Shown one piece after another: positions 1 to 63,320 of a DNA stretch of 63,320 nt. Positions within the stretch are counted from its first letter, which is position 1. Each line of letters opens with the position of its first letter. The stretch is from positions 1 through 63,320 of the forward strand of contig CAIRBT010000107.1 in assembly GCA_903876875.1 (NCBI GenBank), given 5' to 3'. Below the pieces are notes generated by a model, which saw only the letters and a list, made by a program, of their open reading frames with translations, was not told the origin of the DNA and made no database searches. Position numbers and translations under genes: made by a program. This DNA is from an uncultured Geobacteraceae bacterium. Lineage in GTDB: Bacteria; Desulfobacterota; Desulfuromonadia; Geobacterales; Pseudopelobacteraceae.

Positions 1-350
1 ACGATATTTATGGATAAAACCTTACGTACTTTGTTGTAGTTGAAACCGGCATCCATATAGTCGGTGATCAGTTTTGCGGTGCCATACAACATGCGGTGAA
101 AATAGTCATACTGACCCTCTACCTGCAACTCAATCAATACCAGTTCACCGCCATCGATTTCTGTCAGCAGGTCAACCCGGTTCTGTTTATCCTTGGCGGT
201 TTGTTTGTTACTCTCACTTTCAAGAATGTGCTGAATTTTGACATCCTGCCCAATCAATTCTGCAATAAAGCCTTCTAATATCTCATAGTTGGCCTTGTTA
301 CGCAGCAGTTTCTTCAGTGCCCAGTCAAAGCGTACCAGTCGTTCCTGCAT
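1..350 (-). CDS. Rpn/PD-(D/E)XK nuclease-type (transposase-like) protein, N-terminal part
   Basis: About 116 N-terminal residues are visible and the gene runs off the left edge. It begins MQERLVRFDWALKKLLR and contains NRVDLLTEIDGGELVLIELQ, a D...E-x-Q nuclease-type core, followed by a tyrosine- and histidine-rich stretch (QYDYFHRMLYG). This matches the N-terminus of the Rpn / PDDEXK_2 family, annotated as recombination-promoting nucleases or putative transposases. The ATG at 350 is preceded by AGGAAGG about 9 nt upstream. Family members are scattered accessory genes and their cellular role is poorly known. Family membership is from pattern recognition; the C-terminus is not seen. Confidence 0.75.
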   Translation of the reverse strand, partial: MQERLVRFDWALKKLLRNKANYEILEGFIAELIGQDVKIQHILESESNKQTAKDKQNRVDLLTEIDGGELVLIELQVEGQYDYFHRMLYGTAKLITDYMDAGFNYNKVRKVLSINI

Positions 351-504
351 ATATATGTTACCTTCCTGGAGAAAATAACTACTAACTATCTGGTTCCGGA
401 GCCACGACAAAACCAAACGTTCAGGTTAAAATCGGCCATTTTAGATTCATTATACGGAATCGCATAAATTAATCAAAAAAATAATTGAATTCCCCCCACC
501 TTCT

Positions 505-753
505 TCACATTGCCACAACAATATTACACGTATTGGAGGCTGGATCAAAAACGAGTTTTGCTTTGTTTAATCTTATCTGCACCATGACATGACCGATCTT
601 CTCATCCAATGTACAGCCCCCCTCCCCGCTCTCGTCCCACTCACGTGTGACAAATTCACTGATTACGTTCCTGAGAGTATCGGGATTAAGCTGTTCGTAA
701 GGGATTTCAAAGCCCTGTTCCGTATGTTCATATCTCATCTCATCCATTGGCAT
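505..753 (-). CDS. UPF0270 (YheU-like) family small protein
   Basis: This 82-aa protein has the family pattern IPYEQLNPDTLRNVISEFVT, then a Glu/Gly-rich stretch, an EKIGHVMVQIRLNKAKLVFD segment and a terminal N-I. E. coli YheU is about 72 aa, so length fits. Function is unknown; YheU-type proteins are small, soluble, alpha-helical proteins. AAGGG lies about 6 nt before the ATG at 753. Only 8 nt separate it from the monooxygenase gene upstream, so the two are probably co-transcribed. Confidence 0.8.
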   Translation of the reverse strand: MPMDEMRYEHTEQGFEIPYEQLNPDTLRNVISEFVTREWDESGEGGCTLDEKIGHVMVQIRLNKAKLVFDPASNTCNIVVAM

Positions 754-761
754 TTATTCCC

Positions 762-1052
762 TTAGGCGATACAGGTCATCTTATGCACCGTTTTTTCTTC
801 GATCAAGCCATCAACAGCGGCGATGTAGTTTTTATAATGGGGAGTAGCAAGATGCCTTTCCAGGCACTCCATCGTTTCCCAGTTTTCATGAAAAATAAAT
901 ACCCGTGGATCGTTATTGTCCTGATGCAGACGGTATTCAAGACATCCGGTTTCCTGACGGGTCGGAGATATGAGCTGTAATAGTTCCCCTGTGACCGTGG
1001 CCACAGCCTCTGCTTTGACAACGAGTTTTGCAACGACAGTAACTATCGACAT
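762..1052 (-). CDS. Antibiotic biosynthesis monooxygenase (ABM) domain protein
   Basis: This 96-aa ABM/YgiN-type protein begins MSIVTVVAKLVVKAEAV. It has the typical ELLQLISPTRQETGCLEYRL segment, then FHENWE and a HLATPHYKNY segment. Family members are dimeric alpha/beta-barrel proteins; YgiN is a quinol monooxygenase, but substrates vary and cannot be read here. I chose the ATG at 1052 because AGGAGT sits 6 nt upstream. The longer frame to 1166 runs through the remains of another gene. It is probably co-transcribed with the UPF0270 gene downstream. Confidence 0.8.
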   Translation of the reverse strand: MSIVTVVAKLVVKAEAVATVTGELLQLISPTRQETGCLEYRLHQDNNDPRVFIFHENWETMECLERHLATPHYKNYIAAVDGLIEEKTVHKMTCIA

Positions 1053-1078
1053 GGAATACTCCTGTTCTCTTGGGCTTT

Positions 1079-1179
1079 CTATTTCATTATCAGATCGGCA
1101 CCCCGTGCAGCCAGTTTCAGTGTCGCATTGACCCAGACCCCCCGCTTGCGCCGGTGATGATGGCAATGTTACCTGTCAT
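1079..1179 (-). pseudogene. Short-chain dehydrogenase (SDR) N-terminal remnant
   Basis: A good ribosome site (AAGGAG) and ATG at 1179 start MTGNIAIITGASGG, the TGxxxGxG Rossmann start of an SDR. The frame then breaks and continues in another frame as ATLKLAARGADLIM before a stop at 1079-1081. These two pieces together resemble the first ~35 residues of an SDR with the end of the glycine-rich loop deleted. The remaining ~210 residues expected are absent. It directly precedes the ABM gene, a pairing seen elsewhere, so a deletion has probably fused the start of an SDR gene to the ABM gene's upstream region. Confidence 0.6.
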
Positions 1180-1205
1180 AGTGCTGCTCCTTATTAGGAA
1201 TGGCT

Positions 1206-2054
1206 TCAGGTAATATCCTCAGTGGCAAATCGCTTGAAAAGCAATGCGCCAAGAATAAGGCAGTAAAGAAGAACATTGACGAGTGGATAGACGGCAGCGA
1301 GACCATGGCTTACTTCGCCCTCCATCAATGAAGATGCCACCTGTTGAACACCCAACAGTTTTGGCCAAAGAACATACACTATTTTCCACCATGTCACCTC
1401 GGCCTGCGGTTGCCCGGCCGATTGCTGCACCATCGCCTGAACAAACTGACTTTTGCTGGCAGCAGCTATGCCATCAGCGATAAAGCCACTGATACCGACA
1501 GCCGTTATGCACAGAAAGGCCACAATATCCGGCATCAGAAGCGAAAAAAGTAGTAGAGCAATCACCACAAAGAGCAGGTTTATCGAACAGAGCAGTGAGC
1601 CGACGAGCACTTCAGGCATGAAAATTTTTAAACTAATTGCTGTGAGCAAAAAAACGAGGCTATGCAGGATGATCATGAACAGTGCTGATAAGCCCCAGAC
1701 ACCGATAATTTTTCCCATAACATACTGCCACCGCTCTATCGGTTTTGACAAAACAGAGGACAGCGTCCCTTCTGCCCGGTCGCGCCTGAATATGCGCATC
1801 GACAGTAACGCTGCAATGACCATCACGCCAAAAGCAATCATGTGAAAGGTCGCTTTCGACACGGTTCTGACAATGGTTTCTACATCAACTGTCTGACCGT
1901 TCACCTGGTAATTACCGTGGTAACAGCCACGAATAAGTAACACACCCATGACACAGGCAACAAACAGTGCGACAAAACTTCGCTGCCGCACTTCGTCTAT
2001 GAAGGTAAATTTGGCAATCCTGAGCAGGGGAACCATTTTTTTTGAGGTATCCAT
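1206..2054 (-). CDS. ABC-2 type transporter permease
   Basis: This 282-aa membrane protein has about six hydrophobic segments: around residues 25-42, 72-90, 118-145, 155-172, 180-195 and near the C-terminus. It carries the ABC-2 signature region around residues 85-110 (MRIFRRDRAEGTLSSVLSKP), as in NosY-like permeases. It is the membrane half of an exporter whose ATPase is encoded immediately upstream. The ATPase stop codon and this ATG are adjacent and AAAGG precedes the start, suggesting translational coupling. The substrate is unknown; NosFY-type systems act on envelope or metal-enzyme maturation, but nothing here identifies the cargo. Confidence 0.85.
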   Translation of the reverse strand: MDTSKKMVPLLRIAKFTFIDEVRQRSFVALFVACVMGVLLIRGCYHGNYQVNGQTVDVETIVRTVSKATFHMIAFGVMVIAALLSMRIFRRDRAEGTLSSVLSKPIERWQYVMGKIIGVWGLSALFMIILHSLVFLLTAISLKIFMPEVLVGSLLCSINLLFVVIALLLFSLLMPDIVAFLCITAVGISGFIADGIAAASKSQFVQAMVQQSAGQPQAEVTWWKIVYVLWPKLLGVQQVASSLMEGEVSHGLAAVYPLVNVLLYCLILGALLFKRFATEDIT

Positions 2055-2055
2055 G

Positions 2056-2760
2056 TTAACCTTTCACCAACCGGACAAACAGATCTTCCAGCGTCTCACC
2101 ATCTGTGACAATGGCGGAAATTGTATCTTTTACCAGAAGCCTGCCACGGTTGACAATTGCTGCGGTGTCACAGATTTTCTCAACCTCCGACAGCAGGTGT
2201 GAATTCAGGAAAACCGTCATACCCTGCCCTTTTAACGTTTCAAGGAGCAGACGAATTTCCCTGATGCCGATGGGATCCAGGCCGGAGGTCGGTTCATCAA
2301 GAATCAACAGTTTTGGATCGCCCAGGAGTGCAGCACCCAGGCCAAACCGCTGCACCATCCCCTTGGAATAGGTGGCAACCGTTGTATGTTCCCTCCCCTG
2401 CATACCAATCAGTTCGACAATGCGTCTACAGTGGTCGGCAGCATCAGACCGTTTCATATCCAATAACTCTGCACACCGCAGCAGGTAGTGCCAACCGGTG
2501 AGTGAGGGAGGAATGCGGTGGTTTTCAGCAAGATACCCGATTGAATGTCGGCATTCTGCCCGGGTACTTGGAATACCGCTTACCGATAAACTACCCGACG
2601 AAGGGCGCGTAAAATCGAGCAACATCTTAACGATTGTCGTTTTACCGGCACCATTGGGTCCAAGCAGAGCAAAACATTCACCCTGTTTGACGGTAAAGGA
2701 AACATCATCAACAGCGGTAAGTAACTCATATCGTTTAGTAACATTTTTCAATTCAATCAT
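2056..2760 (-). CDS. ABC transporter ATP-binding protein (CcmA/NosF type)
   Basis: This 234-aa ATPase has Walker A GPNGAGKT (near residue 39), a Q-loop region, a degenerate signature (YSKGMVQRFGLG), Walker B LLILDEPTSGLDP and a switch histidine (LNSHLLSEVE). The signature motif reads YSKGM instead of LSGGQ, usual for this exporter subfamily. I chose the ATG at 2760 (MIELKNVTKRYE), where family similarity begins. The longer frame to 2850 would include a promoter-like sequence. It pairs with the permease downstream. Confidence 0.88.
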   Translation of the reverse strand: MIELKNVTKRYELLTAVDDVSFTVKQGECFALLGPNGAGKTTIVKMLLDFTRPSSGSLSVSGIPSTRAECRHSIGYLAENHRIPPSLTGWHYLLRCAELLDMKRSDAADHCRRIVELIGMQGREHTTVATYSKGMVQRFGLGAALLGDPKLLILDEPTSGLDPIGIREIRLLLETLKGQGMTVFLNSHLLSEVEKICDTAAIVNRGRLLVKDTISAIVTDGETLEDLFVRLVKG

Positions 2761-2804
2761 AACAGAGGCTCTTTTCTGATCGTGGCTGAATGCTCCGACA
2801 GCTG

Positions 2805-2834
2805 GCAATAGATTGCCGACATGCACAGTGTCAA
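2805..2834 (-). promoter_or_regulatory. Candidate sigma70 promoter for the ABC transporter genes
   Basis: On the minus strand TTGACA (2834-2829) is followed after 18 nt by TATTGC (2810-2805). The -35 is perfect and the -10 is weak. It lies 45-75 nt upstream of the ATPase start, in the 233-bp divergent region shared with the SNF2 gene. Confidence 0.4.
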
Positions 2835-2993
2835 CTCCGTTTTTGCTCAACCAAAGATAGCTTATGTCAGTTCATACTAAAACCCAAGAGAAAACTTCCG
2901 TACGCCACCCCAACATTTACCATTGCCCATTTCCCTCCATCGTTCTATACATTGCTTCATCACGGTAACATCCAACTTCCCGGAGAGGGTTCT

Positions 2994-5900
2994 ATGCACA
3001 CTGTTGACAAGCAAACGTACGATTATTTATGCAGTTACCAATCGCTTTCTCATAACGAGCAGCAAGTCCTCAAGATGCTTGCGCTCTTTATCACACCGTT
3101 TTCCAGCACCACCCTTGCTCTCTGCCTCCAAAAAGCGGGGCTCCGCATGAACGGGGATAAAAACGTTACAGCCCAATCACTCAACCCACTATTGACACGT
3201 TTGTGCTCCCTTGAACTGGTAATTAATGGGCACGGCGGTTTATCGTGTCAACCGCTCCTTCTTCACCCACTTATGGGTGAACTCGAAAAGCACAAGGAAT
3301 TAGGACGCTTTGTTAAAGCATTTCAAGAGGGCACCTCACAACACCATCGTTCAATCTACTATAAAACGTTCCTCCACTGCGTACAGGATATACGCATCGC
3401 TCTGTATCTGAGAAAAGAAGCCGATGTCGATGTGTGCCTGGAGTATTGTCAATCTTTCTATAACTCTGATTACCACAGACTTCACCCCTTTGCCATCATT
3501 TGTCCCGAACCACTTGACAAAGAATGGCTTCTTTCCCTGCCGGAACGTCTGTTTACCAAAATATTAACAGTGCTTCTTGACCACTCCCTCACAAACATGA
3601 TGCCAACAACCGCATTTGGCATTCTTGAATACTCTATTATAGTGAACAAAATACCATTGATTTCCCAGTGTTGTCTGTATGTATCACAGCTCCTGCTTCG
3701 CGGCCGGATACGGGATGCCCAGCGACTGCTTGGCACCGCGCACCTTGAAAACTATACTGAGTTTGACGGCTGGTTGGCACTATTATGTGATGACGACACC
3801 ACGGCCATCAACTGCTTTGAGCAGGGTTTAAAGCGCATCAGGCGGGAAACAGGCAAGCGCAAAGTGTTTTATCAAGATACTACCGGGTTATTCTTCCTCA
3901 TTGCTCTGGTACGGAGTGGAGAACCGATCCATTTAAAAGCCGCCATTGATTTTATCGACATGCTGGCAAAAGAGAGACATTTCCCCCACATTGCGGCCTG
4001 CTGGATGCTCTATTATCTTGCCCAAAGCCGTCTCGGAAATAATCATAGTAAGCCTGAATTTGAACAGGCATGTCACACCGAATATCCGCTCAGCCCACTG
4101 TTTTCTTTTATCCATTCACTGGTATCCCATTGGGCTGGACTCGTCATACCCTCGTTACACCTTATCCAATTGAAATTCGTACAGGAAGGGTGCGATTCAG
4201 CAGGATTTTATTGGATAATGGCTGAAGCGTCATTACTAAGAAAAACGTTCGATCCCACCGGCACCTATGACACAACCAGAGCCGAAAGCCTTTTTTTCAG
4301 TGAGGGCATATGCCGTTTGTCACAAAGTTCGGTACATGGCCATGACTGGGAAAGATCATTAAAGGCACTTCTGGCAATAGGCTCGGATACTCCTGCAAAA
4401 GAGACCATCCCGAAGCAGTCACGTCTGGTCTGGCTCCTGTCAGGAGACAATGACCATCTCGAAATTCAGCCGGTAGAGCAGAAACAGACGAACAAAGGGT
4501 GGACGGGTGGCCGCAATGCCGGTTTAAAACGCTTATATGAAGAGAGCGCCACACTTGATTTTCTGACTCCCCACGACAGAAAGATTATCGCCTGCATCCG
4601 TAAAGAGCGCAGTTACGGCTATTATTCACAAAGCAGTTATGAGTTTGACACCATCAAGGCCATGGGTGCCATGATTGACCATCCATTTGTCTTTAACCAT
4701 TCCTGTCACGAAGAGCAGGTTACCGTGAGCAAGGGAGCTTTTACACTTGAAGTGCTCCGCACGGGTGACAATTTAACCGTTACGCTCTCCCCACTTCCAA
4801 GCAGTGACGGCACCCCATTTTACCGATGGGAAGGGGCTTCCCGTTTGATGCTTTTTGAACCGACCGCTGAGCAACGACGCATCGCCTCCATCATCGGTGA
4901 GGGGCTCATCATACCTGAAACAGGTGAAAAACAAATTACTGCGGCAATTACCGCCATCTCCCCCCACGTAACCATCCATTCAGACGTGGCGGGTGACGAA
5001 AACGGAACTGCTGAAACCGTCGTAACAGATACCCGCCTGTACATACTGCTGCGACCTTCCGGTGATGGCGTCACCGTTGAGCTGCGCATCCGTCCATTTG
5101 GCGAACATGGCCCGACGTTCCCCCCCGCACGAGGTGGGGCAACGCTCATTGCCCAGGTTCAGGGGAAAAAAGTGCAGTGCCGCCGCGACCAGGCTCTGGA
5201 ACGGCAACGGCATGAGACACTCGTACAGATGTGCAGCACTTTTGATCTCTACGAATGTCACGAAGAACAATGGCGCATTGAAAATCCCGAAGGAACACTG
5301 GAACTCCTGGAGGAACTGCACGCAGCAATGATCAATGCCCCGGATGCCTATGTCATGCAATGGCCGGAAGGGGAACGCTTCAAATTGCGCGGTTCAGCCT
5401 CATGGGAACGACTGAAATTGTCGGTTCACTCCGGCAAAGATTGGTTTTCTTTGGAGGGGCAGGTTCCGATATCAGAAGAGGAGGTCATCACCTTACAACG
5501 CCTGATGGAACTTATGGATACCGGTAAGGGGCGCTTTATTCAGCTTGAAGAGGGGCAATTTCTGGCACTTTCCGACGAGTTTCGTCGCCGATTGGCAGAC
5601 CTGAAAAGGGTCGTTGACCAAAATGGCAAAGAACCGCGTTTTCACCCCCTCGCGGCCTCACTTGTGAACGAAGCCGTTGAAGGGGTCGGAGGCCTCAAGG
5701 GGGATAAAGTCTGGAAGACCACACTTGCCCGCTGCCACGAAGCTGAAAAGTTGCAACCCACTCTCCCCGCGACACTTCAGACAGAACTACGTGATTATCA
5801 GCGTGAGGGTTTTGAATGGCTCAGTCGCCTTGCCCACTGGGGGGTCGGTGCCTGCCTGGCGGACGACATGGGACTTGGTAAAACCATTCAAACGTTGGCA

Positions 5901-7169
5901 CTGCTTATCAATCGCGCGCCTGCGGGGCCGTCTCTGGTCTTGGCTCCCACCTCTGTATGCCTCAATTGGGAAGCCGAGGCTCGACGTTTTGCCCCAACGC
6001 TACTGCCGCGAATTTTTGGCACCGGTAACAGAAAATCATTTATCGAATCACTTCAGCCATTTGATCTGGTCATCTGTAGCTACACGTTATTCCAACAGGA
6101 AGCGGAGTTAATGAATTCGGTTCGTTGGGAAACCGCCGTACTTGATGAAGCCCAGGCGATTAAAAACATGGCGACCAAGCGGTCACAAGCTGCCATGAAC
6201 ATCAATGCGGGATTCCGGATCGCCACAACCGGCACCCCCGTGGAAAATCGCCTGGACGAGTTGTGGAACCTGTTCCGGTTCCTCAACCCCGGCCTGCTTG
6301 GCTCCCATAAGAGCTTTACCGAACGATTTGCCACACCGATTGAGCGGGATCGGGACAAGCCTGCCCGCACCCTTCTCAAAAAAATAATTCGCCCCTTTAT
6401 CTTGCGACGTACCAAAAGCCAGGTCTTGCAGGAACTCCCTCCCCGTACCGACATTGTTCACCGGGTAGAACTCTCAAGCGAAGAAGCCTCTTTTTACGAA
6501 GCCTTGCGACGTAAGGCACTGGACAATCTGAATGGAGGTGCTGAAGGACAAACAGCGGGTGAGCGGCAAATCCGCATTCTTGCCGAGATTATGCGGTTAC
6601 GCCGGGCATGTTGTAACCCCCGGCTTGTACTGCCGGAATGCACTATTGCCAGTGCAAAACTTACGGCATTTCGGGAAATTGTTGATGAACTGCGTGAGAA
6701 TGGCCACCGGGCTCTTGTCTTCAGCCAATTTGTGGATCACCTCTCCATACTCCGGAAAGAACTGGAAAAAAGCAGCATTACCTACCAGTATCTAGACGGC
6801 TCAACGCCCTCAAAGGAGCGACAGGAGCGGGTCAAAGCATTTCAATCCGGGCAGGGAGAGCTGTTCCTTATCAGCCTGAAAGCGGGGGGAGTGGGACTCA
6901 ACCTGACCGCTGCTGACTACGTGATCCATATGGATCCATGGTGGAACCCAGCCGTAGAGGATCAAGCCTCCGACAGGGCGCATCGCATCGGCCAACTGCG
7001 ACCGGTCACCGTGTACCGTTTAGTTGCCACCAATACCATTGAGGAAAAAATTGTTGCTCTCCACGGCCAGAAACGTGACCTGGCAGATTCACTACTGGAA
7101 GGGACCGATTCTGCGGCACGGGTATCGGTTAATGATCTCCTGGAACTGCTACGGGAAAGTGCGGAGTAA
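2994..7169 (+). CDS. SNF2/RapA-type DEAD/DEAH helicase
   Basis: A 1391-aa SWI2/SNF2 ATPase. The C-terminal ~450 residues hold the helicase core: motif I DDMGLGKT (near residue 957), motif II DEAQ (near 1051), the LRRTKSQVLQELPPRT segment, then LISLKAGGVGLNLT and DRAHRIGQ (near 1329). The ~900-residue N-terminal part is predicted helical/TPR-like, then beta-rich, and has no motif I can name. Such proteins remodel protein-DNA complexes or help RNA polymerase recycling. The ATG at 2994 follows GGAGAGGG by 5 nt; the frame is open back to 2790 but without a good ribosome site. The gene is monocistronic. Confidence 0.88.
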   Translation: MHTVDKQTYDYLCSYQSLSHNEQQVLKMLALFITPFSSTTLALCLQKAGLRMNGDKNVTAQSLNPLLTRLCSLELVINGHGGLSCQPLLLHPLMGELEKHKELGRFVKAFQEGTSQHHRSIYYKTFLHCVQDIRIALYLRKEADVDVCLEYCQSFYNSDYHRLHPFAIICPEPLDKEWLLSLPERLFTKILTVLLDHSLTNMMPTTAFGILEYSIIVNKIPLISQCCLYVSQLLLRGRIRDAQRLLGTAHLENYTEFDGWLALLCDDDTTAINCFEQGLKRIRRETGKRKVFYQDTTGLFFLIALVRSGEPIHLKAAIDFIDMLAKERHFPHIAACWMLYYLAQSRLGNNHSKPEFEQACHTEYPLSPLFSFIHSLVSHWAGLVIPSLHLIQLKFVQEGCDSAGFYWIMAEASLLRKTFDPTGTYDTTRAESLFFSEGICRLSQSSVHGHDWERSLKALLAIGSDTPAKETIPKQSRLVWLLSGDNDHLEIQPVEQKQTNKGWTGGRNAGLKRLYEESATLDFLTPHDRKIIACIRKERSYGYYSQSSYEFDTIKAMGAMIDHPFVFNHSCHEEQVTVSKGAFTLEVLRTGDNLTVTLSPLPSSDGTPFYRWEGASRLMLFEPTAEQRRIASIIGEGLIIPETGEKQITAAITAISPHVTIHSDVAGDENGTAETVVTDTRLYILLRPSGDGVTVELRIRPFGEHGPTFPPARGGATLIAQVQGKKVQCRRDQALERQRHETLVQMCSTFDLYECHEEQWRIENPEGTLELLEELHAAMINAPDAYVMQWPEGERFKLRGSASWERLKLSVHSGKDWFSLEGQVPISEEEVITLQRLMELMDTGKGRFIQLEEGQFLALSDEFRRRLADLKRVVDQNGKEPRFHPLAASLVNEAVEGVGGLKGDKVWKTTLARCHEAEKLQPTLPATLQTELRDYQREGFEWLSRLAHWGVGACLADDMGLGKTIQTLALLINRAPAGPSLVLAPTSVCLNWEAEARRFAPTLLPRIFGTGNRKSFIESLQPFDLVICSYTLFQQEAELMNSVRWETAVLDEAQAIKNMATKRSQAAMNINAGFRIATTGTPVENRLDELWNLFRFLNPGLLGSHKSFTERFATPIERDRDKPARTLLKKIIRPFILRRTKSQVLQELPPRTDIVHRVELSSEEASFYEALRRKALDNLNGGAEGQTAGERQIRILAEIMRLRRACCNPRLVLPECTIASAKLTAFREIVDELRENGHRALVFSQFVDHLSILRKELEKSSITYQYLDGSTPSKERQERVKAFQSGQGELFLISLKAGGVGLNLTAADYVIHMDPWWNPAVEDQASDRAHRIGQLRPVTVYRLVATNTIEEKIVALHGQKRDLADSLLEGTDSAARVSVNDLLELLRESAE

Positions 7170-7198
7170 CTATTCAGCACATTTTCAAAGGCGGCATT

Positions 7199-7314
7199 AA
7201 CCACGAAAGGCACGAAAGAGGTTCACCGCAGTAGAATCGACCAATGCAAGCCTTTACAGTAAACTCAGGTTTAAAAAGCTACCATATTTCGTGTCGTTCG
7301 TATGTTTCGTGGTT
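7199..7314. repeat. Inverted-repeat spacer element (AACCACGAAA ends)
   Basis: AACCACGAAA at 7199-7208 is matched by its reverse complement at 7305-7314, with further imperfect similarity inward (CACGAA / TTCGTATG). This resembles a short interspersed sequence often seen between genes in this group of bacteria. No coding capacity. Confidence 0.45.
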
Positions 7315-7340
7315 CAACTGCTTTTTTGAGCGGTAACACT

Positions 7341-7371
7341 CCGCCCCCCCTGCCACCTGCAGGGGGGGCGG
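7341..7371. terminator. GC-rich hairpin between convergent genes
   Basis: A perfect 13-bp stem (7341-7353 with 7359-7371) with a 5-nt loop lies between the convergent SNF2 and aroF genes. No T-run follows on either strand, so it may end transcripts inefficiently or protect 3' ends. Confidence 0.4.
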
Positions 7372-7381
7372 ACAAAATATT

Positions 7382-8401
7382 CTACAGCGTCCTGCCATCG
7401 GCCTCGGCAAAAAGACGGAGCTTTTTCATCATTTCAGCGAATTTTTCCGGTTTCAATGATTGCGCCCCGTCGGACGATGCATGTTCGGGATCGGGGTGAA
7501 CCTCAACGATTAGACCGTCGGCACCGGCGGCAACGGCGGCATAACTCATGGGAGCAACATAATGGTGATTGCCCGTACCGTGGGAGGGATCAATGACCAC
7601 CGGCAGGTGGGTTTTCCCCTTCAGTACCGGTATGGCAGACAAATCAAGGGTATTGCGAGTTGCCGTTTCAAAGGTTCTGATGCCCCGTTCACAGAGAATA
7701 ACCGACTGATTCCCCTCACTCATGATGTACTCGGCACTCATGAGCAGTTCCTGAATGGTCATGGCCATCCCCCGCTTCAGCAGTACCGGTTTACCAAGCT
7801 GCCCCACCTTTTTGAGCAGAGCAAAGTTTTGTGAATTTCGGGCACCGATTTGCAAAATATCGGCATAATCAGCCACCATGTCGGCGGTTTCCGGATTGAT
7901 AACTTCTGTAACAAAAGGCAGGCCGGTCAGATCCCTGGCCTTAGCCAGCAGTTTAAGTCCCTCCTCCTCAAGTCCCTGAAAGGAATAGGGAGAAGTGCGG
8001 GGTTTGAAGGCACCACCACGCAAGATATGGGCACCCGATTGTTTCACCGCACGGGCCGACTCAAGAATCTGCTCTTCACTTTCCACCGAACAGGGACCGG
8101 CCATCATAATGATGCGGGAACCACCAATGACCACATCATCACTGATGCGTACCGTACTGGACTCCTTCTTGACTTCAAAGGAAGCCAACTTGTACGGCTG
8201 GAGAATAGGCACCACATTTTCAACCCCATGGAGGGTTTCCAGGGCTTGAAGTGCCAGTTTGCCCCGCTCGTCGCCAATGGCACCGATCACATCGCGGGTA
8301 GTGCCATGGATAACATGGGAAGTGTATCCCAGCTCCTTGATCCGCTTTAAGACTTCATCCCGGTCTTTCTCTGCAGCTCCTGCCTTCATAACGATTATCA
8401 T
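7382..8401 (-). CDS. aroF: 3-deoxy-7-phosphoheptulonate (DAHP) synthase
   Basis: A 339-aa enzyme condensing phosphoenolpyruvate and erythrose-4-phosphate, the first step of the shikimate pathway to Phe, Tyr and Trp. The N-terminal ~75 residues ([20 protein letters not shown]) form the ferredoxin/ACT-like domain of the Thermotoga/Bacillus-type enzyme. The catalytic barrel follows, with [21 protein letters not shown], a metal/substrate region [11 protein letters not shown] and [12 protein letters not shown] chose the ATG at 8401 (GGA about 7 nt upstream), which gives the usual family length; the frame extends to 8665 but that upstream part is a regulatory leader. A Phe/Tyr/Trp-rich leader peptide and terminator lie directly upstream, indicating attenuation by aromatic amino acid supply. 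Confidence 0.93.
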
Positions 8402-8422
8402 AGGGTGTCCTTTCATCCCACA

Positions 8423-8461
8423 AACAGTAAGAGCCGGGAATCTTCCCCGGCTCTTACTGTT
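8423..8461 (-). promoter_or_regulatory. Perfect 16-bp hairpin just upstream of aroF
   Basis: 8423-8438 pairs perfectly with 8446-8461 around a 7-nt loop. On the minus strand it follows the attenuator's U-tract and ends about 20 nt before the aroF ATG. No U-run follows it, so it is more likely a stabilising or translation-affecting stem than a second terminator. Confidence 0.55.
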
Positions 8462-8465
8462 CTCG

Positions 8466-8511
8466 CGAAAACAGAAAACAACCGGGGTAGACTCGCGTCT
8501 GCCCCGGTTGT
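8466..8511 (-). terminator. Intrinsic terminator (attenuator) in the aroF leader
   Basis: RNA segment 8511-8497 pairs with 8492-8478 (14 of 15 positions, one C-A mismatch) around the loop GCGA. It is followed on the minus strand by TTTTCTGTTTT. It sits between the leader peptide and aroF. Segment 8504-8497 (GGGCAGAC) can alternatively pair with 8557-8550 (GTCTGCCC), which overlaps the end of the leader-peptide frame; that pairing would block the terminator. Confidence 0.85.
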
Positions 8512-8535
8512 GGTTTTGTGTGATAGCTTCTCGGC

Positions 8536-8622
8536 TTACACCTCTACCCGGGCAGACGGCCTGAAGTAAAAGCCGTACCAGAAATAAAAGTTGAAAGTTG
8601 TAAAGAAGCGGTGTGAGTTCAT
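8536..8622 (-). CDS. Aromatic-rich leader peptide of aroF
   Basis: A 28-codon frame, ATG at 8622 and TAA at 8538-8536, reads MNSHRFF then [13 protein letters not shown] then RPSARVEV. Seven Phe, three Tyr and one Trp make 11 of 28 residues, nine of them Phe/Tyr/Trp codons within residues 10-20. This is the hallmark of attenuation leaders such as pheA or pheST. Codons 16-17 (8576-8572, ACGGC) can pair with 8560-8556 (GCCGT), forming the protector stem; a ribosome stalled on aromatic codons would cover it and free the anti-terminator. The stop codon lies just past the anti-terminator segment, as expected. No Shine-Dalgarno is obvious and the ATG may be at or next to the transcript start. No homology search was possible. 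Confidence 0.82.
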
Positions 8623-8629
8623 AGTTTGT

Positions 8630-8658
8630 ACTAAAACACAGTGTTGACAGCTTGTCAA
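8630..8658 (-). promoter_or_regulatory. Candidate sigma70 promoter of the aroF leader
   Basis: TTGACA (8658-8653) is followed after 17 nt by TTTAGT (8635-8630). It starts 7 nt after the cheV stop codon. TTGACA also forms an inverted repeat with TGTCAA (spacing AGC), a possible operator. A start near 8624-8622 would make the leader peptide mRNA nearly leaderless. Confidence 0.5.
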
Positions 8659-8665
8659 GAGCCAA

Positions 8666-9607
8666 TCATGCAGTCAGTTCGTCAACCACGGTTACCAACC
8701 GGGGAAGGTCAGGCTTGGTAAGAATACAGTTGGCACCGAGCCCTATCCATTTACGTTTATTGTCTTCAGATGCAAGTGAGGAGAAGATGGCGACCGGCAT
8801 GTCTTTTAACCGATCTTCTTTCCGCACCAGGGATGTCAAATGGAGCCCATCCATCTGGGGCATCTCCACGTCGGTAATCAACATACTGATATGCCCCAGA
8901 AAGGTACCGTCACCCTTGGCTACCTTTTCAAGGGTTTCCTGGATAATCTCCCATGCCTGCAAACCGTTTTCTGCCTCAATAACGTTATAGCCCGCCGACC
9001 GAAGACCAGAACAGAGCGTTCTTCGAATGAATACCGAGTCATCGGCAACCAGCACCGTTTTTTGGGTTCGTTCAGGATGGGGTTCTGCGCGGTCAAGCAG
9101 CATTTCGTCCAGCGGCTTAAGGGCACTTTCGGAACAGAGTTCCGCCACTATTTTTTCAAAATCAAGCACCAGAATAATCCGGTTATCCATTTTCACCAAG
9201 CCGGTGACCTCATCACTATGTACCGACGCCGAAGGTGCTTCAACATTCCTCCAGGAAATGCGGTAAATACGGGATACGGAATGAACCAGAACCCCGACCA
9301 TCAGATTATTAAATTCAAGCACCACCACCCGGTCAGCAACCAGGTCACCAACCGATTTATTGAGCACCGTGGCAAGGTTGATAATGGTAATAACCTTATC
9401 GCGCAGCTTGATCATCCCCTCAACACCCGGCTTGGCATTAACCACCCGTGACATTTGGGGCAAGCGAATTATTTCCCGCACCTTTGCCACATTAACACCG
9501 TAATAGCAGGGAAATACATTGCCATGCCAATCAACTTCGTCGATCCTGAACTCGACAATTTCAAGTTCATTGGTATCGCTTTCAAGAAGGATCTTGCTCT
9601 GCTTCAT
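8666..9607 (-). CDS. cheV: Chemotaxis protein CheV (CheW-receiver fusion)
   Basis: A 313-aa CheV. Residues ~15-165 form a CheW-like coupling domain (YYGVNVAKVREIIRLP, GVEGMIKLRDKVITIINL, DEVTGLVKMDNRIILVLD). Residues ~185-313 form a response-regulator receiver with acidic pocket DD, phospho-acceptor Asp in TDVEMPQMDG, the S/T position in FSSL and the conserved Lys in TKPD. It couples chemoreceptors to CheA and tunes adaptation by phosphorylation. It stands alone among biosynthetic genes with no other che gene in the window. The start at 9607 is followed by MKQSKILLESDTNE, typical of Geobacter CheV proteins. Confidence 0.9.
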   Translation of the reverse strand: MKQSKILLESDTNELEIVEFRIDEVDWHGNVFPCYYGVNVAKVREIIRLPQMSRVVNAKPGVEGMIKLRDKVITIINLATVLNKSVGDLVADRVVVLEFNNLMVGVLVHSVSRIYRISWRNVEAPSASVHSDEVTGLVKMDNRIILVLDFEKIVAELCSESALKPLDEMLLDRAEPHPERTQKTVLVADDSVFIRRTLCSGLRSAGYNVIEAENGLQAWEIIQETLEKVAKGDGTFLGHISMLITDVEMPQMDGLHLTSLVRKEDRLKDMPVAIFSSLASEDNKRKWIGLGANCILTKPDLPRLVTVVDELTA

Positions 9608-9731
9608 AGTCGATGATCACCTTTCATGTATGGCATAGCAAACGTTCATTTTCATAAATTAATATACAGCATCGTGAGAAAAAAACAAACTAACTTTACT
9701 GTCGATATTTATTTTTACCCCCGTGGGTCAC

Positions 9732-9760
9732 TTGACTCTCTCCAGTGCCTGTGTTAGCTT
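9732..9760 (+). promoter_or_regulatory. Weak candidate promoter for trpE
   Basis: TTGACT (9732-9737) then 17 nt then TAGCTT (9755-9760), with TG one base before the -10 (extended -10 form). It lies 32 nt before the trpE ATG. I looked for a Trp-rich leader in this spacer and found none. Confidence 0.35.
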
Positions 9761-9791
9761 TTTAAGATCATTACTATTTATGGAGTTGCCC

Positions 9792-11267
9792 ATGTTTTTC
9801 CCGCCACGCGCCACATTCCACACTCTTGCTGAAAAAGGCAATCTTATACCGGTTTATCGGGAAATAATGGCTGATATGGATACACCGGTATCTGCCTTTA
9901 AGAAGCTCGATAATGGGCAATTTTCCTATCTTCTTGAAAGTATTGAGGGGGGTGAAAAATGGGGACGCTACAGCTTTCTCGGTTCCAATCCGTCACTGAT
10001 TATTCGCTCGAAAGGGGCGATTGTTGAGACCATTGAAAATGGCATCACAATCACAACGGTTTCCGAAGACCCCTTAACCGACATCCGTACCCTGCTGGCA
10101 ACCTTCCAACCGGTTGAGGTTGAAGGCCTCCCCCGTTTTTTTGGCGGTGCCGTCGGCTATCTGGGGTATGATATGGTACGGCACTTCGAACAACTCCCCA
10201 CGGAAAAACCGGCACTTATTGACGCCTATGATTCATACTTTCTCATCACCGACACGATTGTCATCTTTGACACCATGAGTCAGAAAGTTAAAGTTGTTTC
10301 AAACGCCCACGTAAGCGGTGAGCTGTCTGCCGATCAGGCATACGACGAGGCAACCGCGAAAATCGATGCCATTGTGGCCCGACTCAAGACCCCCCTCCCC
10401 CTTGAAACAGCGGCACCGGCTCCAACGCCGGTGGAACTGACGTCGAACATGACCCGTGAACAGTATGAAGCTTCGGTGGAAAAGGCCAAGGAGTACGTTC
10501 GAGCCGGCGACATTATACAGGTTGTCCCCTCACAGCGGTTCAGCGGCAGACTTTCAGCCGATCCTTTTGACGTCTACCGGGTTATGCGGACAATGAATCC
10601 CTCACCTTACATGTTTTTTCTCCGCCTTGACGATACAGTCATTGCCGGAGCATCACCTGAGGTTATGGTGCGTAAGGAGGGAACCCGTGTTGAGTTGCGC
10701 CCTATCGCCGGTACCCGGCCACGGGGAGTAACCGGTGAAGAGGATTGCAGACTGGCCGAAGAGTTGCTGGCAGATCCCAAAGAGCGGGCAGAACATGTGA
10801 TGCTGGTTGATCTGGGCAGGAATGACCTGGGACGGGTCTGCACCACCGGCTCAGTCACGGTCACCGAATTGATGATTATCGAGCGGTATTCCCACGTCAT
10901 GCATATTGTTTCCAACGTGCGGGGGGAACTTGCCACGGGGCGGGATGCCTTCGATCTGGTACGGGCAACCTTTCCGGCCGGCACCCTTTCCGGTGCACCG
11001 AAGATCAGAGCCATGCAGATTATTGACGAACTTGAACCGGCCCGTCGGGAGATTTATGGTGGTGCCGTCGGCTACTTCTCTTTTTCAGGGAACATGGATC
11101 TGGCCATTACTATCCGGACGCTGGTGGTCAAGGATGGCATGGTACATCTACAGGCCGGTGGCGGCGTCGTTGCCGATTCCGATGCCGCAGCCGAATGGCA
11201 GGAGACCGTCAACAAGGCCATGGCGGCACGCCGGGCCATTGAAATTGCCGAGAGGGGATTGGAATAG
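9792..11267 (+). CDS. trpE: Anthranilate synthase component I
   Basis: A 491-aa TrpE, which with the glutaminase TrpG converts chorismate to anthranilate for tryptophan. It carries the N-terminal NLIPVYREIMADMDTPVSAF region that binds feedback Trp in the family and the chorismate-binding domain with ELRPIAGTRPRG, LVDLGRNDLGRV, MHIVSNVRGEL, FPAGTLSGAPKIRAM and IQAGGGVVADSDAA-like motifs. I chose ATG 9792 (MFFPPRATFH) because GGAG lies about 7 nt upstream and this is where family similarity starts; ATG 9780 is an alternative. No trpG or trpD follows: the next gene is convergent and begins 2 nt away. Confidence 0.93.
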   Translation: MFFPPRATFHTLAEKGNLIPVYREIMADMDTPVSAFKKLDNGQFSYLLESIEGGEKWGRYSFLGSNPSLIIRSKGAIVETIENGITITTVSEDPLTDIRTLLATFQPVEVEGLPRFFGGAVGYLGYDMVRHFEQLPTEKPALIDAYDSYFLITDTIVIFDTMSQKVKVVSNAHVSGELSADQAYDEATAKIDAIVARLKTPLPLETAAPAPTPVELTSNMTREQYEASVEKAKEYVRAGDIIQVVPSQRFSGRLSADPFDVYRVMRTMNPSPYMFFLRLDDTVIAGASPEVMVRKEGTRVELRPIAGTRPRGVTGEEDCRLAEELLADPKERAEHVMLVDLGRNDLGRVCTTGSVTVTELMIIERYSHVMHIVSNVRGELATGRDAFDLVRATFPAGTLSGAPKIRAMQIIDELEPARREIYGGAVGYFSFSGNMDLAITIRTLVVKDGMVHLQAGGGVVADSDAAAEWQETVNKAMAARRAIEIAERGLE

Positions 11268-11269
11268 AC

Positions 11270-12613
11270 CTACTGCTGTACGAATGGTTTCAACTTCCGC
11301 CAGACGCCGGCTTGGAAGCGAAGTGACCAGATAACTGCGGTTACAAAGACAAAAAAGGTAGCCAAAGACCATTCTGAGACCAACCCCGGTGCGGTTCGGT
11401 CAATCAACCAGAGAGCCAGTAAAAAAAGCCCCGAGCAGTAGAAAAAAGTGCGGGCGATCCAGTGGGTATCGCCTGCCGAAGCCAGCACACTGCCAATTAC
11501 CACATTGGCCGCATCGAAGATGCAGTAGAAGGCAATGAATTTCATGATAAGGGTGCCGGTTTTTACGATCGCCCCACTTTCAGGGCCGGTGCCGGCGAAC
11601 AGAGAAACCAGCGGAGTCGCCGCCAGAGCAAACAGCAGAGCCATGGTGACCATCCACACTTCACACACCAACAGGGATTGCCAACCGATCCGGGGTATTT
11701 CATCATCCCGCCCTCCCCCACGGGCATGGCCCACCAGCACACCAGCGGCCTGACCAAGCCCGAGGGCGGGGAAAAATGCCGTACCGTTTATCCTGAAGGC
11801 AATACTGGAGGCTGCCAACTCCACCGTCCCCAACCGTCCAACCACCACCAGAAAGAGTGTCCACGCCGCAAGCTCACCACTGATACGCAACCCCATGGGG
11901 AGAGCAACCAGCAAAAACCGCCGGTACTCCTCCCCGGTAATTCGCCGGGCGACCGGATCGGTAAGTCCCCCCGCTCTGCCAAATAGAGCGACGGTGAGTA
12001 TGACGGTCACGGCCTGGGCAATGACGGTGGCAAAGGCCGCCCCGGCAATACCCATGGCAGGAAACCCCCATTGCCCCAGAACCAGTACCCAGGCTAACAG
12101 GGCATTTACCACAAGTGAGATAAACGTCACGCCAGTAACGATGGCCGGTCGGCCGATACCCGAAAGCCAGCCGGTAAGAGCAGAACCAAGAACCGGAAAA
12201 AGGGAACCGGCCATGCAGATACCGAAATAGCTGCATTCATCTGCAGCCACCTTCGCTTCGTGGCCGGCAAAAAAGAACAGTTGACCAAGGGGCCAGGCGA
12301 CTACCAGGGCAATGACTCCAGAGGCCAGTGCGGTATAGATGCCAAGCCAGGCCGATGATCTGACACCGGCAGCATCTCCCCTGCCATGGCTATGGGCAAC
12401 AAAGGTTCCCGCATACCCGGCGGTGCCAAAGAGCAGCCCCTGAAACAGAATAACCGCAAGCCCCGCTGGCCCAATCGCCGCAACGGCCACGCTGGAGTGC
12501 TGGGACAGGATAATGGCATCAATTACCTGCATAATGGAAATTGCCGATGTTGACAGGATCATCGGAATGGCAAGTGCCAGCAGGGGGCGCACATGGCGAA
12601 AGGTCAAACTCAT
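11270..12613 (-). CDS. MATE family efflux transporter
   Basis: A 447-aa multidrug-and-toxic-compound-extrusion protein with about 12 hydrophobic segments in two similar halves. Features include AIPMILSTSAISIMQVIDAI near the start, ALGLGQAAGVLVGHARG in the second half, and repeated GxxNAxLxW-like loops. It is probably a Na+- or H+-coupled exporter of unknown substrate in the inner membrane. I chose ATG 12613, with GGGGA about 11 nt upstream inside the end of mvhD; a GTG at 12631 is possible. It lies 7 nt after mvhD and may be read from the hydrogenase operon, though a functional link is not evident. Confidence 0.88.
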   Translation of the reverse strand: MSLTFRHVRPLLALAIPMILSTSAISIMQVIDAIILSQHSSVAVAAIGPAGLAVILFQGLLFGTAGYAGTFVAHSHGRGDAAGVRSSAWLGIYTALASGVIALVVAWPLGQLFFFAGHEAKVAADECSYFGICMAGSLFPVLGSALTGWLSGIGRPAIVTGVTFISLVVNALLAWVLVLGQWGFPAMGIAGAAFATVIAQAVTVILTVALFGRAGGLTDPVARRITGEEYRRFLLVALPMGLRISGELAAWTLFLVVVGRLGTVELAASSIAFRINGTAFFPALGLGQAAGVLVGHARGGGRDDEIPRIGWQSLLVCEVWMVTMALLFALAATPLVSLFAGTGPESGAIVKTGTLIMKFIAFYCIFDAANVVIGSVLASAGDTHWIARTFFYCSGLFLLALWLIDRTAPGLVSEWSLATFFVFVTAVIWSLRFQAGVWRKLKPFVQQ

Positions 12614-12620
12614 ACCACGC

Positions 12621-13046
12621 TTATTCCCCACAAGCTACCGCCAAAGGCCCCAGTTTCCGTACGGACTCCACCATTTCGGTAATAACCCGTCGGTATTTTG
12701 CCCCCTCACCGGCGGAGACGTAATCCAGGCGACACCGCTCCGCTGCGATACCGAACGGTTCAAGCAGCAGAACCAGCATACGGTGACGCTGTAACGCCCG
12801 GCAATTCCCTTCTTTGTAATGACATTCACCCGGATGGCAGGCCAGAATAACCACCCCATCGGCACCTTTGGCAAAGGCAGAGAGGATAAACTGCGGATCC
12901 ACCCGGCCACTGCACATGACGCGAATGATATGAACATTGGGGGGATAGGCTACCTGCATACCTCCCGCCTTGTCGGCACCCGCATAGGAGCACCAGTTAC
13001 AGAGAAAGCCGATTATTTTTGGCTCAAAGCAGCTCTCCGCCGTCAT
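12621..13046 (-). CDS. mvhD: Hydrogenase/heterodisulfide reductase-linked Fe-S protein MvhD
   Basis: A 141-aa MvhD (delta subunit), carrying electrons between NiFe hydrogenase and HdrA as a [2Fe-2S] protein. Cysteines occur in IIGFLCNWCSYAGAD, VMCSGRVDP, ILACHPGECHYKEGNC and near the C-terminus. The gene overlaps hdrA by 4 nt (ATGA), implying translational coupling. In methanogens MvhD bridges MvhAG and HdrABC; here only HdrA is present locally. Confidence 0.9.
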   Translation of the reverse strand: MTAESCFEPKIIGFLCNWCSYAGADKAGGMQVAYPPNVHIIRVMCSGRVDPQFILSAFAKGADGVVILACHPGECHYKEGNCRALQRHRMLVLLLEPFGIAAERCRLDYVSAGEGAKYRRVITEMVESVRKLGPLAVACGE

Positions 13047-14995
13047 TTCAAAAGCCCCTCAAGTTCTGCCAGTATCTGTGCATTACTAAAATGATTTCCG
13101 GTGATGGCTCCGGCGGGACAGGCGGTCACACAGGTACCGCAGCCACGACAGAGCAGGCCATTGACCTGGGAAATATGCTGTTCCCCGTCAAAGGAGATGG
13201 CATGGTACGGACAGACCGAGCTACAGAGATGGCACCCGGCACACCGTTTACTTTCGACTTCAGCAGTGACCGGATCGATATCGATCAGGCGTCCCGGCTG
13301 AAGCCCGGCCAGGGTATGGCCAACCGCAGCCATCCCCTCAATTATGGCCTTTTGTATGTCCATCGGCTCCTGACAGGCTCCGGCCAGAGAGATCCCCTTC
13401 AGGGTACTCCGGGAGGCATCCATTCGAGAATGGAGTTCGCCGTAAAAGCCAGCGGAATCACAGGTGACATCCAGCAGGGCAGCAAGCTTGTCCGTCCCCT
13501 GCGCTGGCACCAGAGCCGGGCAGAGGATAACCATATCAGCAGCAGTGGTCACCCCCTGGAGGCTCACCTCCAAGTATCCCGCACCATGCCGGGTTACGGC
13601 AATGTCACCAATCCTGGCGTAACGGGTAAAAATGGAGTTTTGCCGGTTAAGAGCCCCGTGCAGGAGGAAATGGGCTTCCTTACCCGGTGCGATGAGTTCC
13701 CGATAATAATGGGTGATAATCGTTTCCGGATATTTGGTACTGATGGCATGGTTGAATTTAAAGGCATACTGGCAGCAGATTCCGGAGCAGTAGGAGCAGT
13801 GATCCTTGTCAAGGCTGCCGACACAGTGGATAATAGCCACCCTGGCCGGTACGCTGCCCGACGAGGTAGTAATTTTCCCGCCGGTTGGCCCGGTGGAGGA
13901 GAGCAGCCGCTCAAACTGCAAGGCATCGTAGACATCGGGCAGAGCTCCCATTCCCATGCCGGTAACCTGTGAGGCCTCATACAGTCCGGCACCGGTGGCA
14001 ATAATGATTGAACCGATGTTCCGTTCAAGTGTGACCTCCGCTTCAGCCAGGTCAATAACCCCCTCCCCCAGGGGGCAGGCATCCTTGCAGGCCCGGCAGT
14101 CCTCCCCCACAGAGCGGAGACAAACCTCTTCCATGAGAAACGGTACGTTCGGTAGCACACCGGTGAAGGCAAAGTCCACCGCCTTACGCTCACTGGCGTT
14201 GTTATTGAAGCAATTTCCGGTTTTGGCAGGGCACGCCTCAACACACTCGCCGCAACCGATGCATTCATGCAGATCGACATGACGCGGTTTTTTCTTGATT
14301 ATGGCAGTGAAGTTACCGTAATAGCCGGTCACCCGCCACAGCTCTGCCAACGTAAGCAGTTCAATCTTCTCCGCATAATCACCATGGAGCAACTCCCCCA
14401 TCAGTGGTTCAAGCATGCAAGGGGCGCACTCCAGGGTCGGAAAAAGTTCGTCAAACAGCACCGGCAAGCCACCAATGAAGGGGGAACGCTCCACCAGTAC
14501 GACGGAGCGCCCCGCTTCTGCCAGAGATAACGCCGCCTTCATGCCGGCCGGACCGGCACCTATTACCAGCACAGCCATTGAGGCTTCCAGCTGTTTTTTC
14601 TCCAGAGGTTCCTGAAGCCGTACCCGATAAACCGCCCCCCGGAGAGCACTAATGGCTTTTTCCGTGGCACGGAGCGGCTCTTCAATCACCCAGGCTATCT
14701 GCTCCCGAATATTAACCATCTGCAACAAATAGGGATTCATCCCCCCCTGAGCCAGACAACGCCGGAAGGTCGCTTCATGATCACGGGGAGAACAGGCGGC
14801 CACGACAACTCGATCGGGCTGTTCAGTGGTGAGGCTTGCCACAAACTGAGCCTGCCCCACCTCTGAGCAGATGAAATCCACCGTGGTCACGTAGGGCTGA
14901 TCCGGAAAGGTACGAGACGCCTCAATGACCGCCTCCACACTGATTTTATCGGCGATACTGCTGCCGCAGTTACAAAAATAGATACCTATCTTCAT
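13043..14995 (-). CDS. hdrA: HdrA-like FAD/Fe-S electron-transfer subunit
   Basis: A 650-aa HdrA with N-terminal CNCGSSIAD, an FAD Rossmann fold VLVIGAGPAGMKAAL (near residue 140), a ferredoxin insertion CIGCGECVEACP, a CVGSLDKDHCSYCSGICC segment, and a C-terminal 2x[4Fe-4S] pair (CAGCHLCSSVCPYHAI and CRGCGTCVTACPAGAI). Length matches methanogen HdrA. HdrA-family proteins carry the flavin for electron confurcation/bifurcation, coupling H2 oxidation to ferredoxin and a second acceptor. The gene sits between the maturation protease and mvhD, with 4-nt overlaps on both sides. No HdrB or HdrC is encoded in the window, so the partner acceptor is unknown. Confidence 0.9.
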   Translation of the reverse strand: MKIGIYFCNCGSSIADKISVEAVIEASRTFPDQPYVTTVDFICSEVGQAQFVASLTTEQPDRVVVAACSPRDHEATFRRCLAQGGMNPYLLQMVNIREQIAWVIEEPLRATEKAISALRGAVYRVRLQEPLEKKQLEASMAVLVIGAGPAGMKAALSLAEAGRSVVLVERSPFIGGLPVLFDELFPTLECAPCMLEPLMGELLHGDYAEKIELLTLAELWRVTGYYGNFTAIIKKKPRHVDLHECIGCGECVEACPAKTGNCFNNNASERKAVDFAFTGVLPNVPFLMEEVCLRSVGEDCRACKDACPLGEGVIDLAEAEVTLERNIGSIIIATGAGLYEASQVTGMGMGALPDVYDALQFERLLSSTGPTGGKITTSSGSVPARVAIIHCVGSLDKDHCSYCSGICCQYAFKFNHAISTKYPETIITHYYRELIAPGKEAHFLLHGALNRQNSIFTRYARIGDIAVTRHGAGYLEVSLQGVTTAADMVILCPALVPAQGTDKLAALLDVTCDSAGFYGELHSRMDASRSTLKGISLAGACQEPMDIQKAIIEGMAAVGHTLAGLQPGRLIDIDPVTAEVESKRCAGCHLCSSVCPYHAISFDGEQHISQVNGLLCRGCGTCVTACPAGAITGNHFSNAQILAELEGLLK

Positions 14996-15468
14996 ACCAT
15001 CCCCTCCCAGGCTCCGATCTGCCCCACCATCAACGCCACACAGCCGGGAACCGCAGCGGCAACCTCATCGCTCAGCCTTTCACCAAAAAGTTCGAATTCA
15101 CGCCCCTCAATCCCCCAGAAGGCAACCTGCTCCGGAAGCGCAAGCCCCGCCATGCGCCCCAGAGTGCAGGCCGTGGCAAAATCCGTATCATGACTGGAAA
15201 AGGTATTTTTTGTGGTAACAAATGAGCGGGGATCGAAACGGTGTACCGTGCCAGGAGGCGCACCACTCACCATGGCGTCCACCACCAGTGCCCTCTGAAA
15301 GCCGACCATGGCCTCCATCAAGCGGATTCCTCCGGTATGAAGTTCTATCACGGATAGATTGGTGCGCCGTGTCAGCCGCTGAGCCACGGCACGGGCGACC
15401 ACACTCCCCACACCATCATCGGAAAGGAGCGGGTTCCCCATACCTATGATAACCGTGGCCTTGGTCAC
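14992..15468 (-). CDS. NiFe hydrogenase maturation protease
   Basis: A 158-aa HyaD/HycI-type endopeptidase that removes the C-terminal tail of the large subunit after nickel insertion. It starts TKATVIIGMGNPLLSDDGVG, the family's signature with its metal-binding acidic residue, and contains LVVDAMVSGAPPGTV and FSSHDTDFA motifs. It overlaps both neighbours by 4 nt and directly follows the large subunit gene, its evident substrate. Confidence 0.9.
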   Translation of the reverse strand: MTKATVIIGMGNPLLSDDGVGSVVARAVAQRLTRRTNLSVIELHTGGIRLMEAMVGFQRALVVDAMVSGAPPGTVHRFDPRSFVTTKNTFSSHDTDFATACTLGRMAGLALPEQVAFWGIEGREFELFGERLSDEVAAAVPGCVALMVGQIGAWEGMV

Positions 15469-16958
15469 CTATTGCGCCCCATTTCCCGCAGCAGTGCCCC
15501 CTGACTGTCCCGGATGGAGACTGTCAACGGCATCTTACCTGGCAGGAAGTGGGTGGCACAGGAGAGGCAGGGATCGTAGAGCCGGAAGGCCATTTCAACC
15601 CGGTTGAGAATTGCCTCGTCGGGAGCCCCGCAGGTAATCAGCTTTTCTGCCGCCCGTTTGATCGACATCGAGATCGGCGCATAGTTATTCGTGGTACCGA
15701 CGATCATATTGACCATGGTCAACACCCCCCGTTCATCGGTTTTGTAATGGTGGGTCAACGTACCACGGGGAGCTTCAACGCTGCCGATTCCCTCACCCAC
15801 AAAAAGTGCCCGCTCCGGGATAGTTCTGGTTTCCGGTGAGGTAATTTCCCGATCCTGCGCCAGTTCCAGCATCCGTTCCGACGCGTACAACAGTTCAATC
15901 AACCGGGCCCAGTGGGTGGCAAGGCGGTGATGGATCGGGGCATACCGGTGTGCCGTCACTTTTCGACAGCCGAAGCTTTCGTAGAGCCGCTCGTACTCGG
16001 CCTGCGCCAACGGTGTGGCCAACCCTTCCGACACATTCAACCGCGACAGAGGCGTGGCGCAGTATACTCCACTGTCAATGCCGTCCGTAAAACCGCGCCA
16101 CCCTACTTTTTTCAGATAGGGATATTTCAGGTAGCTCCACGCTTCCACCCGTTCGGCAATATGCTCACGGTACTCTGCCGGTGGATAGAGTGCAAACTCT
16201 CCCCCCTCAGGATCGACCACCCGAATCATGCCATCGTAGAAATTGGCTTGTGTAGCACCATCAACCGTCCCCATGGAATAGGTTCGGTGCAGATAAAGAT
16301 CGGAGGTTATCAACTCACGGTACAGCGGATTATTCATCACCAGTTTTTCGAACAGGGAGAGAGAAAACCGGGCAAAGTCGATATTTTTACGAGCGGTGTC
16401 CTCTATCTGAACACGCTCTTCCGCCGTTATGACACGGCTCCACCCCCCCGGCACTCCGGCCACCGGATGAACGGACTTCCCACCGAGAAAGGCAATAATC
16501 CCCTGATTACGTTTCCGACAGGCGATAATATCGCCGGCAATTTCCACACCTACTTTACGCACGACACCAAGGATATTCCGTTCTGAAGCCGGTGCATCGG
16601 GCCCCACGATAAAATCAGGCCCGCCAAGAGCATAAAAATGGGTGGTATGGTCGGTAACAAAAAAAGCCATATAGAGAATTTCACGTAGTTTTTTTGCCAC
16701 GGCAGTCGGCTCGGCACCAAACAGTGCATCCAGAGCCTTGGTGGCCGCCAGATGGTGTGCCTCGGGACAGACCCCGCAGATCCGGTTGGTGATAACCGGC
16801 ATCTCCTCGGCCATACGTCCCATGCAGAACTGTTCAAATCCGCGCAGTTCCGGAATTTGGAAATAGCTGTTTTCCACTTTCCCCTGCTCATCAAGAAAAA
16901 TGTCTATCCGGCCATGCCCTTCAAGGCGGGTAATCGGGTCTATGATAATGCGTGCCAT
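15465..16958 (-). CDS. mvhA: NiFe hydrogenase large subunit (group 3, Mvh type)
   Basis: A 497-aa catalytic subunit. The N-terminal nickel motif is RICGVCPEAHHLAATKALD (near residue 58) and the C-terminal motif is DPCLSCATH (near residue 463). About 27 residues (FLPGKMPLTV and onward) follow the His and would be removed by the neighbouring protease. The PITRLEGHGRIDIFLDEQGKVE start is typical of soluble group 3 enzymes. There are no signal peptides or membrane anchors in the operon, so the complex should be cytoplasmic. It probably oxidises H2 and passes electrons via the small subunit and MvhD to HdrA. Confidence 0.92.
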   Translation of the reverse strand: MARIIIDPITRLEGHGRIDIFLDEQGKVENSYFQIPELRGFEQFCMGRMAEEMPVITNRICGVCPEAHHLAATKALDALFGAEPTAVAKKLREILYMAFFVTDHTTHFYALGGPDFIVGPDAPASERNILGVVRKVGVEIAGDIIACRKRNQGIIAFLGGKSVHPVAGVPGGWSRVITAEERVQIEDTARKNIDFARFSLSLFEKLVMNNPLYRELITSDLYLHRTYSMGTVDGATQANFYDGMIRVVDPEGGEFALYPPAEYREHIAERVEAWSYLKYPYLKKVGWRGFTDGIDSGVYCATPLSRLNVSEGLATPLAQAEYERLYESFGCRKVTAHRYAPIHHRLATHWARLIELLYASERMLELAQDREITSPETRTIPERALFVGEGIGSVEAPRGTLTHHYKTDERGVLTMVNMIVGTTNNYAPISMSIKRAAEKLITCGAPDEAILNRVEMAFRLYDPCLSCATHFLPGKMPLTVSIRDSQGALLREMGRNR

Positions 16959-16961
16959 CGG

Positions 16962-17951
16962 CTATCTCCCTGCCCGGCCGCCAAGCAGCGAACGTGCCAG
17001 CGTATATTTGTAGAACTGACCGGCATAATCGGGAATACTCTCCAGAAAAGCGGCCACCTTCTCCGCAATGGCATCTTCAGACAGGTGAGCCGTATCACCG
17101 ATATCCATGACAGAACCAAGAGCCGCCACCATCTTCGCCCCCTGATCATCCTCCCCGTCCGGCGCACCGTAACAACCGGTGCAGGGCATATTGGCCGTAG
17201 TACAGGGGGCACCACAGCCACTGCGTGTGGCAATACCCATGCAGAGCAACCCCTGTTCCAGCAGGCAGACAGTCGGCTCTGGGTAGAATTCATAGTTGCG
17301 GCGAAAGGCGGTGATCCGTTTTTCCTCTTTTGTGCGCTGACACTCGTCACATACCGTCAACTCGCCACAGCCGATGGTACTACCTGCGGAAGGGAGCTCA
17401 CCGGACAGCAGGGTCTCGATCACACGCCAGATCTGATGGGGCTCGGGGGGACACCCGGGTACAAAGTAATCGACGGCCACCTCCCGGGCAAGATGCTTTA
17501 CCCGGGCAAGCAGCGGTGTCAAAAGCAGCATCCCCTCGGCAACAGCGGTTGAATACTGTGGTATAATCCCCTGTGGATTATCTACCGATGGATTGTCACG
17601 ATATATCGTAGTGAGAAGGGCTTCGCGGGAAGTAAAATTAGCCAAAGCCGGCACCCCTCCTCCCGTGGCACAGGAACCGAAGGCCACGAGAAGCTTCGAT
17701 TTACGCCGCAGTAAATGAGCCATTTCGACGTTCTCTTCGGTGCGTAAGGCACCGTTAAATAACGTCACGGCAATGCTCCCGTCGGAAAACGCCTCCAGAT
17801 CTTTTTTTTTGCTATCCAGCAGACAGGGGCAAAAGACGAAATCCATGGCGGCATCCAGATCAAGTAGCTTCTCATGAAGATCAAGGAGTGCTATTTCACA
17901 GCCACCGCACGATGCTCCCCAATAAACGGCAAGTTTCGGTTTTTCTGACAT
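16962..17951 (-). CDS. mvhG: NiFe hydrogenase small subunit (Mvh type)
   Basis: A 329-aa small subunit with ASCGGCEIALLDL near the N-terminus, AFGSCATGGGVPAL, VPGCPPEPHQIW (proximal cluster ligands), and a C-terminal ferredoxin-like set CLLEQGLLCMGIATRSGCG then CTTANMPCTGCYG. There is no Tat signal, consistent with a cytoplasmic group 3 enzyme. It lies 3 nt before mvhA and 11 nt after a small conserved gene, all in one operon. Confidence 0.92.
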   Translation of the reverse strand: MSEKPKLAVYWGASCGGCEIALLDLHEKLLDLDAAMDFVFCPCLLDSKKKDLEAFSDGSIAVTLFNGALRTEENVEMAHLLRRKSKLLVAFGSCATGGGVPALANFTSREALLTTIYRDNPSVDNPQGIIPQYSTAVAEGMLLLTPLLARVKHLAREVAVDYFVPGCPPEPHQIWRVIETLLSGELPSAGSTIGCGELTVCDECQRTKEEKRITAFRRNYEFYPEPTVCLLEQGLLCMGIATRSGCGAPCTTANMPCTGCYGAPDGEDDQGAKMVAALGSVMDIGDTAHLSEDAIAEKVAAFLESIPDYAGQFYKYTLARSLLGGRAGR

Positions 17952-17962
17952 CCCCTCCCCCG

Positions 17963-18421
17963 TTAATCTGTTTCTACAAACTGCTGCCGGGTGGAGAGAA
18001 ATTTGAGAAATTCACCAACGTAGAGAAACCGTGATCCGTTATCCTGGCTGATCGGCACACTGATGAAATCCTTGTCCCTGCCGGCCGCGATGCCAAGACC
18101 CGATTTTCCATTCCGCTCCCACTTCTCGATTGTAACGCTGGTGACGATCTCCGTATCACCGGTTTTAAACTTATGGGTAATCTTCTCTTTTCCCCCTTCC
18201 CGAAACACCTTGTTAATTCTGAGATAGAGGTCATAGGCTTCCCACGGTTCCAGATTAAATTTAATCTGGGTTATTTTCCCCTCGGTCGGTGGCTGCAGAT
18301 GAAAAAACCGCAGTTGAACCATGCCGGTCCGGATATTTTTTTTCTCAACCTCTTTCACCACACCGGCAACATCAAGACCAGACTTTTGGGAGTACAGGGT
18401 ATGGATAAATTTTCCGGACAT
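17963..18421 (-). CDS. Conserved protein of unknown function, first gene of hydrogenase operon
   Basis: A 152-aa soluble protein beginning MSGKFIHTLYSQKSGLDVAG. It has no cysteine motif, signal peptide or membrane segment. The sequence is rich in Lys/Arg and beta-type stretches (MVQLRFFHLQPP, TEIVTSVTIEKWERNGKSG, DKDFISVPISQ). I do not recognise the family. The ATG at 18421 has an ideal AGGAGG 9 nt upstream; the frame continues to 18460 without one. Its place ahead of mvhG, 11 nt away, suggests a role in expression or assembly of the hydrogenase, but that is inference. Confidence 0.8.
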   Translation of the reverse strand: MSGKFIHTLYSQKSGLDVAGVVKEVEKKNIRTGMVQLRFFHLQPPTEGKITQIKFNLEPWEAYDLYLRINKVFREGGKEKITHKFKTGDTEIVTSVTIEKWERNGKSGLGIAAGRDKDFISVPISQDNGSRFLYVGEFLKFLSTRQQFVETD

Positions 18422-18469
18422 AGGGTCGTACCTCCTGGCAGGGGGATGTGAGGCTAACACTGAACAGTA

Positions 18470-18498
18470 ATTATAGACAAATAAAGGCCTCTCGTCAC
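18470..18498 (-). promoter_or_regulatory. Candidate sigma70 promoter of the hydrogenase operon
   Basis: GTGACG (18498-18493), a 17-nt spacer and a perfect TATAAT (18475-18470) lie 49 nt upstream of the first gene. Confidence 0.55.
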
Positions 18499-18598
18499 TG
18501 AGAAAGAGAAACGATCGAATCGCTACGTGGTTAGCGTACGCCGTACCAGGAATAGTTCCCGGGCTTCAGCAGATACGTGGCAATCAACACGAACAAGA

Positions 18599-18630
18599 CG
18601 GGGGGAGAACAGCATTCTGTTCTCCCCCCG
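18599..18630 (-). terminator. Hairpin terminator downstream of lysC
   Basis: A perfect 14-bp stem (18599-18612 with 18617-18630, loop 4 nt). On the minus strand it is followed by TCTTGTTCGTG, a moderately U-rich tail. It separates the long housekeeping operon from the hydrogenase promoter. Confidence 0.55.
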
Positions 18631-18667
18631 AATTATTCTCTATACACCCACAAACTCAGCCAACGTA

Positions 18668-18690
18668 CGTAGGTTGGGCAAAGCGTGCCC
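18668..18690. repeat. Dispersed palindromic repeat, copy 1 (GTAGGTTGGGCA type)
   Basis: CGTAGGTTGGGCAAAGCG followed by TGCCC directly abuts the lysC stop codon at 18691. The same unit occurs, complete, at 48376-48406. It is a known kind of short interspersed palindrome in bacterial spacers. Confidence 0.55.
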
Positions 18691-19905
18691 TTAATCAGCT
18701 AACCCAAAAGTCTCGTGCATGACACGTACCGCAAGCTCGGTATATTTCTCGTCAATAACCACGGAAATCTTGATTTCCGAGGTGGAAATCATCTGGATGT
18801 TGATATTGTTCTGGGAAAGGGCACTGAACATCTGGGTTGCCACACCGGCGTGACTTCTCATACCCAGGCCGACGATGGATATTTTGCTGATGTTTTCATC
18901 GGAAAGCACTTCCTTGGCTTGAACTACCTTGGCAACTTCGTTGGTGATTAATAGTGCCTGCTTCAGGTCGGCCTTTGTTACCGTAAAGGTAAAGTCGGTG
19001 AGTCCATTATCACTGACATTCTGCACGATCATATCCACCGAAATGGCGGCATCGGAGAGTGGAGTCAGTATTTTAGCGGCAATACCCGGCTTGTCAGGTA
19101 CCCCTTTTACGGCGATTTTCGCCTCGTTTTTATCGTACGCTACTCCTGAAACGAGTATTCCTTCCATATCCTTGTCCTCCCTGGTAACCATCGTACCGGT
19201 GTTTTCGTTAAGGCTTGAGCGGACATGAACGTCCACGTTATATTTTTTGGCAAATTCAACTGAGCGGATCTGCAGTACTTTAGCACCCAGACTGGCAAGC
19301 TCCAGCATTTCGTCATAGGAGATTTTCTCGATCTTGCGGGCTTCTTTACAGACATTGGGATCCGTGGTGTAGACACCGTCAACATCGGTATAGATCTCGC
19401 AGACATCAGCCTTCAGGGCAGCCGCAATGGCAACGGCAGAGGTATCAGAACCGCCCCGACCAAGGGTGGTCACATTACCATCGGCATCAACACCCTGGAA
19501 ACCGGCCAACACAATGATGGTACCTTCCTTCAGATCTGCGCGGATATTCGCGTCACCGATACTTTCAATACGAGCCTTGGTTGCGGTGGAATCGGTAAGA
19601 ATCGGTACCTGCCATCCCTGATAGGACTTGGCCTTGTAGCCCTGTGACTTCAGATACATGGAAAGGAGGCCAATGGTTACCTGCTCACCGGTGGCAACCA
19701 GCACGTCATATTCACGACCATCCGGTATCTCACACATCTCGTTGGCAAGGGCAACCAGCTTGTTGGTTTCCCCCGACATGGCAGAAACCACCACAATCAC
19801 GTCATTTCCGGCGTCATAGGTTTTAATGATTCGTTTGGCAACGTTTTTAATACGCTCGGGTGAGCCGACCGAGGTGCCACCGTACTTCTGTACTACGAGG
19901 GCCAT
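18691..19905 (-). CDS. lysC: Aspartokinase
   Basis: A 404-aa aspartate kinase, first enzyme of the Lys/Thr/Met pathway. It has the KYGGTSVGSPERIK start, the GRGGSDTSAVAIAAAL nucleotide/substrate region, EIYTDVDGVYTTDP, and two C-terminal ACT domains (residues ~265-404) with PGIAAKILTPLS and GMRSHAGVATQMF. Length and domain layout match alpha-type, Lys/Thr-regulated enzymes. GGAGAG lies 4 nt before the ATG. It is the last gene of the minus-strand housekeeping operon, 70 nt after tsaE. Confidence 0.95.
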   Translation of the reverse strand: MALVVQKYGGTSVGSPERIKNVAKRIIKTYDAGNDVIVVVSAMSGETNKLVALANEMCEIPDGREYDVLVATGEQVTIGLLSMYLKSQGYKAKSYQGWQVPILTDSTATKARIESIGDANIRADLKEGTIIVLAGFQGVDADGNVTTLGRGGSDTSAVAIAAALKADVCEIYTDVDGVYTTDPNVCKEARKIEKISYDEMLELASLGAKVLQIRSVEFAKKYNVDVHVRSSLNENTGTMVTREDKDMEGILVSGVAYDKNEAKIAVKGVPDKPGIAAKILTPLSDAAISVDMIVQNVSDNGLTDFTFTVTKADLKQALLITNEVAKVVQAKEVLSDENISKISIVGLGMRSHAGVATQMFSALSQNNINIQMISTSEIKISVVIDEKYTELAVRVMHETFGLAD

Positions 19906-19975
19906 ACCGCTCTCCTTATAAGAAAATGAACAGAGTTATAAAAAACAATTCTACACTATATCAGACATTCAGCCG

Positions 19976-20473
19976 TCAGGTCAAAGTTTTTTTTATGGAG
20001 GCCACTTTTTCACCCAACCGTACCATAATAACGGTTGAGCCGGCTCCCGAACCGGTGATGGTAATCAGTCGTTGGTCGTCACCGGTATATTTGAAACTAA
20101 TAGTGAGGCGATCTTCAGGTAACAGTTCGTGGAGTCGTTCGGACCATTCAACAACAGAGACCCCACTCCCGTAAAAGTACTCTTCAAACCCCAGTTCAAT
20201 AACATCATCATCGCCGGTCAGCCGGTAAAAATCAAAATGATAGACCGGAACCTTTCCCTCGTAACAGTTCATAATGGCATAGGTAGGACTGGCAACCAGA
20301 TGGGCACTTTCCGGTGCCACTACGGCAACCACCCCCCGGGTAAAGCAGGTTTTGCCACCACCAAGCTCTCCCCGCAACGCCAGAAAGCACCCCGGATTCA
20401 AAAGTGAACCGAGGGCTCTGCCATAGGCTTCCGTTTCTCCCGCCGAACCGGCGGTCAGCTGCAACTGTTCCAT
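19976..20473 (-). CDS. tsaE: tRNA threonylcarbamoyladenosine (t6A) synthesis ATPase TsaE
   Basis: A 165-aa TsaE with P-loop GELGGGKTCFTRG (near residue 38), VASPTYAIMNCYEG, VYHFDFYRL and VVEWSERL, all family hallmarks. It acts with TsaB and TsaD to install t6A37 on ANN-decoding tRNAs. The start codon overlaps the stop of the CBS gene by one base (TAATG), so the two are coupled. Confidence 0.93.
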   Translation of the reverse strand: MEQLQLTAGSAGETEAYGRALGSLLNPGCFLALRGELGGGKTCFTRGVVAVVAPESAHLVASPTYAIMNCYEGKVPVYHFDFYRLTGDDDVIELGFEEYFYGSGVSVVEWSERLHELLPEDRLTISFKYTGDDQRLITITGSGAGSTVIMVRLGEKVASIKKTLT

Positions 20474-20922
20474 TACCGGTTCATGGAACGAATGATATCG
20501 ATTCTAGATACCATGCCGACCAGAACACCCCCATCCACAACCGGCAGCGCGTGCAGCTTCTGGTTACTCATTATTTCTGCGGCATCGCTCACCGAAGCGG
20601 TGGATACCACGGTGACCAACTCGGTGGACGCCAGTTCAAGTGCGGTCTGAGCGGTAATTTTGTCAAGATCCCGCTGCAAAACCCCCTCCCCACCCAGAGG
20701 AATGACCCAATCAAACAGTGAAATAACCGTTGGCATATGCAGTGGCCGATCCTGTTCAACCAGATCAGAGGCGGTAACGACACCCCACAGTTTTCCTTCA
20801 CTATCCACAACGGGAAGGGTGCCAAAATGCTTCGTCTCGAAAATTTCCGCCATTTCCCGTACGGTAGTGGCAGCCGTTATGGAAACCACATCGCAGGTCA
20901 TAATATCAGCAACAGTTAACAT
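20473..20922 (-). CDS. CBS-domain pair protein
   Basis: A 149-aa protein made of two CBS domains: MLTVADIMTCDVVSITAATT with GTLPVVDSEGKLWGVVTASD, and ELVTVVSTASVSDAAEIM with LHALPVVDGGVLVGMVSRID. Such modules bind adenine nucleotides and act as energy or ligand sensors; its target is unknown. AAGGAG lies 8 nt before ATG 20922; the frame opens further to 20958 with no ribosome site. It overlaps the end of nnr by 17 nt. Confidence 0.88.
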   Translation of the reverse strand: MLTVADIMTCDVVSITAATTVREMAEIFETKHFGTLPVVDSEGKLWGVVTASDLVEQDRPLHMPTVISLFDWVIPLGGEGVLQRDLDKITAQTALELASTELVTVVSTASVSDAAEIMSNQKLHALPVVDGGVLVGMVSRIDIIRSMNR

Positions 20923-22474
20923 ATATTTTCTCCTTATGTACCAGTGTGTAATAGGCAAACGGTATCTGCTCCAGGACGTCCGTTGCAGTGATACCGATTT
21001 CCCCTTTGCTCCGGGCTACGATGTCGGCGGCATAGCCATGGAGGAACACTCCCAGACGACAGGCGTCCCACGCCGGGTACCCCTGTCCCAGTAAGGAAGC
21101 GACTATTCCGGTCAGCACGTCCCCCATGCCACCGGAAGCCATGCCCGGATTGCCACTACCGTTGAGAGCCACCCTCCCATCCGGTGCTGCAATAATGGTG
21201 CGGGCTCCCTTGAGAATCAGAAACAGATCATAGGTGTTGGCAAAGCTGCGTGCCACCTCAATACGGTCGGAGACCAACTCCGGAAGTGGTGAACCGAGCA
21301 GACGCCCCATTTCGCCCGGATGGGGCGTCACCACCAGTTGCCCGGTTTTTTTCCGCAGGAGCACCGACTTATCCTGGGCGATGGCATTCAAGCCATCGGC
21401 ATCCACCACCAGGGGTGACGTCACCGTTTCAACCAGCGTCCGAACCAGACGTTGGGTCTCCGGATGCTGACCCAAGCCGGGACCAAGGGCAACGACACCC
21501 TTGCCGGGCAGCAGTTGTTCTATTATCGACACGGCCTGTTCAACAAGATGGCCGACGCCCCCATCGGGGAGTGGTACCGTCATGGCCTCGGTTGTTTTCA
21601 GCTCCATAATACCATGGAGTGCTTCCGGTACTGCCACCGTGACCAGTCCCGAGCCGCTGCGTACGGCACTGTTTGCCGTCAGCGAGGCGGCACCGCTTTT
21701 TCCGGTGGAACCGGCAAGTACCAGACAGTGACCGAAGCTCCCCTTATGGGTCTGCCGCTCCCGTTGCCGCACCAGGGGTGCCATCTGACCGGCGGTAAGA
21801 AACTCAACACCGTCGGCCCCTTGCATAAGATCGGCCGGAATGCCGATATCGGCCACAACAAGTCTCCCCATCTGTTCCGCCCCCGGATAAAGAATATGCC
21901 CCAGCTTGGCCAGGGCAAAGGTGACGGTAACAGTGGCTTTTACGGCAACGCCGAGGATCGCACCGCTGCTGCCGCTCACGCCGGAGGGAATATCTACCGC
22001 AATGATCGGCCGACCGGAACCGTTCATACAGTTGATGGCTGCCCGGTGGACACCGCTGACTTCACCCCGCAAGCCGGTGCCGAACAGCGCATCGACAAGA
22101 TAGTCGGCTCGATCTATGACATCACCGTATCGGGAAACCAGCAGCCGCTCCTCAGTGCAGGAATCAACCATGGCGGCGGGCAACCGATCGAGACAGCTGG
22201 CCGCATCACCGGCGATCTCCCGGCGATCAGCCAGCAGGAGAACCTGAACCTTCACACCCCTCTGTCTCAAAAGACGGGCGATGACGTAGCCATCCCCCCC
22301 GTTGTTACCCTTACCGGCAAGAACGACCGCCGAACCGGTTACCCCGAATTCGGCAATGATTTCTGCGGTACACTGCTGACCGGCCCGTTCCATCAACAGC
22401 AGGCCGGGGATCTGCCGTTCGTTGATCGCCCTGCGGTCAAGTTCCTGCATGGTATGTGACGAGATAACTTTCAT
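20906..22474 (-). CDS. nnr: Bifunctional NAD(P)H-hydrate epimerase / ADP-dependent dehydratase
   Basis: A 522-aa fusion. The N-terminal ~215 residues form the YjeF_N epimerase ([63 protein letters not shown]). The C-terminal ~290 residues form the dehydratase/kinase-like domain (HKGSFGHCLVLAGSTGKSGAA, VVDADGLNAIAQ, VVTPHPGEMGRLLG, GNPGMASGGMGDVLTGIVA). It repairs hydrated NADH and NADPH. It overlaps acpS by 4 nt. Confidence 0.94.
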   Translation of the reverse strand: MKVISSHTMQELDRRAINERQIPGLLLMERAGQQCTAEIIAEFGVTGSAVVLAGKGNNGGDGYVIARLLRQRGVKVQVLLLADRREIAGDAASCLDRLPAAMVDSCTEERLLVSRYGDVIDRADYLVDALFGTGLRGEVSGVHRAAINCMNGSGRPIIAVDIPSGVSGSSGAILGVAVKATVTVTFALAKLGHILYPGAEQMGRLVVADIGIPADLMQGADGVEFLTAGQMAPLVRQRERQTHKGSFGHCLVLAGSTGKSGAASLTANSAVRSGSGLVTVAVPEALHGIMELKTTEAMTVPLPDGGVGHLVEQAVSIIEQLLPGKGVVALGPGLGQHPETQRLVRTLVETVTSPLVVDADGLNAIAQDKSVLLRKKTGQLVVTPHPGEMGRLLGSPLPELVSDRIEVARSFANTYDLFLILKGARTIIAAPDGRVALNGSGNPGMASGGMGDVLTGIVASLLGQGYPAWDACRLGVFLHGYAADIVARSKGEIGITATDVLEQIPFAYYTLVHKEKIYVNCC

Positions 22475-22848
22475 CGGGACTCCAGAACCACCATGGCAAT
22501 GGCGTTACCACCATCATGGGAAAGGGAGAGATGGCTGTGCAGCTGATGGTTCTCCATCAACCGAGCCGCCTGACCGGACAGATTGAACAGCGGCTTGCCC
22601 AGGTAATCATTGGTAACAGCCATCTCCTGCCATGAAATACCCTCACGAAGACCGGTGCCCAGAGCTTTAAGAAACGCCTCTTTAGCCGCAAAACGACCGG
22701 CCAGACCGGAAGCCGTATCCTTCCGCGCGGCACACCGTGTCCGCTCCTCCTCCGTAAACAACCGTTCGATGATGGCTCGGTTACCGCCATCAAGAAAACG
22801 CTGAAAGCGGTCTATGGCAACAATATCGGTTCCAATGCCGAAGATCAT
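22471..22848 (-). CDS. acpS: Holo-[acyl-carrier-protein] synthase
   Basis: A 125-aa phosphopantetheinyl transferase with [19 protein letters not shown], the metal-binding Asp in [26 protein letters not shown] and [12 protein letters not shown]. It converts apo-ACP to holo-ACP using CoA. The ATG overlaps the pdxJ stop by 4 nt, and its own stop overlaps nnr. Confidence 0.95.
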
Positions 22849-23564
22849 GCGTACTTAAGCAGCTCAACCATATCACGAACCGCCCGATCTAACCCCACAA
22901 GAGTGGCCCGTGCGATGATAGAATGGCCGATATTAAACTCTTCCACCCCACCGAGGGCGGTAACCGCCTTGATGTTGGTGTAGTTGAGGCCATGACCCGC
23001 ATTGACCCCCAAGCCGACTTTCCGTGCCAGTTTGATGGCCGTATCAATATTGTCAAGTTCGTGACTCTGGGCAGCCCAACCGATGGCATCCGCATATTTT
23101 CCGGTATGTATTTCGATGTAATCGGCACCGGTTTTGTGTGCCGCCTTGATTTGTTCCTGATGGGGATCGATGAACAGGCTGACCGAAATCCCGCCATCGC
23201 GGAGACGTTTTACCGTATCGGAGATATGCTTGGCGTTAACGATGACATCCAGCCCCCCCTCGGTCGTCAACTCTTGACGCTTTTCCGGAACCAGGGTAAC
23301 CTGTTCCGGTTTCACCTCAAGGGCGATTCTCACCATCTCCTGGGTGGCTGCCATCTCCAGGTTAAGTTTGGTCTTGATAGTGTGGCGCAATATTTCAAGA
23401 TCCCGATCCTGGATATGCCGGCGGTCTTCCCGCAGATGGATGGTAATCCCTTCGGCACCGGCCAGCTCACCAATGGCCGCAGCCGTCACCGGATCCGGTT
23501 CCATGCCCCCCCGCGCCTGACGGACGGTGGCAATGTGATCAACGTTCAATCCCAGTTTAGCCAT
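22845..23564 (-). CDS. pdxJ: Pyridoxine 5'-phosphate synthase
   Basis: A 239-aa PdxJ with [17 protein letters not shown] at the start, [44 protein letters not shown] and [17 protein letters not shown]. It forms pyridoxine phosphate from 1-deoxyxylulose-5-phosphate and 3-amino-2-oxopropyl phosphate, the last ring-closing step of DXP-dependent vitamin B6 synthesis. Start and glmM stop share a base (TAATG). Confidence 0.95.
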
Positions 23565-24922
23565 TATTTTTCTCCAATATGTTTCTTGACCAGTTCACAG
23601 ATTTCATTGGCCCAGGTGGTGATTTCGTATTTATCCTGCCCTTCAATCATAACCCGTAACAGCGGCTCCGTGCCGGAGTAGCGGATAAGCACCCGCCCCT
23701 CACTCCCCAGTTTTGTTTCAACATCCCGCACCTTTGCCCCAATATCGGCAATCGACATGATATCGACCTTTTCCCGTACCCGGGTATTACTGAGCACCTG
23801 GGGGAGCGGAATCATCAGTTCGGCCAGTTCGGAAAGGGTTTTCCCCTCCCGGCGCATGACCGCCAGCAGTTGCAGAGCCGACATGATACCATCGCCGGTG
23901 GTATTATGGTCGAGGAAGATCATATGTCCCGACTGTTCCCCTCCCAGATTGTAGCCGCCGTTACGCATGGCTTCCACAACGTAGCGATCCCCTACATCGG
24001 TCTTGATGATCTTGCCGCCACATTTGCGCAGGGCGATATCCAGCCCCATATTACTCATGACCGTGGCAACGAGGGTTTTTTTCTTCAGCAGCTTCCGTTT
24101 GAGCATATCGCTGGCACAGATGGCCATAATATGATCCCCGTCCACCTCATTACCAAACTCGTCACAGACGATAACTCGATCCGCATCACCATCAAGGGCA
24201 ATACCGATGTCGGCACGATGTTTCTTGACCGCCTCACTGATAACCGCAGGATAGGTGGAACCGCATTCCGCATTGATGTTGGTGCCGTTGGGCTTGACGC
24301 CGTAGGGGATAACCTCGGCACCCAACTCCTCGAAGACCGCCGGTGCCACCTTGTAGGCGGCTCCGTTGGCACAGTCAAGAACGATCTTCAGGCCGGAGAG
24401 ATCCATTTCGTGGGGGAAGGTATTCTTGAGAAAAACGATATACCGACCGGCGGCATCTTCAATGCGGTATGCCTTGCCGACTTCGGTGGCGGTTGGCCGC
24501 AGTGCGTCTATTTTATTTGATTCAATGAGTTTTTCAATCTTCTTTTCAATATCGTCCGGCAGTTTGAAACCATCGGCTGAAAAGAACTTGATGCCGTTAT
24601 CCTGAAAAGCGTTATGGGAGGCGGAGATGACGACCCCCGCATCGGCACGCATAGAAGAAGTTATATTGGCAATGCCCGGTGTGGGAAGCGGCCCCACCTG
24701 AAGCACGTCCACCCCCATGGAACAGATACCGGCGACCAGGGCGTTCTCAAGCATATAGCCGGAGAGCCGGGTATCCTTGCCAATAACGATTCGATGGCGA
24801 CGATTACGTCCCCCTTTAAAAATGTAGGCGGCGGCACGTCCTAACTGCATCGCCATTTCCGTGGTCATCGGGTAGACATTGGCAACGCCACGAACACCGT
24901 CGGTTCCGAATAATTTTTTCAT
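23564..24922 (-). CDS. glmM: Phosphoglucosamine mutase
   Basis: A 452-aa alpha-D-phosphohexomutase with [19 protein letters not shown], the phosphoserine loop [18 protein letters not shown], the metal loop [37 protein letters not shown] and the phosphate-binding [15 protein letters not shown]. It interconverts glucosamine-6- and -1-phosphate for UDP-GlcNAc, hence peptidoglycan and LPS. Only 21 nt separate it from cdaA. In other bacteria GlmM binds and restrains CdaA, so the pairing may be regulatory. Confidence 0.96.
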
Positions 24923-24943
24923 AGATTATAAGCCCCTTGTGCG

Positions 24944-25732
24944 TTAATGATCCGATGGGGCCGGTACCCGGGGAGCGCGGCGCCCTTCAATTGCCTTGCG
25001 GGCAAGGCGCCGGATCTCCGCCGGATCGGCGTCATAGGTAATTTTCCCTTCATGGACAATGGAAATTTTGCCGGTTTCTTCAGAAACTACCAGCACCAGG
25101 GCATCGGTCTGCTCGGAAATGCCCAGGGCGGCACGATGGCGGGTGCCAAAACGCTTGGCTATGTCAGGATTCTGGGAAAGCGGCAGGATGCAACCGGCCG
25201 AGATAATCTTGTCCTTATGGATAATGACGGCACCATCATGGATTGGCGAATAGGGAAGAAAGATGGAATTAAGCAGGTCACTGGTAACTTTGGCATCAAT
25301 CTCAGTGCCGACCTGAACCAGATGATCCAGTGACATCTGGCGGATAATGACGATGAGGGCTCCGATCTGGCGGGCAGCCAACTCATTGAGCCCCTTTGAC
25401 AGTTCATCAACGGTGGTGGTCAGATCAAGGGAATCACCATCACCGGTTGCCTGTCGTTTGCCGAGGGTAAACAGAGCACGTTTAATATCACTCTGAAAGA
25501 TAAGAGCGACAATAACCGGAGCAGAGGAAAGTAACAGGTGAAGAAAGGAGGCGGTGGCGGTCAGGCCGACCAGTTCGGCACCATACCCTGCGGCGATAAC
25601 AACGGCAAGCACGGCGAGCAACCGGAGTGCGGCGTCTTTTTTAAGGAAGAGGGTACACCCGTAGATCAAGCCGGCAACGATAAGTTTGTCGAGCAGAGAA
25701 AAGAGGGTAATACTGTCAGGAGCAAAGGCCAT
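24944..25732 (-). CDS. cdaA: Diadenylate cyclase CdaA
   Basis: A 262-aa membrane enzyme making c-di-AMP from two ATP. Three hydrophobic segments (residues ~12-25, 35-50 and 55-80) precede the DAC domain with active-site motifs HDGAVII and RHRAALG. The extra-cytoplasmic regulator CdaR (YbbR), usually encoded between cdaA and glmM, is missing here; the intervening 21 nt cannot hold it. The gene follows folP by 33 nt. Confidence 0.93.
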   Translation of the reverse strand: MAFAPDSITLFSLLDKLIVAGLIYGCTLFLKKDAALRLLAVLAVVIAAGYGAELVGLTATASFLHLLLSSAPVIVALIFQSDIKRALFTLGKRQATGDGDSLDLTTTVDELSKGLNELAARQIGALIVIIRQMSLDHLVQVGTEIDAKVTSDLLNSIFLPYSPIHDGAVIIHKDKIISAGCILPLSQNPDIAKRFGTRHRAALGISEQTDALVLVVSEETGKISIVHEGKITYDADPAEIRRLARKAIEGRRAPRVPAPSDH

Positions 25733-25765
25733 ATTTCCCCTTTTAAATCGGCAGGTGACGCCATA

Positions 25766-26971
25766 TTATCCGCTCACTACCGCAGCAGCAAGAGCTACCA
25801 CATCCCCCATGGCAGCCACATCATGAACCCGAAGAATAGAGGCACCGTTGGCTACGGCAAGGGCAACGGCGGCGGCGGTACCAAACAGCCGGTCATCCAT
25901 ATGTTCACGCCCCAGGGTGGCACCAATGAATGATTTTCGTGAGGGGCCGACCAGCAACGGACGACCAAAACCGGTCAATTCCGATAACCGCCGGATAATC
26001 TCCAGGTTGCCGGCCACACTCTTGCCAAACCCGATACCCGGATCCAGTGCGATACAGTCATCCACGACACCGGCATCGCGTGCCAACTCCAGCGAAGTGG
26101 CCAGACTCGTCGCCAGTTCGCCCATAAGATCACCATAAACGGTATTCTGCTGCATCTTGTCCGGAGTACCACGGGTATGCATCAGTACCACCCCCGCCCC
26201 GGTCGCTGCCGCCACCGTGGCAATTCGGGGATCAAAGGTAAAGCCAGAGATGTCATTGATGATTTCAGCTCCGACCCCGACGGCTCGTTCGGCCACCCCA
26301 CTCTTCCAGGTGTCCACCGAAATGGCACACTTCAGGGTACCGGCCAGTGCCTCAATAACCGGAAGAATCCGGGCACATTCCTCTTCAGCAGAGACCAGTT
26401 CTGCTCCGGGCCGAGTACTTTCACCACCAATATCTATGATGTCCGCCCCTTCCGCCTCCATCTGAAGTGCCTTCTCCACGGCCCTGTCCCGTTCAAAACT
26501 GCGTCCTCCGTCGGAAAACGAATCCGGGGTCACATTAAGAATTCCCATAAGCAGCGGTCGCTGCAATGACAGTAGCCGTTTTGACGTTTGCCACCCGGTC
26601 GGCTTACCGGCAATCCGTTTCAGCAGATCGTCAAGCTCACCGGCCAGTTGGGAAAGACCAAACGGCTGCACTTTCAGCTTACGGGAAAGCCGAACAAGTT
26701 GTTTTTCCGTGCCGATCAGCAGACAGTCGGTCCGGTCGATGCTACATGCCACCGTTCCCCGGGCGACAGCCCCATCCCCCCCCACCGACAGCATCTCCTG
26801 TTTGAGGACGTTGGCCTGCCTGCAGTGAAGATCGGCAAGCTGTATACAAAGGGTACGCATTTTCGGCACCATTTCAACGATACCAAACGGGTCAACCCCG
26901 ATGCGCCCCAGCTCACGGGATGCCTGTTCTGCTGTCTCTACAACCAGCAACCGGGGAGCAAATTCAGGCAT
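25766..26971 (-). CDS. folP: Dihydropteroate synthase with N-terminal extension
   Basis: A 401-aa protein. Residues ~135-401 are the dihydropteroate synthase barrel (LLMGILNVTPDSFSDGG, DIIDIGGESTRPGA, VSVDTWKSGVAE, GFGKSVAGNLEII, LLVGPSRKSFIG), which joins pABA to the pterin pyrophosphate in folate synthesis. Residues 1-135 are an extra domain (RTLCIQLADLHCRQANVLKQ, LLIGTEKQLVRLSRKL) with no motif I recognise. Typical FolP is ~270-280 aa; the longer form is, as I recall, common in Geobacter relatives. The stop-to-start spacing with ftsH is 1 nt. Confidence 0.93.
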   Translation of the reverse strand: MPEFAPRLLVVETAEQASRELGRIGVDPFGIVEMVPKMRTLCIQLADLHCRQANVLKQEMLSVGGDGAVARGTVACSIDRTDCLLIGTEKQLVRLSRKLKVQPFGLSQLAGELDDLLKRIAGKPTGWQTSKRLLSLQRPLLMGILNVTPDSFSDGGRSFERDRAVEKALQMEAEGADIIDIGGESTRPGAELVSAEEECARILPVIEALAGTLKCAISVDTWKSGVAERAVGVGAEIINDISGFTFDPRIATVAAATGAGVVLMHTRGTPDKMQQNTVYGDLMGELATSLATSLELARDAGVVDDCIALDPGIGFGKSVAGNLEIIRRLSELTGFGRPLLVGPSRKSFIGATLGREHMDDRLFGTAAAVALAVANGASILRVHDVAAMGDVVALAAAVVSG

Positions 26972-26972
26972 A

Positions 26973-28826
26973 TCAAGCAGTTAAATCTGCATGAGCCGCC
27001 TGCACCGGTGCGGTATCGGCCTGACTCAAGGTTCCCGATGCAATGATCTCGTCAACCTGGTCACCGCTCAGATTTTCCTTCTCAATCAGACATACCGAAA
27101 GATCATGGAGGGTTTGAAGGTTCTCACGGAGCAATCTGACCGCCCGTTCATAGGATTCGTCAACAATTCGCTTGATTTCATCATCAATATGCTCGGCGGT
27201 TTTTTCGCTGAAGTTTTTGTGCATGGCCATTTCTCTGCCAAGAAAGATCGACTCATCTTTCTTGCCAAAGGACAGGGGTCCCATTTTATCGCTCATACCC
27301 CACTCACAGACCATCTTGCGGGCCATATCCGTGGCACGTTCAATGTCGTTACCGGCACCGGTGGTAAAGGTATCGAAAATGAGATCCTCGGCAGCACGCC
27401 CCCCCATCAGGACGGCAATACGTGCCAGCAGGGATTCCCGTGAATAGCTGTGTTTATCCTCAATGGGGAGCTGCATGGTGACCCCAAGTGCCCGGCCACG
27501 GGGAATAATAGAAACCTTGTGAACCGGATCCGTCCCCGGAACCAACTTCGCCACCAGGGTATGCCCTGCCTCATGATAGGCGGTACTCTTTTTCTCTTCG
27601 TCGGAGATCACCATACTGCGCCGCTCCGCACCCATGAGTACCTTGTCCTTGGCACTATCAAAATCGGAAGATTCGGCAACGGTTTTATTCATACGGGCAG
27701 CCAGCAGAGCCGCTTCGTTGACAAGATTTGCAAGATCAGCACCGGAAAAGCCAGGGGTACCACGGGCAATAACCGCCAGATCAACATCGGCAGAAAGCGG
27801 CACTTTTTTCGAATGAACCTTCAGGATCATCTCACGCCCTTTGACATCAGGGCGGGGCACCACCACCTGACGGTCAAAGCGACCGGGGCGGAGCAGAGCC
27901 GGGTCAAGCACGTCGGGGCGGTTGGTGGCGGCAATCAGGATAACCCCTTCGTTGGACTCAAAGCCGTCCATCTCCACCAGCAACTGGTTAAGGGTCTGCT
28001 CACGTTCGTCATGGCCTCCCCCCATACCGGCACCGCGATGGCGACCAACGGCATCAATCTCGTCAATAAAGATGATGCAGGGAGCACTCTTTTTTCCCTG
28101 CAGAAACAGGTCACGAACCCGACTGGCGCCCACACCGACAAACATCTCCACAAAATCAGAACCGGAAATGGAAAAGAACGGCACACCCGCCTCACCGGCC
28201 ACGGCACGTGCCAGCAACGTTTTACCGGTACCGGGAGGCCCCACCAGCAATACTCCCTTGGGAATTTTCCCCCCCAGGGCGGTAAATTTCTTCGGTTCCT
28301 TCAAAAAGGCAATGATTTCTTCCAGCTCTTCCTTGGCCTCTTCAATACCGGCAACATCTTCAAAGGTAATCTTCCCCTGTGCTTCGGTCAGCAGCTTGGC
28401 CCGGCTTTTGCCGAAGGACATGGCCTTGCCCCCCCCCATCTGCATTTGACGCATGAAAAAAATCCACACACCAACCAGTAAGATGAGAGGAAACCAGGAG
28501 ATAAAAATAGAAAACCAGGAGAATTTCTCTTCTTCCGGTTTGGCATTAATGACGACTTTCTTATCAAGTAATTTTTGTGTCAGATCCGCATCGGAATAGG
28601 GTTTGTAGGTATGGAATTCTTTGCCATCCTTGCCATCATACTTTCCTGAAATATCATTACCCTGGATGGTAACGGAGGTAATCTTGCCCGACTCAACCTG
28701 GGTGATAAAATCACTGAAATTAAGCTTTTCCGCAGTGGTGCGTGGCTTGTTAAACATATTGAACAGCAGGATCATCATCAGGCTGATAACCAGCCAGAGT
28801 GAAAGATTTTTATAAAACTGGTTCAA
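26973..28826 (-). CDS. ftsH: ATP-dependent zinc metalloprotease FtsH
   Basis: A 617-aa membrane AAA+ protease. A first membrane segment (residues ~8-25), a periplasmic domain, a second segment ([15 protein letters not shown]), then the AAA module with Walker A GPPGTGKT, Walker [11 protein letters not shown] and the second region [22 protein letters not shown], and the zinc site HEAGH. It degrades misfolded membrane proteins and short-lived regulators. I chose the TTG at 28826 because family similarity begins there ([15 protein letters not shown]) and a promoter-like sequence lies at 28874-28903, so the upstream GTG (28883) would fall before the transcript start. Confidence 0.94.
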
Positions 28827-28873
28827 AGTAAACCCCCGTGTATGTGTGTATCTCCATCGTTGAAAATTTCGTG

Positions 28874-28903
28874 AAGATACCACAGAACTGCTTGACTTGA
28901 CAA
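28874..28903 (-). promoter_or_regulatory. Candidate sigma70 promoter of the ftsH-lysC operon
   Basis: TTGTCA (28903-28898), 18-nt spacer, TATCTT (28879-28874). Both are one or two bases from consensus. It is about 50 nt upstream of the ftsH TTG start. Confidence 0.45.
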
Positions 28904-29026
28904 GCCCAAACGACCAGACGACCGAATTTGTCCCCTTGAAATTATTCGATAAAGGCGTAGTATGTATTGTCGATTGTCAGATACACGGGAAGATTGGCAT
29001 ACACATCCTTTGAGCGGAAGACTCGT

Positions 29027-29468
29027 ATGAACCGACGAACATTTTTGAAAGCCGGAGATGCGGAACTCCTCATGGCCCCCTCCCTGGTGACCGAGGCCGT
29101 ATCTGCTCGGGAGCCTTCTGTTATTTCGGTAGCCGAGAGGAGCGACTACGCCGCCATCACCCGACGGGCGATTCACGGAATCGGTGGTATGAAACGCTTT
29201 GTTAGTTTCTGTCCGGCAGCTCCGGACGGAAACTTGTTAAGCAGGGTGATACGGTGGTGATCAAGCCGAACTTGGGCTGGGATCGGTCAAAACGCTCAAG
29301 GAGCCTTATATTGCGGGGGAGCTCTGCAATAGCTGTAGCAGCTGCGAAAACGTCTGTCCCCTGGAAACAAAACCGGGTATAGATTTTTTTGCGGTAAGGA
29401 ACCGCACGCCAATTCCGTCACGGATGGGGGTTAACAGACAAAACGATTCCAATCCCTATGCCCACTGA
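29027..29468 (+). pseudogene. Decayed DUF362 / ferredoxin-type gene remnants
   Basis: ATG 29027 begins MNRRTFLKAGDAELLMAPSL, a degraded Tat-type signal, then SDYAAITRRAIHGIGGMKRF as in DUF362 proteins. The frame then breaks; the next piece, KLVKQGDTVVIKPNLGWDRS (29230 on), is the following DUF362 segment in another frame. A third frame then reads EPYIAGELCNSCSSCENVCP and ends at 29468 (PYAH), a ferredoxin-like C-terminus. Most of the expected ~300-residue DUF362 domain is deleted. The pieces look like one or two adjacent genes collapsed by deletion. This stretch would otherwise be a 700-bp gene-free gap. Confidence 0.65.
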
Positions 29469-29523
29469 ACTTTTATCCTCTATTTCAATCCAACCAAGGC
29501 AAATTGCGGTTCCTGTTTCTCCT

Positions 29524-30051
29524 TCATTTAATTTCAGCGATAAAGGCCGGTTTCACCGTGGTTGTCGCCTCCCCTGTCAGGGTAATTGCCGAAAAGTTTA
29601 AAACAGAAAAATCCTCTTCCCGGGGGTAAGAACCAGGGGTTACGGAACAGGTGACGGTGACAAATTCTCCCACGCCAAAGCCCTCTGCTGCCATGTTGGT
29701 AATAACCAGCTCCAACGTAGCAGGTGCGGTTCCGGTTGCCGGGGTGTAGGTTGGCGGCAGAGAGTTGCTCGGTATGGCAACGCCTGAAACGGTAACCGTT
29801 GCCGAATCAACATCGCCCGTGGAGTGCATGACCGGAGTCACACCAGCGGGGAGTGAGATGGTCACACTGACTCCTGACAAGCTTGTCTCAGCGGGAAGTG
29901 TCCCCTGGGTGACCATTTTCAAGATGACGATTGCTGGCGAAAACTGTTGTGACGGTGCAGCGGCACCGCCAGTCCCCCCATCGCCACATCCTGCCAGTAA
30001 CAGTACCATCAATCCATCGAGTGCCCAGATAACAATCGATTTTTTGTTCAT
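29524..30051 (-). CDS. Lipoprotein with cohesin-like beta-sandwich (copy A)
   Basis: A 175-aa predicted lipoprotein: MNKKSIVIWALDGLMVLLLA then lipobox Cys. The mature part has LSGVSVTISLPAGVTPVM, a TVTVSG strand, ATLELVITNMAAEGFGVGEF, VTVTCSVTPG and a closing VKPAFIAEIK. It is clearly paralogous to the lipoprotein at 41265-41795. The strand pattern (LPAG, then AEGFGVGEFVTVTC, then EEDFSVLNFSAITLTG) resembles cohesin modules, and both copies sit directly after a dockerin-bearing gene; the cohesin assignment is my inference. ATG 30051 has AAAGGAG about 8 nt upstream. It is 60 nt after the dockerin gene, in the same operon. Confidence 0.72.
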   Translation of the reverse strand: MNKKSIVIWALDGLMVLLLAGCGDGGTGGAAAPSQQFSPAIVILKMVTQGTLPAETSLSGVSVTISLPAGVTPVMHSTGDVDSATVTVSGVAIPSNSLPPTYTPATGTAPATLELVITNMAAEGFGVGEFVTVTCSVTPGSYPREEDFSVLNFSAITLTGEATTTVKPAFIAEIK

Positions 30052-30111
30052 TTCCCTTACTCCTTTAATCGTAGTCTCTTCAAAAACCGGACCAGCAGCA
30101 AACACCGGCAC

Positions 30112-31428
30112 CTACCACCCCAACCCGACAGATTTTCTGAGCAGAATGATTACATCCGCTATGTCCAACTTTCCGTCACCAAGTGGTTGTCCGTCGGGAC
30201 CGAGGGGAGCAACATCGGCACGGGAAAGTTGAGTCTCAGTCAAGGTGCCATGTCCCTGTACATGCTGGTACATCATCAGCACATCACCAATACCAATAAG
30301 ACCATCACCGGACAGATCCCCCTTGTACGGGTGGCCGTAGATGATACTCCGAACAACCGTTGCGGAGTGGCCACCGGCATCGGTGGCGGTGACCATGACC
30401 GGATATACTTTTTCGGTCGTAAAGGGCACCGTATATGTGAACGCCCCTTCATCTGTTACTGTGACGACGTGGGAAACGCCTTCAAAAAGCACCGCTACGG
30501 AGGTTCCCGTGATATTTTTGTCTACCCTCCCCCGCACGGTGTAACTCTGCTGATCGGTCTGCGTATCCTGCACCGGAGTAACAATGTCTAATAAAAGAGC
30601 CGATGGAACATACTGCACCGACCGTTTTGCGGAAACGACGGTACCGGCACCATCGGTAACTGTTATGGTAATGGTGTTGAGTCCGCTGCTGAGGTTAAGC
30701 GAAACAGCATAGCCGTTGCCAGCGATGGTCGCCGTGTGGGGTGACCCGTCATTGACGGTGGCCACCACCGTTGCACTGTTGTCAACGGTGCCGGTTACGG
30801 TTACAAAGGGGGTCGTTACCATACTATTATCGCCGGGAGAAATGACGGAAAATGTGTGCAATGCCGGGCGTAAGGTGATTGTTCTGGTTTCGGCCGTTAC
30901 ACTGCCGATGCCATCGGTAGCACGAATGGTAATGACATTGTCCCCCGTCTGCAGTGCAACCGGACAGCTGAAGTCCAAACCACGCAGGGTAACCGCTTCG
31001 TTATTGACAGTCACGGTTGTCACGCCATCGGATACGGTACCGGTAACATTAAGAGTTGAATAATTGGTTACTGTCCCGGAGGCGAGTGTGGAAAGGGACA
31101 GAGCTGGGGGAATATGGTCACTCGGAGCTACGACAGCGGAGTTTTCACCTGCCCCAAGAACCGGAGGAGATGGCTGCGTGGGCTCCGCCGGGGGAGTTGG
31201 GGGCACCGCCAGCACAGCTGGCGAGGCCTGCGGCATCAGGATTGTGTTCAAGAGATTTCCTGCCCCATCATAGTTATAGACTACCTGGTTTCCGTTATCG
31301 TATGTGACCATTTTGAGCCGGTTCAGTTCATCATAGCTATAGACGGCACAATACCCAGGTGCAACCCCCATCATCACCATCACTGCGCAGCAACTCAGTA
31401 CCTTGAATATGAACATATATGTTTTCAT
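30112..31428 (-). CDS. Secreted YD-repeat / Ig-like / dockerin protein
   Basis: A 438-aa exported protein. A signal peptide (residues 1-28) is followed by one YD repeat (YSYDELNRLKMVTYDNGNQV, then YNYDGAGNLL), a Pro-rich linker (~70-105), three bacterial Ig-like repeats (~110-345; e.g. VTVTGTVDNSATVVATVN), and a C-terminal dockerin (~365-438). Dockerin repeat 1 is GDLSGDGLIGIGDV, with calcium ligands D-S-D and a final D; repeat 2 is DVAPLGPDGQPLGDGKLDIA with an 8-residue insertion, the form common in Geobacter relatives. AGGAG lies 8 nt before the ATG. It follows the RHS gene by 28 nt and precedes a cohesin-like lipoprotein. Confidence 0.82.
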   Translation of the reverse strand: MKTYMFIFKVLSCCAVMVMMGVAPGYCAVYSYDELNRLKMVTYDNGNQVVYNYDGAGNLLNTILMPQASPAVLAVPPTPPAEPTQPSPPVLGAGENSAVVAPSDHIPPALSLSTLASGTVTNYSTLNVTGTVSDGVTTVTVNNEAVTLRGLDFSCPVALQTGDNVITIRATDGIGSVTAETRTITLRPALHTFSVISPGDNSMVTTPFVTVTGTVDNSATVVATVNDGSPHTATIAGNGYAVSLNLSSGLNTITITVTDGAGTVVSAKRSVQYVPSALLLDIVTPVQDTQTDQQSYTVRGRVDKNITGTSVAVLFEGVSHVVTVTDEGAFTYTVPFTTEKVYPVMVTATDAGGHSATVVRSIIYGHPYKGDLSGDGLIGIGDVLMMYQHVQGHGTLTETQLSRADVAPLGPDGQPLGDGKLDIADVIILLRKSVGLGW

Positions 31429-31456
31429 GACGATCTCCTCTTGGGTATGGGGCTGT

Positions 31457-34400
31457 TTACCGGCTTCCTGGCCGGTACGTATAGCGATTCAGCGACTGTC
31501 CATCACCGATACCATCCGAAGCTACATCCACCGTAAGAAAACGCCGCACCATCGGGTTATAATAACGTGTTCCCATACGTAAAAGGCCGTTGTCATCGGT
31601 GACCACCCCATCACGCCCCCGGTATAAAAACCGGTTCGGGGTGTTACCTGACCGCTTCAGCAGCTCTCCATAGGGAGCATAACGATAGGCATCAGTGACA
31701 GTACCGAGTGAATCGGTCAGGGCAACCGTATTCCCGTTCCGGTCGTGATGGTAGACCTTGAAACTGTTGTCAGCACTATCCTCCCTGCTGATCATGCCAA
31801 GACCATAGACATACCAGACGGCAACACCATTGGTGCTATTCCTTTCCATAAGTATCTGCTCGGTAGCAGAGGCCGGATTGATAACAGAGTGAGTATCCCC
31901 TGCTGGCGTTGTCACGCCGGTACGATGGTTGAAGGAATCATAGCGGTATGAAGTCCCCGCCACAGACGTAAGGCGATTACGAGAGTCGTACAAATGCTCA
32001 TACAGAGCGACTCCCAAAGGGGCGGTCAGCATGTTACCATCGGCATCATACCCTATGGGTAAACCTTGATAGGAGGTCAGCCTGTTGTCAGCACCATAGG
32101 TCATGAGCGTGGAAAAGAGGGTGTAGTCAGGATCCCCATCAGCAGTGGTCTCACCGGTCAGATTACCGGTTCCATCATAGGTAAACGTGCTGTTGCCGAT
32201 AACCGTAGTGCCATCGGCTCCAAGAATTTTCAACTGGGCAAGTTTCCCGGTGGGGGTATAGAATCGGGTCTCCAGGGAGCCATCAGGTTTTCCGGTGATG
32301 GCAAGGCGCCCCGCAGCGTCATAGGTATAAGCGGTGACCCGACCGACCCAGTCAGTCACCTTTACCAGACGATTGCCACTGTCATAACCATAGGAAACCG
32401 TTTTTCCGTCGGGATAGACAAGAGTCGCAAGATTACCATTCCGGTCAAAAGCGTACTGGAGAACATTGCCCGAACCATCGGTATGGCTGATCAGCCGATC
32501 AAGAGCATCATATCGGTATGTCAGCGTTGAACCGTTTTCCGTAGCTGTCAGCAGATTGCCATGGGCATCATAGGTAGAGGTAATTGTCCCCACGAGATCA
32601 CTCACCGATTTAATGTAGCCGTTGTCATACCAGGAATAGCTCGACAGGTTGCCACGGGCATTGCGGACAGTGGACAACAGCCCGTTACCAGAGGTAAATA
32701 TGCTGTTTCCTCCCGAGGCTGTCGTAATACCTGTCAGACGGTTGAACACATCGTAAAGAAAAGTGGTTCGGTTATTGTTGGGATCCGACTGTGACAGTAA
32801 ATTGCCACTGGCATCAAAACTTTGGGTGACGGTGCCCTTCTTTGGATCTGACAGGGAAATAAGATGACCACGGGAATCATACCCATAGTTGGTACGGTTA
32901 TTTTTCGGATCGGTGACGGAAAGACGATTACCAGCAACGTCGTAGGTATAGGTTGTCACAGCACCGAGTTCATCTTTAAGAGCGACCAGGTTATAGGAGT
33001 TATCATGAGTAGCCACCCGCACTTCCCCGCCAGTGGTCACGGAGGTAACAATGTAACCCGGCAGTGTGGCTTCATCATAAGTAAAGCGGGACGTGATTCC
33101 GAATTCATTGCTGTGTGATGCAACACGCCCCTGCGTATCGAAGTCATTGGTGAAAAGAACTCTCCCTTCAGCATCGGAGCCGGTCACAACCCGTCCTTCT
33201 CCGTTAGAGGTGAAGGTGGTAGTTTGTCCATGGTTATCGGTAATTTTCGTCAGATTGCCACGGGAATCATAGGTGAATGCGGTGGTGCGTTTTGAAGTAT
33301 CGGTAACATGGTCAACAAGACCATTTGCAAGATACGTAAACATCACTGCGGCACCGGTGACCGGATCGGTCAATGTTGACAGCCGCCCGTTAGCGCCATA
33401 GGTCACATTCACGACCTGACCGCCCGGCTGTGTTTGTCTGAGCAATGTGCCGTTTGGGGCAAAGGTAAGGACAACACCATTCTTGCGCAAGAGAGTATAC
33501 GACAAGTCGTCATTCTTTATCAGGGTGTCATACCTGATGGCACTATTGGCCAGATCCGTTGATGAAAAGGTATTGAAACCATCATTGGCAAAGGTATTAC
33601 TGTGGTTGGCATCCCAGTGAATGCGCACATTATTATGCGCCGGTGCCAGCACCTCAAGCCATGTTTCATAGTTATGGTGCCAGCCGTTACCAAAGGCATC
33701 TGTGGCAAGCAGCAGTGAATCATAGCGAATGGTAAGGGTAAGGGACGACATGCCACCTGTGGTGGCAATGGTGCGCTCAAGCAGAAGGGAACCGGACGCA
33801 GAGTTCACCTGGCCAGCAACAATCGAGGGGTTATTGGCACGTGGTGCATATGAACCGGCTCCCGTAGTGGAGTCGCTGGTGGCACTGCTGTAGGCGCCAA
33901 CTGAGCCTACCCCGGAGAGAGAACCGGTGGCCACCGATGAATTGAGGGTGATATTATCAAAGGCTATGCCGTTGTCCACACCACCAAAATCAATGGATTG
34001 GGCTATCCCGCTAAAGCTTACGCCGATATTTTTCCACACGTCGCATAAACCGCTTGCGCCATCGGTGGTCGGGGGAAGAGTCAGTGTTGTCAGTACAGTG
34101 CCACTGCCATTTGAACCGGAGTAGACCTTTACATAGCCATCAGCAGCAAAAGAACAGTAATAAAAGGAAAGACCGCCGGTAATACCGGTGGAACTGTTCA
34201 ATTGTGTCGAATTTACTGTCCCGGTCTCGTCATAAAACAATAATACCGTGTGTGCAGAGGGCTCGTTACGGAAACTTCCGGAACCGGTATCGTAATCCAT
34301 CAGAGAAAGCGCATTTTTGGAAAAGGACACTCCACACGCCTGATAGGCGGTCGGCAAGATGAGTTCATTATCACCTAACCCTTCAAAATCAAGCACTATC

Positions 34401-34573
34401 TTGCCGTTACCGTTCTGGCAGGGCAACGCCTGACTACTGACTTTCTTGGCCATTGACTTGGGAGAAACACCCCGACGAACAAAACCGCTACCGCTTACTC
34501 CCCCCTGACATATCGACGCACAGGTTACTACCACCACGACACAACAGAATATAACGAAACCTTTGATTCCCAT
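31457..34573 (-). CDS. RHS/YD-repeat surface protein without toxin domain
   Basis: A 1038-aa protein. Signal peptide MGIKGFVIFCCVVVVVTCAS; then a beta-rich ~180-residue domain (VLDFEGLGDNELILP, FDNITLNSS); a DUF6531-like region; about 20 YD repeats (e.g. TTFTYDSRGNLTKIT, YTYDVAGNRLSVTD); and an RHS core end (FLYRGRDGVVTDDNGLLRMG, YYNPMVRRFLTVD, SLNRYTY). The frame stops 5 residues after NRYTY, so no C-terminal toxin follows. The expected use is a surface or adhesive shell rather than a delivered toxin. ATG 34573 has a long G-run before it; ATG 34597 is the alternative. It is first gene of the riboswitch-controlled operon. Confidence 0.88.
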   Translation of the reverse strand: MGIKGFVIFCCVVVVVTCASICQGGVSGSGFVRRGVSPKSMAKKVSSQALPCQNGNGKIVLDFEGLGDNELILPTAYQACGVSFSKNALSLMDYDTGSGSFRNEPSAHTVLLFYDETGTVNSTQLNSSTGITGGLSFYYCSFAADGYVKVYSGSNGSGTVLTTLTLPPTTDGASGLCDVWKNIGVSFSGIAQSIDFGGVDNGIAFDNITLNSSVATGSLSGVGSVGAYSSATSDSTTGAGSYAPRANNPSIVAGQVNSASGSLLLERTIATTGGMSSLTLTIRYDSLLLATDAFGNGWHHNYETWLEVLAPAHNNVRIHWDANHSNTFANDGFNTFSSTDLANSAIRYDTLIKNDDLSYTLLRKNGVVLTFAPNGTLLRQTQPGGQVVNVTYGANGRLSTLTDPVTGAAVMFTYLANGLVDHVTDTSKRTTAFTYDSRGNLTKITDNHGQTTTFTSNGEGRVVTGSDAEGRVLFTNDFDTQGRVASHSNEFGITSRFTYDEATLPGYIVTSVTTGGEVRVATHDNSYNLVALKDELGAVTTYTYDVAGNRLSVTDPKNNRTNYGYDSRGHLISLSDPKKGTVTQSFDASGNLLSQSDPNNNRTTFLYDVFNRLTGITTASGGNSIFTSGNGLLSTVRNARGNLSSYSWYDNGYIKSVSDLVGTITSTYDAHGNLLTATENGSTLTYRYDALDRLISHTDGSGNVLQYAFDRNGNLATLVYPDGKTVSYGYDSGNRLVKVTDWVGRVTAYTYDAAGRLAITGKPDGSLETRFYTPTGKLAQLKILGADGTTVIGNSTFTYDGTGNLTGETTADGDPDYTLFSTLMTYGADNRLTSYQGLPIGYDADGNMLTAPLGVALYEHLYDSRNRLTSVAGTSYRYDSFNHRTGVTTPAGDTHSVINPASATEQILMERNSTNGVAVWYVYGLGMISREDSADNSFKVYHHDRNGNTVALTDSLGTVTDAYRYAPYGELLKRSGNTPNRFLYRGRDGVVTDDNGLLRMGTRYYNPMVRRFLTVDVASDGIGDGQSLNRYTYRPGSR

Positions 34574-34631
34574 GACCGTTCCCCCCCCACCATTCACCTG
34601 TTCTCACAATGAATATTCCGAGCGCGGAGGG

Positions 34632-34674
34632 CAAAAAAACGCCCATTTCATTTCATCAAATAAAAAGGGCGTCC
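34632..34674 (-). terminator. Intrinsic terminator of the GEMM riboswitch
   Basis: On the minus strand ACGCCC (34672-34667) pairs with GGGCGT (34644-34639), extended by an A/U-rich stem, and the run TTTTTTT follows (34639-34633). It lies between the aptamer and the RHS start, as an expression platform should. Confidence 0.8.
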
Positions 34675-34683
34675 ACGATTCCA

Positions 34684-34768
34684 CCCTCTTTCAGTAACCC
34701 GGCTACCCGTTAAACGGACCCGTGGTTTTGCGTCACCGGGTCACCCCGGCTTTGCCTTTTTCAGAGAA
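34684..34768 (-). promoter_or_regulatory. GEMM-I cyclic-dinucleotide riboswitch aptamer
   Basis: The minus strand shows the conserved GEMM-I elements in order: GGCAAAGC, a 5-bp P2 stem CCGGG/CCCGG with GNRA loop GTGA, then GACGCAAAACC, a P3 stem, GGTAGCCGGGTTACT, and a closing P1 (TCTC with GAGG). Compared with the Vibrio Vc2 form this covers both halves of the ligand pocket. GEMM-I RNAs bind c-di-GMP, and a Geobacter subgroup binds 3',3'-cGAMP; I could not place the specificity base with confidence, so the ligand is open. A terminator and the RHS/dockerin/lipoprotein operon follow. Confidence 0.88.
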
Positions 34769-34798
34769 TTATTATTTTTTTCAAATGCAACTATATTC

Positions 34799-34827
34799 AA
34801 TATAGTTCGTTAAAAAAAATTTGTCAA
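34799..34827 (-). promoter_or_regulatory. Consensus sigma70 promoter of the RHS operon
   Basis: TTGACA (34827-34822), a 17-nt spacer of A/T runs and TATATT (34804-34799). The predicted start (~34792) lies just before the riboswitch aptamer. Confidence 0.8.
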
Positions 34828-34983
34828 TAGTTTTTAACAAAAAAATCAATGTATCAGTGGATGTTATATACGACTTATTTAATTAAGATTGTTGCACTCG
34901 CAAAAAAGCAGATAAGTCCACTCCCAAGGAGGGGGAGGAAATGACTGCGAGGTATCAGCCAGATGCTGAGAGGCGCATCTACT

Positions 34984-35016
34984 CCCCCCTTTACAAAAGG
35001 GGGGCTGGGGGGATTT
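34984..35016. repeat. Dispersed G/C-run palindrome, copy 1
   Basis: CCCCCC TTTACAAAA GGGGGG followed by CTGGGGGGATTT. A near copy with five C/G occurs at 48297-48330. This is a widespread short interspersed repeat in spacers. Confidence 0.6.
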
Positions 35017-35050
35017 CTTGGCACGTTCCCCTTCAAAAAAATACCACCCC

Positions 35051-35170
35051 AAAAACCCCTGCGACAAAACGAGCCTCATGCAAACCTGTCTACATCACGC
35101 CAATGCCCACCCACCAAGGGCTTGGTATGATTTGCCCAAAAAACTGTCAACTTTTGTCGCAGGGGTTTTT
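35051..35170. repeat. 120-bp element with 19-bp perfect terminal inverted repeats
   Basis: AAAAACCCCTGCGACAAAA at 35051-35069 is perfectly repeated in inverse at 35152-35170, enclosing 82 bp without a long frame. CC flanks both ends (35049-35050 and 35171-35172), possibly a 2-bp target duplication. It resembles a MITE or a short foldback element; as RNA it would form a long stem. Confidence 0.6.
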
Positions 35171-35196
35171 CCAGACAATTTAAAACAAATGTCTGG
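35171..35196. promoter_or_regulatory. Palindromic candidate activator site
   Basis: CCAGACA (35171-35177) and TGTCTGG (35190-35196) are perfect 7-bp inverted halves separated by 12 A/T-rich bases. The site lies about 20 bp upstream of the -24/-12 promoter candidate and would suit a dimeric regulator. Confidence 0.4.
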
Positions 35197-35216
35197 AATC
35201 ACTACTGCCGAAAAAG

Positions 35217-35233
35217 TTGGCACACTGTCTGCT
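35217..35233 (+). promoter_or_regulatory. Candidate sigma54 (-24/-12) promoter of the cytochrome operon
   Basis: TTGGCACACTGTCTGCT has GG at 35219-35220 and GC at 35231-35232, the required 12-bp phasing, and matches TGGCAC and TGCT of the consensus. It lies 61 nt before the porin start. No sigma70 promoter of comparable quality is seen in the spacer. Confidence 0.5.
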
Positions 35234-35294
35234 AGAGTATACAACCATCGTTTCTCAACAATATCACTATACAAGCGTATAAAGCCGGGGTCCT

Positions 35295-36629
35295 ATGAAC
35301 AGATACGTACATAGCTTACTCAATGCAACGTTACTCCTCTGCATCTGCAATGTGGCATTCGCAGTGGAGGGTTCTCTCGACGCAACGACAGTGGTGCGTT
35401 TTGAACAGCGCGATACGGGTGCTTCCTCGAAAAAACTAAACTTAGTGCCGGCCACCCAGTTTATTGGTATGGACAGCGACAAAATGGCCGATGGCAACCT
35501 GTCACTCCATCTTTACGGCTGGGGGCGCGCCGCCCTCTCCGATACCGATTATAACGACACCACCAATACGGCCGGCTCCCTAACCTACGGCTACGCACAG
35601 TACCGTTGGAAATATGCCAATGCCGATCTCCGCGTCGGTCGCCTTACCGTTCGTGACGGTATTTATAATGAGTATGTCGATGGCGTTGGCGGCCATACCG
35701 ATCTTCCCGCCGGCTTCGGCGTATCGCTCTTTGGTGGGGCTCCGGTTCACACGGCACATCTGACAAACGAAAACAGCGATGGCAAAGGTGACAGCATTGC
35801 AGGTGGGCGACTCTCCTGGCGCCACGGAGCATCGCTGGAACTTGGTGCCTCCACCGTGTACGAAGGACAATCCCAACCGCTCAAATACCATACGCTGCCG
35901 AACCACCGGATCATCGGAGCCGACCTCTGGTATCTCCCCCTGCAAAACGTTGAAATCATCGGCCACAGCAGCTTCAATACCGATACCGGCAGATTCGCCG
36001 AGCACTCATACCGTCCCACCATCAAACCAACCAAAGAGCTGAGCATTACCGGCGAATACGAAGATTACGATGACCGCTCACTACTTGGCCCCCTGTATTC
36101 CTTCATCACCACTTCAAGTTACAACGCAACCACTGCCGGATTAACCTCCCGGTTTTTCGGCGCCCTGGTTTCCTACGACGTCAATGACCGGGTTACCACC
36201 ACCGCCGACTACCGTCACTACTCGCGCAGCCAAGGTGGAGGTGACCGCTTTGGTGCTAACGTCAGCGCAGGTCTGCTCGACAAAAAACTCCGGGGGGGCC
36301 TGAGCTATCACTATTTCTCTGATGACGGCGGCTTTGCAATAACCTCCCTCCGAAACGGTTCCTTTCACCAGTTGAACCTCTATCTGCTCCACGAAGCAAA
36401 AAAATACAGCTCATCACTCGACTTCAGCGGCTATTTCCTGAGGGAGAGCCTCTATAACGAAAATAACATCTGGGAGACCACCGCAACTTTTGGCTACCAG
36501 ATCGCGCCCCAATTAACCGTTACCGCTGCGGTCGCCTATGGCAGAGATACCACCTTCACCGAAGATCTCAGGGGATTACTCAAGCTTGTCTGGAATACCA
36601 ACTACAGCGGCGAAGGGAGCAGGAAATGA
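35295..36629 (+). CDS. Outer-membrane beta-barrel porin of a porin-cytochrome conduit
   Basis: A 444-aa protein with signal peptide MNRYVHSLLNATLLLCICNVAFA (cleavage after AFA) and a body of alternating amphipathic strands ending in aromatics (e.g. YAQYRWKYANADLRVGRLTV, TTTADYRHYSRSQGGGDRFG, ATFGYQIAPQLTVTAAVAYG). It has no heme motif. It should form the outer-membrane channel in which a cytochrome is held for electron export. Its stop overlaps the next gene (ATGA). The order porin, 5-heme lipoprotein, ~12-heme lipoprotein resembles extB-extC-extD of G. sulfurreducens, as I recall that cluster; the match is by layout, not alignment. Confidence 0.8.
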   Translation: MNRYVHSLLNATLLLCICNVAFAVEGSLDATTVVRFEQRDTGASSKKLNLVPATQFIGMDSDKMADGNLSLHLYGWGRAALSDTDYNDTTNTAGSLTYGYAQYRWKYANADLRVGRLTVRDGIYNEYVDGVGGHTDLPAGFGVSLFGGAPVHTAHLTNENSDGKGDSIAGGRLSWRHGASLELGASTVYEGQSQPLKYHTLPNHRIIGADLWYLPLQNVEIIGHSSFNTDTGRFAEHSYRPTIKPTKELSITGEYEDYDDRSLLGPLYSFITTSSYNATTAGLTSRFFGALVSYDVNDRVTTTADYRHYSRSQGGGDRFGANVSAGLLDKKLRGGLSYHYFSDDGGFAITSLRNGSFHQLNLYLLHEAKKYSSSLDFSGYFLRESLYNENNIWETTATFGYQIAPQLTVTAAVAYGRDTTFTEDLRGLLKLVWNTNYSGEGSRK

Positions 36630-37102
36630 AACAGCACCTATGGAACCTGCTAACCGGGGGAACGGTACTCCTCACCACCCTGCTGATGGCCTGCGCTGCA
36701 CTGGAAAAGCTACCAAACCGGCAGACATCGCATCAGGAAACACTTGCCCGTGGTCAACAGGTGAACTGCGTCGAATGCCATGACGACCAGAACAAGGGCA
36801 CCCTGAAATCAGTGGTTCGTTTTAGTCATTCCCCGACCTTTGTGAAAAACCATCGATTCCCTGCCGCAAGCGACAGTCGCCTCTGTGCAAGCTGCCACAA
36901 GGAATCCTTCTGTGCCGACTGTCACACCCCGCGCACCGAAATCCTCCCGTCCCGCACATTATCGGAGCGGCCCGATCGTGAGTTGCCACACCGGGGCAAC
37001 TATCTGACGATCCACAAAATCGAGGGGAAAATGAATCCGGCCAGCTGCAACCGCTGCCATGGCCGGGGAAACAACGACCGCTGTATGGTTTGTCATAGTT
37101 AG
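36626..37102 (+). CDS. Five-heme c-type cytochrome lipoprotein (ExtC-like)
   Basis: A 158-aa predicted outer-membrane lipoprotein: hydrophobic N-terminus ending LLTTLLMAC with the lipidated Cys near residue 23. Five CxxCH sites occur: CVECH, CASCH, CADCH, CNRCH and CMVCH. It overlaps the porin gene by 4 nt and is probably a plug or relay next to the barrel. Confidence 0.85.
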   Translation: MKQHLWNLLTGGTVLLTTLLMACAALEKLPNRQTSHQETLARGQQVNCVECHDDQNKGTLKSVVRFSHSPTFVKNHRFPAASDSRLCASCHKESFCADCHTPRTEILPSRTLSERPDRELPHRGNYLTIHKIEGKMNPASCNRCHGRGNNDRCMVCHS

Positions 37103-37137
37103 GATCGATAACAGCCCGTTTTCACAAGAGGAAGCCC

Positions 37138-38436
37138 ATGCTGCATACCATCAAATTATCGTGTATCGTCATACTGTCCACCGCCCTCTGGGGGTGTAAC
37201 TCCCTGAACGATGCCGCCCCCACGGCAAATGTCAGTGGAAAACATACGGAAGCGAACTGGGTGGCTTCAGGTCATCGAGTCCAGTATCGTGCCAACCCGG
37301 CCGGTTGCATGGAATGCCATGGGGCCGACCTAAAGGGGGGCAGCGTTTCCAAGGTTGATTGTTTCAACCAGGGGGGATTGACAACCTGCCACAGCAACGG
37401 CCACGCTCCCCGCCTTCCCAACCATGCCATACCCTTTACGGAGCGATCCCTGCATGGTGTGGCTGCACTGCGTGATATCCAGGCATGCCAGCTCTGCCAC
37501 GGCACCACCGGTGGTGCCGGCAGCAACCCCCGTTTCAACGTCGTGATAGGCGCACTCACCGTGGGCTGTGAAGCGGCCGGATGCCATCTGACCGGCCAGC
37601 CATCCGGAGCAGCCACCAACCTGGCTCACCCAAAACCATGGAACGACCACAAAACAGCCGGTAACCAGTCAAATGCCTGCCCCCTCTGCCACGGCACCTA
37701 TTTGACCGGTGGCACCCAGGCGTCCGGTACCAAGGCGCCATCCTGCGGCAGCTGTCATCTCTCACTTCAGGAAGGCACCGTTCCACGGAGCGGCAGCTGT
37801 AGTTCCTGCCATAGCACCCCCCCCGGCAACACCGTGTCTGAAGCCGTTTCTCCCAATAGGGCCGGTTCCCATCTGGTTCATATGTCATTACCCGAACTTA
37901 CTAACACAGTCGCTGCGTGCCAGTACTGTCATCGGGGAGGCGGCAGTGGCACCGCTCTCCATCAAAGCTATCATGTCGCAACTCTGGGGAATTATACCAC
38001 ACATCCCCTGATCGGATTTCCTCCCGCCTTCTCCGAGGGGGGAAGCGGTGGAACCTGTAACCGTACGGGTTCCACCGTAACCTGTTCCAACATCAAGTGC
38101 CACGGAGGCCAGACCACACCACCCTGGGGTTCTGCCAACGGCATTGACTGCAGCGACTGCCATACCCTGGGCAGCGGTGCCGGTGTTCCAACCCACACCA
38201 GCTACTACAGCGGTAAACATTACTATCACCTGGTAAGCCCCCAAAAATATGGCTGCCGTGATTGCCACACCATCGACATCGCAGTATCAGGAAGACATTT
38301 CAGCAACTTATCATCAGCAAGATTTAACCAGCTTCCGGCTGATACCCTTAAAGCAACCATCGGTTTTAACCCAACCACAAAAAGTTGTACCGCCCCGATT
38401 TCCGGTTGTCATGGTGGCACATCGAAAATCTGGTAA
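37138..38436 (+). CDS. Multiheme c-type cytochrome lipoprotein, ~12 hemes (ExtD-like)
   Basis: A 432-aa lipoprotein (lipobox LSTALWGC, Cys near residue 21). By my count there are eight CxxCH (CMECH, CQLCH, CPLCH, CGSCH, CSSCH, CQYCH, CSDCH, CRDCH), two CX4CH (CEAAGCH, CSNIKCH), one CX8CH (CFNQGGLTTCH) and one CX6CH (CTAPISGCH), up to 12 hemes. Glycine- and serine-rich linkers separate the sites. It is probably the surface-exposed terminal reductase of the conduit. It starts 35 nt after the 5-heme gene, with AGAGGAAG before the ATG. Confidence 0.85.
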   Translation: MLHTIKLSCIVILSTALWGCNSLNDAAPTANVSGKHTEANWVASGHRVQYRANPAGCMECHGADLKGGSVSKVDCFNQGGLTTCHSNGHAPRLPNHAIPFTERSLHGVAALRDIQACQLCHGTTGGAGSNPRFNVVIGALTVGCEAAGCHLTGQPSGAATNLAHPKPWNDHKTAGNQSNACPLCHGTYLTGGTQASGTKAPSCGSCHLSLQEGTVPRSGSCSSCHSTPPGNTVSEAVSPNRAGSHLVHMSLPELTNTVAACQYCHRGGGSGTALHQSYHVATLGNYTTHPLIGFPPAFSEGGSGGTCNRTGSTVTCSNIKCHGGQTTPPWGSANGIDCSDCHTLGSGAGVPTHTSYYSGKHYYHLVSPQKYGCRDCHTIDIAVSGRHFSNLSSARFNQLPADTLKATIGFNPTTKSCTAPISGCHGGTSKIW

Positions 38437-38455
38437 ACGGAGGCACCGAACAGCT

Positions 38456-41212
38456 ATGAGACAAAAAGCATTTCTGAAAACTCTGGCAGTGATACTGACC
38501 ACCCTGCTGATTTTACCGGTTTCCCGTTCCCTGGCCGCAGTGGCACCAAACGTGAGCAGCCTGAACTCTCTCAGGGAGGGGATCACATCACCGGTGCGGC
38601 TGGCCAATGACATCTACGGGAATCTCTACGTAACCGACCCCCGTGGGGGTGGCGTACTCAAACTATCCAACAGCGGCAAGCTGCTCAAGAAAATTTCCCT
38701 GGCAAAACGCCCCTTCGGCATTGCGGTCACCACAACGAACAAGATACTTGTCAGTCAATTGACCTACATTTCAGTACTTGATGGCGACGGAACAGAGCTC
38801 CAAAAGTTTGGCACCTTTAAAAAAGCCAACGGCATAACAGTTGACGCAACGGGAGCCCTCTTCGTCACCGACAGCCAGGACAACTGCGTCCAGGTTTTCA
38901 ACGCCGACTTCACCCCCCGCTCCACCGGAGTGGCGGTCAGCGGCAAGCCGGACAACAGCTTTGGAGGCGACGGCAAAGGGGAGGGGCAGTTCCTCCAGCC
39001 GACCGGCATCAGTTACGAATCGGCAGCCAAGCAGCTTGCCGTCGTTGACTCACTGAACGGCCGGGTGGAGTTTTTCTCCACCACCGGTACCTACCAGAAA
39101 AGCATCGGCTCCTTCGGGTCAGGTGCCCTCAAGTTCACCCTCCCCCAGGCGGTCGCCTTCGAGTATGCCTCTGATCTCAGCCTGAGTCGTATGTACGTGC
39201 TGGATGCCTACCAAAGTACCATACAGACCATAGATCCGACCGGCCCCACCTTTTTGCGCTATGTCGGCTCCTACGGCCTTGGCAGTGACAAGCTCATTGC
39301 CCCCTATGATGTTCTCTACGACCGTTCTGACTCCCAAAACAGGAGACTGATTGTTGCCAATGGTAACGGTGCCATCGCACTGTACGGTGTGACCGACCCC
39401 CCCTCGTTTATCAAGACAACGGGTCCGACGTTAACTATCAACACGCTCCCCCTGGTGACCAATCTCACCACCCTCACCATCAGCGGTACCGTCACCAGTA
39501 CGAAAAACATTACCGGTGTTGTGGTAAATGGCATCAATGCCACCATAACTTCAGGCATCTGGTCCGCGACGATCCCCCTTGAAGTTGGTGACAATGCCAT
39601 TAAAATTACCGCCACCAACACGGTCGCCTCCACGGTGAAAAATGCCATTATTACCGTACTTCCCCAAGAGGCCAGTAAAACACCGGTCACCCTGACCCTT
39701 GATCCGACCACCCGTTTGACAAAGAGCAGCACTTTCATCGTCTCGGGCACGGTTACCAGCGGTGCCACGGTAACGGTCAACGGAACCGCCGCCACGGTCA
39801 CCAATAGCAACTGGAATCGAACCGTACCGCTCACGGAGGGCATTAACACCTTCTCAGTGGTCGGCTCAAAAGAGGGGTTAAGTGATACCACCACCAGCTT
39901 CAACATTACCCTCGACAGTATCCCCCCCAAGCTGAAGGTCAGCTTCATCGCCAATGGCAGTTCGGTGACAAATCCGGTACAGACCATTTCCGGCACGGTC
40001 GAAGACGCCAATACCGCCGCAGTGACGGTAAGCATCAACGGAACGGCAAAGGTTATTTCCGTCAGTGACGGTTCCTTTTGTGACGCTCTCCTACTGGCGG
40101 CGGGGAGCAATACCGTTACCATCGTCGCCACCGATGGGGCAGGAAACGACAGCGCAGAAACCATCAGCCGTACTGTCACCTACGATCCGTCACTGCCGGT
40201 GCTCACCATCGACAATACCACCGGTGAGGTGGTGGGGGTTGCCACCACAACGGCACATTCAATCACCGGAACGGCTACGGTCGGCTATTCGGTGTTCGTC
40301 AACGGCCTGCCTGCCTCAAAAGTGACGGCAAAAACCGTCACCGCCGACACCTACAGTACCGCATCAACCTATCGCTGGGCCAAGGATCTGACCCTCATCC
40401 CTGGCGTCAACAACATCCAGATTACCATGCGGGAAGATGTCATCACACCGGCAGAAAAGAAAGTTGACCTCTTCTCCAGTGTGGTCTACCACGCCGAACT
40501 CCCCTCACTGATCGTCAAAGAGCCAAAGAAAGATATGGCCACGGCCAAGAGCACCATGAATGTGGTGGGTGAATCGGTGAACAATGTCTCGGTAACGGCG
40601 ACCGTCAACGGTGTGGCCGTACCGGTTGCCACCACCGCCGCCGACGGAAAGATCACCTATGGTCTCACCCTGCCCCGTTTCTCGACAAAGGGCAACTACA
40701 CGGTAGTTATCAACGCCACCGACAGCAGCGGTGCCACGTCAACCGTCACAAGAACGGTGCTGTACGACCCCACCGTTCCGGACATTACGGTTGTCACGGC
40801 GAAACCGCTGGTTGTCACCTGTAAGAATGAAACCGGTCGCCAGTTGCTCGCCACCGACAAAAACGGCCTTGTCAGAAGGGGCGTACCGGGCAGCGATGGC
40901 CTGCTCACCCTCAATCTCTCCGGTGACAGCTATGATGCCGCTTCACTCAACATCCGTTCCCTCACCGAAGCTGGAGTATCAAGCCGCGACGGTATCCTGA
41001 CCAAGAACAGCGATGGCACGGCGAAAGATACCCCAACCATTCACGATGTAGTCAAAGCGGCTCGCATACTTGCCGGTCTGGAAGCCCCAGCTACCACGGA
41101 ACAGATGCTCCATATAGATATCGCGCCCGTACTCGATGGCGAAGCAACAAGTGACGGCAAGCTGACCATTGGCGACATCATGGCCGTTTTGCGCAAAGTA
41201 ATTGGATTGTAG
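38456..41212 (+). CDS. Secreted NHL-propeller / Ig-like / dockerin protein
   Basis: A 918-aa exported protein. Signal peptide (residues 1-27, MRQKAFLKTLAVILTTLLIL). Residues ~35-310 carry NHL-type repeats (SPVRLANDIYGNLYVTDPRG, GITVDATGALFVTDSQDNCV), a beta-propeller. Residues ~320-790 hold five or six bacterial Ig-like repeats (LTISGTVTSTKNITGVVVNG and similar). The C-terminal ~60 residues form a dockerin: repeat 1 is degenerate (around TPTIHDVVKAARILAG) and repeat 2 is DIAPVLDGEATSDGKLTIGD. I chose ATG 38456; the longer frame overlaps the cytochrome gene. It shares its Ig-dockerin layout with the 30112-31428 protein and likewise precedes a cohesin-like lipoprotein. Confidence 0.82.
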   Translation: MRQKAFLKTLAVILTTLLILPVSRSLAAVAPNVSSLNSLREGITSPVRLANDIYGNLYVTDPRGGGVLKLSNSGKLLKKISLAKRPFGIAVTTTNKILVSQLTYISVLDGDGTELQKFGTFKKANGITVDATGALFVTDSQDNCVQVFNADFTPRSTGVAVSGKPDNSFGGDGKGEGQFLQPTGISYESAAKQLAVVDSLNGRVEFFSTTGTYQKSIGSFGSGALKFTLPQAVAFEYASDLSLSRMYVLDAYQSTIQTIDPTGPTFLRYVGSYGLGSDKLIAPYDVLYDRSDSQNRRLIVANGNGAIALYGVTDPPSFIKTTGPTLTINTLPLVTNLTTLTISGTVTSTKNITGVVVNGINATITSGIWSATIPLEVGDNAIKITATNTVASTVKNAIITVLPQEASKTPVTLTLDPTTRLTKSSTFIVSGTVTSGATVTVNGTAATVTNSNWNRTVPLTEGINTFSVVGSKEGLSDTTTSFNITLDSIPPKLKVSFIANGSSVTNPVQTISGTVEDANTAAVTVSINGTAKVISVSDGSFCDALLLAAGSNTVTIVATDGAGNDSAETISRTVTYDPSLPVLTIDNTTGEVVGVATTTAHSITGTATVGYSVFVNGLPASKVTAKTVTADTYSTASTYRWAKDLTLIPGVNNIQITMREDVITPAEKKVDLFSSVVYHAELPSLIVKEPKKDMATAKSTMNVVGESVNNVSVTATVNGVAVPVATTAADGKITYGLTLPRFSTKGNYTVVINATDSSGATSTVTRTVLYDPTVPDITVVTAKPLVVTCKNETGRQLLATDKNGLVRRGVPGSDGLLTLNLSGDSYDAASLNIRSLTEAGVSSRDGILTKNSDGTAKDTPTIHDVVKAARILAGLEAPATTEQMLHIDIAPVLDGEATSDGKLTIGDIMAVLRKVIGL

Positions 41213-41264
41213 TCGTACCCGGCAGGCTTGTCCTGCCTAACTCGTGAGATAACAGGTGCCCATC

Positions 41265-41795
41265 ATGTACGAAAAAATATCCGTTCCAATTGCATTACTG
41301 CTGTTTCTCACGCTGTTCGGGTGCGGGGGGGGGAGCGGCAGCGGCGGCAGTGGTAAAGACACGCCCCAACTGACGCAGAAAACGGTCGCCATCACGATCT
41401 CCACCAGCTCGGCCGATTCCGCAATTACTCTGGGTGGCATTAATACCAGCTTCAAACTCCCCGCCGGGACAACGCTTCCCCTTGCCGATCAGGTGACGGG
41501 CGAAATAAGCGGTTCGGCCATACAGGGATTGAATAATTTTTCCGTGCTTGGACCGAAATTGAACACCACGGACAGAACCGTGACTATCATAGGTGGCAAC
41601 GCCAGTGGTTTCTCCGCCGGACAGCCCTTCGTACGGCTGATTTGCACCGTTGAAAACGGCGTAACCCTGCCGGCCAACACCGCTTCCTCACTGGCTACCG
41701 ATACCTTTGAAGTATCAGAAGTATTAAACGGAAGTGATGTGAGTGTGAGCACCGGTGTGGTTCAGCCGCTGTTTTCAGTTGAATTTGGCTATTGA
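41265..41795 (+). CDS. Lipoprotein with cohesin-like beta-sandwich (copy B)
   Basis: A 176-aa lipoprotein: MYEKISVPIALLLFLTLFGC then a Gly/Ser linker. It aligns by eye along its length with copy A (29524-30051): LGGINTSFKLPAGTTLPL vs LSGVSVTISLPAGVTPVM; ASGFSAGQPFVRLICTV vs AEGFGVGEFVTVTCSV; VQPLFSVEF vs VKPAFIAEI. Cohesin-like folding is inferred. It lies 52 nt after the dockerin gene. I chose ATG 41265 (AGG 9 nt upstream) over GTG 41256. Confidence 0.72.
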   Translation: MYEKISVPIALLLFLTLFGCGGGSGSGGSGKDTPQLTQKTVAITISTSSADSAITLGGINTSFKLPAGTTLPLADQVTGEISGSAIQGLNNFSVLGPKLNTTDRTVTIIGGNASGFSAGQPFVRLICTVENGVTLPANTASSLATDTFEVSEVLNGSDVSVSTGVVQPLFSVEFGY

Positions 41796-41876
41796 AAAAG
41801 GTGCAGCGTTGTCCGTCGGAGAGAACAGTAAATGAGTATGAAATTGCCCTGTAAACTGTTGTTCAGGAGCTTGCCC

Positions 41877-44800
41877 ATGAAAAAAATGATGCCGCGATAC
41901 GCTCTCGCGATAATCTTTCTGCTCACGTCCCTTATCCCGTCGTACGCCTATGATGGGGCGCATTACGATCCGGATAAGGGTACTACCTGTGCAACCTGCC
42001 ATACCACACACATGAGCCAGGGGAGCAGCGGTTACAGCAACCTCTGCATTTCGTGCCACTCTCCCGGCAATACGACAGCCGGCATGAAACCGCTGGCCGT
42101 CGGCGATGCGGCAAACCCGTTCAAAACCTATACCGCAAGCGGCATCAACAACATGAACCACACCTCCCACCGCTGGAGCGGTTCCGATACCGTACCGGCC
42201 GCTGGAGCCCTCCCTCCCATACAGGCAGCCATGACCTCCATAACCAGACGTATGGACAATGAACTCTCCTGCGTCCGTTGCCATAATCAGCACACAGAAC
42301 AGAACGCACCCTACCTCCGGATGTCCAACGATGGGGATCGACTCTGCCTCGATTGTCACCGGAGTCGTAATGTTACCAACCACCAAAGCGGCAGCCATCC
42401 GGTCAACATTAATTACACTCAGGCGGCAACCGGTAAACCGGGCTCTTTTAACATACCACCGATCAACAGTAACCCGAACAACGCCACGTCCGACCTTGGC
42501 GCCCGGCTTTCCCAGTCAAACAACACCCTGCTCTGCAGCACCTGCCACGGTGTTCACTATACCGACTCAAAAAGTTCCACCGTCGATAGCAGCACCACCT
42601 TTGCCCAGTTAAGCAGTAACGACGGTTATCTGCTCCGTACCGACCTGCGTGGTGCCAAGGCCACCACACCAGGTGCCGACAATCCGAATATCTGTACCAA
42701 CTGCCATGCCGGTAAAAAAAGTCACAATGCAAATGGTCAGGATGTGCAGTGCGCCGACTGTCACGGTGCCCATGTGGAATTTGACCCCAACGACCCCACC
42801 GGCAGCAAGGGGACCAACAGCTATTTGGTACGAAGAAACATGACCGTCAACGGCAGCAGTAAACCGGTCTATTTCACCTTCACCGGCAGTGCCATTATTT
42901 ACAACAAAGGTGATGGCAGTGGCCTCTGCGAAACCTGCCACAGCGTACCATCCCCCGGCGGTAAATATCCGGCTGCCCACGCCCTCTCACTCAAGACCGA
43001 TTGCGTCGGCTGCCACTCCCACGACCACCAGAAATCGTCCTTTACGGCCAACGTCACCTGTTCCAATTGCCACGGCTACCCGCCAACCAGCGGCAGCCAC
43101 ACCCCCCATCTGCTCGTCATGGGGTGTGCACTCTGCCACCCGGTGCCCGACGCCACTGACAGCAGCAAGCATATCAATAAAACCGTCGATTTCGTCCAAA
43201 CCATAAACTACACAACCGCCACCAACAGCTGTTCGAACCTCTACTGCCACAGTGACGGCACAACCCTCTCCGGTACCTTTACCCCCGCAGTCGCACCGTT
43301 ATGGGGCAAAACCACCCTTGGCTGCACCGGCTGCCACGGTGGCACAACGACCGGACCCGCCTATGGCAACGGCACACCAAAGGCCAACAGCCATGCCGCC
43401 CACGTGGTCGGCATGGGGATCGGCTGTGCGGTCTGTCACAGCAGCGTGGTCAACCAAGCCGGCAAGATCATCAGCGGTTCACCCCATGTCAATAAAATTT
43501 ATGACGTTTCCGGCACCACCTTTACCCTTGCCAACACCCCTTCGGCAACCGTGCCGGCTCAATGTTCAAACATCAGCTGCCACTCCGGCAAAGCGGCTGT
43601 CTGGGGTTCAACCCTCACCTGCGGCAGCTGCCACGCAGACCAATCATCAACGGCCGCTACCGGCAGTCACAAGCTCCATGTGTCCGATGACGGTATAGCC
43701 TGTACCAGCTGTCATAACGGCTCCGGCTCTGGCACTGCGCTCCATGCCAATGGGACGCTTAACCTCTCCTTTAACGGTGCCACCGCCACCTATTCGAAGG
43801 GAAGTACCTTTGCCTCCGGCCAACCATACGGAAGCTGTGCCACCGTCTCCTGCCACGGTTCCCAGTCAACCGACCTCCTCTGGGGGAGCACCGACACCGG
43901 TTGCCAGGCATGCCACACCGGTACAATAGACACCGATGTTTTCACCCTCCCCTTCAACGCGAAATCACCCGTAGCGGTCATTTCAGCAACCGAATGGCTG
44001 AGCAGCGGTCACGGACGTGTTTCGGGCAGTTATCCATCCGGCAACCCGGCGGCCGCCCTGAGCGGGACCAACCAATGTAACTACTGCCATGACAGCGGCT
44101 CCAAACACAACAGCTCTGCCAACCAATTCCGACTGAAGAATTTCTCCACCGCTTCCTTCGGCAGAAATGCCCCCTGCCTGATCTGCCACGGAGCGGGAGC
44201 CACCGGAGAGTTGGGTAAAACGGCCACGATCACCGTCACATCACGACATTTCGGTGCCGACCACGGCGGGTCAAGCGGCGGCGGTTACTTCTGTTGGGAC
44301 TGCCATGACCCCCATGGTGACGGTAATATCTTCATGATCCACGACAAGGTGGCAAAAACCAGTGATCGAACTTCCGGTGCCCCGCTGCTGACCACGGGGA
44401 CAACCTTCACCGCCACCGGAACCGGTACCGATTACGTCGGCAGCAGCGGCATTTGCCAGGTGTGCCACACCAGCACCGCCCACTACACCGCCACTTCAAC
44501 CGGTGACGCCCACAACAGCGACCACCGCTGCACCACCTGTCACAACCATAGCGGCTCCGACGGTGGCTCCGCATTCAGTGCCAGTGGCGGACAGTGTGAC
44601 GCCTGCCACGGCTATCCGCCGGCAGCCAGAGCGGTGACCGTCTCCTTCGGCACCACCGGCAACTGGAATAACGCCCGTTTCGAAGATTACTCCGGCGGTG
44701 GTGGTGCCCACCTGCTTGCAGCCCACATCCCACAAACGGCTAAGGCCTCAGAAGGCTGGCGTAACTGCACCCTCTGCCACAACGGTGGCAGTAAGAACCC

Positions 44801-45008
44801 CAGTAACAATCATAAAATGCTACTTCCGGTGGCCAGTCACCGGAGCAACGTGACGATAAACGTCGATCCGGCGATACGCTTCGCCAACACTTTTATTATC
44901 TATACCGGTGCCAAACTTGTTGACCAGTCATCGGCAGCAAAAACCGGCAGTTGCTTCAACATTGCCTGTCACATGAGTCCATCACCGAGGTGGAGCAGTG
45001 AGAAGTAA
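41877..45008 (+). CDS. Giant multiheme c-type cytochrome, ~27 hemes
   Basis: A 1043-aa exported cytochrome with signal peptide MKKMMPRYALAIIFLLTSLI (cleavage near SYA). I count 23 CxxCH and four CX4CH sites (CSNLYCH, CSNISCH, CATVSCH, CFNIACH), the CxxCH/CX4CH alternation typical of the Geobacter C4xC-C2xCH cytochrome family. The C-terminal ~150 residues (RFEDYSGGGGAHLLAAHIPQ, CTLCHNGGS, CFNIACHMSPSPRW) are shared with the next cytochrome, so the two are paralogues. ATG 41877 has AGGAG 8 nt upstream. It is probably periplasmic or extracellular and may form a long heme wire. Confidence 0.88.
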   Translation: MKKMMPRYALAIIFLLTSLIPSYAYDGAHYDPDKGTTCATCHTTHMSQGSSGYSNLCISCHSPGNTTAGMKPLAVGDAANPFKTYTASGINNMNHTSHRWSGSDTVPAAGALPPIQAAMTSITRRMDNELSCVRCHNQHTEQNAPYLRMSNDGDRLCLDCHRSRNVTNHQSGSHPVNINYTQAATGKPGSFNIPPINSNPNNATSDLGARLSQSNNTLLCSTCHGVHYTDSKSSTVDSSTTFAQLSSNDGYLLRTDLRGAKATTPGADNPNICTNCHAGKKSHNANGQDVQCADCHGAHVEFDPNDPTGSKGTNSYLVRRNMTVNGSSKPVYFTFTGSAIIYNKGDGSGLCETCHSVPSPGGKYPAAHALSLKTDCVGCHSHDHQKSSFTANVTCSNCHGYPPTSGSHTPHLLVMGCALCHPVPDATDSSKHINKTVDFVQTINYTTATNSCSNLYCHSDGTTLSGTFTPAVAPLWGKTTLGCTGCHGGTTTGPAYGNGTPKANSHAAHVVGMGIGCAVCHSSVVNQAGKIISGSPHVNKIYDVSGTTFTLANTPSATVPAQCSNISCHSGKAAVWGSTLTCGSCHADQSSTAATGSHKLHVSDDGIACTSCHNGSGSGTALHANGTLNLSFNGATATYSKGSTFASGQPYGSCATVSCHGSQSTDLLWGSTDTGCQACHTGTIDTDVFTLPFNAKSPVAVISATEWLSSGHGRVSGSYPSGNPAAALSGTNQCNYCHDSGSKHNSSANQFRLKNFSTASFGRNAPCLICHGAGATGELGKTATITVTSRHFGADHGGSSGGGYFCWDCHDPHGDGNIFMIHDKVAKTSDRTSGAPLLTTGTTFTATGTGTDYVGSSGICQVCHTSTAHYTATSTGDAHNSDHRCTTCHNHSGSDGGSAFSASGGQCDACHGYPPAARAVTVSFGTTGNWNNARFEDYSGGGGAHLLAAHIPQTAKASEGWRNCTLCHNGGSKNPSNNHKMLLPVASHRSNVTINVDPAIRFANTFIIYTGAKLVDQSSAAKTGSCFNIACHMSPSPRWSSEK

Positions 45009-45136
45009 TTTTTTGTTTCAGAGGAGGTGTACCGATCACAGCATGAAAATCGTGCAGCAACAGTCAGTTGTAGAACCAGCTTCACCGCAGTTCAACACGC
45101 TGTATGGAGTAAACTCAATGGAAGGAGGAGTAAAAC

Positions 45137-48100
45137 ATGAGAAGCTTTTTTAAAATTGGATGGGGAATGTTGCCGTTTTTTATCGGGCTGACGCTCTGTA
45201 GCACGGTACTACAGGTCACATCGGCAGATGCGGCTACACGGCAGTACACCGGTTTTAACTGCCAAAGCTGCCATAGCATGCCGCCACAGGATTCCGGAAC
45301 CGAGAAGAAAAATCCGGTCACCGGTGCCGTACCGGGTAAACACCAGACCCATGCTACCGGGTTGGCGATTTCCTGTAACAAATGCCATAACGATGGCGTC
45401 AACGATGTCACCAGTTACAGCACGTCACATCGGGACAAGAACATTCAGTTGAGTACAGACCTTGGCTATGCCCGGAAAACCGGCACCTTCATGAACCAGA
45501 CGTCGGTTCCCCCGAACCCGCTGTCAACCTGTTCGACCGCTGCCTGCCATACCGGCAACGGTAAATGGGCAAGCACCACACCGTCGTGGGGTGGCAGTGA
45601 CAGTCAAAACGGCAACGCCGTGGCAGCTTGTAACACCTGCCATAACGACACCCCAAGTCAGGGAAGCCACACCAAACATCTTGCCTATTATGGCGGTACC
45701 GCAGCATGCGCGACCTGCCATACGGATTACACATCCAAGTCAGGTGCGGCACGTTTCCAGCACGCCACCAGTGCTGCATCGGCAACGCCACGTGGTATTG
45801 ACGTACACTTCGCAGCTTCACAGAACAGTGGTGGTTCAGCTACCTTTGCCTCAGATACCTGCTCCAATTTGTACTGCCATAGCAATGGTCAGGGAATAAG
45901 CTCGGTAACAACCCCCGCTTGGAAAAATGGTACAGCTACCTGCGTAAGTTGCCACGGCGACGCCTCCACCGGAACCCTGTCCGGCAAGCATGCCAAGCAC
46001 GTAGCTAACAGCAACCTCGGCACAAACTACGGCTGCGTTGATTGCCACGCTGCCACGGTTGATGCCGCTGGTGCCATCACAAACAAAGCCAAACATGTCA
46101 ATACCTTTGTCAACCTGTCTGGTGCAAAGGTACAGAAGTTTGATGGCCAATTCAATGCATCCCTCTCCTGCTCCACTACCTACTGCCATAGCGATGGCAA
46201 AGGCAACCAGAAAGCGGTTACCTGGGATCAGGCAGCAGATAGCAAAGGGTGCGCACGGTGCCACGGCTCCGAAACCGGAACCGGCTCCTTCACGAGCATC
46301 AACGGTATGCCCAACTACTCCAGCCTTGGTGCTGGAGCAACAAACGCCAACAGCCACAAAATCCACGCCACTCTGGCAGCGGACTGCGTCAAGTGCCATG
46401 CTTCAACAGTCAACAACGATGGTACGCTGAAAGCGGGCGGTTCTCACACCGACAAGACGATTAACGTCGGCGGTACACTGGTCACCTATAACAGTGCAAC
46501 CAAGAGCTGTTCAACCAACGACTGCCATAACGGCAAACAGGGAGGAACCCAACTCTTTACCGCACCGGCCGCAACGTGGGGTGCCAAGCTTGCCTGTAAC
46601 GGCTGCCACGGCAGTGATTCTTTAACACTGACCTCCGGAACCCACGCCAAGCACCTTCTCAAGGCTGGCATCAGCTGCGAAGATTGCCATAGTGCAACAG
46701 CAACCGGCAGCAGTGCCATCAAAGACAGTTCAAAACACGTAATCGGCTCGGTTGCCGTAAGTGGCACAACCGTTGCCGGTTTTGATGCAGGTAAAAACTG
46801 TACCACATCCTGCCATAACTCGGTACCGGTCGTCTGGGGCGGTTCCTCACAGTGCGGTGTCTGCCATAGCGTAGGCGGCACATTCAGCACCAAGTTTGCC
46901 GAATACAACTCAAATGACACCGCTATCCACAATGTTCACGTGAGTGGTACCTACGGTCCCGCCATGGGTACCAACACCGGCACAAGTTGCGCAGTTTGCC
47001 ATGCGTATACCGATTCCGCCAGTGCAACCCATGACAACCAGAGCATTAACCTGAACAGCGGCAACATGACCATCACCACCGGCTCTGCAACATTGGCCAA
47101 GGCGAACGGTGGTATCACGGTATCAAACTGTACCTCCTGCCATAAGCAGTCCACAACCTGGGCAGGCAACGGTGCTTCACAGACACGACTCGCCTGCGAA
47201 AGCTGCCATACGACAACCAATGGTGCCTTGTCCGTCATTAACGGCAAAACCGCTGCTGACAAGACCCTGGCAGCATCTGAAGGTCACGGCAGCATCAATG
47301 GCGGAACAAATAGCTGTACCGTGTGCCATGACAACTCGTCTGCCCACATTGGTCAGAACGGTGCCAAACGTCTAGCATCTGCTCTCGGAACTGGCGATGC
47401 CAATTGTACTTACTGCCATGCTGACAGCACCAAGGTCACCGATTCCGAAAAACAGATCACCAGATCGCACTTTGGTTTTGCCAACAAATGTACGGCATGC
47501 CACGATCCACACGGCACGTCTAACGCTTACATGATCCAAGGTAGAATGAGTTCCGTAAATGTATCGTTTGACGCCAATCGGAACTTCGTCAACGACCAGG
47601 GAACCGGCGTCTGCCAGGTTTGCCATACGGACAGTGTCAAAACGTCCTACTTCCAGAGGGGCAAAGCCAATACCGGAGCCCACCAGGCCAGTGACGCAGA
47701 TTGTACGTCCTGCCATGCTCACAACCCGGCAGATCCGGCCTTCAAAGCATTCCAGCCGGACGGTGCCTGCGATACCTGCCACGGTTATCCGCCGGTACCG
47801 AGAAATCTTAGCCTGGTATCCGGTACGGATTTCAAAAAATCAGGTCTTTATGCAAACGCCAAGTTTGAAGATTACTCCGGCGGTGGTGGTGCCCACCTTG
47901 TGGCCGCCCACCTTGCCCAAAATATCACACCGAGCATGGGCTTCGCACCTTGTCTGCCGTGTCATAGCGGCGGATCGGATAGCCACATGAGACAGCTGCC
48001 GATCAGGAGCCATGTTGGTAACGTAGCCGTGAAGATTGACCAGGCCCTCCGCTTCAGCGGCGACGTTATGGCAAGCTACACAACCGCCAAGCTTGTAACT

Positions 48101-48181
48101 GGTGGCAAGAATATAACAGGTACCTGCTTCAACGTATCCTGCCACTTCAAGCCGACCGAGAAGTGGAGTACGGAACGATAG
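45137..48181 (+). CDS. Giant multiheme c-type cytochrome, ~27 hemes (paralogue)
   Basis: A 1014-aa exported cytochrome with signal peptide MRSFFKIGWGMLPFFIGLTL. I count 21 CxxCH, five CX4CH (CSTAACH, CSNLYCH, CSTTYCH, CSTNDCH, CFNVSCH) and one CX3CH (CTTSCH). Its C-terminus matches that of the previous gene; its N-terminus (CQSCHSMPPQDSGTEKKNPV) matches that of the next (CASCHSMPPLDSPDGARNPE), linking all three. GGAGG lies 7-9 nt before the ATG. The 128-nt spacer before it contains no clear promoter. Confidence 0.88.
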   Translation: MRSFFKIGWGMLPFFIGLTLCSTVLQVTSADAATRQYTGFNCQSCHSMPPQDSGTEKKNPVTGAVPGKHQTHATGLAISCNKCHNDGVNDVTSYSTSHRDKNIQLSTDLGYARKTGTFMNQTSVPPNPLSTCSTAACHTGNGKWASTTPSWGGSDSQNGNAVAACNTCHNDTPSQGSHTKHLAYYGGTAACATCHTDYTSKSGAARFQHATSAASATPRGIDVHFAASQNSGGSATFASDTCSNLYCHSNGQGISSVTTPAWKNGTATCVSCHGDASTGTLSGKHAKHVANSNLGTNYGCVDCHAATVDAAGAITNKAKHVNTFVNLSGAKVQKFDGQFNASLSCSTTYCHSDGKGNQKAVTWDQAADSKGCARCHGSETGTGSFTSINGMPNYSSLGAGATNANSHKIHATLAADCVKCHASTVNNDGTLKAGGSHTDKTINVGGTLVTYNSATKSCSTNDCHNGKQGGTQLFTAPAATWGAKLACNGCHGSDSLTLTSGTHAKHLLKAGISCEDCHSATATGSSAIKDSSKHVIGSVAVSGTTVAGFDAGKNCTTSCHNSVPVVWGGSSQCGVCHSVGGTFSTKFAEYNSNDTAIHNVHVSGTYGPAMGTNTGTSCAVCHAYTDSASATHDNQSINLNSGNMTITTGSATLAKANGGITVSNCTSCHKQSTTWAGNGASQTRLACESCHTTTNGALSVINGKTAADKTLAASEGHGSINGGTNSCTVCHDNSSAHIGQNGAKRLASALGTGDANCTYCHADSTKVTDSEKQITRSHFGFANKCTACHDPHGTSNAYMIQGRMSSVNVSFDANRNFVNDQGTGVCQVCHTDSVKTSYFQRGKANTGAHQASDADCTSCHAHNPADPAFKAFQPDGACDTCHGYPPVPRNLSLVSGTDFKKSGLYANAKFEDYSGGGGAHLVAAHLAQNITPSMGFAPCLPCHSGGSDSHMRQLPIRSHVGNVAVKIDQALRFSGDVMASYTTAKLVTGGKNITGTCFNVSCHFKPTEKWSTER

Positions 48182-48204
48182 TTTGATTGTTGTTTGTTAG
48201 GATT

Positions 48205-48238
48205 GGTGGCGGGTGGGGTATGGTTCCTGCCCGCCACC
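48205..48238 (+). terminator. Hairpin after the second giant cytochrome
   Basis: GGTGGCGGG (48205-48213) and CCCGCCACC (48230-48238) form a 9-bp stem 24 nt after the stop codon. No T-run follows, so it may reduce rather than end read-through. Confidence 0.4.
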
Positions 48239-48296
48239 ACAAAGTGAAACGCCTGAAAAATCCTCCATTGTTATTGGGGGAAGTAATCCCAAAAAG

Positions 48297-48330
48297 TCCC
48301 CCTTTATAAAAGGGGGATTGAGGGGGATTT
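48297..48330. repeat. Dispersed G/C-run palindrome, copy 2
   Basis: CCCCC TTTATAAAA GGGGG, then ATTGAGGGGGATTT; a near copy of 34984-35016. It is part of a 344-bp cytochrome-gene spacer. Confidence 0.6.
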
Positions 48331-48375
48331 CATGGAAAAGGTGACTTCATAAAAAAGGAGATTTCCCGAGAATAC

Positions 48376-48406
48376 CGTAGGTTGGGCAAAGCAAAGCGTG
48401 CCCAAC
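48376..48406. repeat. Dispersed palindromic repeat, copy 2 (GTAGGTTGGGCA type)
   Basis: GTTGGGCA (48381-48388) and TGCCCAAC (48399-48406) flank AAGCAAAGCG. It matches the repeat at 18668-18690 and carries the right arm that the first copy lacks. Confidence 0.6.
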
Positions 48407-48525
48407 AAAAACACGACAATGTGAGTTTTGAGATTCCTACTTCGGTCTTAGCTCAATATCGAAGTCGGAACCTGAACACTCAACGAAGCACTCAATTTTA
48501 GTCCTTTATCGTAAGGAGTAACCAT

Positions 48526-51500
48526 ATGTTGAAAAAACGCGGACAGGGACATGTTGGTTTCCAGCTGTTTTCCGCTCTGATACTGGCAGGTTTCCTGCTA
48601 CTGACCGGGCAGAACTCGGGTGCTGACACCCAGTACACCCTGGATTGTGCTTCCTGCCACAGCATGCCCCCTCTGGACTCTCCCGATGGAGCGCGTAATC
48701 CGGAGAGTGGGGCTTTTAAGGGAAATCATCAGAGCCATATGGGGGTGACGGCCACTGCCGGGACCTGTAGCAAATGCCATGGTGCCGGTACTGCGGATTA
48801 TCTGACCGGTCACCGTACCACAGAGATCAAGGTGACCACCAACATCAACAACTCCCCCCACCCTTCGGGGGCACTCTACCAGCGGGAAGGGGCGGTATTC
48901 CTCAACCAGACCACCATACCTCCCCTTGGCAACTGCTCCAACGTCAACTGTCATTTTGAGACGGCAACGTCAAAATGGGGAAGTGCCTCCACAACTAACT
49001 GTTCGACATGCCATGGGGAGCAGCCGTCCACCTATTCCCACAGCATCCATCTTTCCCTGGCAACTGTGCAGAATTCCTGTGCCCCCTGCCACACCCCCCA
49101 CAGCACCTTTACCCACGCCACCAGTGCCGGTAAACGATCAATTAACCTGAATAATGTGGGATACAGCGGTGAAAACGGCAAATATCTCCCCAGTCAATCG
49201 GCTGACCGCACCGTGGGTACCTGTGCCACCGCTTCATGCCATGCCAGTCCCTACGGTCAAAGCTACCTGACAAGCCCCCTCTGGGGTGCCACTGTCGGCT
49301 GTGCCGCATGCCACAAGGATGGCGGTGCCTTTGATGGGACCAGTGGCGCACCGGTCACCGGCAGCCATGCCAAGCATATGGCTCTCACCGACTCGGCCTG
49401 CAATCTCTGCCACAACGGAGCTGTCAAAAACAGCAGTGGTGGTGACAATCATCTTAACGATACAATAGATGTAAGCAACGGCTATCCGGTTACCGCCAAA
49501 CATACCGCCGGTTCCTATAGTGGGACATGCACCACCGCTTCCTGTCACTCCAATCCCTATGGCACCGGCTCGACGACCACCCCGGTCTGGGGCCAAACAG
49601 TGGGCTGTGCCGCCTGTCATAACGGCGCGGGAGCCTTTGACACCACCAGTGGTGCCCCCACCACCGGTAGCCACGGTGCCCACATGGCTCTTTACAACTC
49701 CTCCTGCGGCCAGTGTCACGACGGATCGGTCAAGGGGAGCAGTGGTGGTGCCAATCACGCCAACGGAACCGTTGAAGTAACGAATGATTACGTTGGTGCA
49801 CCGGTTGCCAAACATGCTCCCGGCAGCTACACCGGTTACTGTGCGTCTGCCAGTTGCCACGCCAGCCCCTACGGGGCCGGTGCGGTTATTTCTCCGGTAT
49901 GGGGCTCCACTACCGGTTGTGCATCCTGCCACACTGACAGTGGTGCCTTTACTGCAAACGGTGCCCCCGACACCGGCAGCCACACCAAGCATATGGCCAT
50001 CACCAACGCCGCCTGCAACCTCTGCCACAGCGGAGCGATCAGCGGCGTCAGCGGCGGCACCAACCATTCCAATGACAACGTCGACGTTCTTAACGGCTAC
50101 CCGGTCACAGTCGCCCGCCATCCGGCCGGTACCTACAGCGGCACCTGTACCACCGCATCATGCCATTCGGACGGTAATGGCGTTCTTAAAACCACTCCAA
50201 AGTGGGGAAAATCACTAGCGACCGACTGCTCCGGCTGCCATGGAGGTGCTTCCGGTTCGGTCCAGACCATGGCAACCGGCAAACATGCCTCACATATGAA
50301 TAACTACTCTACGATGGGCAGAGGCAACGACCTTGTCTGTTCCGAATGTCATTCAGCCACGGTTTCCGGCAATACGTCATTGATCGCCGGTGGGAAACAT
50401 CTCAACAGTTTCAAGGATTATACCGGTGCCAAAGCCGGACAACTCAACACCACCTGTGAAAATGTCTATTGCCACAGTTCGGGCCAGGCGGTCCCGGTAT
50501 TCCGCAGCATGACCGGCAGCAAAATCTGGAGCGGCAATGCAAAACTCACCTGCAGCGGCTGCCATGGTAGCTCCGCCGGGGCAACGTGGAGCACCACTTT
50601 CGGTGTCCCCAACTATCCTAATGGTGCCACAACCCCCAACAGTCACCAGAAACATATCGAAGCAAACAATGTCACCGATTCCCGTGGCTGCGCACGCTGC
50701 CATACCACCACGGTTGACGCCTTGGTGGTCGGCAAGCTTCGTGATTATTCGACGGCACACCTGAACAAGAGCCGCGATGTGGCCTATCGCTTTGCCTTCA
50801 CCGGATATTCGGAGAACTATAAAGCAGACACAAAAAACTGCACCACCTATTGTCACAGTAACGTACAGACACCGGGGGGGAACGGTCCCGCCACCCTCTA
50901 TAACGCCCCCAACTGGGGCAATAACGGCACTATGACCTGTGCCAGCTGTCACAAGGACATGTCCACCCTGGCTGAAACAACCGACGACCTGCAACTGGGA
51001 AGTCACCGGCGTCATGCTGTGCTAAACAATGTCACCAGCGGCAGCAGTGGTGCCGGATACGCCTGTTCCACCTGTCACGGTGCTTCCTATTCGGCCACCG
51101 CGTTTAATCCGGCAAGCCACACCGACGGCACTATCAATCTCTCCTTTACCGATAAAGGGGCCAACACCACCTACTCACAGGCAAGTGACAATTCACCTGC
51201 CAATGGCTACGGCAGTTGTTCCACAAGCAAATGCCATGGCCGGGCCACCCGTAACTGGGGGCTTAACAGCGACGCACGTACCTGTGAAAAATGCCACGGT
51301 TCAACCCGTACGGCAGCGCAAACGGGGGCCTTTACCGACACGGCTGGCAACGCCACCAGTAAATACGCCGGATCACACGCCTCCCATCTGGCCGGGTCAC
51401 ACAACATTTCAGACCCCATTGCCTGTAGCCAATGCCACACGGTTCCCGCATCAATCAGCAGTTTCGGCCACATGTCCAGCCTCCCGGCCCGGTTAGCGTG

Positions 51501-52968
51501 GGGTACATTGGCAAGCCATAACGCAAGCTACCCAGGTGACGTCGGCCACGTTGGAACAGCCGTTAACCCTGCCTACAGCGGCGCACCGGGAAGGACCTGC
51601 ACTAACAACTATTGCCATGCCGGCGTTCTCAAAAAAGCGGATGATGGTGTGACCATGGTGCCCTCAGGTGCTGACCCCGCTCCAACGTGGGGTGTCTCCG
51701 GCTATCTGGCATGCAACAAGTGCCACGGCTATCCGCCTCCGGCGCCCCATAACACCAGTACCACCTGTAGTGCCTGTCACAACCATGTGGATCAATCAAA
51801 CGTCGGCTTCACTTCGTCGGGTAAAAGCCTCCATATCAATGGCACTATTGAGGTTACGGTAGATGAGTGTCTTGGTTGTCACTCCTCCACCGCATGCCCC
51901 GAAGGGGCAACCAACTGCATTGAGCGACGACTGGTCGGTTCCCACAACGTCCATACCGATGCCGACCTGTTCCTGACCGGAAAGTCACTTTCAAAAGGTG
52001 ATTTCCTTGATCCCTCCTGGATCTATGAGATCAAGTATGTGGGTGGTTTCCCCCGCTACGCCTGCGGTTTCTGCCACAACATGCTTGATTCGGGACTCCA
52101 CAAGAACATGAATATCGATGTTGACCTTGACCCGAGCCACAGCCTGACCGGTACCGTTAAAACCAAGAACAAAACCCGCGATTCAGTGGCTGGTGACAAA
52201 ACCTGGTTCGGCACCCCCTTTGTCTCCGGACAGACCGTCACCTGTCAAAATGTCTACTGTCACAGTAACGGGTATATTTCGGAAGACACCAAAACCTATG
52301 ACTACCATGCAACACCCAACTGGTACTACAAAGACCAAAATGGCGTTTCACCGTGGGCCAACGTAGACAAGTGCAGCCAATGCCACGGCAACTCACCCAA
52401 CAGTAACGGCATGGCCGGTTCATCGGCCCACGGCAAGCACAACGTCGCCATCCACTCCAAAGGTGTCTTCTCCGGCATAACCAGCCTGATGACGGTGGCA
52501 GGTGGCGTCGGCTCCGGTTCGGTCCATGGTGACCCGAACACCTCAACCACCATCAGTTGCAACATGTGCCATTACGATACGGTAAAAGCATCGTGGAATG
52601 ACAAGAATCCAAACTGCTCCACCTGCCACTCGGCAGCGGGCAGCGGCGGCCTGAAGGGAACCCTGGACATTTACACTTCCAACAAGGTCCATGTTGACGG
52701 CAAGGTTGACGTAGTATTCAAGGATCCCTACGTCATGAAGTCAAAAGCCCAGCTCCGCAACAACATCACGACGGTACAGACGGTCTACACCAGCTGGACC
52801 AGGGTGAAGGGTTACAAAACCTACAGTTCCTACGATCTGGCCCGGAAGAAACCGGCTTACAGTCAGGGCACCTGTTCAACAACGTCCTGTCACAACAGCA
52901 CCACCATGGAATGGCGCACCCAGGGGCCGCTTAACTGTGCGGCGTGTCATAATGGTTTGCCGAGGTAA
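48526..52968 (+). CDS. Giant multiheme c-type cytochrome, ~37 hemes, with tandem 3-heme modules
   Basis: A 1480-aa exported cytochrome (signal peptide residues ~1-33). I count 26 CxxCH, ten CX4CH and one CX3CH (CTTYCH). Residues ~233-540 contain three tandem modules of about 102, 104 and 102 residues, each CX4CH - WGxTVGCAACH - CNLCHxG followed by SSGGxNHxNxTxxVxN. Such length and heme density suggest a micrometre-independent conductive rod or a surface filament component, but this is inference. AAGGAG lies 7 nt before the ATG. The 344-nt spacer before it, with two repeats and a hairpin, makes it likely to have its own promoter. Confidence 0.88.
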   Translation: MLKKRGQGHVGFQLFSALILAGFLLLTGQNSGADTQYTLDCASCHSMPPLDSPDGARNPESGAFKGNHQSHMGVTATAGTCSKCHGAGTADYLTGHRTTEIKVTTNINNSPHPSGALYQREGAVFLNQTTIPPLGNCSNVNCHFETATSKWGSASTTNCSTCHGEQPSTYSHSIHLSLATVQNSCAPCHTPHSTFTHATSAGKRSINLNNVGYSGENGKYLPSQSADRTVGTCATASCHASPYGQSYLTSPLWGATVGCAACHKDGGAFDGTSGAPVTGSHAKHMALTDSACNLCHNGAVKNSSGGDNHLNDTIDVSNGYPVTAKHTAGSYSGTCTTASCHSNPYGTGSTTTPVWGQTVGCAACHNGAGAFDTTSGAPTTGSHGAHMALYNSSCGQCHDGSVKGSSGGANHANGTVEVTNDYVGAPVAKHAPGSYTGYCASASCHASPYGAGAVISPVWGSTTGCASCHTDSGAFTANGAPDTGSHTKHMAITNAACNLCHSGAISGVSGGTNHSNDNVDVLNGYPVTVARHPAGTYSGTCTTASCHSDGNGVLKTTPKWGKSLATDCSGCHGGASGSVQTMATGKHASHMNNYSTMGRGNDLVCSECHSATVSGNTSLIAGGKHLNSFKDYTGAKAGQLNTTCENVYCHSSGQAVPVFRSMTGSKIWSGNAKLTCSGCHGSSAGATWSTTFGVPNYPNGATTPNSHQKHIEANNVTDSRGCARCHTTTVDALVVGKLRDYSTAHLNKSRDVAYRFAFTGYSENYKADTKNCTTYCHSNVQTPGGNGPATLYNAPNWGNNGTMTCASCHKDMSTLAETTDDLQLGSHRRHAVLNNVTSGSSGAGYACSTCHGASYSATAFNPASHTDGTINLSFTDKGANTTYSQASDNSPANGYGSCSTSKCHGRATRNWGLNSDARTCEKCHGSTRTAAQTGAFTDTAGNATSKYAGSHASHLAGSHNISDPIACSQCHTVPASISSFGHMSSLPARLAWGTLASHNASYPGDVGHVGTAVNPAYSGAPGRTCTNNYCHAGVLKKADDGVTMVPSGADPAPTWGVSGYLACNKCHGYPPPAPHNTSTTCSACHNHVDQSNVGFTSSGKSLHINGTIEVTVDECLGCHSSTACPEGATNCIERRLVGSHNVHTDADLFLTGKSLSKGDFLDPSWIYEIKYVGGFPRYACGFCHNMLDSGLHKNMNIDVDLDPSHSLTGTVKTKNKTRDSVAGDKTWFGTPFVSGQTVTCQNVYCHSNGYISEDTKTYDYHATPNWYYKDQNGVSPWANVDKCSQCHGNSPNSNGMAGSSAHGKHNVAIHSKGVFSGITSLMTVAGGVGSGSVHGDPNTSTTISCNMCHYDTVKASWNDKNPNCSTCHSAAGSGGLKGTLDIYTSNKVHVDGKVDVVFKDPYVMKSKAQLRNNITTVQTVYTSWTRVKGYKTYSSYDLARKKPAYSQGTCSTTSCHNSTTMEWRTQGPLNCAACHNGLPR

Positions 52969-52984
52969 AAACAGAGGAAAATTC

Positions 52985-53012
52985 GTAGGGGCGTATAGCC
53001 ATACGCCCCTAC
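52985..53012. repeat. Palindromic spacer hairpin (GTAGGGGCGTAT type)
   Basis: GTAGGGGCGTAT (52985-52996) and ATACGCCCCTAC (53001-53012) form a perfect 12-bp stem with a 4-nt loop. It belongs to a common family of interspersed bacterial palindromes and lies 16 nt after the cytochrome stop. Confidence 0.6.
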
Positions 53013-53078
53013 ATTCAACAATACGTATACAAACAGTGCGTACTACCAGAGATTATCTATAAAGGCGGGGATCAGCCC

Positions 53079-56000
53079 ATGGGAAGAATAATCGTCAAAA
53101 ATATCGGAAGAATGGGTTGGAAGGCGAAAATCGGACTCATTGCTCTCTTTACGCTGGTGTTCAGTCTGTTGATTTATCAGGGGCGGCAACAGCTTCGAAA
53201 TGCAGATGCCGCAGTTACCATGTCGGCTTGGACAACACTATACACCGGCACGGCCTACCCAACTGCCACATCAGTCGCCTATACGGTTCCTACTGGCAAT
53301 AACCGGTTACTTGTTGTGGCTGTAGCCTCAAATCGCAGTGCTATCGGTGCCCAATCGGCTACCATCACCTACGGTGGGCAGCCTCTTATTCTTGCTAATG
53401 GTGACATGACAACTACAACTGTAAGACAGCACTCTGCCATATACTACCTTAACGAAAGCGGCATCAAAGCCGCCACGACAAGCAATTTTGCTTTGACCGT
53501 TGGCACCGGAACTGCCAACGGTGTTGCTATCTATGCAACTACTCTAACAAATGTAGATCAAAGCACGCCGATTGCAGCTTCGCAGATCAAGACACCTTCT
53601 ACAACGACCACGCTTACTCCGATTTTTGTCACAGCACTGACCACTAACGCAAATGACAAATCCATCTCCATAATGAATGCATTCCGGACCGCCAGCGGCA
53701 CTGCATCGGTTGCCACTGCTGCGGCCAACTGGACGATGCCGACAACCGGAACCGCTGGCAACATGACTGTAGTCAGTGGCACCACATATGTAATGCGTGC
53801 AGCTGCCTTTGATCGAGCAATTCCAACCACAGCCACAACATCCACGGCACCTGGCACTCTCGGCACGGCTGTTCTGGTTTCAATGACCGGTGTCAGCTTC
53901 AAGGCCGCCACCACCACCCTCGCCAGTAACCCGGTGCCAATAACCGCAGCCAACGTAGCACCCGGCAGCACCAATAAACTGGGCAGTTTTTCACTGGTAA
54001 CCACCGGCTTTGCCACCGGCACCACCGACAGTGTCACCGGCCTGACCGTTACCACCACCAATCCGACCACCATCGCCAGCATGTCCATCTGGAATGAAGC
54101 TGGCACAACCCAGTATTTCAGCACCGTCACCAACCCGGCCACCACATCAACCTTCAGCGGCGGCACCCCCCTGCCGGTTACCTCAAACGCCGCCAACTTT
54201 AAAATCATGGTCACCTATAAAGACCGCGCCTCGTTTCCGACTACCAGCGACACCATCACATCAGCCTATGTATCCGCCTTTACTCCCACCACCGGAGTGG
54301 CTGCCGGAACCTATACGGTTGGGTCGTCTCTTACCGTACTCAACACCCACAACCCCATTACTTGGGGTACCAACAGTGCAAGCACCTCATTACTCATCCC
54401 ACAAATCACCCTCAACTGGGCCTACTCCGGCCCCCCCGCCACCGTCGGCAGGGGGGCACTCGTTGTCCGGTACGCCGGGGCAAATACCGATACCCAAAAA
54501 CCGGTTGATGGCACACAGTTTGGTATCAACACCTCATTTGGGAGCGGGACTGTACGGTACGTGGGGACGGCAACAACCTTGACTGACACACTGGTGGAAG
54601 GCAATACCACCTATTATTACAAAATTTTTGAATATGACTCGTTTAACAACTACTATACCACTGACAACTGGACCCCCACGGGCCTGAAACCCATCAGTTC
54701 CGATGGCACGGCACCCACGGTCGATGCCGGGTTTGGTGCGACGACACCGGTAAATACGCTGACCGTCCCGCTCACCGCCAACTCCTTGAGTGCAACGGAC
54801 AACAGCGGCGGCAGTGGCGTATCCGGCTACAAAATCACCACAACCCCAACCCAGCCGACCGCCAGCGAAACCGGCTGGACCTCCGCCCCCCCCACCACCT
54901 ATCCCGTGGCCGGACAAGGTACCTATATCCTCTACCCCTGGGCAAAGGATCAGGCCGGTAATGTGTCGACCGTTTATGGCGCACCGGTTACGGTGGTGGT
55001 TGACCAGACTGCACCGACGGTTTCTACCTTTACCGCACCGGCAACCAGCAAGAGCCGCACCATAACCATAACCGATTTCACCGCTGTCGACACAGGTGGC
55101 AGCGGGGTTTCCGCCTATCAGATCACCACCTCAAGCACCGCGCCGACCGCAGGGAGCAGTAGTTGGAGCGTCAGCAAACCGACAAGCTACACCGTACCAG
55201 CAGATACCACCTACACCCTCTATCCCTGGGTGAAGGATGCCGCCGGTAATGTTTCCGCCGTTGCAACTCCGCTGTCGGTCATCGTTGATGCCACCCCCCC
55301 CACCGGCCTGGCCCTTTCGTCACCCGCCGATCTGGCGGACAACCTCTCCAGAACGGTGACCCTTTCGGTGACTGCGGCCAGTGACAGCCATGGCCCGGTT
55401 GAGTACAATTTTTACATCGCCGATTCAGATCTGACTACATCCCAGCAGAGCGGCTGGCAGAGCGGGATCAGCTGGACACCAGCTACTCTGGATTATTCGA
55501 CCACCTATAACTGGAAAGTCATGGCACGGGACAGCTATGGCAACACCACCGACTATAGCACCCCCTACTCCTTTAATGTGGGGGCCGCCTGTGTGCGAAG
55601 CGACCCGATCATGACCCTGCTCAACGCTTCAAATGGTGTGGCATCCACCATCAGCACCGACGGCGGCACGGCAGCCTATACCCTCAAAATTATCAATGGC
55701 GATTACGGTGGGTGCGGAGATTCCACCTTTACCCTTTCAACCACCGACAGTGATCTTGACACCGGGAATGGTGGCAAGGACGTGTTTGTTGCTTCCACCC
55801 TCTCCACATCACAGGTGACCTTAAGCCCCACGAAGACCACCACCGTAACGGTAACGGTCAAAGCGAAAAGCGGTATCAAGACCGGCGGCAACAAAACCAC
55901 CGTTCAAGCAGCCGCCAACAGCGGCCAGGGTCATGCCGCCACCTCAAGTGGTCGGGTACAGACCACCCTGAACGTGGTTGATTGTACGAAAAATGTTCCC

Positions 56001-57875
56001 CAGCTCATCATCGGCCCCAACACCGGTTTTGTGAACAAGGGGGGGACCCTGGCCTATACCGTAACGGTAAAGAATACCAACACTGGCACCGGCTGTAGTT
56101 CAGACACCTTCACGCTCTCCACTGCCGATTCCAACACATCATCTTTTGATGCATCCATTCTCGGCAGTGGCACTGCCAGTCTGGGGGCCGCAGAGAACAG
56201 CTCCATAACCCTGCTGGTCAAGGCGAAAAACGCTGCCACAACCGGTGCCATCAATACCACCACCATCGGAGTTACCGCCAGCGGTTACACTTCACCCACC
56301 CCGGCAACAGCCACCACCACCGTAGGTAACCCCATGCTGCATAATTCGGACAATGTGGGGTCCACCAAGTGGAGTGCAAATGGTGGCTGGGGGGTACCGG
56401 GCAAACGGTATGGTGAGTTTGACTGTATCACCTGCCATGTGGATGGCAATTCGGATACGGGCAACATCAAGCGGGTACGTGAGATAATTTACACCCCCTA
56501 TACCAGCAATAGCGCACCAAAACTACCAGGGCATGGTCAACCCATAAAATATGATCGCATGGCCGACCCAAACCCGACCAAGGGTTCCCTCGGTTTTGAT
56601 GACACCACGAAAGGAGCCACCCCCCGTAGCAGCTCTTCGAAAGTGTGCGAAGTCTGTCACACCTACGATGTAAATCGACAGGTAGGGGTCATGGCCCACC
56701 CGTACAATTCAAACGGAGCTACCCTTCCCAACCATATGGGGAGCGACGGAGTCAAGGATTGTGTCTTCTGCCATAAGCATAACAAGGGGTTTGGGGGTAA
56801 TAATATCTCCTGCAATCTCTGTCACGGTGATTCATCGGTCGAAAATGTCGATGCATCAAATCGCTGGGCAGCGGCCCCGCCGCGCACTACCCTCGGCGAT
56901 CTTATCGGTACTTTATCCGGTGATGGAAATGTCAGTAACAATCCCAAGGTAGGTGCCCACCAGACCCACATCAAGTTCACCCTGGGGTTCAGCAACTACA
57001 GCACCTATGATTTCCGCTGCCAGAACTGCCACGGCCCGGTACCGGTGGGTGCCAGCCATGCCAACGGCGTTATTGCCCTTCCGTTCGACACCATCGGCAG
57101 CAACCGGGGGAACAGGATTCCGACGTTGGATGCAACCACCCGCACCTGCAACAACACCTATTGTCACAACCCCACCGGCAGCGGCGGCACGTTGAAAGGC
57201 ACCGTGGTCGGTACCGCCATTCAGCCGTCGTGGACCAGTGCAAGTCTGTTGTTACCGGCCAGCAGCAACAAGACGGTTGCGAACTGTCAAAAGTGCCATC
57301 TGGTGCCCGGTTCCACCAATTTCAGTTATCAGTCGTCCCATGGTTCCAATGTGACCAGTTCCAGTTATGACTGTTCCGGGTGTCACGGTCATAACGGCGA
57401 TGCCACCGGTGAAGTGGGCAAGCGGCATATTGATGGTATCAGGTATGCGGCCGGGTACTGTAATTCGTGCCATGATTACGACACAATCGGCACCACATGG
57501 GGTACCGAGAAAGGGCAGAATTACAGCTTAACTGGCGAGGGTATTGGAGCCCATGCCAAGCACATTAATTTCCTGAAGACCCGGTGGGGTATTGCCTCGT
57601 TGGCACCGACCACCGATGTCTTTGGTGCCGGAAACGCTGCCAAGATTTGCGGTACTTGCCACACCAATACCCTGAGCAACCATATGTCCGGCAATCGGGC
57701 CATTACTTTTGGCGATGGCAGTTCTACGGTTGGCAGCATCGCCCAGCCCATGGGTTTTGGGGCTTCGGCAGCTGTGTATAATGGAAGTTCTGATACTTCG
57801 TCAAATGACAAGGCAAAAACCTGTTCCAACTTGAGTTGTCACTACTTCACAACACCTGTCTGGTCAACGTACTAG
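53079..57875 (+). CDS. Adhesin-like / multiheme cytochrome fusion, ~11 hemes
   Basis: A 1598-aa exported protein. The N-terminus (MGRIIVKNIGRMGWKAKIGL, hydrophobic to ~residue 35) is shared with the next gene. Residues ~45-290 are a beta-rich domain (TSVAYTVPTGNNRLLVVAVA); ~560-740 hold two bacterial Ig-like repeats (SGYKITTTPTQPTASETGW, YILYPWAKDQAGNVS; YTLYPWVKDAAGNVS); ~890-1080 contain DUF11-like beta repeats. From about residue 1116 a cytochrome domain carries nine CxxCH and two CX4CH (CNNTYCH, CSNLSCH). The layout suggests a surface protein whose long beta-domain stalk presents hemes to partner or mineral. GGGGAT lies about 8 nt before the ATG. Confidence 0.85.
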   Translation: MGRIIVKNIGRMGWKAKIGLIALFTLVFSLLIYQGRQQLRNADAAVTMSAWTTLYTGTAYPTATSVAYTVPTGNNRLLVVAVASNRSAIGAQSATITYGGQPLILANGDMTTTTVRQHSAIYYLNESGIKAATTSNFALTVGTGTANGVAIYATTLTNVDQSTPIAASQIKTPSTTTTLTPIFVTALTTNANDKSISIMNAFRTASGTASVATAAANWTMPTTGTAGNMTVVSGTTYVMRAAAFDRAIPTTATTSTAPGTLGTAVLVSMTGVSFKAATTTLASNPVPITAANVAPGSTNKLGSFSLVTTGFATGTTDSVTGLTVTTTNPTTIASMSIWNEAGTTQYFSTVTNPATTSTFSGGTPLPVTSNAANFKIMVTYKDRASFPTTSDTITSAYVSAFTPTTGVAAGTYTVGSSLTVLNTHNPITWGTNSASTSLLIPQITLNWAYSGPPATVGRGALVVRYAGANTDTQKPVDGTQFGINTSFGSGTVRYVGTATTLTDTLVEGNTTYYYKIFEYDSFNNYYTTDNWTPTGLKPISSDGTAPTVDAGFGATTPVNTLTVPLTANSLSATDNSGGSGVSGYKITTTPTQPTASETGWTSAPPTTYPVAGQGTYILYPWAKDQAGNVSTVYGAPVTVVVDQTAPTVSTFTAPATSKSRTITITDFTAVDTGGSGVSAYQITTSSTAPTAGSSSWSVSKPTSYTVPADTTYTLYPWVKDAAGNVSAVATPLSVIVDATPPTGLALSSPADLADNLSRTVTLSVTAASDSHGPVEYNFYIADSDLTTSQQSGWQSGISWTPATLDYSTTYNWKVMARDSYGNTTDYSTPYSFNVGAACVRSDPIMTLLNASNGVASTISTDGGTAAYTLKIINGDYGGCGDSTFTLSTTDSDLDTGNGGKDVFVASTLSTSQVTLSPTKTTTVTVTVKAKSGIKTGGNKTTVQAAANSGQGHAATSSGRVQTTLNVVDCTKNVPQLIIGPNTGFVNKGGTLAYTVTVKNTNTGTGCSSDTFTLSTADSNTSSFDASILGSGTASLGAAENSSITLLVKAKNAATTGAINTTTIGVTASGYTSPTPATATTTVGNPMLHNSDNVGSTKWSANGGWGVPGKRYGEFDCITCHVDGNSDTGNIKRVREIIYTPYTSNSAPKLPGHGQPIKYDRMADPNPTKGSLGFDDTTKGATPRSSSSKVCEVCHTYDVNRQVGVMAHPYNSNGATLPNHMGSDGVKDCVFCHKHNKGFGGNNISCNLCHGDSSVENVDASNRWAAAPPRTTLGDLIGTLSGDGNVSNNPKVGAHQTHIKFTLGFSNYSTYDFRCQNCHGPVPVGASHANGVIALPFDTIGSNRGNRIPTLDATTRTCNNTYCHNPTGSGGTLKGTVVGTAIQPSWTSASLLLPASSNKTVANCQKCHLVPGSTNFSYQSSHGSNVTSSSYDCSGCHGHNGDATGEVGKRHIDGIRYAAGYCNSCHDYDTIGTTWGTEKGQNYSLTGEGIGAHAKHINFLKTRWGIASLAPTTDVFGAGNAAKICGTCHTNTLSNHMSGNRAITFGDGSSTVGSIAQPMGFGASAAVYNGSSDTSSNDKAKTCSNLSCHYFTTPVWSTY

Positions 57876-57893
57876 GCGCGGAGGATAGATACC

Positions 57894-60800
57894 ATGGGAA
57901 AAGTAATTACAAGAAAAATACAGGGTATGAGCTGGTGGTTAAAAGCGAGCCTTGTTCTCATCCTCACGCTGGTGACTTCGGTGTTTATATATGAGGGGTG
58001 GTATAAGCCGTTGCCGGCGCAGGCTGCGACGCAAACATATTACATGCAATCTGATACTACTTCGAATATAGGCGTGGACGGTACGTGTAATCTCCCAGCC
58101 GGAACTCCTGCTGCAACGCAAGCAGCACCACTGTATACTACGTTGGCAACTGCTGAATCTACAATAGCCGCTCGTTACTATGCGCCAATTATAACAAATG
58201 GAACCGTGCTGAAAATGTATGGACCAGTGTATACCGCTAATGCAGTTGATATATCAGCTATTTCCGCAAGTTTTGCTGTGCGTCCAGCTGCGAACGCAGA
58301 TACGATTAGACTCTATCTGTATGATTACGATCCTGCTGGAACGGCTGGCAATAAAACTCTTGTTGCTACAAGTACTGTCCTGACGGAAGGTACTGCAGGT
58401 ACTACTTACACTAAAACATGGGCGGCAGCTAATTTCACAATTAATGGTACAGGGAGAGTAGCTAAAGGGCACAGACTTTTAGTGGAGGTAGTACTTAATA
58501 CAACAGTCGCACAATCTCGCATTTATTGTGGAGTTAGTGGCTTAACTACTTCTTCAAACATTACTGTTACTGAAACAGCTGTAATCGTTAATCCCACCGT
58601 AACAGCTGCTTCACCGTCACTCAACCAGGGTGCAACGTCACAAACGGTCACCATCAACGGCACCGGCTTCCAGAGCGGTGCAACCGTAACCTTTAGCGGT
58701 ACCGGTGTCACTGCCGGTGCCTCTACGTACGTCAGTGCCACGCAAATTACCGTACCGGTTACTGTCACATCCTCGGCTACGCCAGGGGCAAGAAATGTCA
58801 CCGTCACAAACAGTGATACCGGTTCTGGCACCGGTACCGGAGTTTTTACTGTCACGGCAACACAGCCGACCGTTATCTCCCTTTCTCCAAGTTCATTACG
58901 ACAAGGAGATCCGCAAACAACCGTCACCATCACCGGCACCAATTTTTTAAGTGGTTCTACCGTTGCATTCAGTGGCAGTGGCATTACACTTGGTTCGGCA
59001 ACCTATGTCAATGCCACCACAATAACCGTACCGGTAACGGTTTCAGCTTCAGCTACCCTCGGTTCGTGTAATGTGACGGTTACCCTACCAGACGCCCAAA
59101 CGGCTGGTACCGGTACCGGCATCTTTACAGTGACCGCGCCCTGTGCGGCAGGCACACCAACATCGCTGACGGTCGGCACGGAAACATCCTCAAGCATCCC
59201 TTTGACTTGGACAGGAGGTGGCACCACCGACTATTTCAGCATCTATCGGAACGGAACAAAAATCAGTACCGATGGCGCGATAACCACCGGTTCATTTACC
59301 GATAGCGGCCTGACTGCCGGTGCCGCATACACATACACCGTCAGTGGCTATAACAGTACGGGGGCATGCGAAAGTGCACAAACTTCAGTGGCCAGCGGTT
59401 ACGTCCTGCCGGTCACCCCTTCTGCACCTACAGTTGCCAATCCGGGAACCGGTACGACATTGAACGTTACCATTGGCAGTGATGCCAATGATTCTACCGT
59501 ACAGTTCGCCATTCGAGTAAACGGCGGCAGCTACACCAATCAATATGTCCAGTCAGGGGGGGCCGTTGGAGCCAGTCAAGCCTGGCAAACAAAGTCGGCT
59601 TGGTCAACGGTCATCGTGTCGGGTTTAACAGCCAGCACCGCCTATACTTTTGATGTCTATGCCCGTAACACCAACGGCACGCCCGATGTCGTGGGCCCTG
59701 GGGCATCAAAGAGTGCAACAACAAAGATCACCTACCCCAGTACGATAACTACCTGTAGCGGTTGCCACAGCTATCCACCAGTGGATGCCACTGACAGGAA
59801 CAGTACTACACCCGGCCAGTTCCAAGGTTCACACACCAGGCACGCCGGAACCGGTAGCAGACAGTACGGTGTAGCATGCACCAGTTGCCATACATCCAAT
59901 ACCACATTTACCCATTCAAACGGCACCATCGACATGTCCCTTTCGACAGGTTCATATTCGCAGGGGAGCCATGCCGTAAGCAACAGCACCACCTTTGGCA
60001 CCTGTTCCAACACCTATTGCCACAGTAACGGCACCTCAGTTGCCACATCATCTATTCCAGCGAACACCTCGCCAACATGGGCCAGTACCGGACCGTTGGC
60101 ATGTACTACATGTCATGGCACCCCACCCTCGTACAAATCAGGTACACCTAAGATGAACAGCCATACTTCAGCGCGAGGCCATAAGTTTGTCATCGGTACG
60201 ACCACCGCACTGACCTGTGATATCTGCCACAAGAGTGTGACCTACAGTGGCGGCACCTATACACCGAATGTCACCTACCACGTTTCGGGCACCTATAACC
60301 TTCAGGATACCTATGGTTATACGTTCTCTACAACCGGCGGCACCTGTAGTACCCCCGGAAATGGCTGCCATGGCCCGACAGCGGGAACATGGGGGGGGAA
60401 GCTTAAGTGTATTGATTGTCATAGTAAGGTAATAACAAGGACTAAAGGTCGACCAGGGACCACGTTAGCAGCGGTTACTACGGAGTTTGGGTTGGCGTGG
60501 GGGCATAAGAAAACCGGGAGGGCGGCTGTTTCCGACGATGATTGCTGCGTCTGTCATCTGGAGGGGGATGGAGTCAATCACCGAACCACATCATATCATC
60601 AAAATGGCAATATTGATCTGCGTGATCCTACAGCAACATCAGCTGAGACAGCAATAACAGATATGTCAGGTACTGCATGGACCTTTCAGCGTTTTTCAAC
60701 ATCATATGCAGCGGGAAGCCGAACTACAGCAGCTATTAATACTCAGAATACTATTGATAATATTATTACTCAAAAGTTTTGTCTTGGATGTCACAAATCA

Positions 60801-61640
60801 ACTGGTGCAATAAATCCGGGGGCTAGATCTGGAACATCACCAACCCAATACCTACCATTTGGCACAGGCTCACAAAACGGTGCTACATATACTGTTGGAC
60901 TAAGTGCCGGTGTCATTGGTGGTGTAGTTGATGTTGATAGCCAGCTTGCCACAACAAACGCTTCCGCACATCCGGTAAAAGGTCCAAGAAGTAGGGCTTA
61001 TCCTGCGAATACCGCCGGCAGGCTCTACTCCCCCTATGATAATTTCACACGAACAGCAGGTACGAAATCAAATAGCGTCGTTATCAATTGCTTCGACTGC
61101 CATAATGTAGTTGGTACGCCTCTCACTCTTAGGACCGTCGCAGCACACGGCAATGCTGTTACCATTAGAGGTAATACTCACACAGTTAATGCATCTCCAT
61201 ATACCCAAACTTTGTGTAATGTATGCCATCAAAATTATATCCAAACAGCCACAACCAACCACACAACAGGCTCGGCATTTGCGACAGGCGGCAGCAGCTC
61301 CATGGGCTCAAGAATACCCTCCGACTGTCAGTACTGCCACAGTAGTGGTAGCGGACAATCAACCGGCGTGGTTAACCGCCCGGTAAAGGGTGAAGATGTT
61401 CATGGGTTTGATCGTTTTGCGGGCACAGGTACTGACGCAATGTGGCCAGTCGGTGCAACTGAAACGTTCAAGCCATTTGCGTTTATGCGTAACACTAAAA
61501 ACTGGTCTGCTTCACTGTGGAAGCCGCTAAACGGTACAGGTGTTACAACCGGAACAGCTACATGTACTTCGGCAAATCTGAGTGAAACAGGTTGTACAGG
61601 TAACAGCATGGGGACATATACCCCAGGGGGAGCATACTAA
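57894..61640 (+). CDS. IPT/TIG-Fn3 / multiheme cytochrome fusion, ~12 hemes
   Basis: A 1248-aa exported protein. Its N-terminus MGKVITRKIQGMSWWLKASL matches the previous gene. Residues ~50-230 are a beta domain; ~235-410 hold two IPT/TIG repeats (TAASPSLNQGATSQTVTING, ISLSPSSLRQGDPQTTVTIT); ~420-605 two fibronectin-III-like domains. From about residue 621 the cytochrome part has ten CxxCH (one as CCVCH), one CX4CH (CSNTYCH) and one CX6CH (CSTPGNGCH). Parts 58,030-58,600 and 60,590-61,600 are visibly more A/T-rich in codon choice than the middle, suggesting a mosaic origin. It begins 18 nt after the previous stop. Confidence 0.85.
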   Translation: MGKVITRKIQGMSWWLKASLVLILTLVTSVFIYEGWYKPLPAQAATQTYYMQSDTTSNIGVDGTCNLPAGTPAATQAAPLYTTLATAESTIAARYYAPIITNGTVLKMYGPVYTANAVDISAISASFAVRPAANADTIRLYLYDYDPAGTAGNKTLVATSTVLTEGTAGTTYTKTWAAANFTINGTGRVAKGHRLLVEVVLNTTVAQSRIYCGVSGLTTSSNITVTETAVIVNPTVTAASPSLNQGATSQTVTINGTGFQSGATVTFSGTGVTAGASTYVSATQITVPVTVTSSATPGARNVTVTNSDTGSGTGTGVFTVTATQPTVISLSPSSLRQGDPQTTVTITGTNFLSGSTVAFSGSGITLGSATYVNATTITVPVTVSASATLGSCNVTVTLPDAQTAGTGTGIFTVTAPCAAGTPTSLTVGTETSSSIPLTWTGGGTTDYFSIYRNGTKISTDGAITTGSFTDSGLTAGAAYTYTVSGYNSTGACESAQTSVASGYVLPVTPSAPTVANPGTGTTLNVTIGSDANDSTVQFAIRVNGGSYTNQYVQSGGAVGASQAWQTKSAWSTVIVSGLTASTAYTFDVYARNTNGTPDVVGPGASKSATTKITYPSTITTCSGCHSYPPVDATDRNSTTPGQFQGSHTRHAGTGSRQYGVACTSCHTSNTTFTHSNGTIDMSLSTGSYSQGSHAVSNSTTFGTCSNTYCHSNGTSVATSSIPANTSPTWASTGPLACTTCHGTPPSYKSGTPKMNSHTSARGHKFVIGTTTALTCDICHKSVTYSGGTYTPNVTYHVSGTYNLQDTYGYTFSTTGGTCSTPGNGCHGPTAGTWGGKLKCIDCHSKVITRTKGRPGTTLAAVTTEFGLAWGHKKTGRAAVSDDDCCVCHLEGDGVNHRTTSYHQNGNIDLRDPTATSAETAITDMSGTAWTFQRFSTSYAAGSRTTAAINTQNTIDNIITQKFCLGCHKSTGAINPGARSGTSPTQYLPFGTGSQNGATYTVGLSAGVIGGVVDVDSQLATTNASAHPVKGPRSRAYPANTAGRLYSPYDNFTRTAGTKSNSVVINCFDCHNVVGTPLTLRTVAAHGNAVTIRGNTHTVNASPYTQTLCNVCHQNYIQTATTNHTTGSAFATGGSSSMGSRIPSDCQYCHSSGSGQSTGVVNRPVKGEDVHGFDRFAGTGTDAMWPVGATETFKPFAFMRNTKNWSASLWKPLNGTGVTTGTATCTSANLSETGCTGNSMGTYTPGGAY

Positions 61641-61695
61641 ATTTTGCTGCATTAGTATTGCCGAATGTGTAAAAATTTACGGACCATGTAGCTGT

Positions 61696-61730
61696 ATAAA
61701 GCAACTCGATAACTACCAGAGTTGCTTTAT
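61696..61730 (+). terminator. Hairpin at the end of the cytochrome operon
   Basis: ATAAAGCAACTC (61696-61707) pairs perfectly with GAGTTGCTTTAT (61719-61730), an 11-nt loop. It lies 55 nt after the last cytochrome stop and 27 nt before the next gene. There is no T-run beyond CTTTAT, so it may be a weak terminator or a leader stem of the following gene. Confidence 0.45.
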
Positions 61731-61757
61731 CGCCATCTAAAGGTGAGTTACCTTATC

Positions 61758-63122
61758 ATGAACCAATGTAACCGGACATATTACTTTACAATTATTATTC
61801 TACTGTGCCTGATTGTCGGCTGTAATTACACACCAGCATCATCCGTTCAGTCAACTTCTGCCATTAACACGGTATTTGAAACAACAACACAACTCTCTAC
61901 TATCCCAGATAAGCTTGATAAAGATATGCCTTTAGAGCAGCAACCAACCTATTCCTGGAGCGATTTGGGCAGAGGCGTTGCAACCGTCATGCATTCAGGT
62001 GAAACATATTCCGTTATTCACAACAACAATAGGGGCAAACCGTATTCTGATGTAATTGAACACCTCAAAGTGAGCCGGAGTGGCAAACACGTTGCTTTTA
62101 GTATTAATGCCAATGGCAAAAGACGAATGGTACGAGACGGGCAGGAAGGAATGTTTTTCGACGATGTATGGGAACCAATTTTTAGTCCAGATGAGCATCA
62201 TATTGCTTATATTGCGCAACTTGGAGAGAAAATTCATTTAGTGATCGACAACTCATATAATTACTCTGCCACCGGATCAAGTCATGGGAGCCCAGTGTTT
62301 AGTGCTGATTCTACCAAAGTTGCCTATATCGAAAGCACCGGCACTGGTAAGGATCTAAAGACTCGAATTGTCATCTGTAACCTGGCTACGCACCCCGAAC
62401 ATATCAAGGAGTCTAGCGGTAGCATTATGGTTGTAAACGATGCGCGCACCAAGATTGCAGCGGTTGAAGAAGTCAACAAACAACAGCGGGTAATTGAGTT
62501 TAGTTTTGCTCAGCCCGACGTGGTTAAACATGGCGAATTATATGAAAGAATTGAACTTCTCGTGTTTGGCAAAGACGGATCAACGGTTGCTTACGTCGCC
62601 AAGAAGGGTTCTACTAACTATCTGGTTATGGGTGACAAAGTTGAACGGCTACCAAATGCCCAACTAGTTGAACAACCTGTTATTCGACCCGACCTAAAAA
62701 AGGTCGGTATGCTCTTAGCTGAGAAGGACCATTGTTTTCTAAAAGAGTTTTTCTCCACGCACACTGTGAGCGAGCACCTGTACGACGAAGTGGCTGATTT
62801 GGTATATAGCAACGACAGTAAGAGCTACGCATATACAGCACGCAGCGGCAACAAACGATTTGTAGTGCTAAATGGCAAGGAAGGCCCTACATACGACAAA
62901 ATCGTATCGCCCAAGTTCACACCAGATGGTGACAAACTAGTCATTCGAGCACGTCGGGACGGAAAGCGTTTTGTTGCAGTATTGGATAGAAATGCAGTTC
63001 TCGTAAATGAGCACCCTGCCTATGAGCAAGTGTTTGGCGTCACCTTCACTGCTGATGGCAAGTCGGTCGCCTATGGTGTTAAGGATGGAAACAAGCTGAT
63101 GTGGGTGGTCGAAAAACTTTGA
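61758..63122 (+). CDS. Beta-propeller (PD40/WD40-like) lipoprotein
   Basis: A 454-aa predicted lipoprotein (MNQCNRTYYFTIIILLCLIV then GC lipobox near residue 21). The mature part consists of repeated propeller blades: HLKVSRSGKHVAFSINANGK, PIFSPDEHHIAYIAQLGEK, PVFSADSTKVAYIES, KFTPDGDKLVIRARRDGK and VTFTADGKSVAYGVKDGNK, the PD40/TolB-like pattern. No heme motif. The role is unknown. Its A/T-rich codon use differs from the genes before it, like parts of the preceding cytochrome. AGGTGAG lies about 10 nt before ATG 61758; the longer frame from 61722 starts inside the hairpin region. Confidence 0.75.
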   Translation: MNQCNRTYYFTIIILLCLIVGCNYTPASSVQSTSAINTVFETTTQLSTIPDKLDKDMPLEQQPTYSWSDLGRGVATVMHSGETYSVIHNNNRGKPYSDVIEHLKVSRSGKHVAFSINANGKRRMVRDGQEGMFFDDVWEPIFSPDEHHIAYIAQLGEKIHLVIDNSYNYSATGSSHGSPVFSADSTKVAYIESTGTGKDLKTRIVICNLATHPEHIKESSGSIMVVNDARTKIAAVEEVNKQQRVIEFSFAQPDVVKHGELYERIELLVFGKDGSTVAYVAKKGSTNYLVMGDKVERLPNAQLVEQPVIRPDLKKVGMLLAEKDHCFLKEFFSTHTVSEHLYDEVADLVYSNDSKSYAYTARSGNKRFVVLNGKEGPTYDKIVSPKFTPDGDKLVIRARRDGKRFVAVLDRNAVLVNEHPAYEQVFGVTFTADGKSVAYGVKDGNKLMWVVEKL

Positions 63123-63168
63123 CAGGGCAAAATGTCAAGAGGTGTCGAACCTTGACACAATAGAACGG

Positions 63169-63320
63169 TCAGAGGCATAAAAATTCCGGGGTGGATTCCG
63201 GGGAGAGTTGAGAACAGGCTTCACCTGCTCTTTGTCTGAAACCGGATACATATGCCATTTTTTCTATCTCCAGTATGCTTGTGGCCTCTTCGTCAAATAG
63301 TTGGTTTTTGTTATGTACAG
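63169..63320 (-). CDS. C-terminal end of an unidentified protein
   Basis: The last 49 residues of a minus-strand frame that enters from the right edge: VHNKNQLFDEEATSILEIEK, then MAYVSGFRQRAGEACSQLSP and ESTPEFLCL with a stop at 63171-63169. The residue mix looks coding, but no family is recognisable from this short piece. It converges with the propeller lipoprotein gene, 46 nt away. Confidence 0.45.
   Translation of the reverse strand, partial: VHNKNQLFDEEATSILEIEKMAYVSGFRQRAGEACSQLSPESTPEFLCL

Follow-up and report, generated by a model that had tools for sequence, protein, structure and literature searches.

A probable ribosome-mediated attenuator of aroF with a leader rich in Phe, Tyr and Trp codons, and the possible family of leaders around it

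Leader families in Rfam include the Trp, Phe, His, Leu and Thr leaders and the T-box, and branched-chain operons are known to have leaders that respond to several amino acids. No Rfam leader family was found at the gathering threshold in the window (the whole 63,320-nt stretch of DNA analysed here, from an uncultured Geobacteraceae bacterium) or in 10 related loci, nor at E ≤ 10 in positions 8380–8700 of the window. As outlined in excerpts of PMC1183508 and in general background, the enterobacterial trp and phe attenuators share with the locus described below a short ORF of cognate codons, mutually exclusive 2:3 and 3:4 helices, a stop codon over segment 2 and an intrinsic terminator; unlike them, the aroF leader here mixes three amino acids, precedes the gene for the first common enzyme and is probably leaderless.

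Attenuators at the entry to aromatic synthesis are already a known kind of control. According to excerpts of the papers concerned, Corynebacterium glutamicum aroF has an attenuator-type leader with Phe-Tyr-Phe (PMC4046766, PMC3890552); Acholeplasma aroF has a candidate uORF attenuator, uORFC-13-1, with at least one Phe codon by the terminator and a ribosome-binding site (24 representatives, from Acholeplasma and environmental sequences only; PMC8632094); attenuation of E. coli aroF has been hypothesised (reported in PMC8632094); and an aroF element has been predicted in Shewanella (PMC2659441). A 2005 survey gives, as database predictions, putative attenuators at Desulfovibrio vulgaris aroA'-aroB' (an ADH-synthase-type operon), Thermus aroAI-beta > tyrA and Vibrio aroAI-alpha > tyrA (PMC1173090, in part). 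Compared by description only, the excerpted C. glutamicum leader also stands before a DAHP synthase gene, names no Trp and comes from another phylum; uORFC-13-1 is likewise a candidate uORF before aroF by a terminator; and the attenuators of the survey likewise precede first aromatic steps, its section 36 and Table 7 describing neither a leader peptide nor a core motif, nor an aroF leader of Geobacter. A first-pass annotation of our locus had called attenuation of a DAHP synthase much rarer than TyrR/TrpR-type repression and feedback inhibition; it does have proposed precedents (PMC4046766, PMC8632094).

Leaderless attenuators also have parallels. The excerpted account of Sinorhizobium meliloti trpL (rnTrpL) has its RNA beginning at the AUG of the leader ORF; unlike the aroF leader here, it reads Trp only, has 14 residues, belongs to an alphaproteobacterium and yields products that also act in trans (PMC7298713). 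The Corynebacterium diphtheriae ilvB leader is likewise reported, in the part of PMC5784534 available, as leaderless. Within the accessible text of the open-licence literature we found no leader described before Geobacter aroF, no order-wide, probably leaderless leader saturated with three aromatics, and no RNA core common to many genes of a phylum, nor codon exchange on such a core.

The aroF leader and its coding region

We consider it very probable that the spacer between cheV and aroF holds a ribosome-mediated transcription attenuator of a TIGR01361-kind DAHP synthase gene, one that senses Phe, Tyr and Trp as a common supply. Anatomy, conservation, coding selection and antiterminator covariation are read from sequence; where transcription starts, whether it terminates in vivo, how it responds to amino acids and what the second hairpin might do are inferred. 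The elements in the window, in 5' to 3' order of the minus strand, are:

9607–8666, minus: cheV, named from its CheW- and CheY-like halves
8658–8653, minus: −35 element TTGACA, 7 nt downstream of the cheV stop codon
8635–8630, minus: probable extended −10 (TG-T-TTTAGT), inferred, after a 17-nt spacer and 7 nt upstream of the leader ATG
8622–8536, minus: leader peptide ORF, 28 codons of which 11 aromatic, without Shine-Dalgarno
8576–8572 with 8560–8556, minus: proposed protector of 5 bp, weak
8557–8550, minus: segment 2, GUCUGCCC, within Pro-Ser-Ala-Arg codons
8538–8536, minus: leader stop codon
8513–8508, minus: CCACAA, complementary to UUGUGG at 8423–8418 near the aroF Shine-Dalgarno (helix X, tentative)
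8511–8478, minus: terminator hairpin T1 (segments 3:4), with a GCGA loop
8504–8497, minus: segment 3, GGGCAGAC, antiterminator partner of segment 2 and part of the T1 5' arm
8487–8482, minus: CCCCGG in segment 4, able to pair with CCGGGG (8450–8445) in the 5' arm of T2, a possible 4:5 relay
8477–8468, minus: U-tract of T1, TTTCTGTTTT, read from the sequence
8461–8423, minus: T2, a second conserved hairpin (segments 5:6), its stem not followed by a U-tract
8414–8408, minus: aroF Shine-Dalgarno GAAAGGA, read from the sequence
8401–7382, minus: aroF, the regulated gene, encoding a DAHP synthase (NF006421/TIGR01361 by family search)

The TTGACA, the 28-codon frame with its 11 aromatic residues, segments 2 and 3, and the terminator with its U-tract are all read on the minus strand as the first-pass annotation had them. 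Three further features were not part of that annotation: the TTGACA spacing without a Shine-Dalgarno, the second hairpin T2, and the recurrence of the core at other genes. The leader ORF ends 134 nt before aroF, and its aromatic run spans 11 residues.

An equally aromatic ORF arose in none of 2000 simple shuffles of the cheV–aroF spacer, and 11 Phe, Tyr or Trp in 28 codons has a binomial P of about 9e–6 if 8.5% aromatics is assumed as background. We searched for AroF in 58 genomes, our own included (37 from the genus and 21 from the order), 56 of which were readable upstream. An aromatic leader ORF is kept in all 56 (mean aromatic fraction 0.37), so that the short aromatic-codon-rich ORF characteristic of ribosome-mediated attenuators, with 11 of 28 codons in the window, appears to be present throughout. 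A Trp codon occurs in 55 of the 56; the sole leader without one, in G022 (L138), precedes an aroF match with an internal stop.

Selection on this ORF was gauged in an alignment of 36 rows (A1), with dN/dS taken from the first 33. Values were 0.185 for sensor codons 2–20 and 0.143 for codons 6–20, from pairwise counts that come from related sequences and hence are not independent; such low ratios suggest that the peptide is translated and that its aromatic residues matter. Codons 21–25, which hold segment 2, are nearly static at both kinds of site in the same 33 rows (pS 0.035, pN 0.036), which places the constraint there at the RNA level. Phe6, Trp15 and Gly17 are invariant in 36/36 rows, the Phe codons 6, 12, 14, 18 and 20 are conserved in 34–36 rows and Tyr13 and Tyr19 in 33 and 32, with Phe and Tyr interchanging across the alignment at codons 7, 10 and 16.

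The promoter-like TTGACA is also conserved, lying 35–38 nt upstream of the leader ATG in 56/56 genomes (37 nt in 26, 36 in 14, 38 in 13 and 35 in 3), though a simple promoter scan found no sigma-70 site at the locus. The scan requires an A at position 2, which is missing from the −10 TTTAGT, so the case for a promoter rests on conservation. A −35 hexamer at this distance would put the transcription start at or adjoining the A of the leader ATG. No Shine-Dalgarno-like word precedes that ATG in any of the 56 genomes, and one precedes aroF in all of them; the leader mRNA is thus probably leaderless. Seven of nine Desulfuromonadales-type loci (L066–L069, L071–L075) carry Shine-Dalgarno-like words instead.

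Antiterminator, terminator and the position of the ribosome

In the mechanism we propose, transcription would start at the leader AUG and the peptide would be translated from a leaderless mRNA. With charged Phe-, Tyr- or Trp-tRNA in short supply the ribosome would slow in codons 6–18 and leave segment 2 free to pair with segment 3 once the latter is made, a pairing that would block T1 and allow aroF to be transcribed; with all three amino acids plentiful, the ribosome would reach the stop codon and cover segment 2, so that T1 would form and transcription end. Segment 3 is common to the antiterminator and to T1, which makes the two structures mutually exclusive.

The leader region folds far better than its dinucleotide shuffles (z = −7.24), T1 having a predicted energy of −25.3 kcal/mol (8513–8476). 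Segment 2, GTCTGCCC, is perfectly complementary to segment 3, GGGCAGAC, on the minus strand of the window, and this pairing of 8557–8550 with 8504–8497, put forward by the first-pass annotation, covaries strongly. In an alignment of 46 sequences picked to span the order and its neighbours (A2), 98.6% of the cells of the 2:3 helix are paired and 25 are doubly changed, vs. 2.6 in shuffles (0/500 as many), while versions of the helix slid out of register are at most 48.6% paired. All eight pairs form in 43 of the 46 rows (L063 has seven, L122 six and L051 four). Examples of the covariation are GTCTGCCC/GGGCAGAC, GTCTACCC/GGGTAGAC and GTCCACCC/GGGTGGAC, and further CTCCGCCC/GGGTGGAG and ATCGACCC/GGGTTGAT. 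Homologous leaders without aromatic codons, or with stems that do not covary, had been named in advance as counting against an attenuator; the leaders are aromatic in 56/56 genomes and the antiterminator covaries.

The 5' arm of T1 shifts by one base between clades of A2, and T1 was accordingly judged sequence by sequence; its arms appear to change together in distant relatives. A U-rich tail follows T1 in 32 of 35 Geobacterales-type loci. There is no U-tract after T1 in the Geomonas-type loci L052, L053, L122, L125 and L126, nor in L051, and in the Geomonas-type loci T2 may have taken over termination, or termination may have disappeared. The leader peptide and T2 are retained in Geomonas-type loci, two of which (L052 and L053) are on named Geomonas contigs.

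We also scored 80 named contigs, which overlap in part with the genomes above, by an automatic rule for the leader plus the full 8-bp antiterminator helix, and found both in 48. Among the closer contigs (67–97% AroF identity), of which the nearest are Geobacteraceae metagenome genomes, 42/43 have both, L063 having only seven of the eight pairs. Among the more distant contigs the fraction is 6/37, all six being labelled Rokubacteria; aromatic leaders with an incomplete helix occur in L086 and L092. Two contigs labelled Thermodesulfovibrionales and Nitrospiraceae (L062 and L064) carry a Geobacter-like aroF (78% and 76% identity) together with the leader, which would reflect gene transfer or misbinning.

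Ribosome positions were modelled by masking the RNA under an assumed footprint (−18 to +12 relative to the A site) and folding the remainder. With segment 3 just made, the predicted probability of the antiterminator is 0.97–1.00 with the A site at codons 4–18, falls to 0.75 at Y19 and 0.09 at F20, and is 0 from codon 21 through the stop; F20 is too near segment 2, and stalling there is predicted to fail to antiterminate. A ribosome finishing at the stop codon (8538–8536) sits over segment 2 in the model, bearing out the earlier suggestion that the stop is placed for such masking. Because segment 2 would be freed by a stall at each of the aromatic codons as far as codon 18, the leader is predicted to read the common pool for the first common enzyme; such sensing of the combined pool, also proposed in the first-pass annotation, draws support from these codon positions and from relatives in which the codons differ with the gene.

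Two features of the model qualify the switch. For the full-length RNA, T1 is predicted to be the more stable fold at every ribosome position, so that the switch would have to be kinetic. The model also forms the antiterminator when no ribosome is present (P = 0.95), and an untranslated leader is thus predicted to antiterminate, by which measure the protector seems weak. That stem (8576–8572 with 8560–8556), described at first as a protector, is the weakest part of the scheme: in the 36 aligned sequences its four inner pairs are kept, though nearly invariant, but the outer A-U pair is present in 7 and absent in 29. We regard it as unproven and weakly supported. We also considered a hairpin at the stop codon (GUGUAAGC/GCUAUYACAC), which is conserved, and set it aside for unsupportive covariation (1 doubly changed cell, 45/500 shuffles).

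A second hairpin and a possible relay

Between T1 and aroF lies T2, which in the window has 18–19 bp and a predicted energy of −32.4 kcal/mol and which covaries in the 36 sequences of A1 (19 doubly changed cells vs. 6.0, 0/500). Segment 4 of T1 and the 5' arm of T2 are complementary, and the scheme resembles the E. coli his attenuator, whose AB/CD/EF and BC/DE states, as excerpted from PMC10989985, correspond to 1:2/3:4/5:6 and 2:3/4:5 here; unlike in that attenuator, the U-tract here is on the middle hairpin, T1, in most Geobacterales-type loci. A six-segment relay of the his type can be drawn accordingly, in which the 2:3 pairing would free segment 4 to pair with the 5' arm of T2 and so open a second terminator. 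Of 137 loci, 99 entered the analysis of this relay; two were without segment 3, 19 were removed by hand as misdetected, and 17 more were dropped for having no second hairpin of 9 bp or for falling below the pairing cut-off.

Over the 99 loci the cognate 4:5 pairing is stronger than permuted pairings (mean −15.7 vs. −13.0 kcal/mol, 0/5000), and it is so among the 58 loci outside the Geobacterales-type and Methylomirabilota/Rokubacteria sets (0/5000), but it is no better than permuted in the 35 Geobacterales-type loci themselves (1227/5000) or in the six Methylomirabilota/Rokubacteria loci (707/5000). The latter six would otherwise suit a relay, as the U-rich tail is on T2 in all six and on T1 in one. 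The 8-nt core of T1 is mismatched in 15 of the 35 Geobacterales-type loci, and six of these 15 match T2 at 8/8 positions, yet the other nine match it at only 6 or 7 of 8. Moreover, a 6-bp helix could hardly keep the 18–19-bp T2 of the window open, a U-rich tail follows T2 in only 13/35 Geobacterales-type loci, and T1 and T2 may be mere duplicates of one another. Given that T2 in the window is very stable and has no U-tract, we lean against a relay here while keeping it as a tentative possibility; T1 is the terminator of the mechanism set out above.

Helix X (8513–8508 with 8423–8418) ends just before the aroF Shine-Dalgarno. It is 95.4% paired, a level that 34/500 shuffles reach, and has 2 doubly changed cells (5/500); we keep it, tentatively, as a candidate. 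As far as sequence can tell, T2 and helix X together could add translational control of aroF.

Related leaders across the phylum and the weighing of other readings

From A2 we built a covariance model (R1). In our own genome R1 finds the aroF leader alone, four other matches having E > 0.5. The second DAHP synthase of that genome (G000 C125, 53% identical) has no aromatic leader, the best short ORF in the 500 nt upstream having 2 aromatics, and no run of Trp codons was seen by eye in 9590–9820, ahead of the window's trpE (ORF 9723–11267, plus strand). Searched at E ≤ 0.001 against 297 genomes sampled from the phylum, R1 matches 101 (70 of 198 genera), and a shared core, GUCUGCCC / CCnnGGGCAGAC, recurs ahead of several aromatic genes.

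We examined 82 of the 118 listed R1 matches, the remainder being 8 from our order and 28 more, 27 of which were among the weakest. Behind these leaders lie the genes for 35 TIGR01361-kind DAHP synthases, 12 periplasmic binding proteins, 11 ADH synthases, 7 PaaK-like ligases, 6 AroFGH-type DAHP synthases, 2 aminotransferases and 2 shikimate kinases; the rest are a pair with no label in common (one member with a 3-dehydroquinate synthase domain), a single LeuA, a single IorA, two others and a locus lacking a clear ORF. These are labels of clusters in which the family search named only one to three members each (for example PF13458 in two binding proteins and TIGR01949 in one ADH synthase), and the PaaK, IorA, shikimate kinase and L181 labels score under the curated cut-off. 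The Desulfovibrio aroA' attenuator, going by the part of PMC1173090 that treats it, probably belongs with the 11 ADH-synthase leaders, and it may be one example of single family members having been predicted earlier.

The antiterminator is largely retained in these relatives. In an alignment of 84 model matches (A3) it is 98.6% paired, with 39 doubly changed cells vs. 9.3 in shuffles, in an alignment that is itself fitted to R1. At least 7 of the 8 pairs form in 75/84, and fewer in 9: L176, L217, L222 and L243 form 5 or 6, L218 forms 2, and L190, L191, L204 and L220, loci of the AroFGH-cluster DAHP synthases, form none. The near absence of pairs in L218 and the latter four indicates that these matched R1 by their codon run. 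Members of the proposed family often carry two hairpins in tandem.

The peptide content shifts with the gene behind the leader. Leaders before paaK are Phe-rich with few Tyr, the leader before iorA has five consecutive Trp and that before leuA is Leu-rich; those before binding proteins are Tyr-rich or Phe-rich, and those before DAHP and ADH synthases are mixed. Over the same 82 leaders, segment 2 is read in frame 0 in 32, frame 1 in 16 and frame 2 in 34, and the retention of its RNA in all three frames suggests either one ancestral chassis with codon exchange or a further sequence-specific constraint. We put at about even odds the view that the aroF leader belongs to a modular attenuator family, in this phylum (Desulfobacterota by inference) and in Methylomirabilota/Rokubacteria, with a conserved core and exchanged sensor codons. 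The proposed reach of such a family, on which our judgement is equally balanced, would take in a large share of the aromatic genes (both types of DAHP synthase, ADH synthase, shikimate kinase, aminotransferase, paaK-like genes, iorA and periplasmic binding proteins) and, once, leuA. In the phylum of the Rokubacteria-labelled G059, R1 matches 10 of 95 genomes at E ≤ 0.01, G059 itself not among them, and Rokubacteria aroF leaders with the same core do exist.

Some individual loci are of note in their own right. Phe-rich leaders stand ahead of phenylacetate-CoA ligase-like genes in L163, L167, L168, L169, L179, L241 and L244; from sequence, Phe-rich leaders at ligase-like genes suggest that aryl-acid use may be under the control of charged tRNA-Phe. 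In L227 (1–360) two core-bearing leaders lie in tandem ahead of an ADH synthase gene, and in L213 (198–1697) the gene behind the core leader codes for a DAHP synthase domain with a prephenate dehydratase domain after it.

These comparisons bear on two other readings of the aroF leader. It might sense mainly one amino acid, Trp through codon 15 or Phe by sheer number, with the other aromatics as filler: Trp15 is the same in every one of the 36 rows of A1, unlike codons 7, 10 and 16, where Phe and Tyr replace each other, and Trp is found in 55/56 genomes. However, Phe 6, 12, 14, 18 and 20 (34–36 of 36) and Tyr 13 and 19 (33 and 32 of 36) are almost as conserved, and every such codon except F20 lies where stalling is predicted to antiterminate; relatives at single-amino-acid genes, moreover, can hold pure runs, as with the five Trp before iorA. 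We judge a single sensor unlikely. Far less likely still is that no ribosome switch operates, and that a constitutive terminator and an mRNA-stabilising structure accompany a small, functional aromatic peptide. The independent covariation of T2 and the protein-level selection on the peptide would fit such an arrangement, but it leaves unexplained an antiterminator that covaries and uses segment 3 of T1, a segment 2 whose RNA is kept in three reading frames, and a peptide whose content shifts with the gene.

If this is correct, a large and mostly anaerobic group of bacteria controls entry into aromatic synthesis through one leader that reads three amino acids. The same core with exchanged codons would amount to a series of natural experiments on how an RNA reads out a slowed ribosome, and its recurrence offers a ready search model for a little-studied regulon. 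Work on how leaderless initiation is coupled to transcription would also gain from a conserved attenuator that is probably leaderless.

Elsewhere in the window, a c-di-GMP-I riboswitch (RF03168, UAU variant) was found on the minus strand at 34689–34765, with 68.8 bits.
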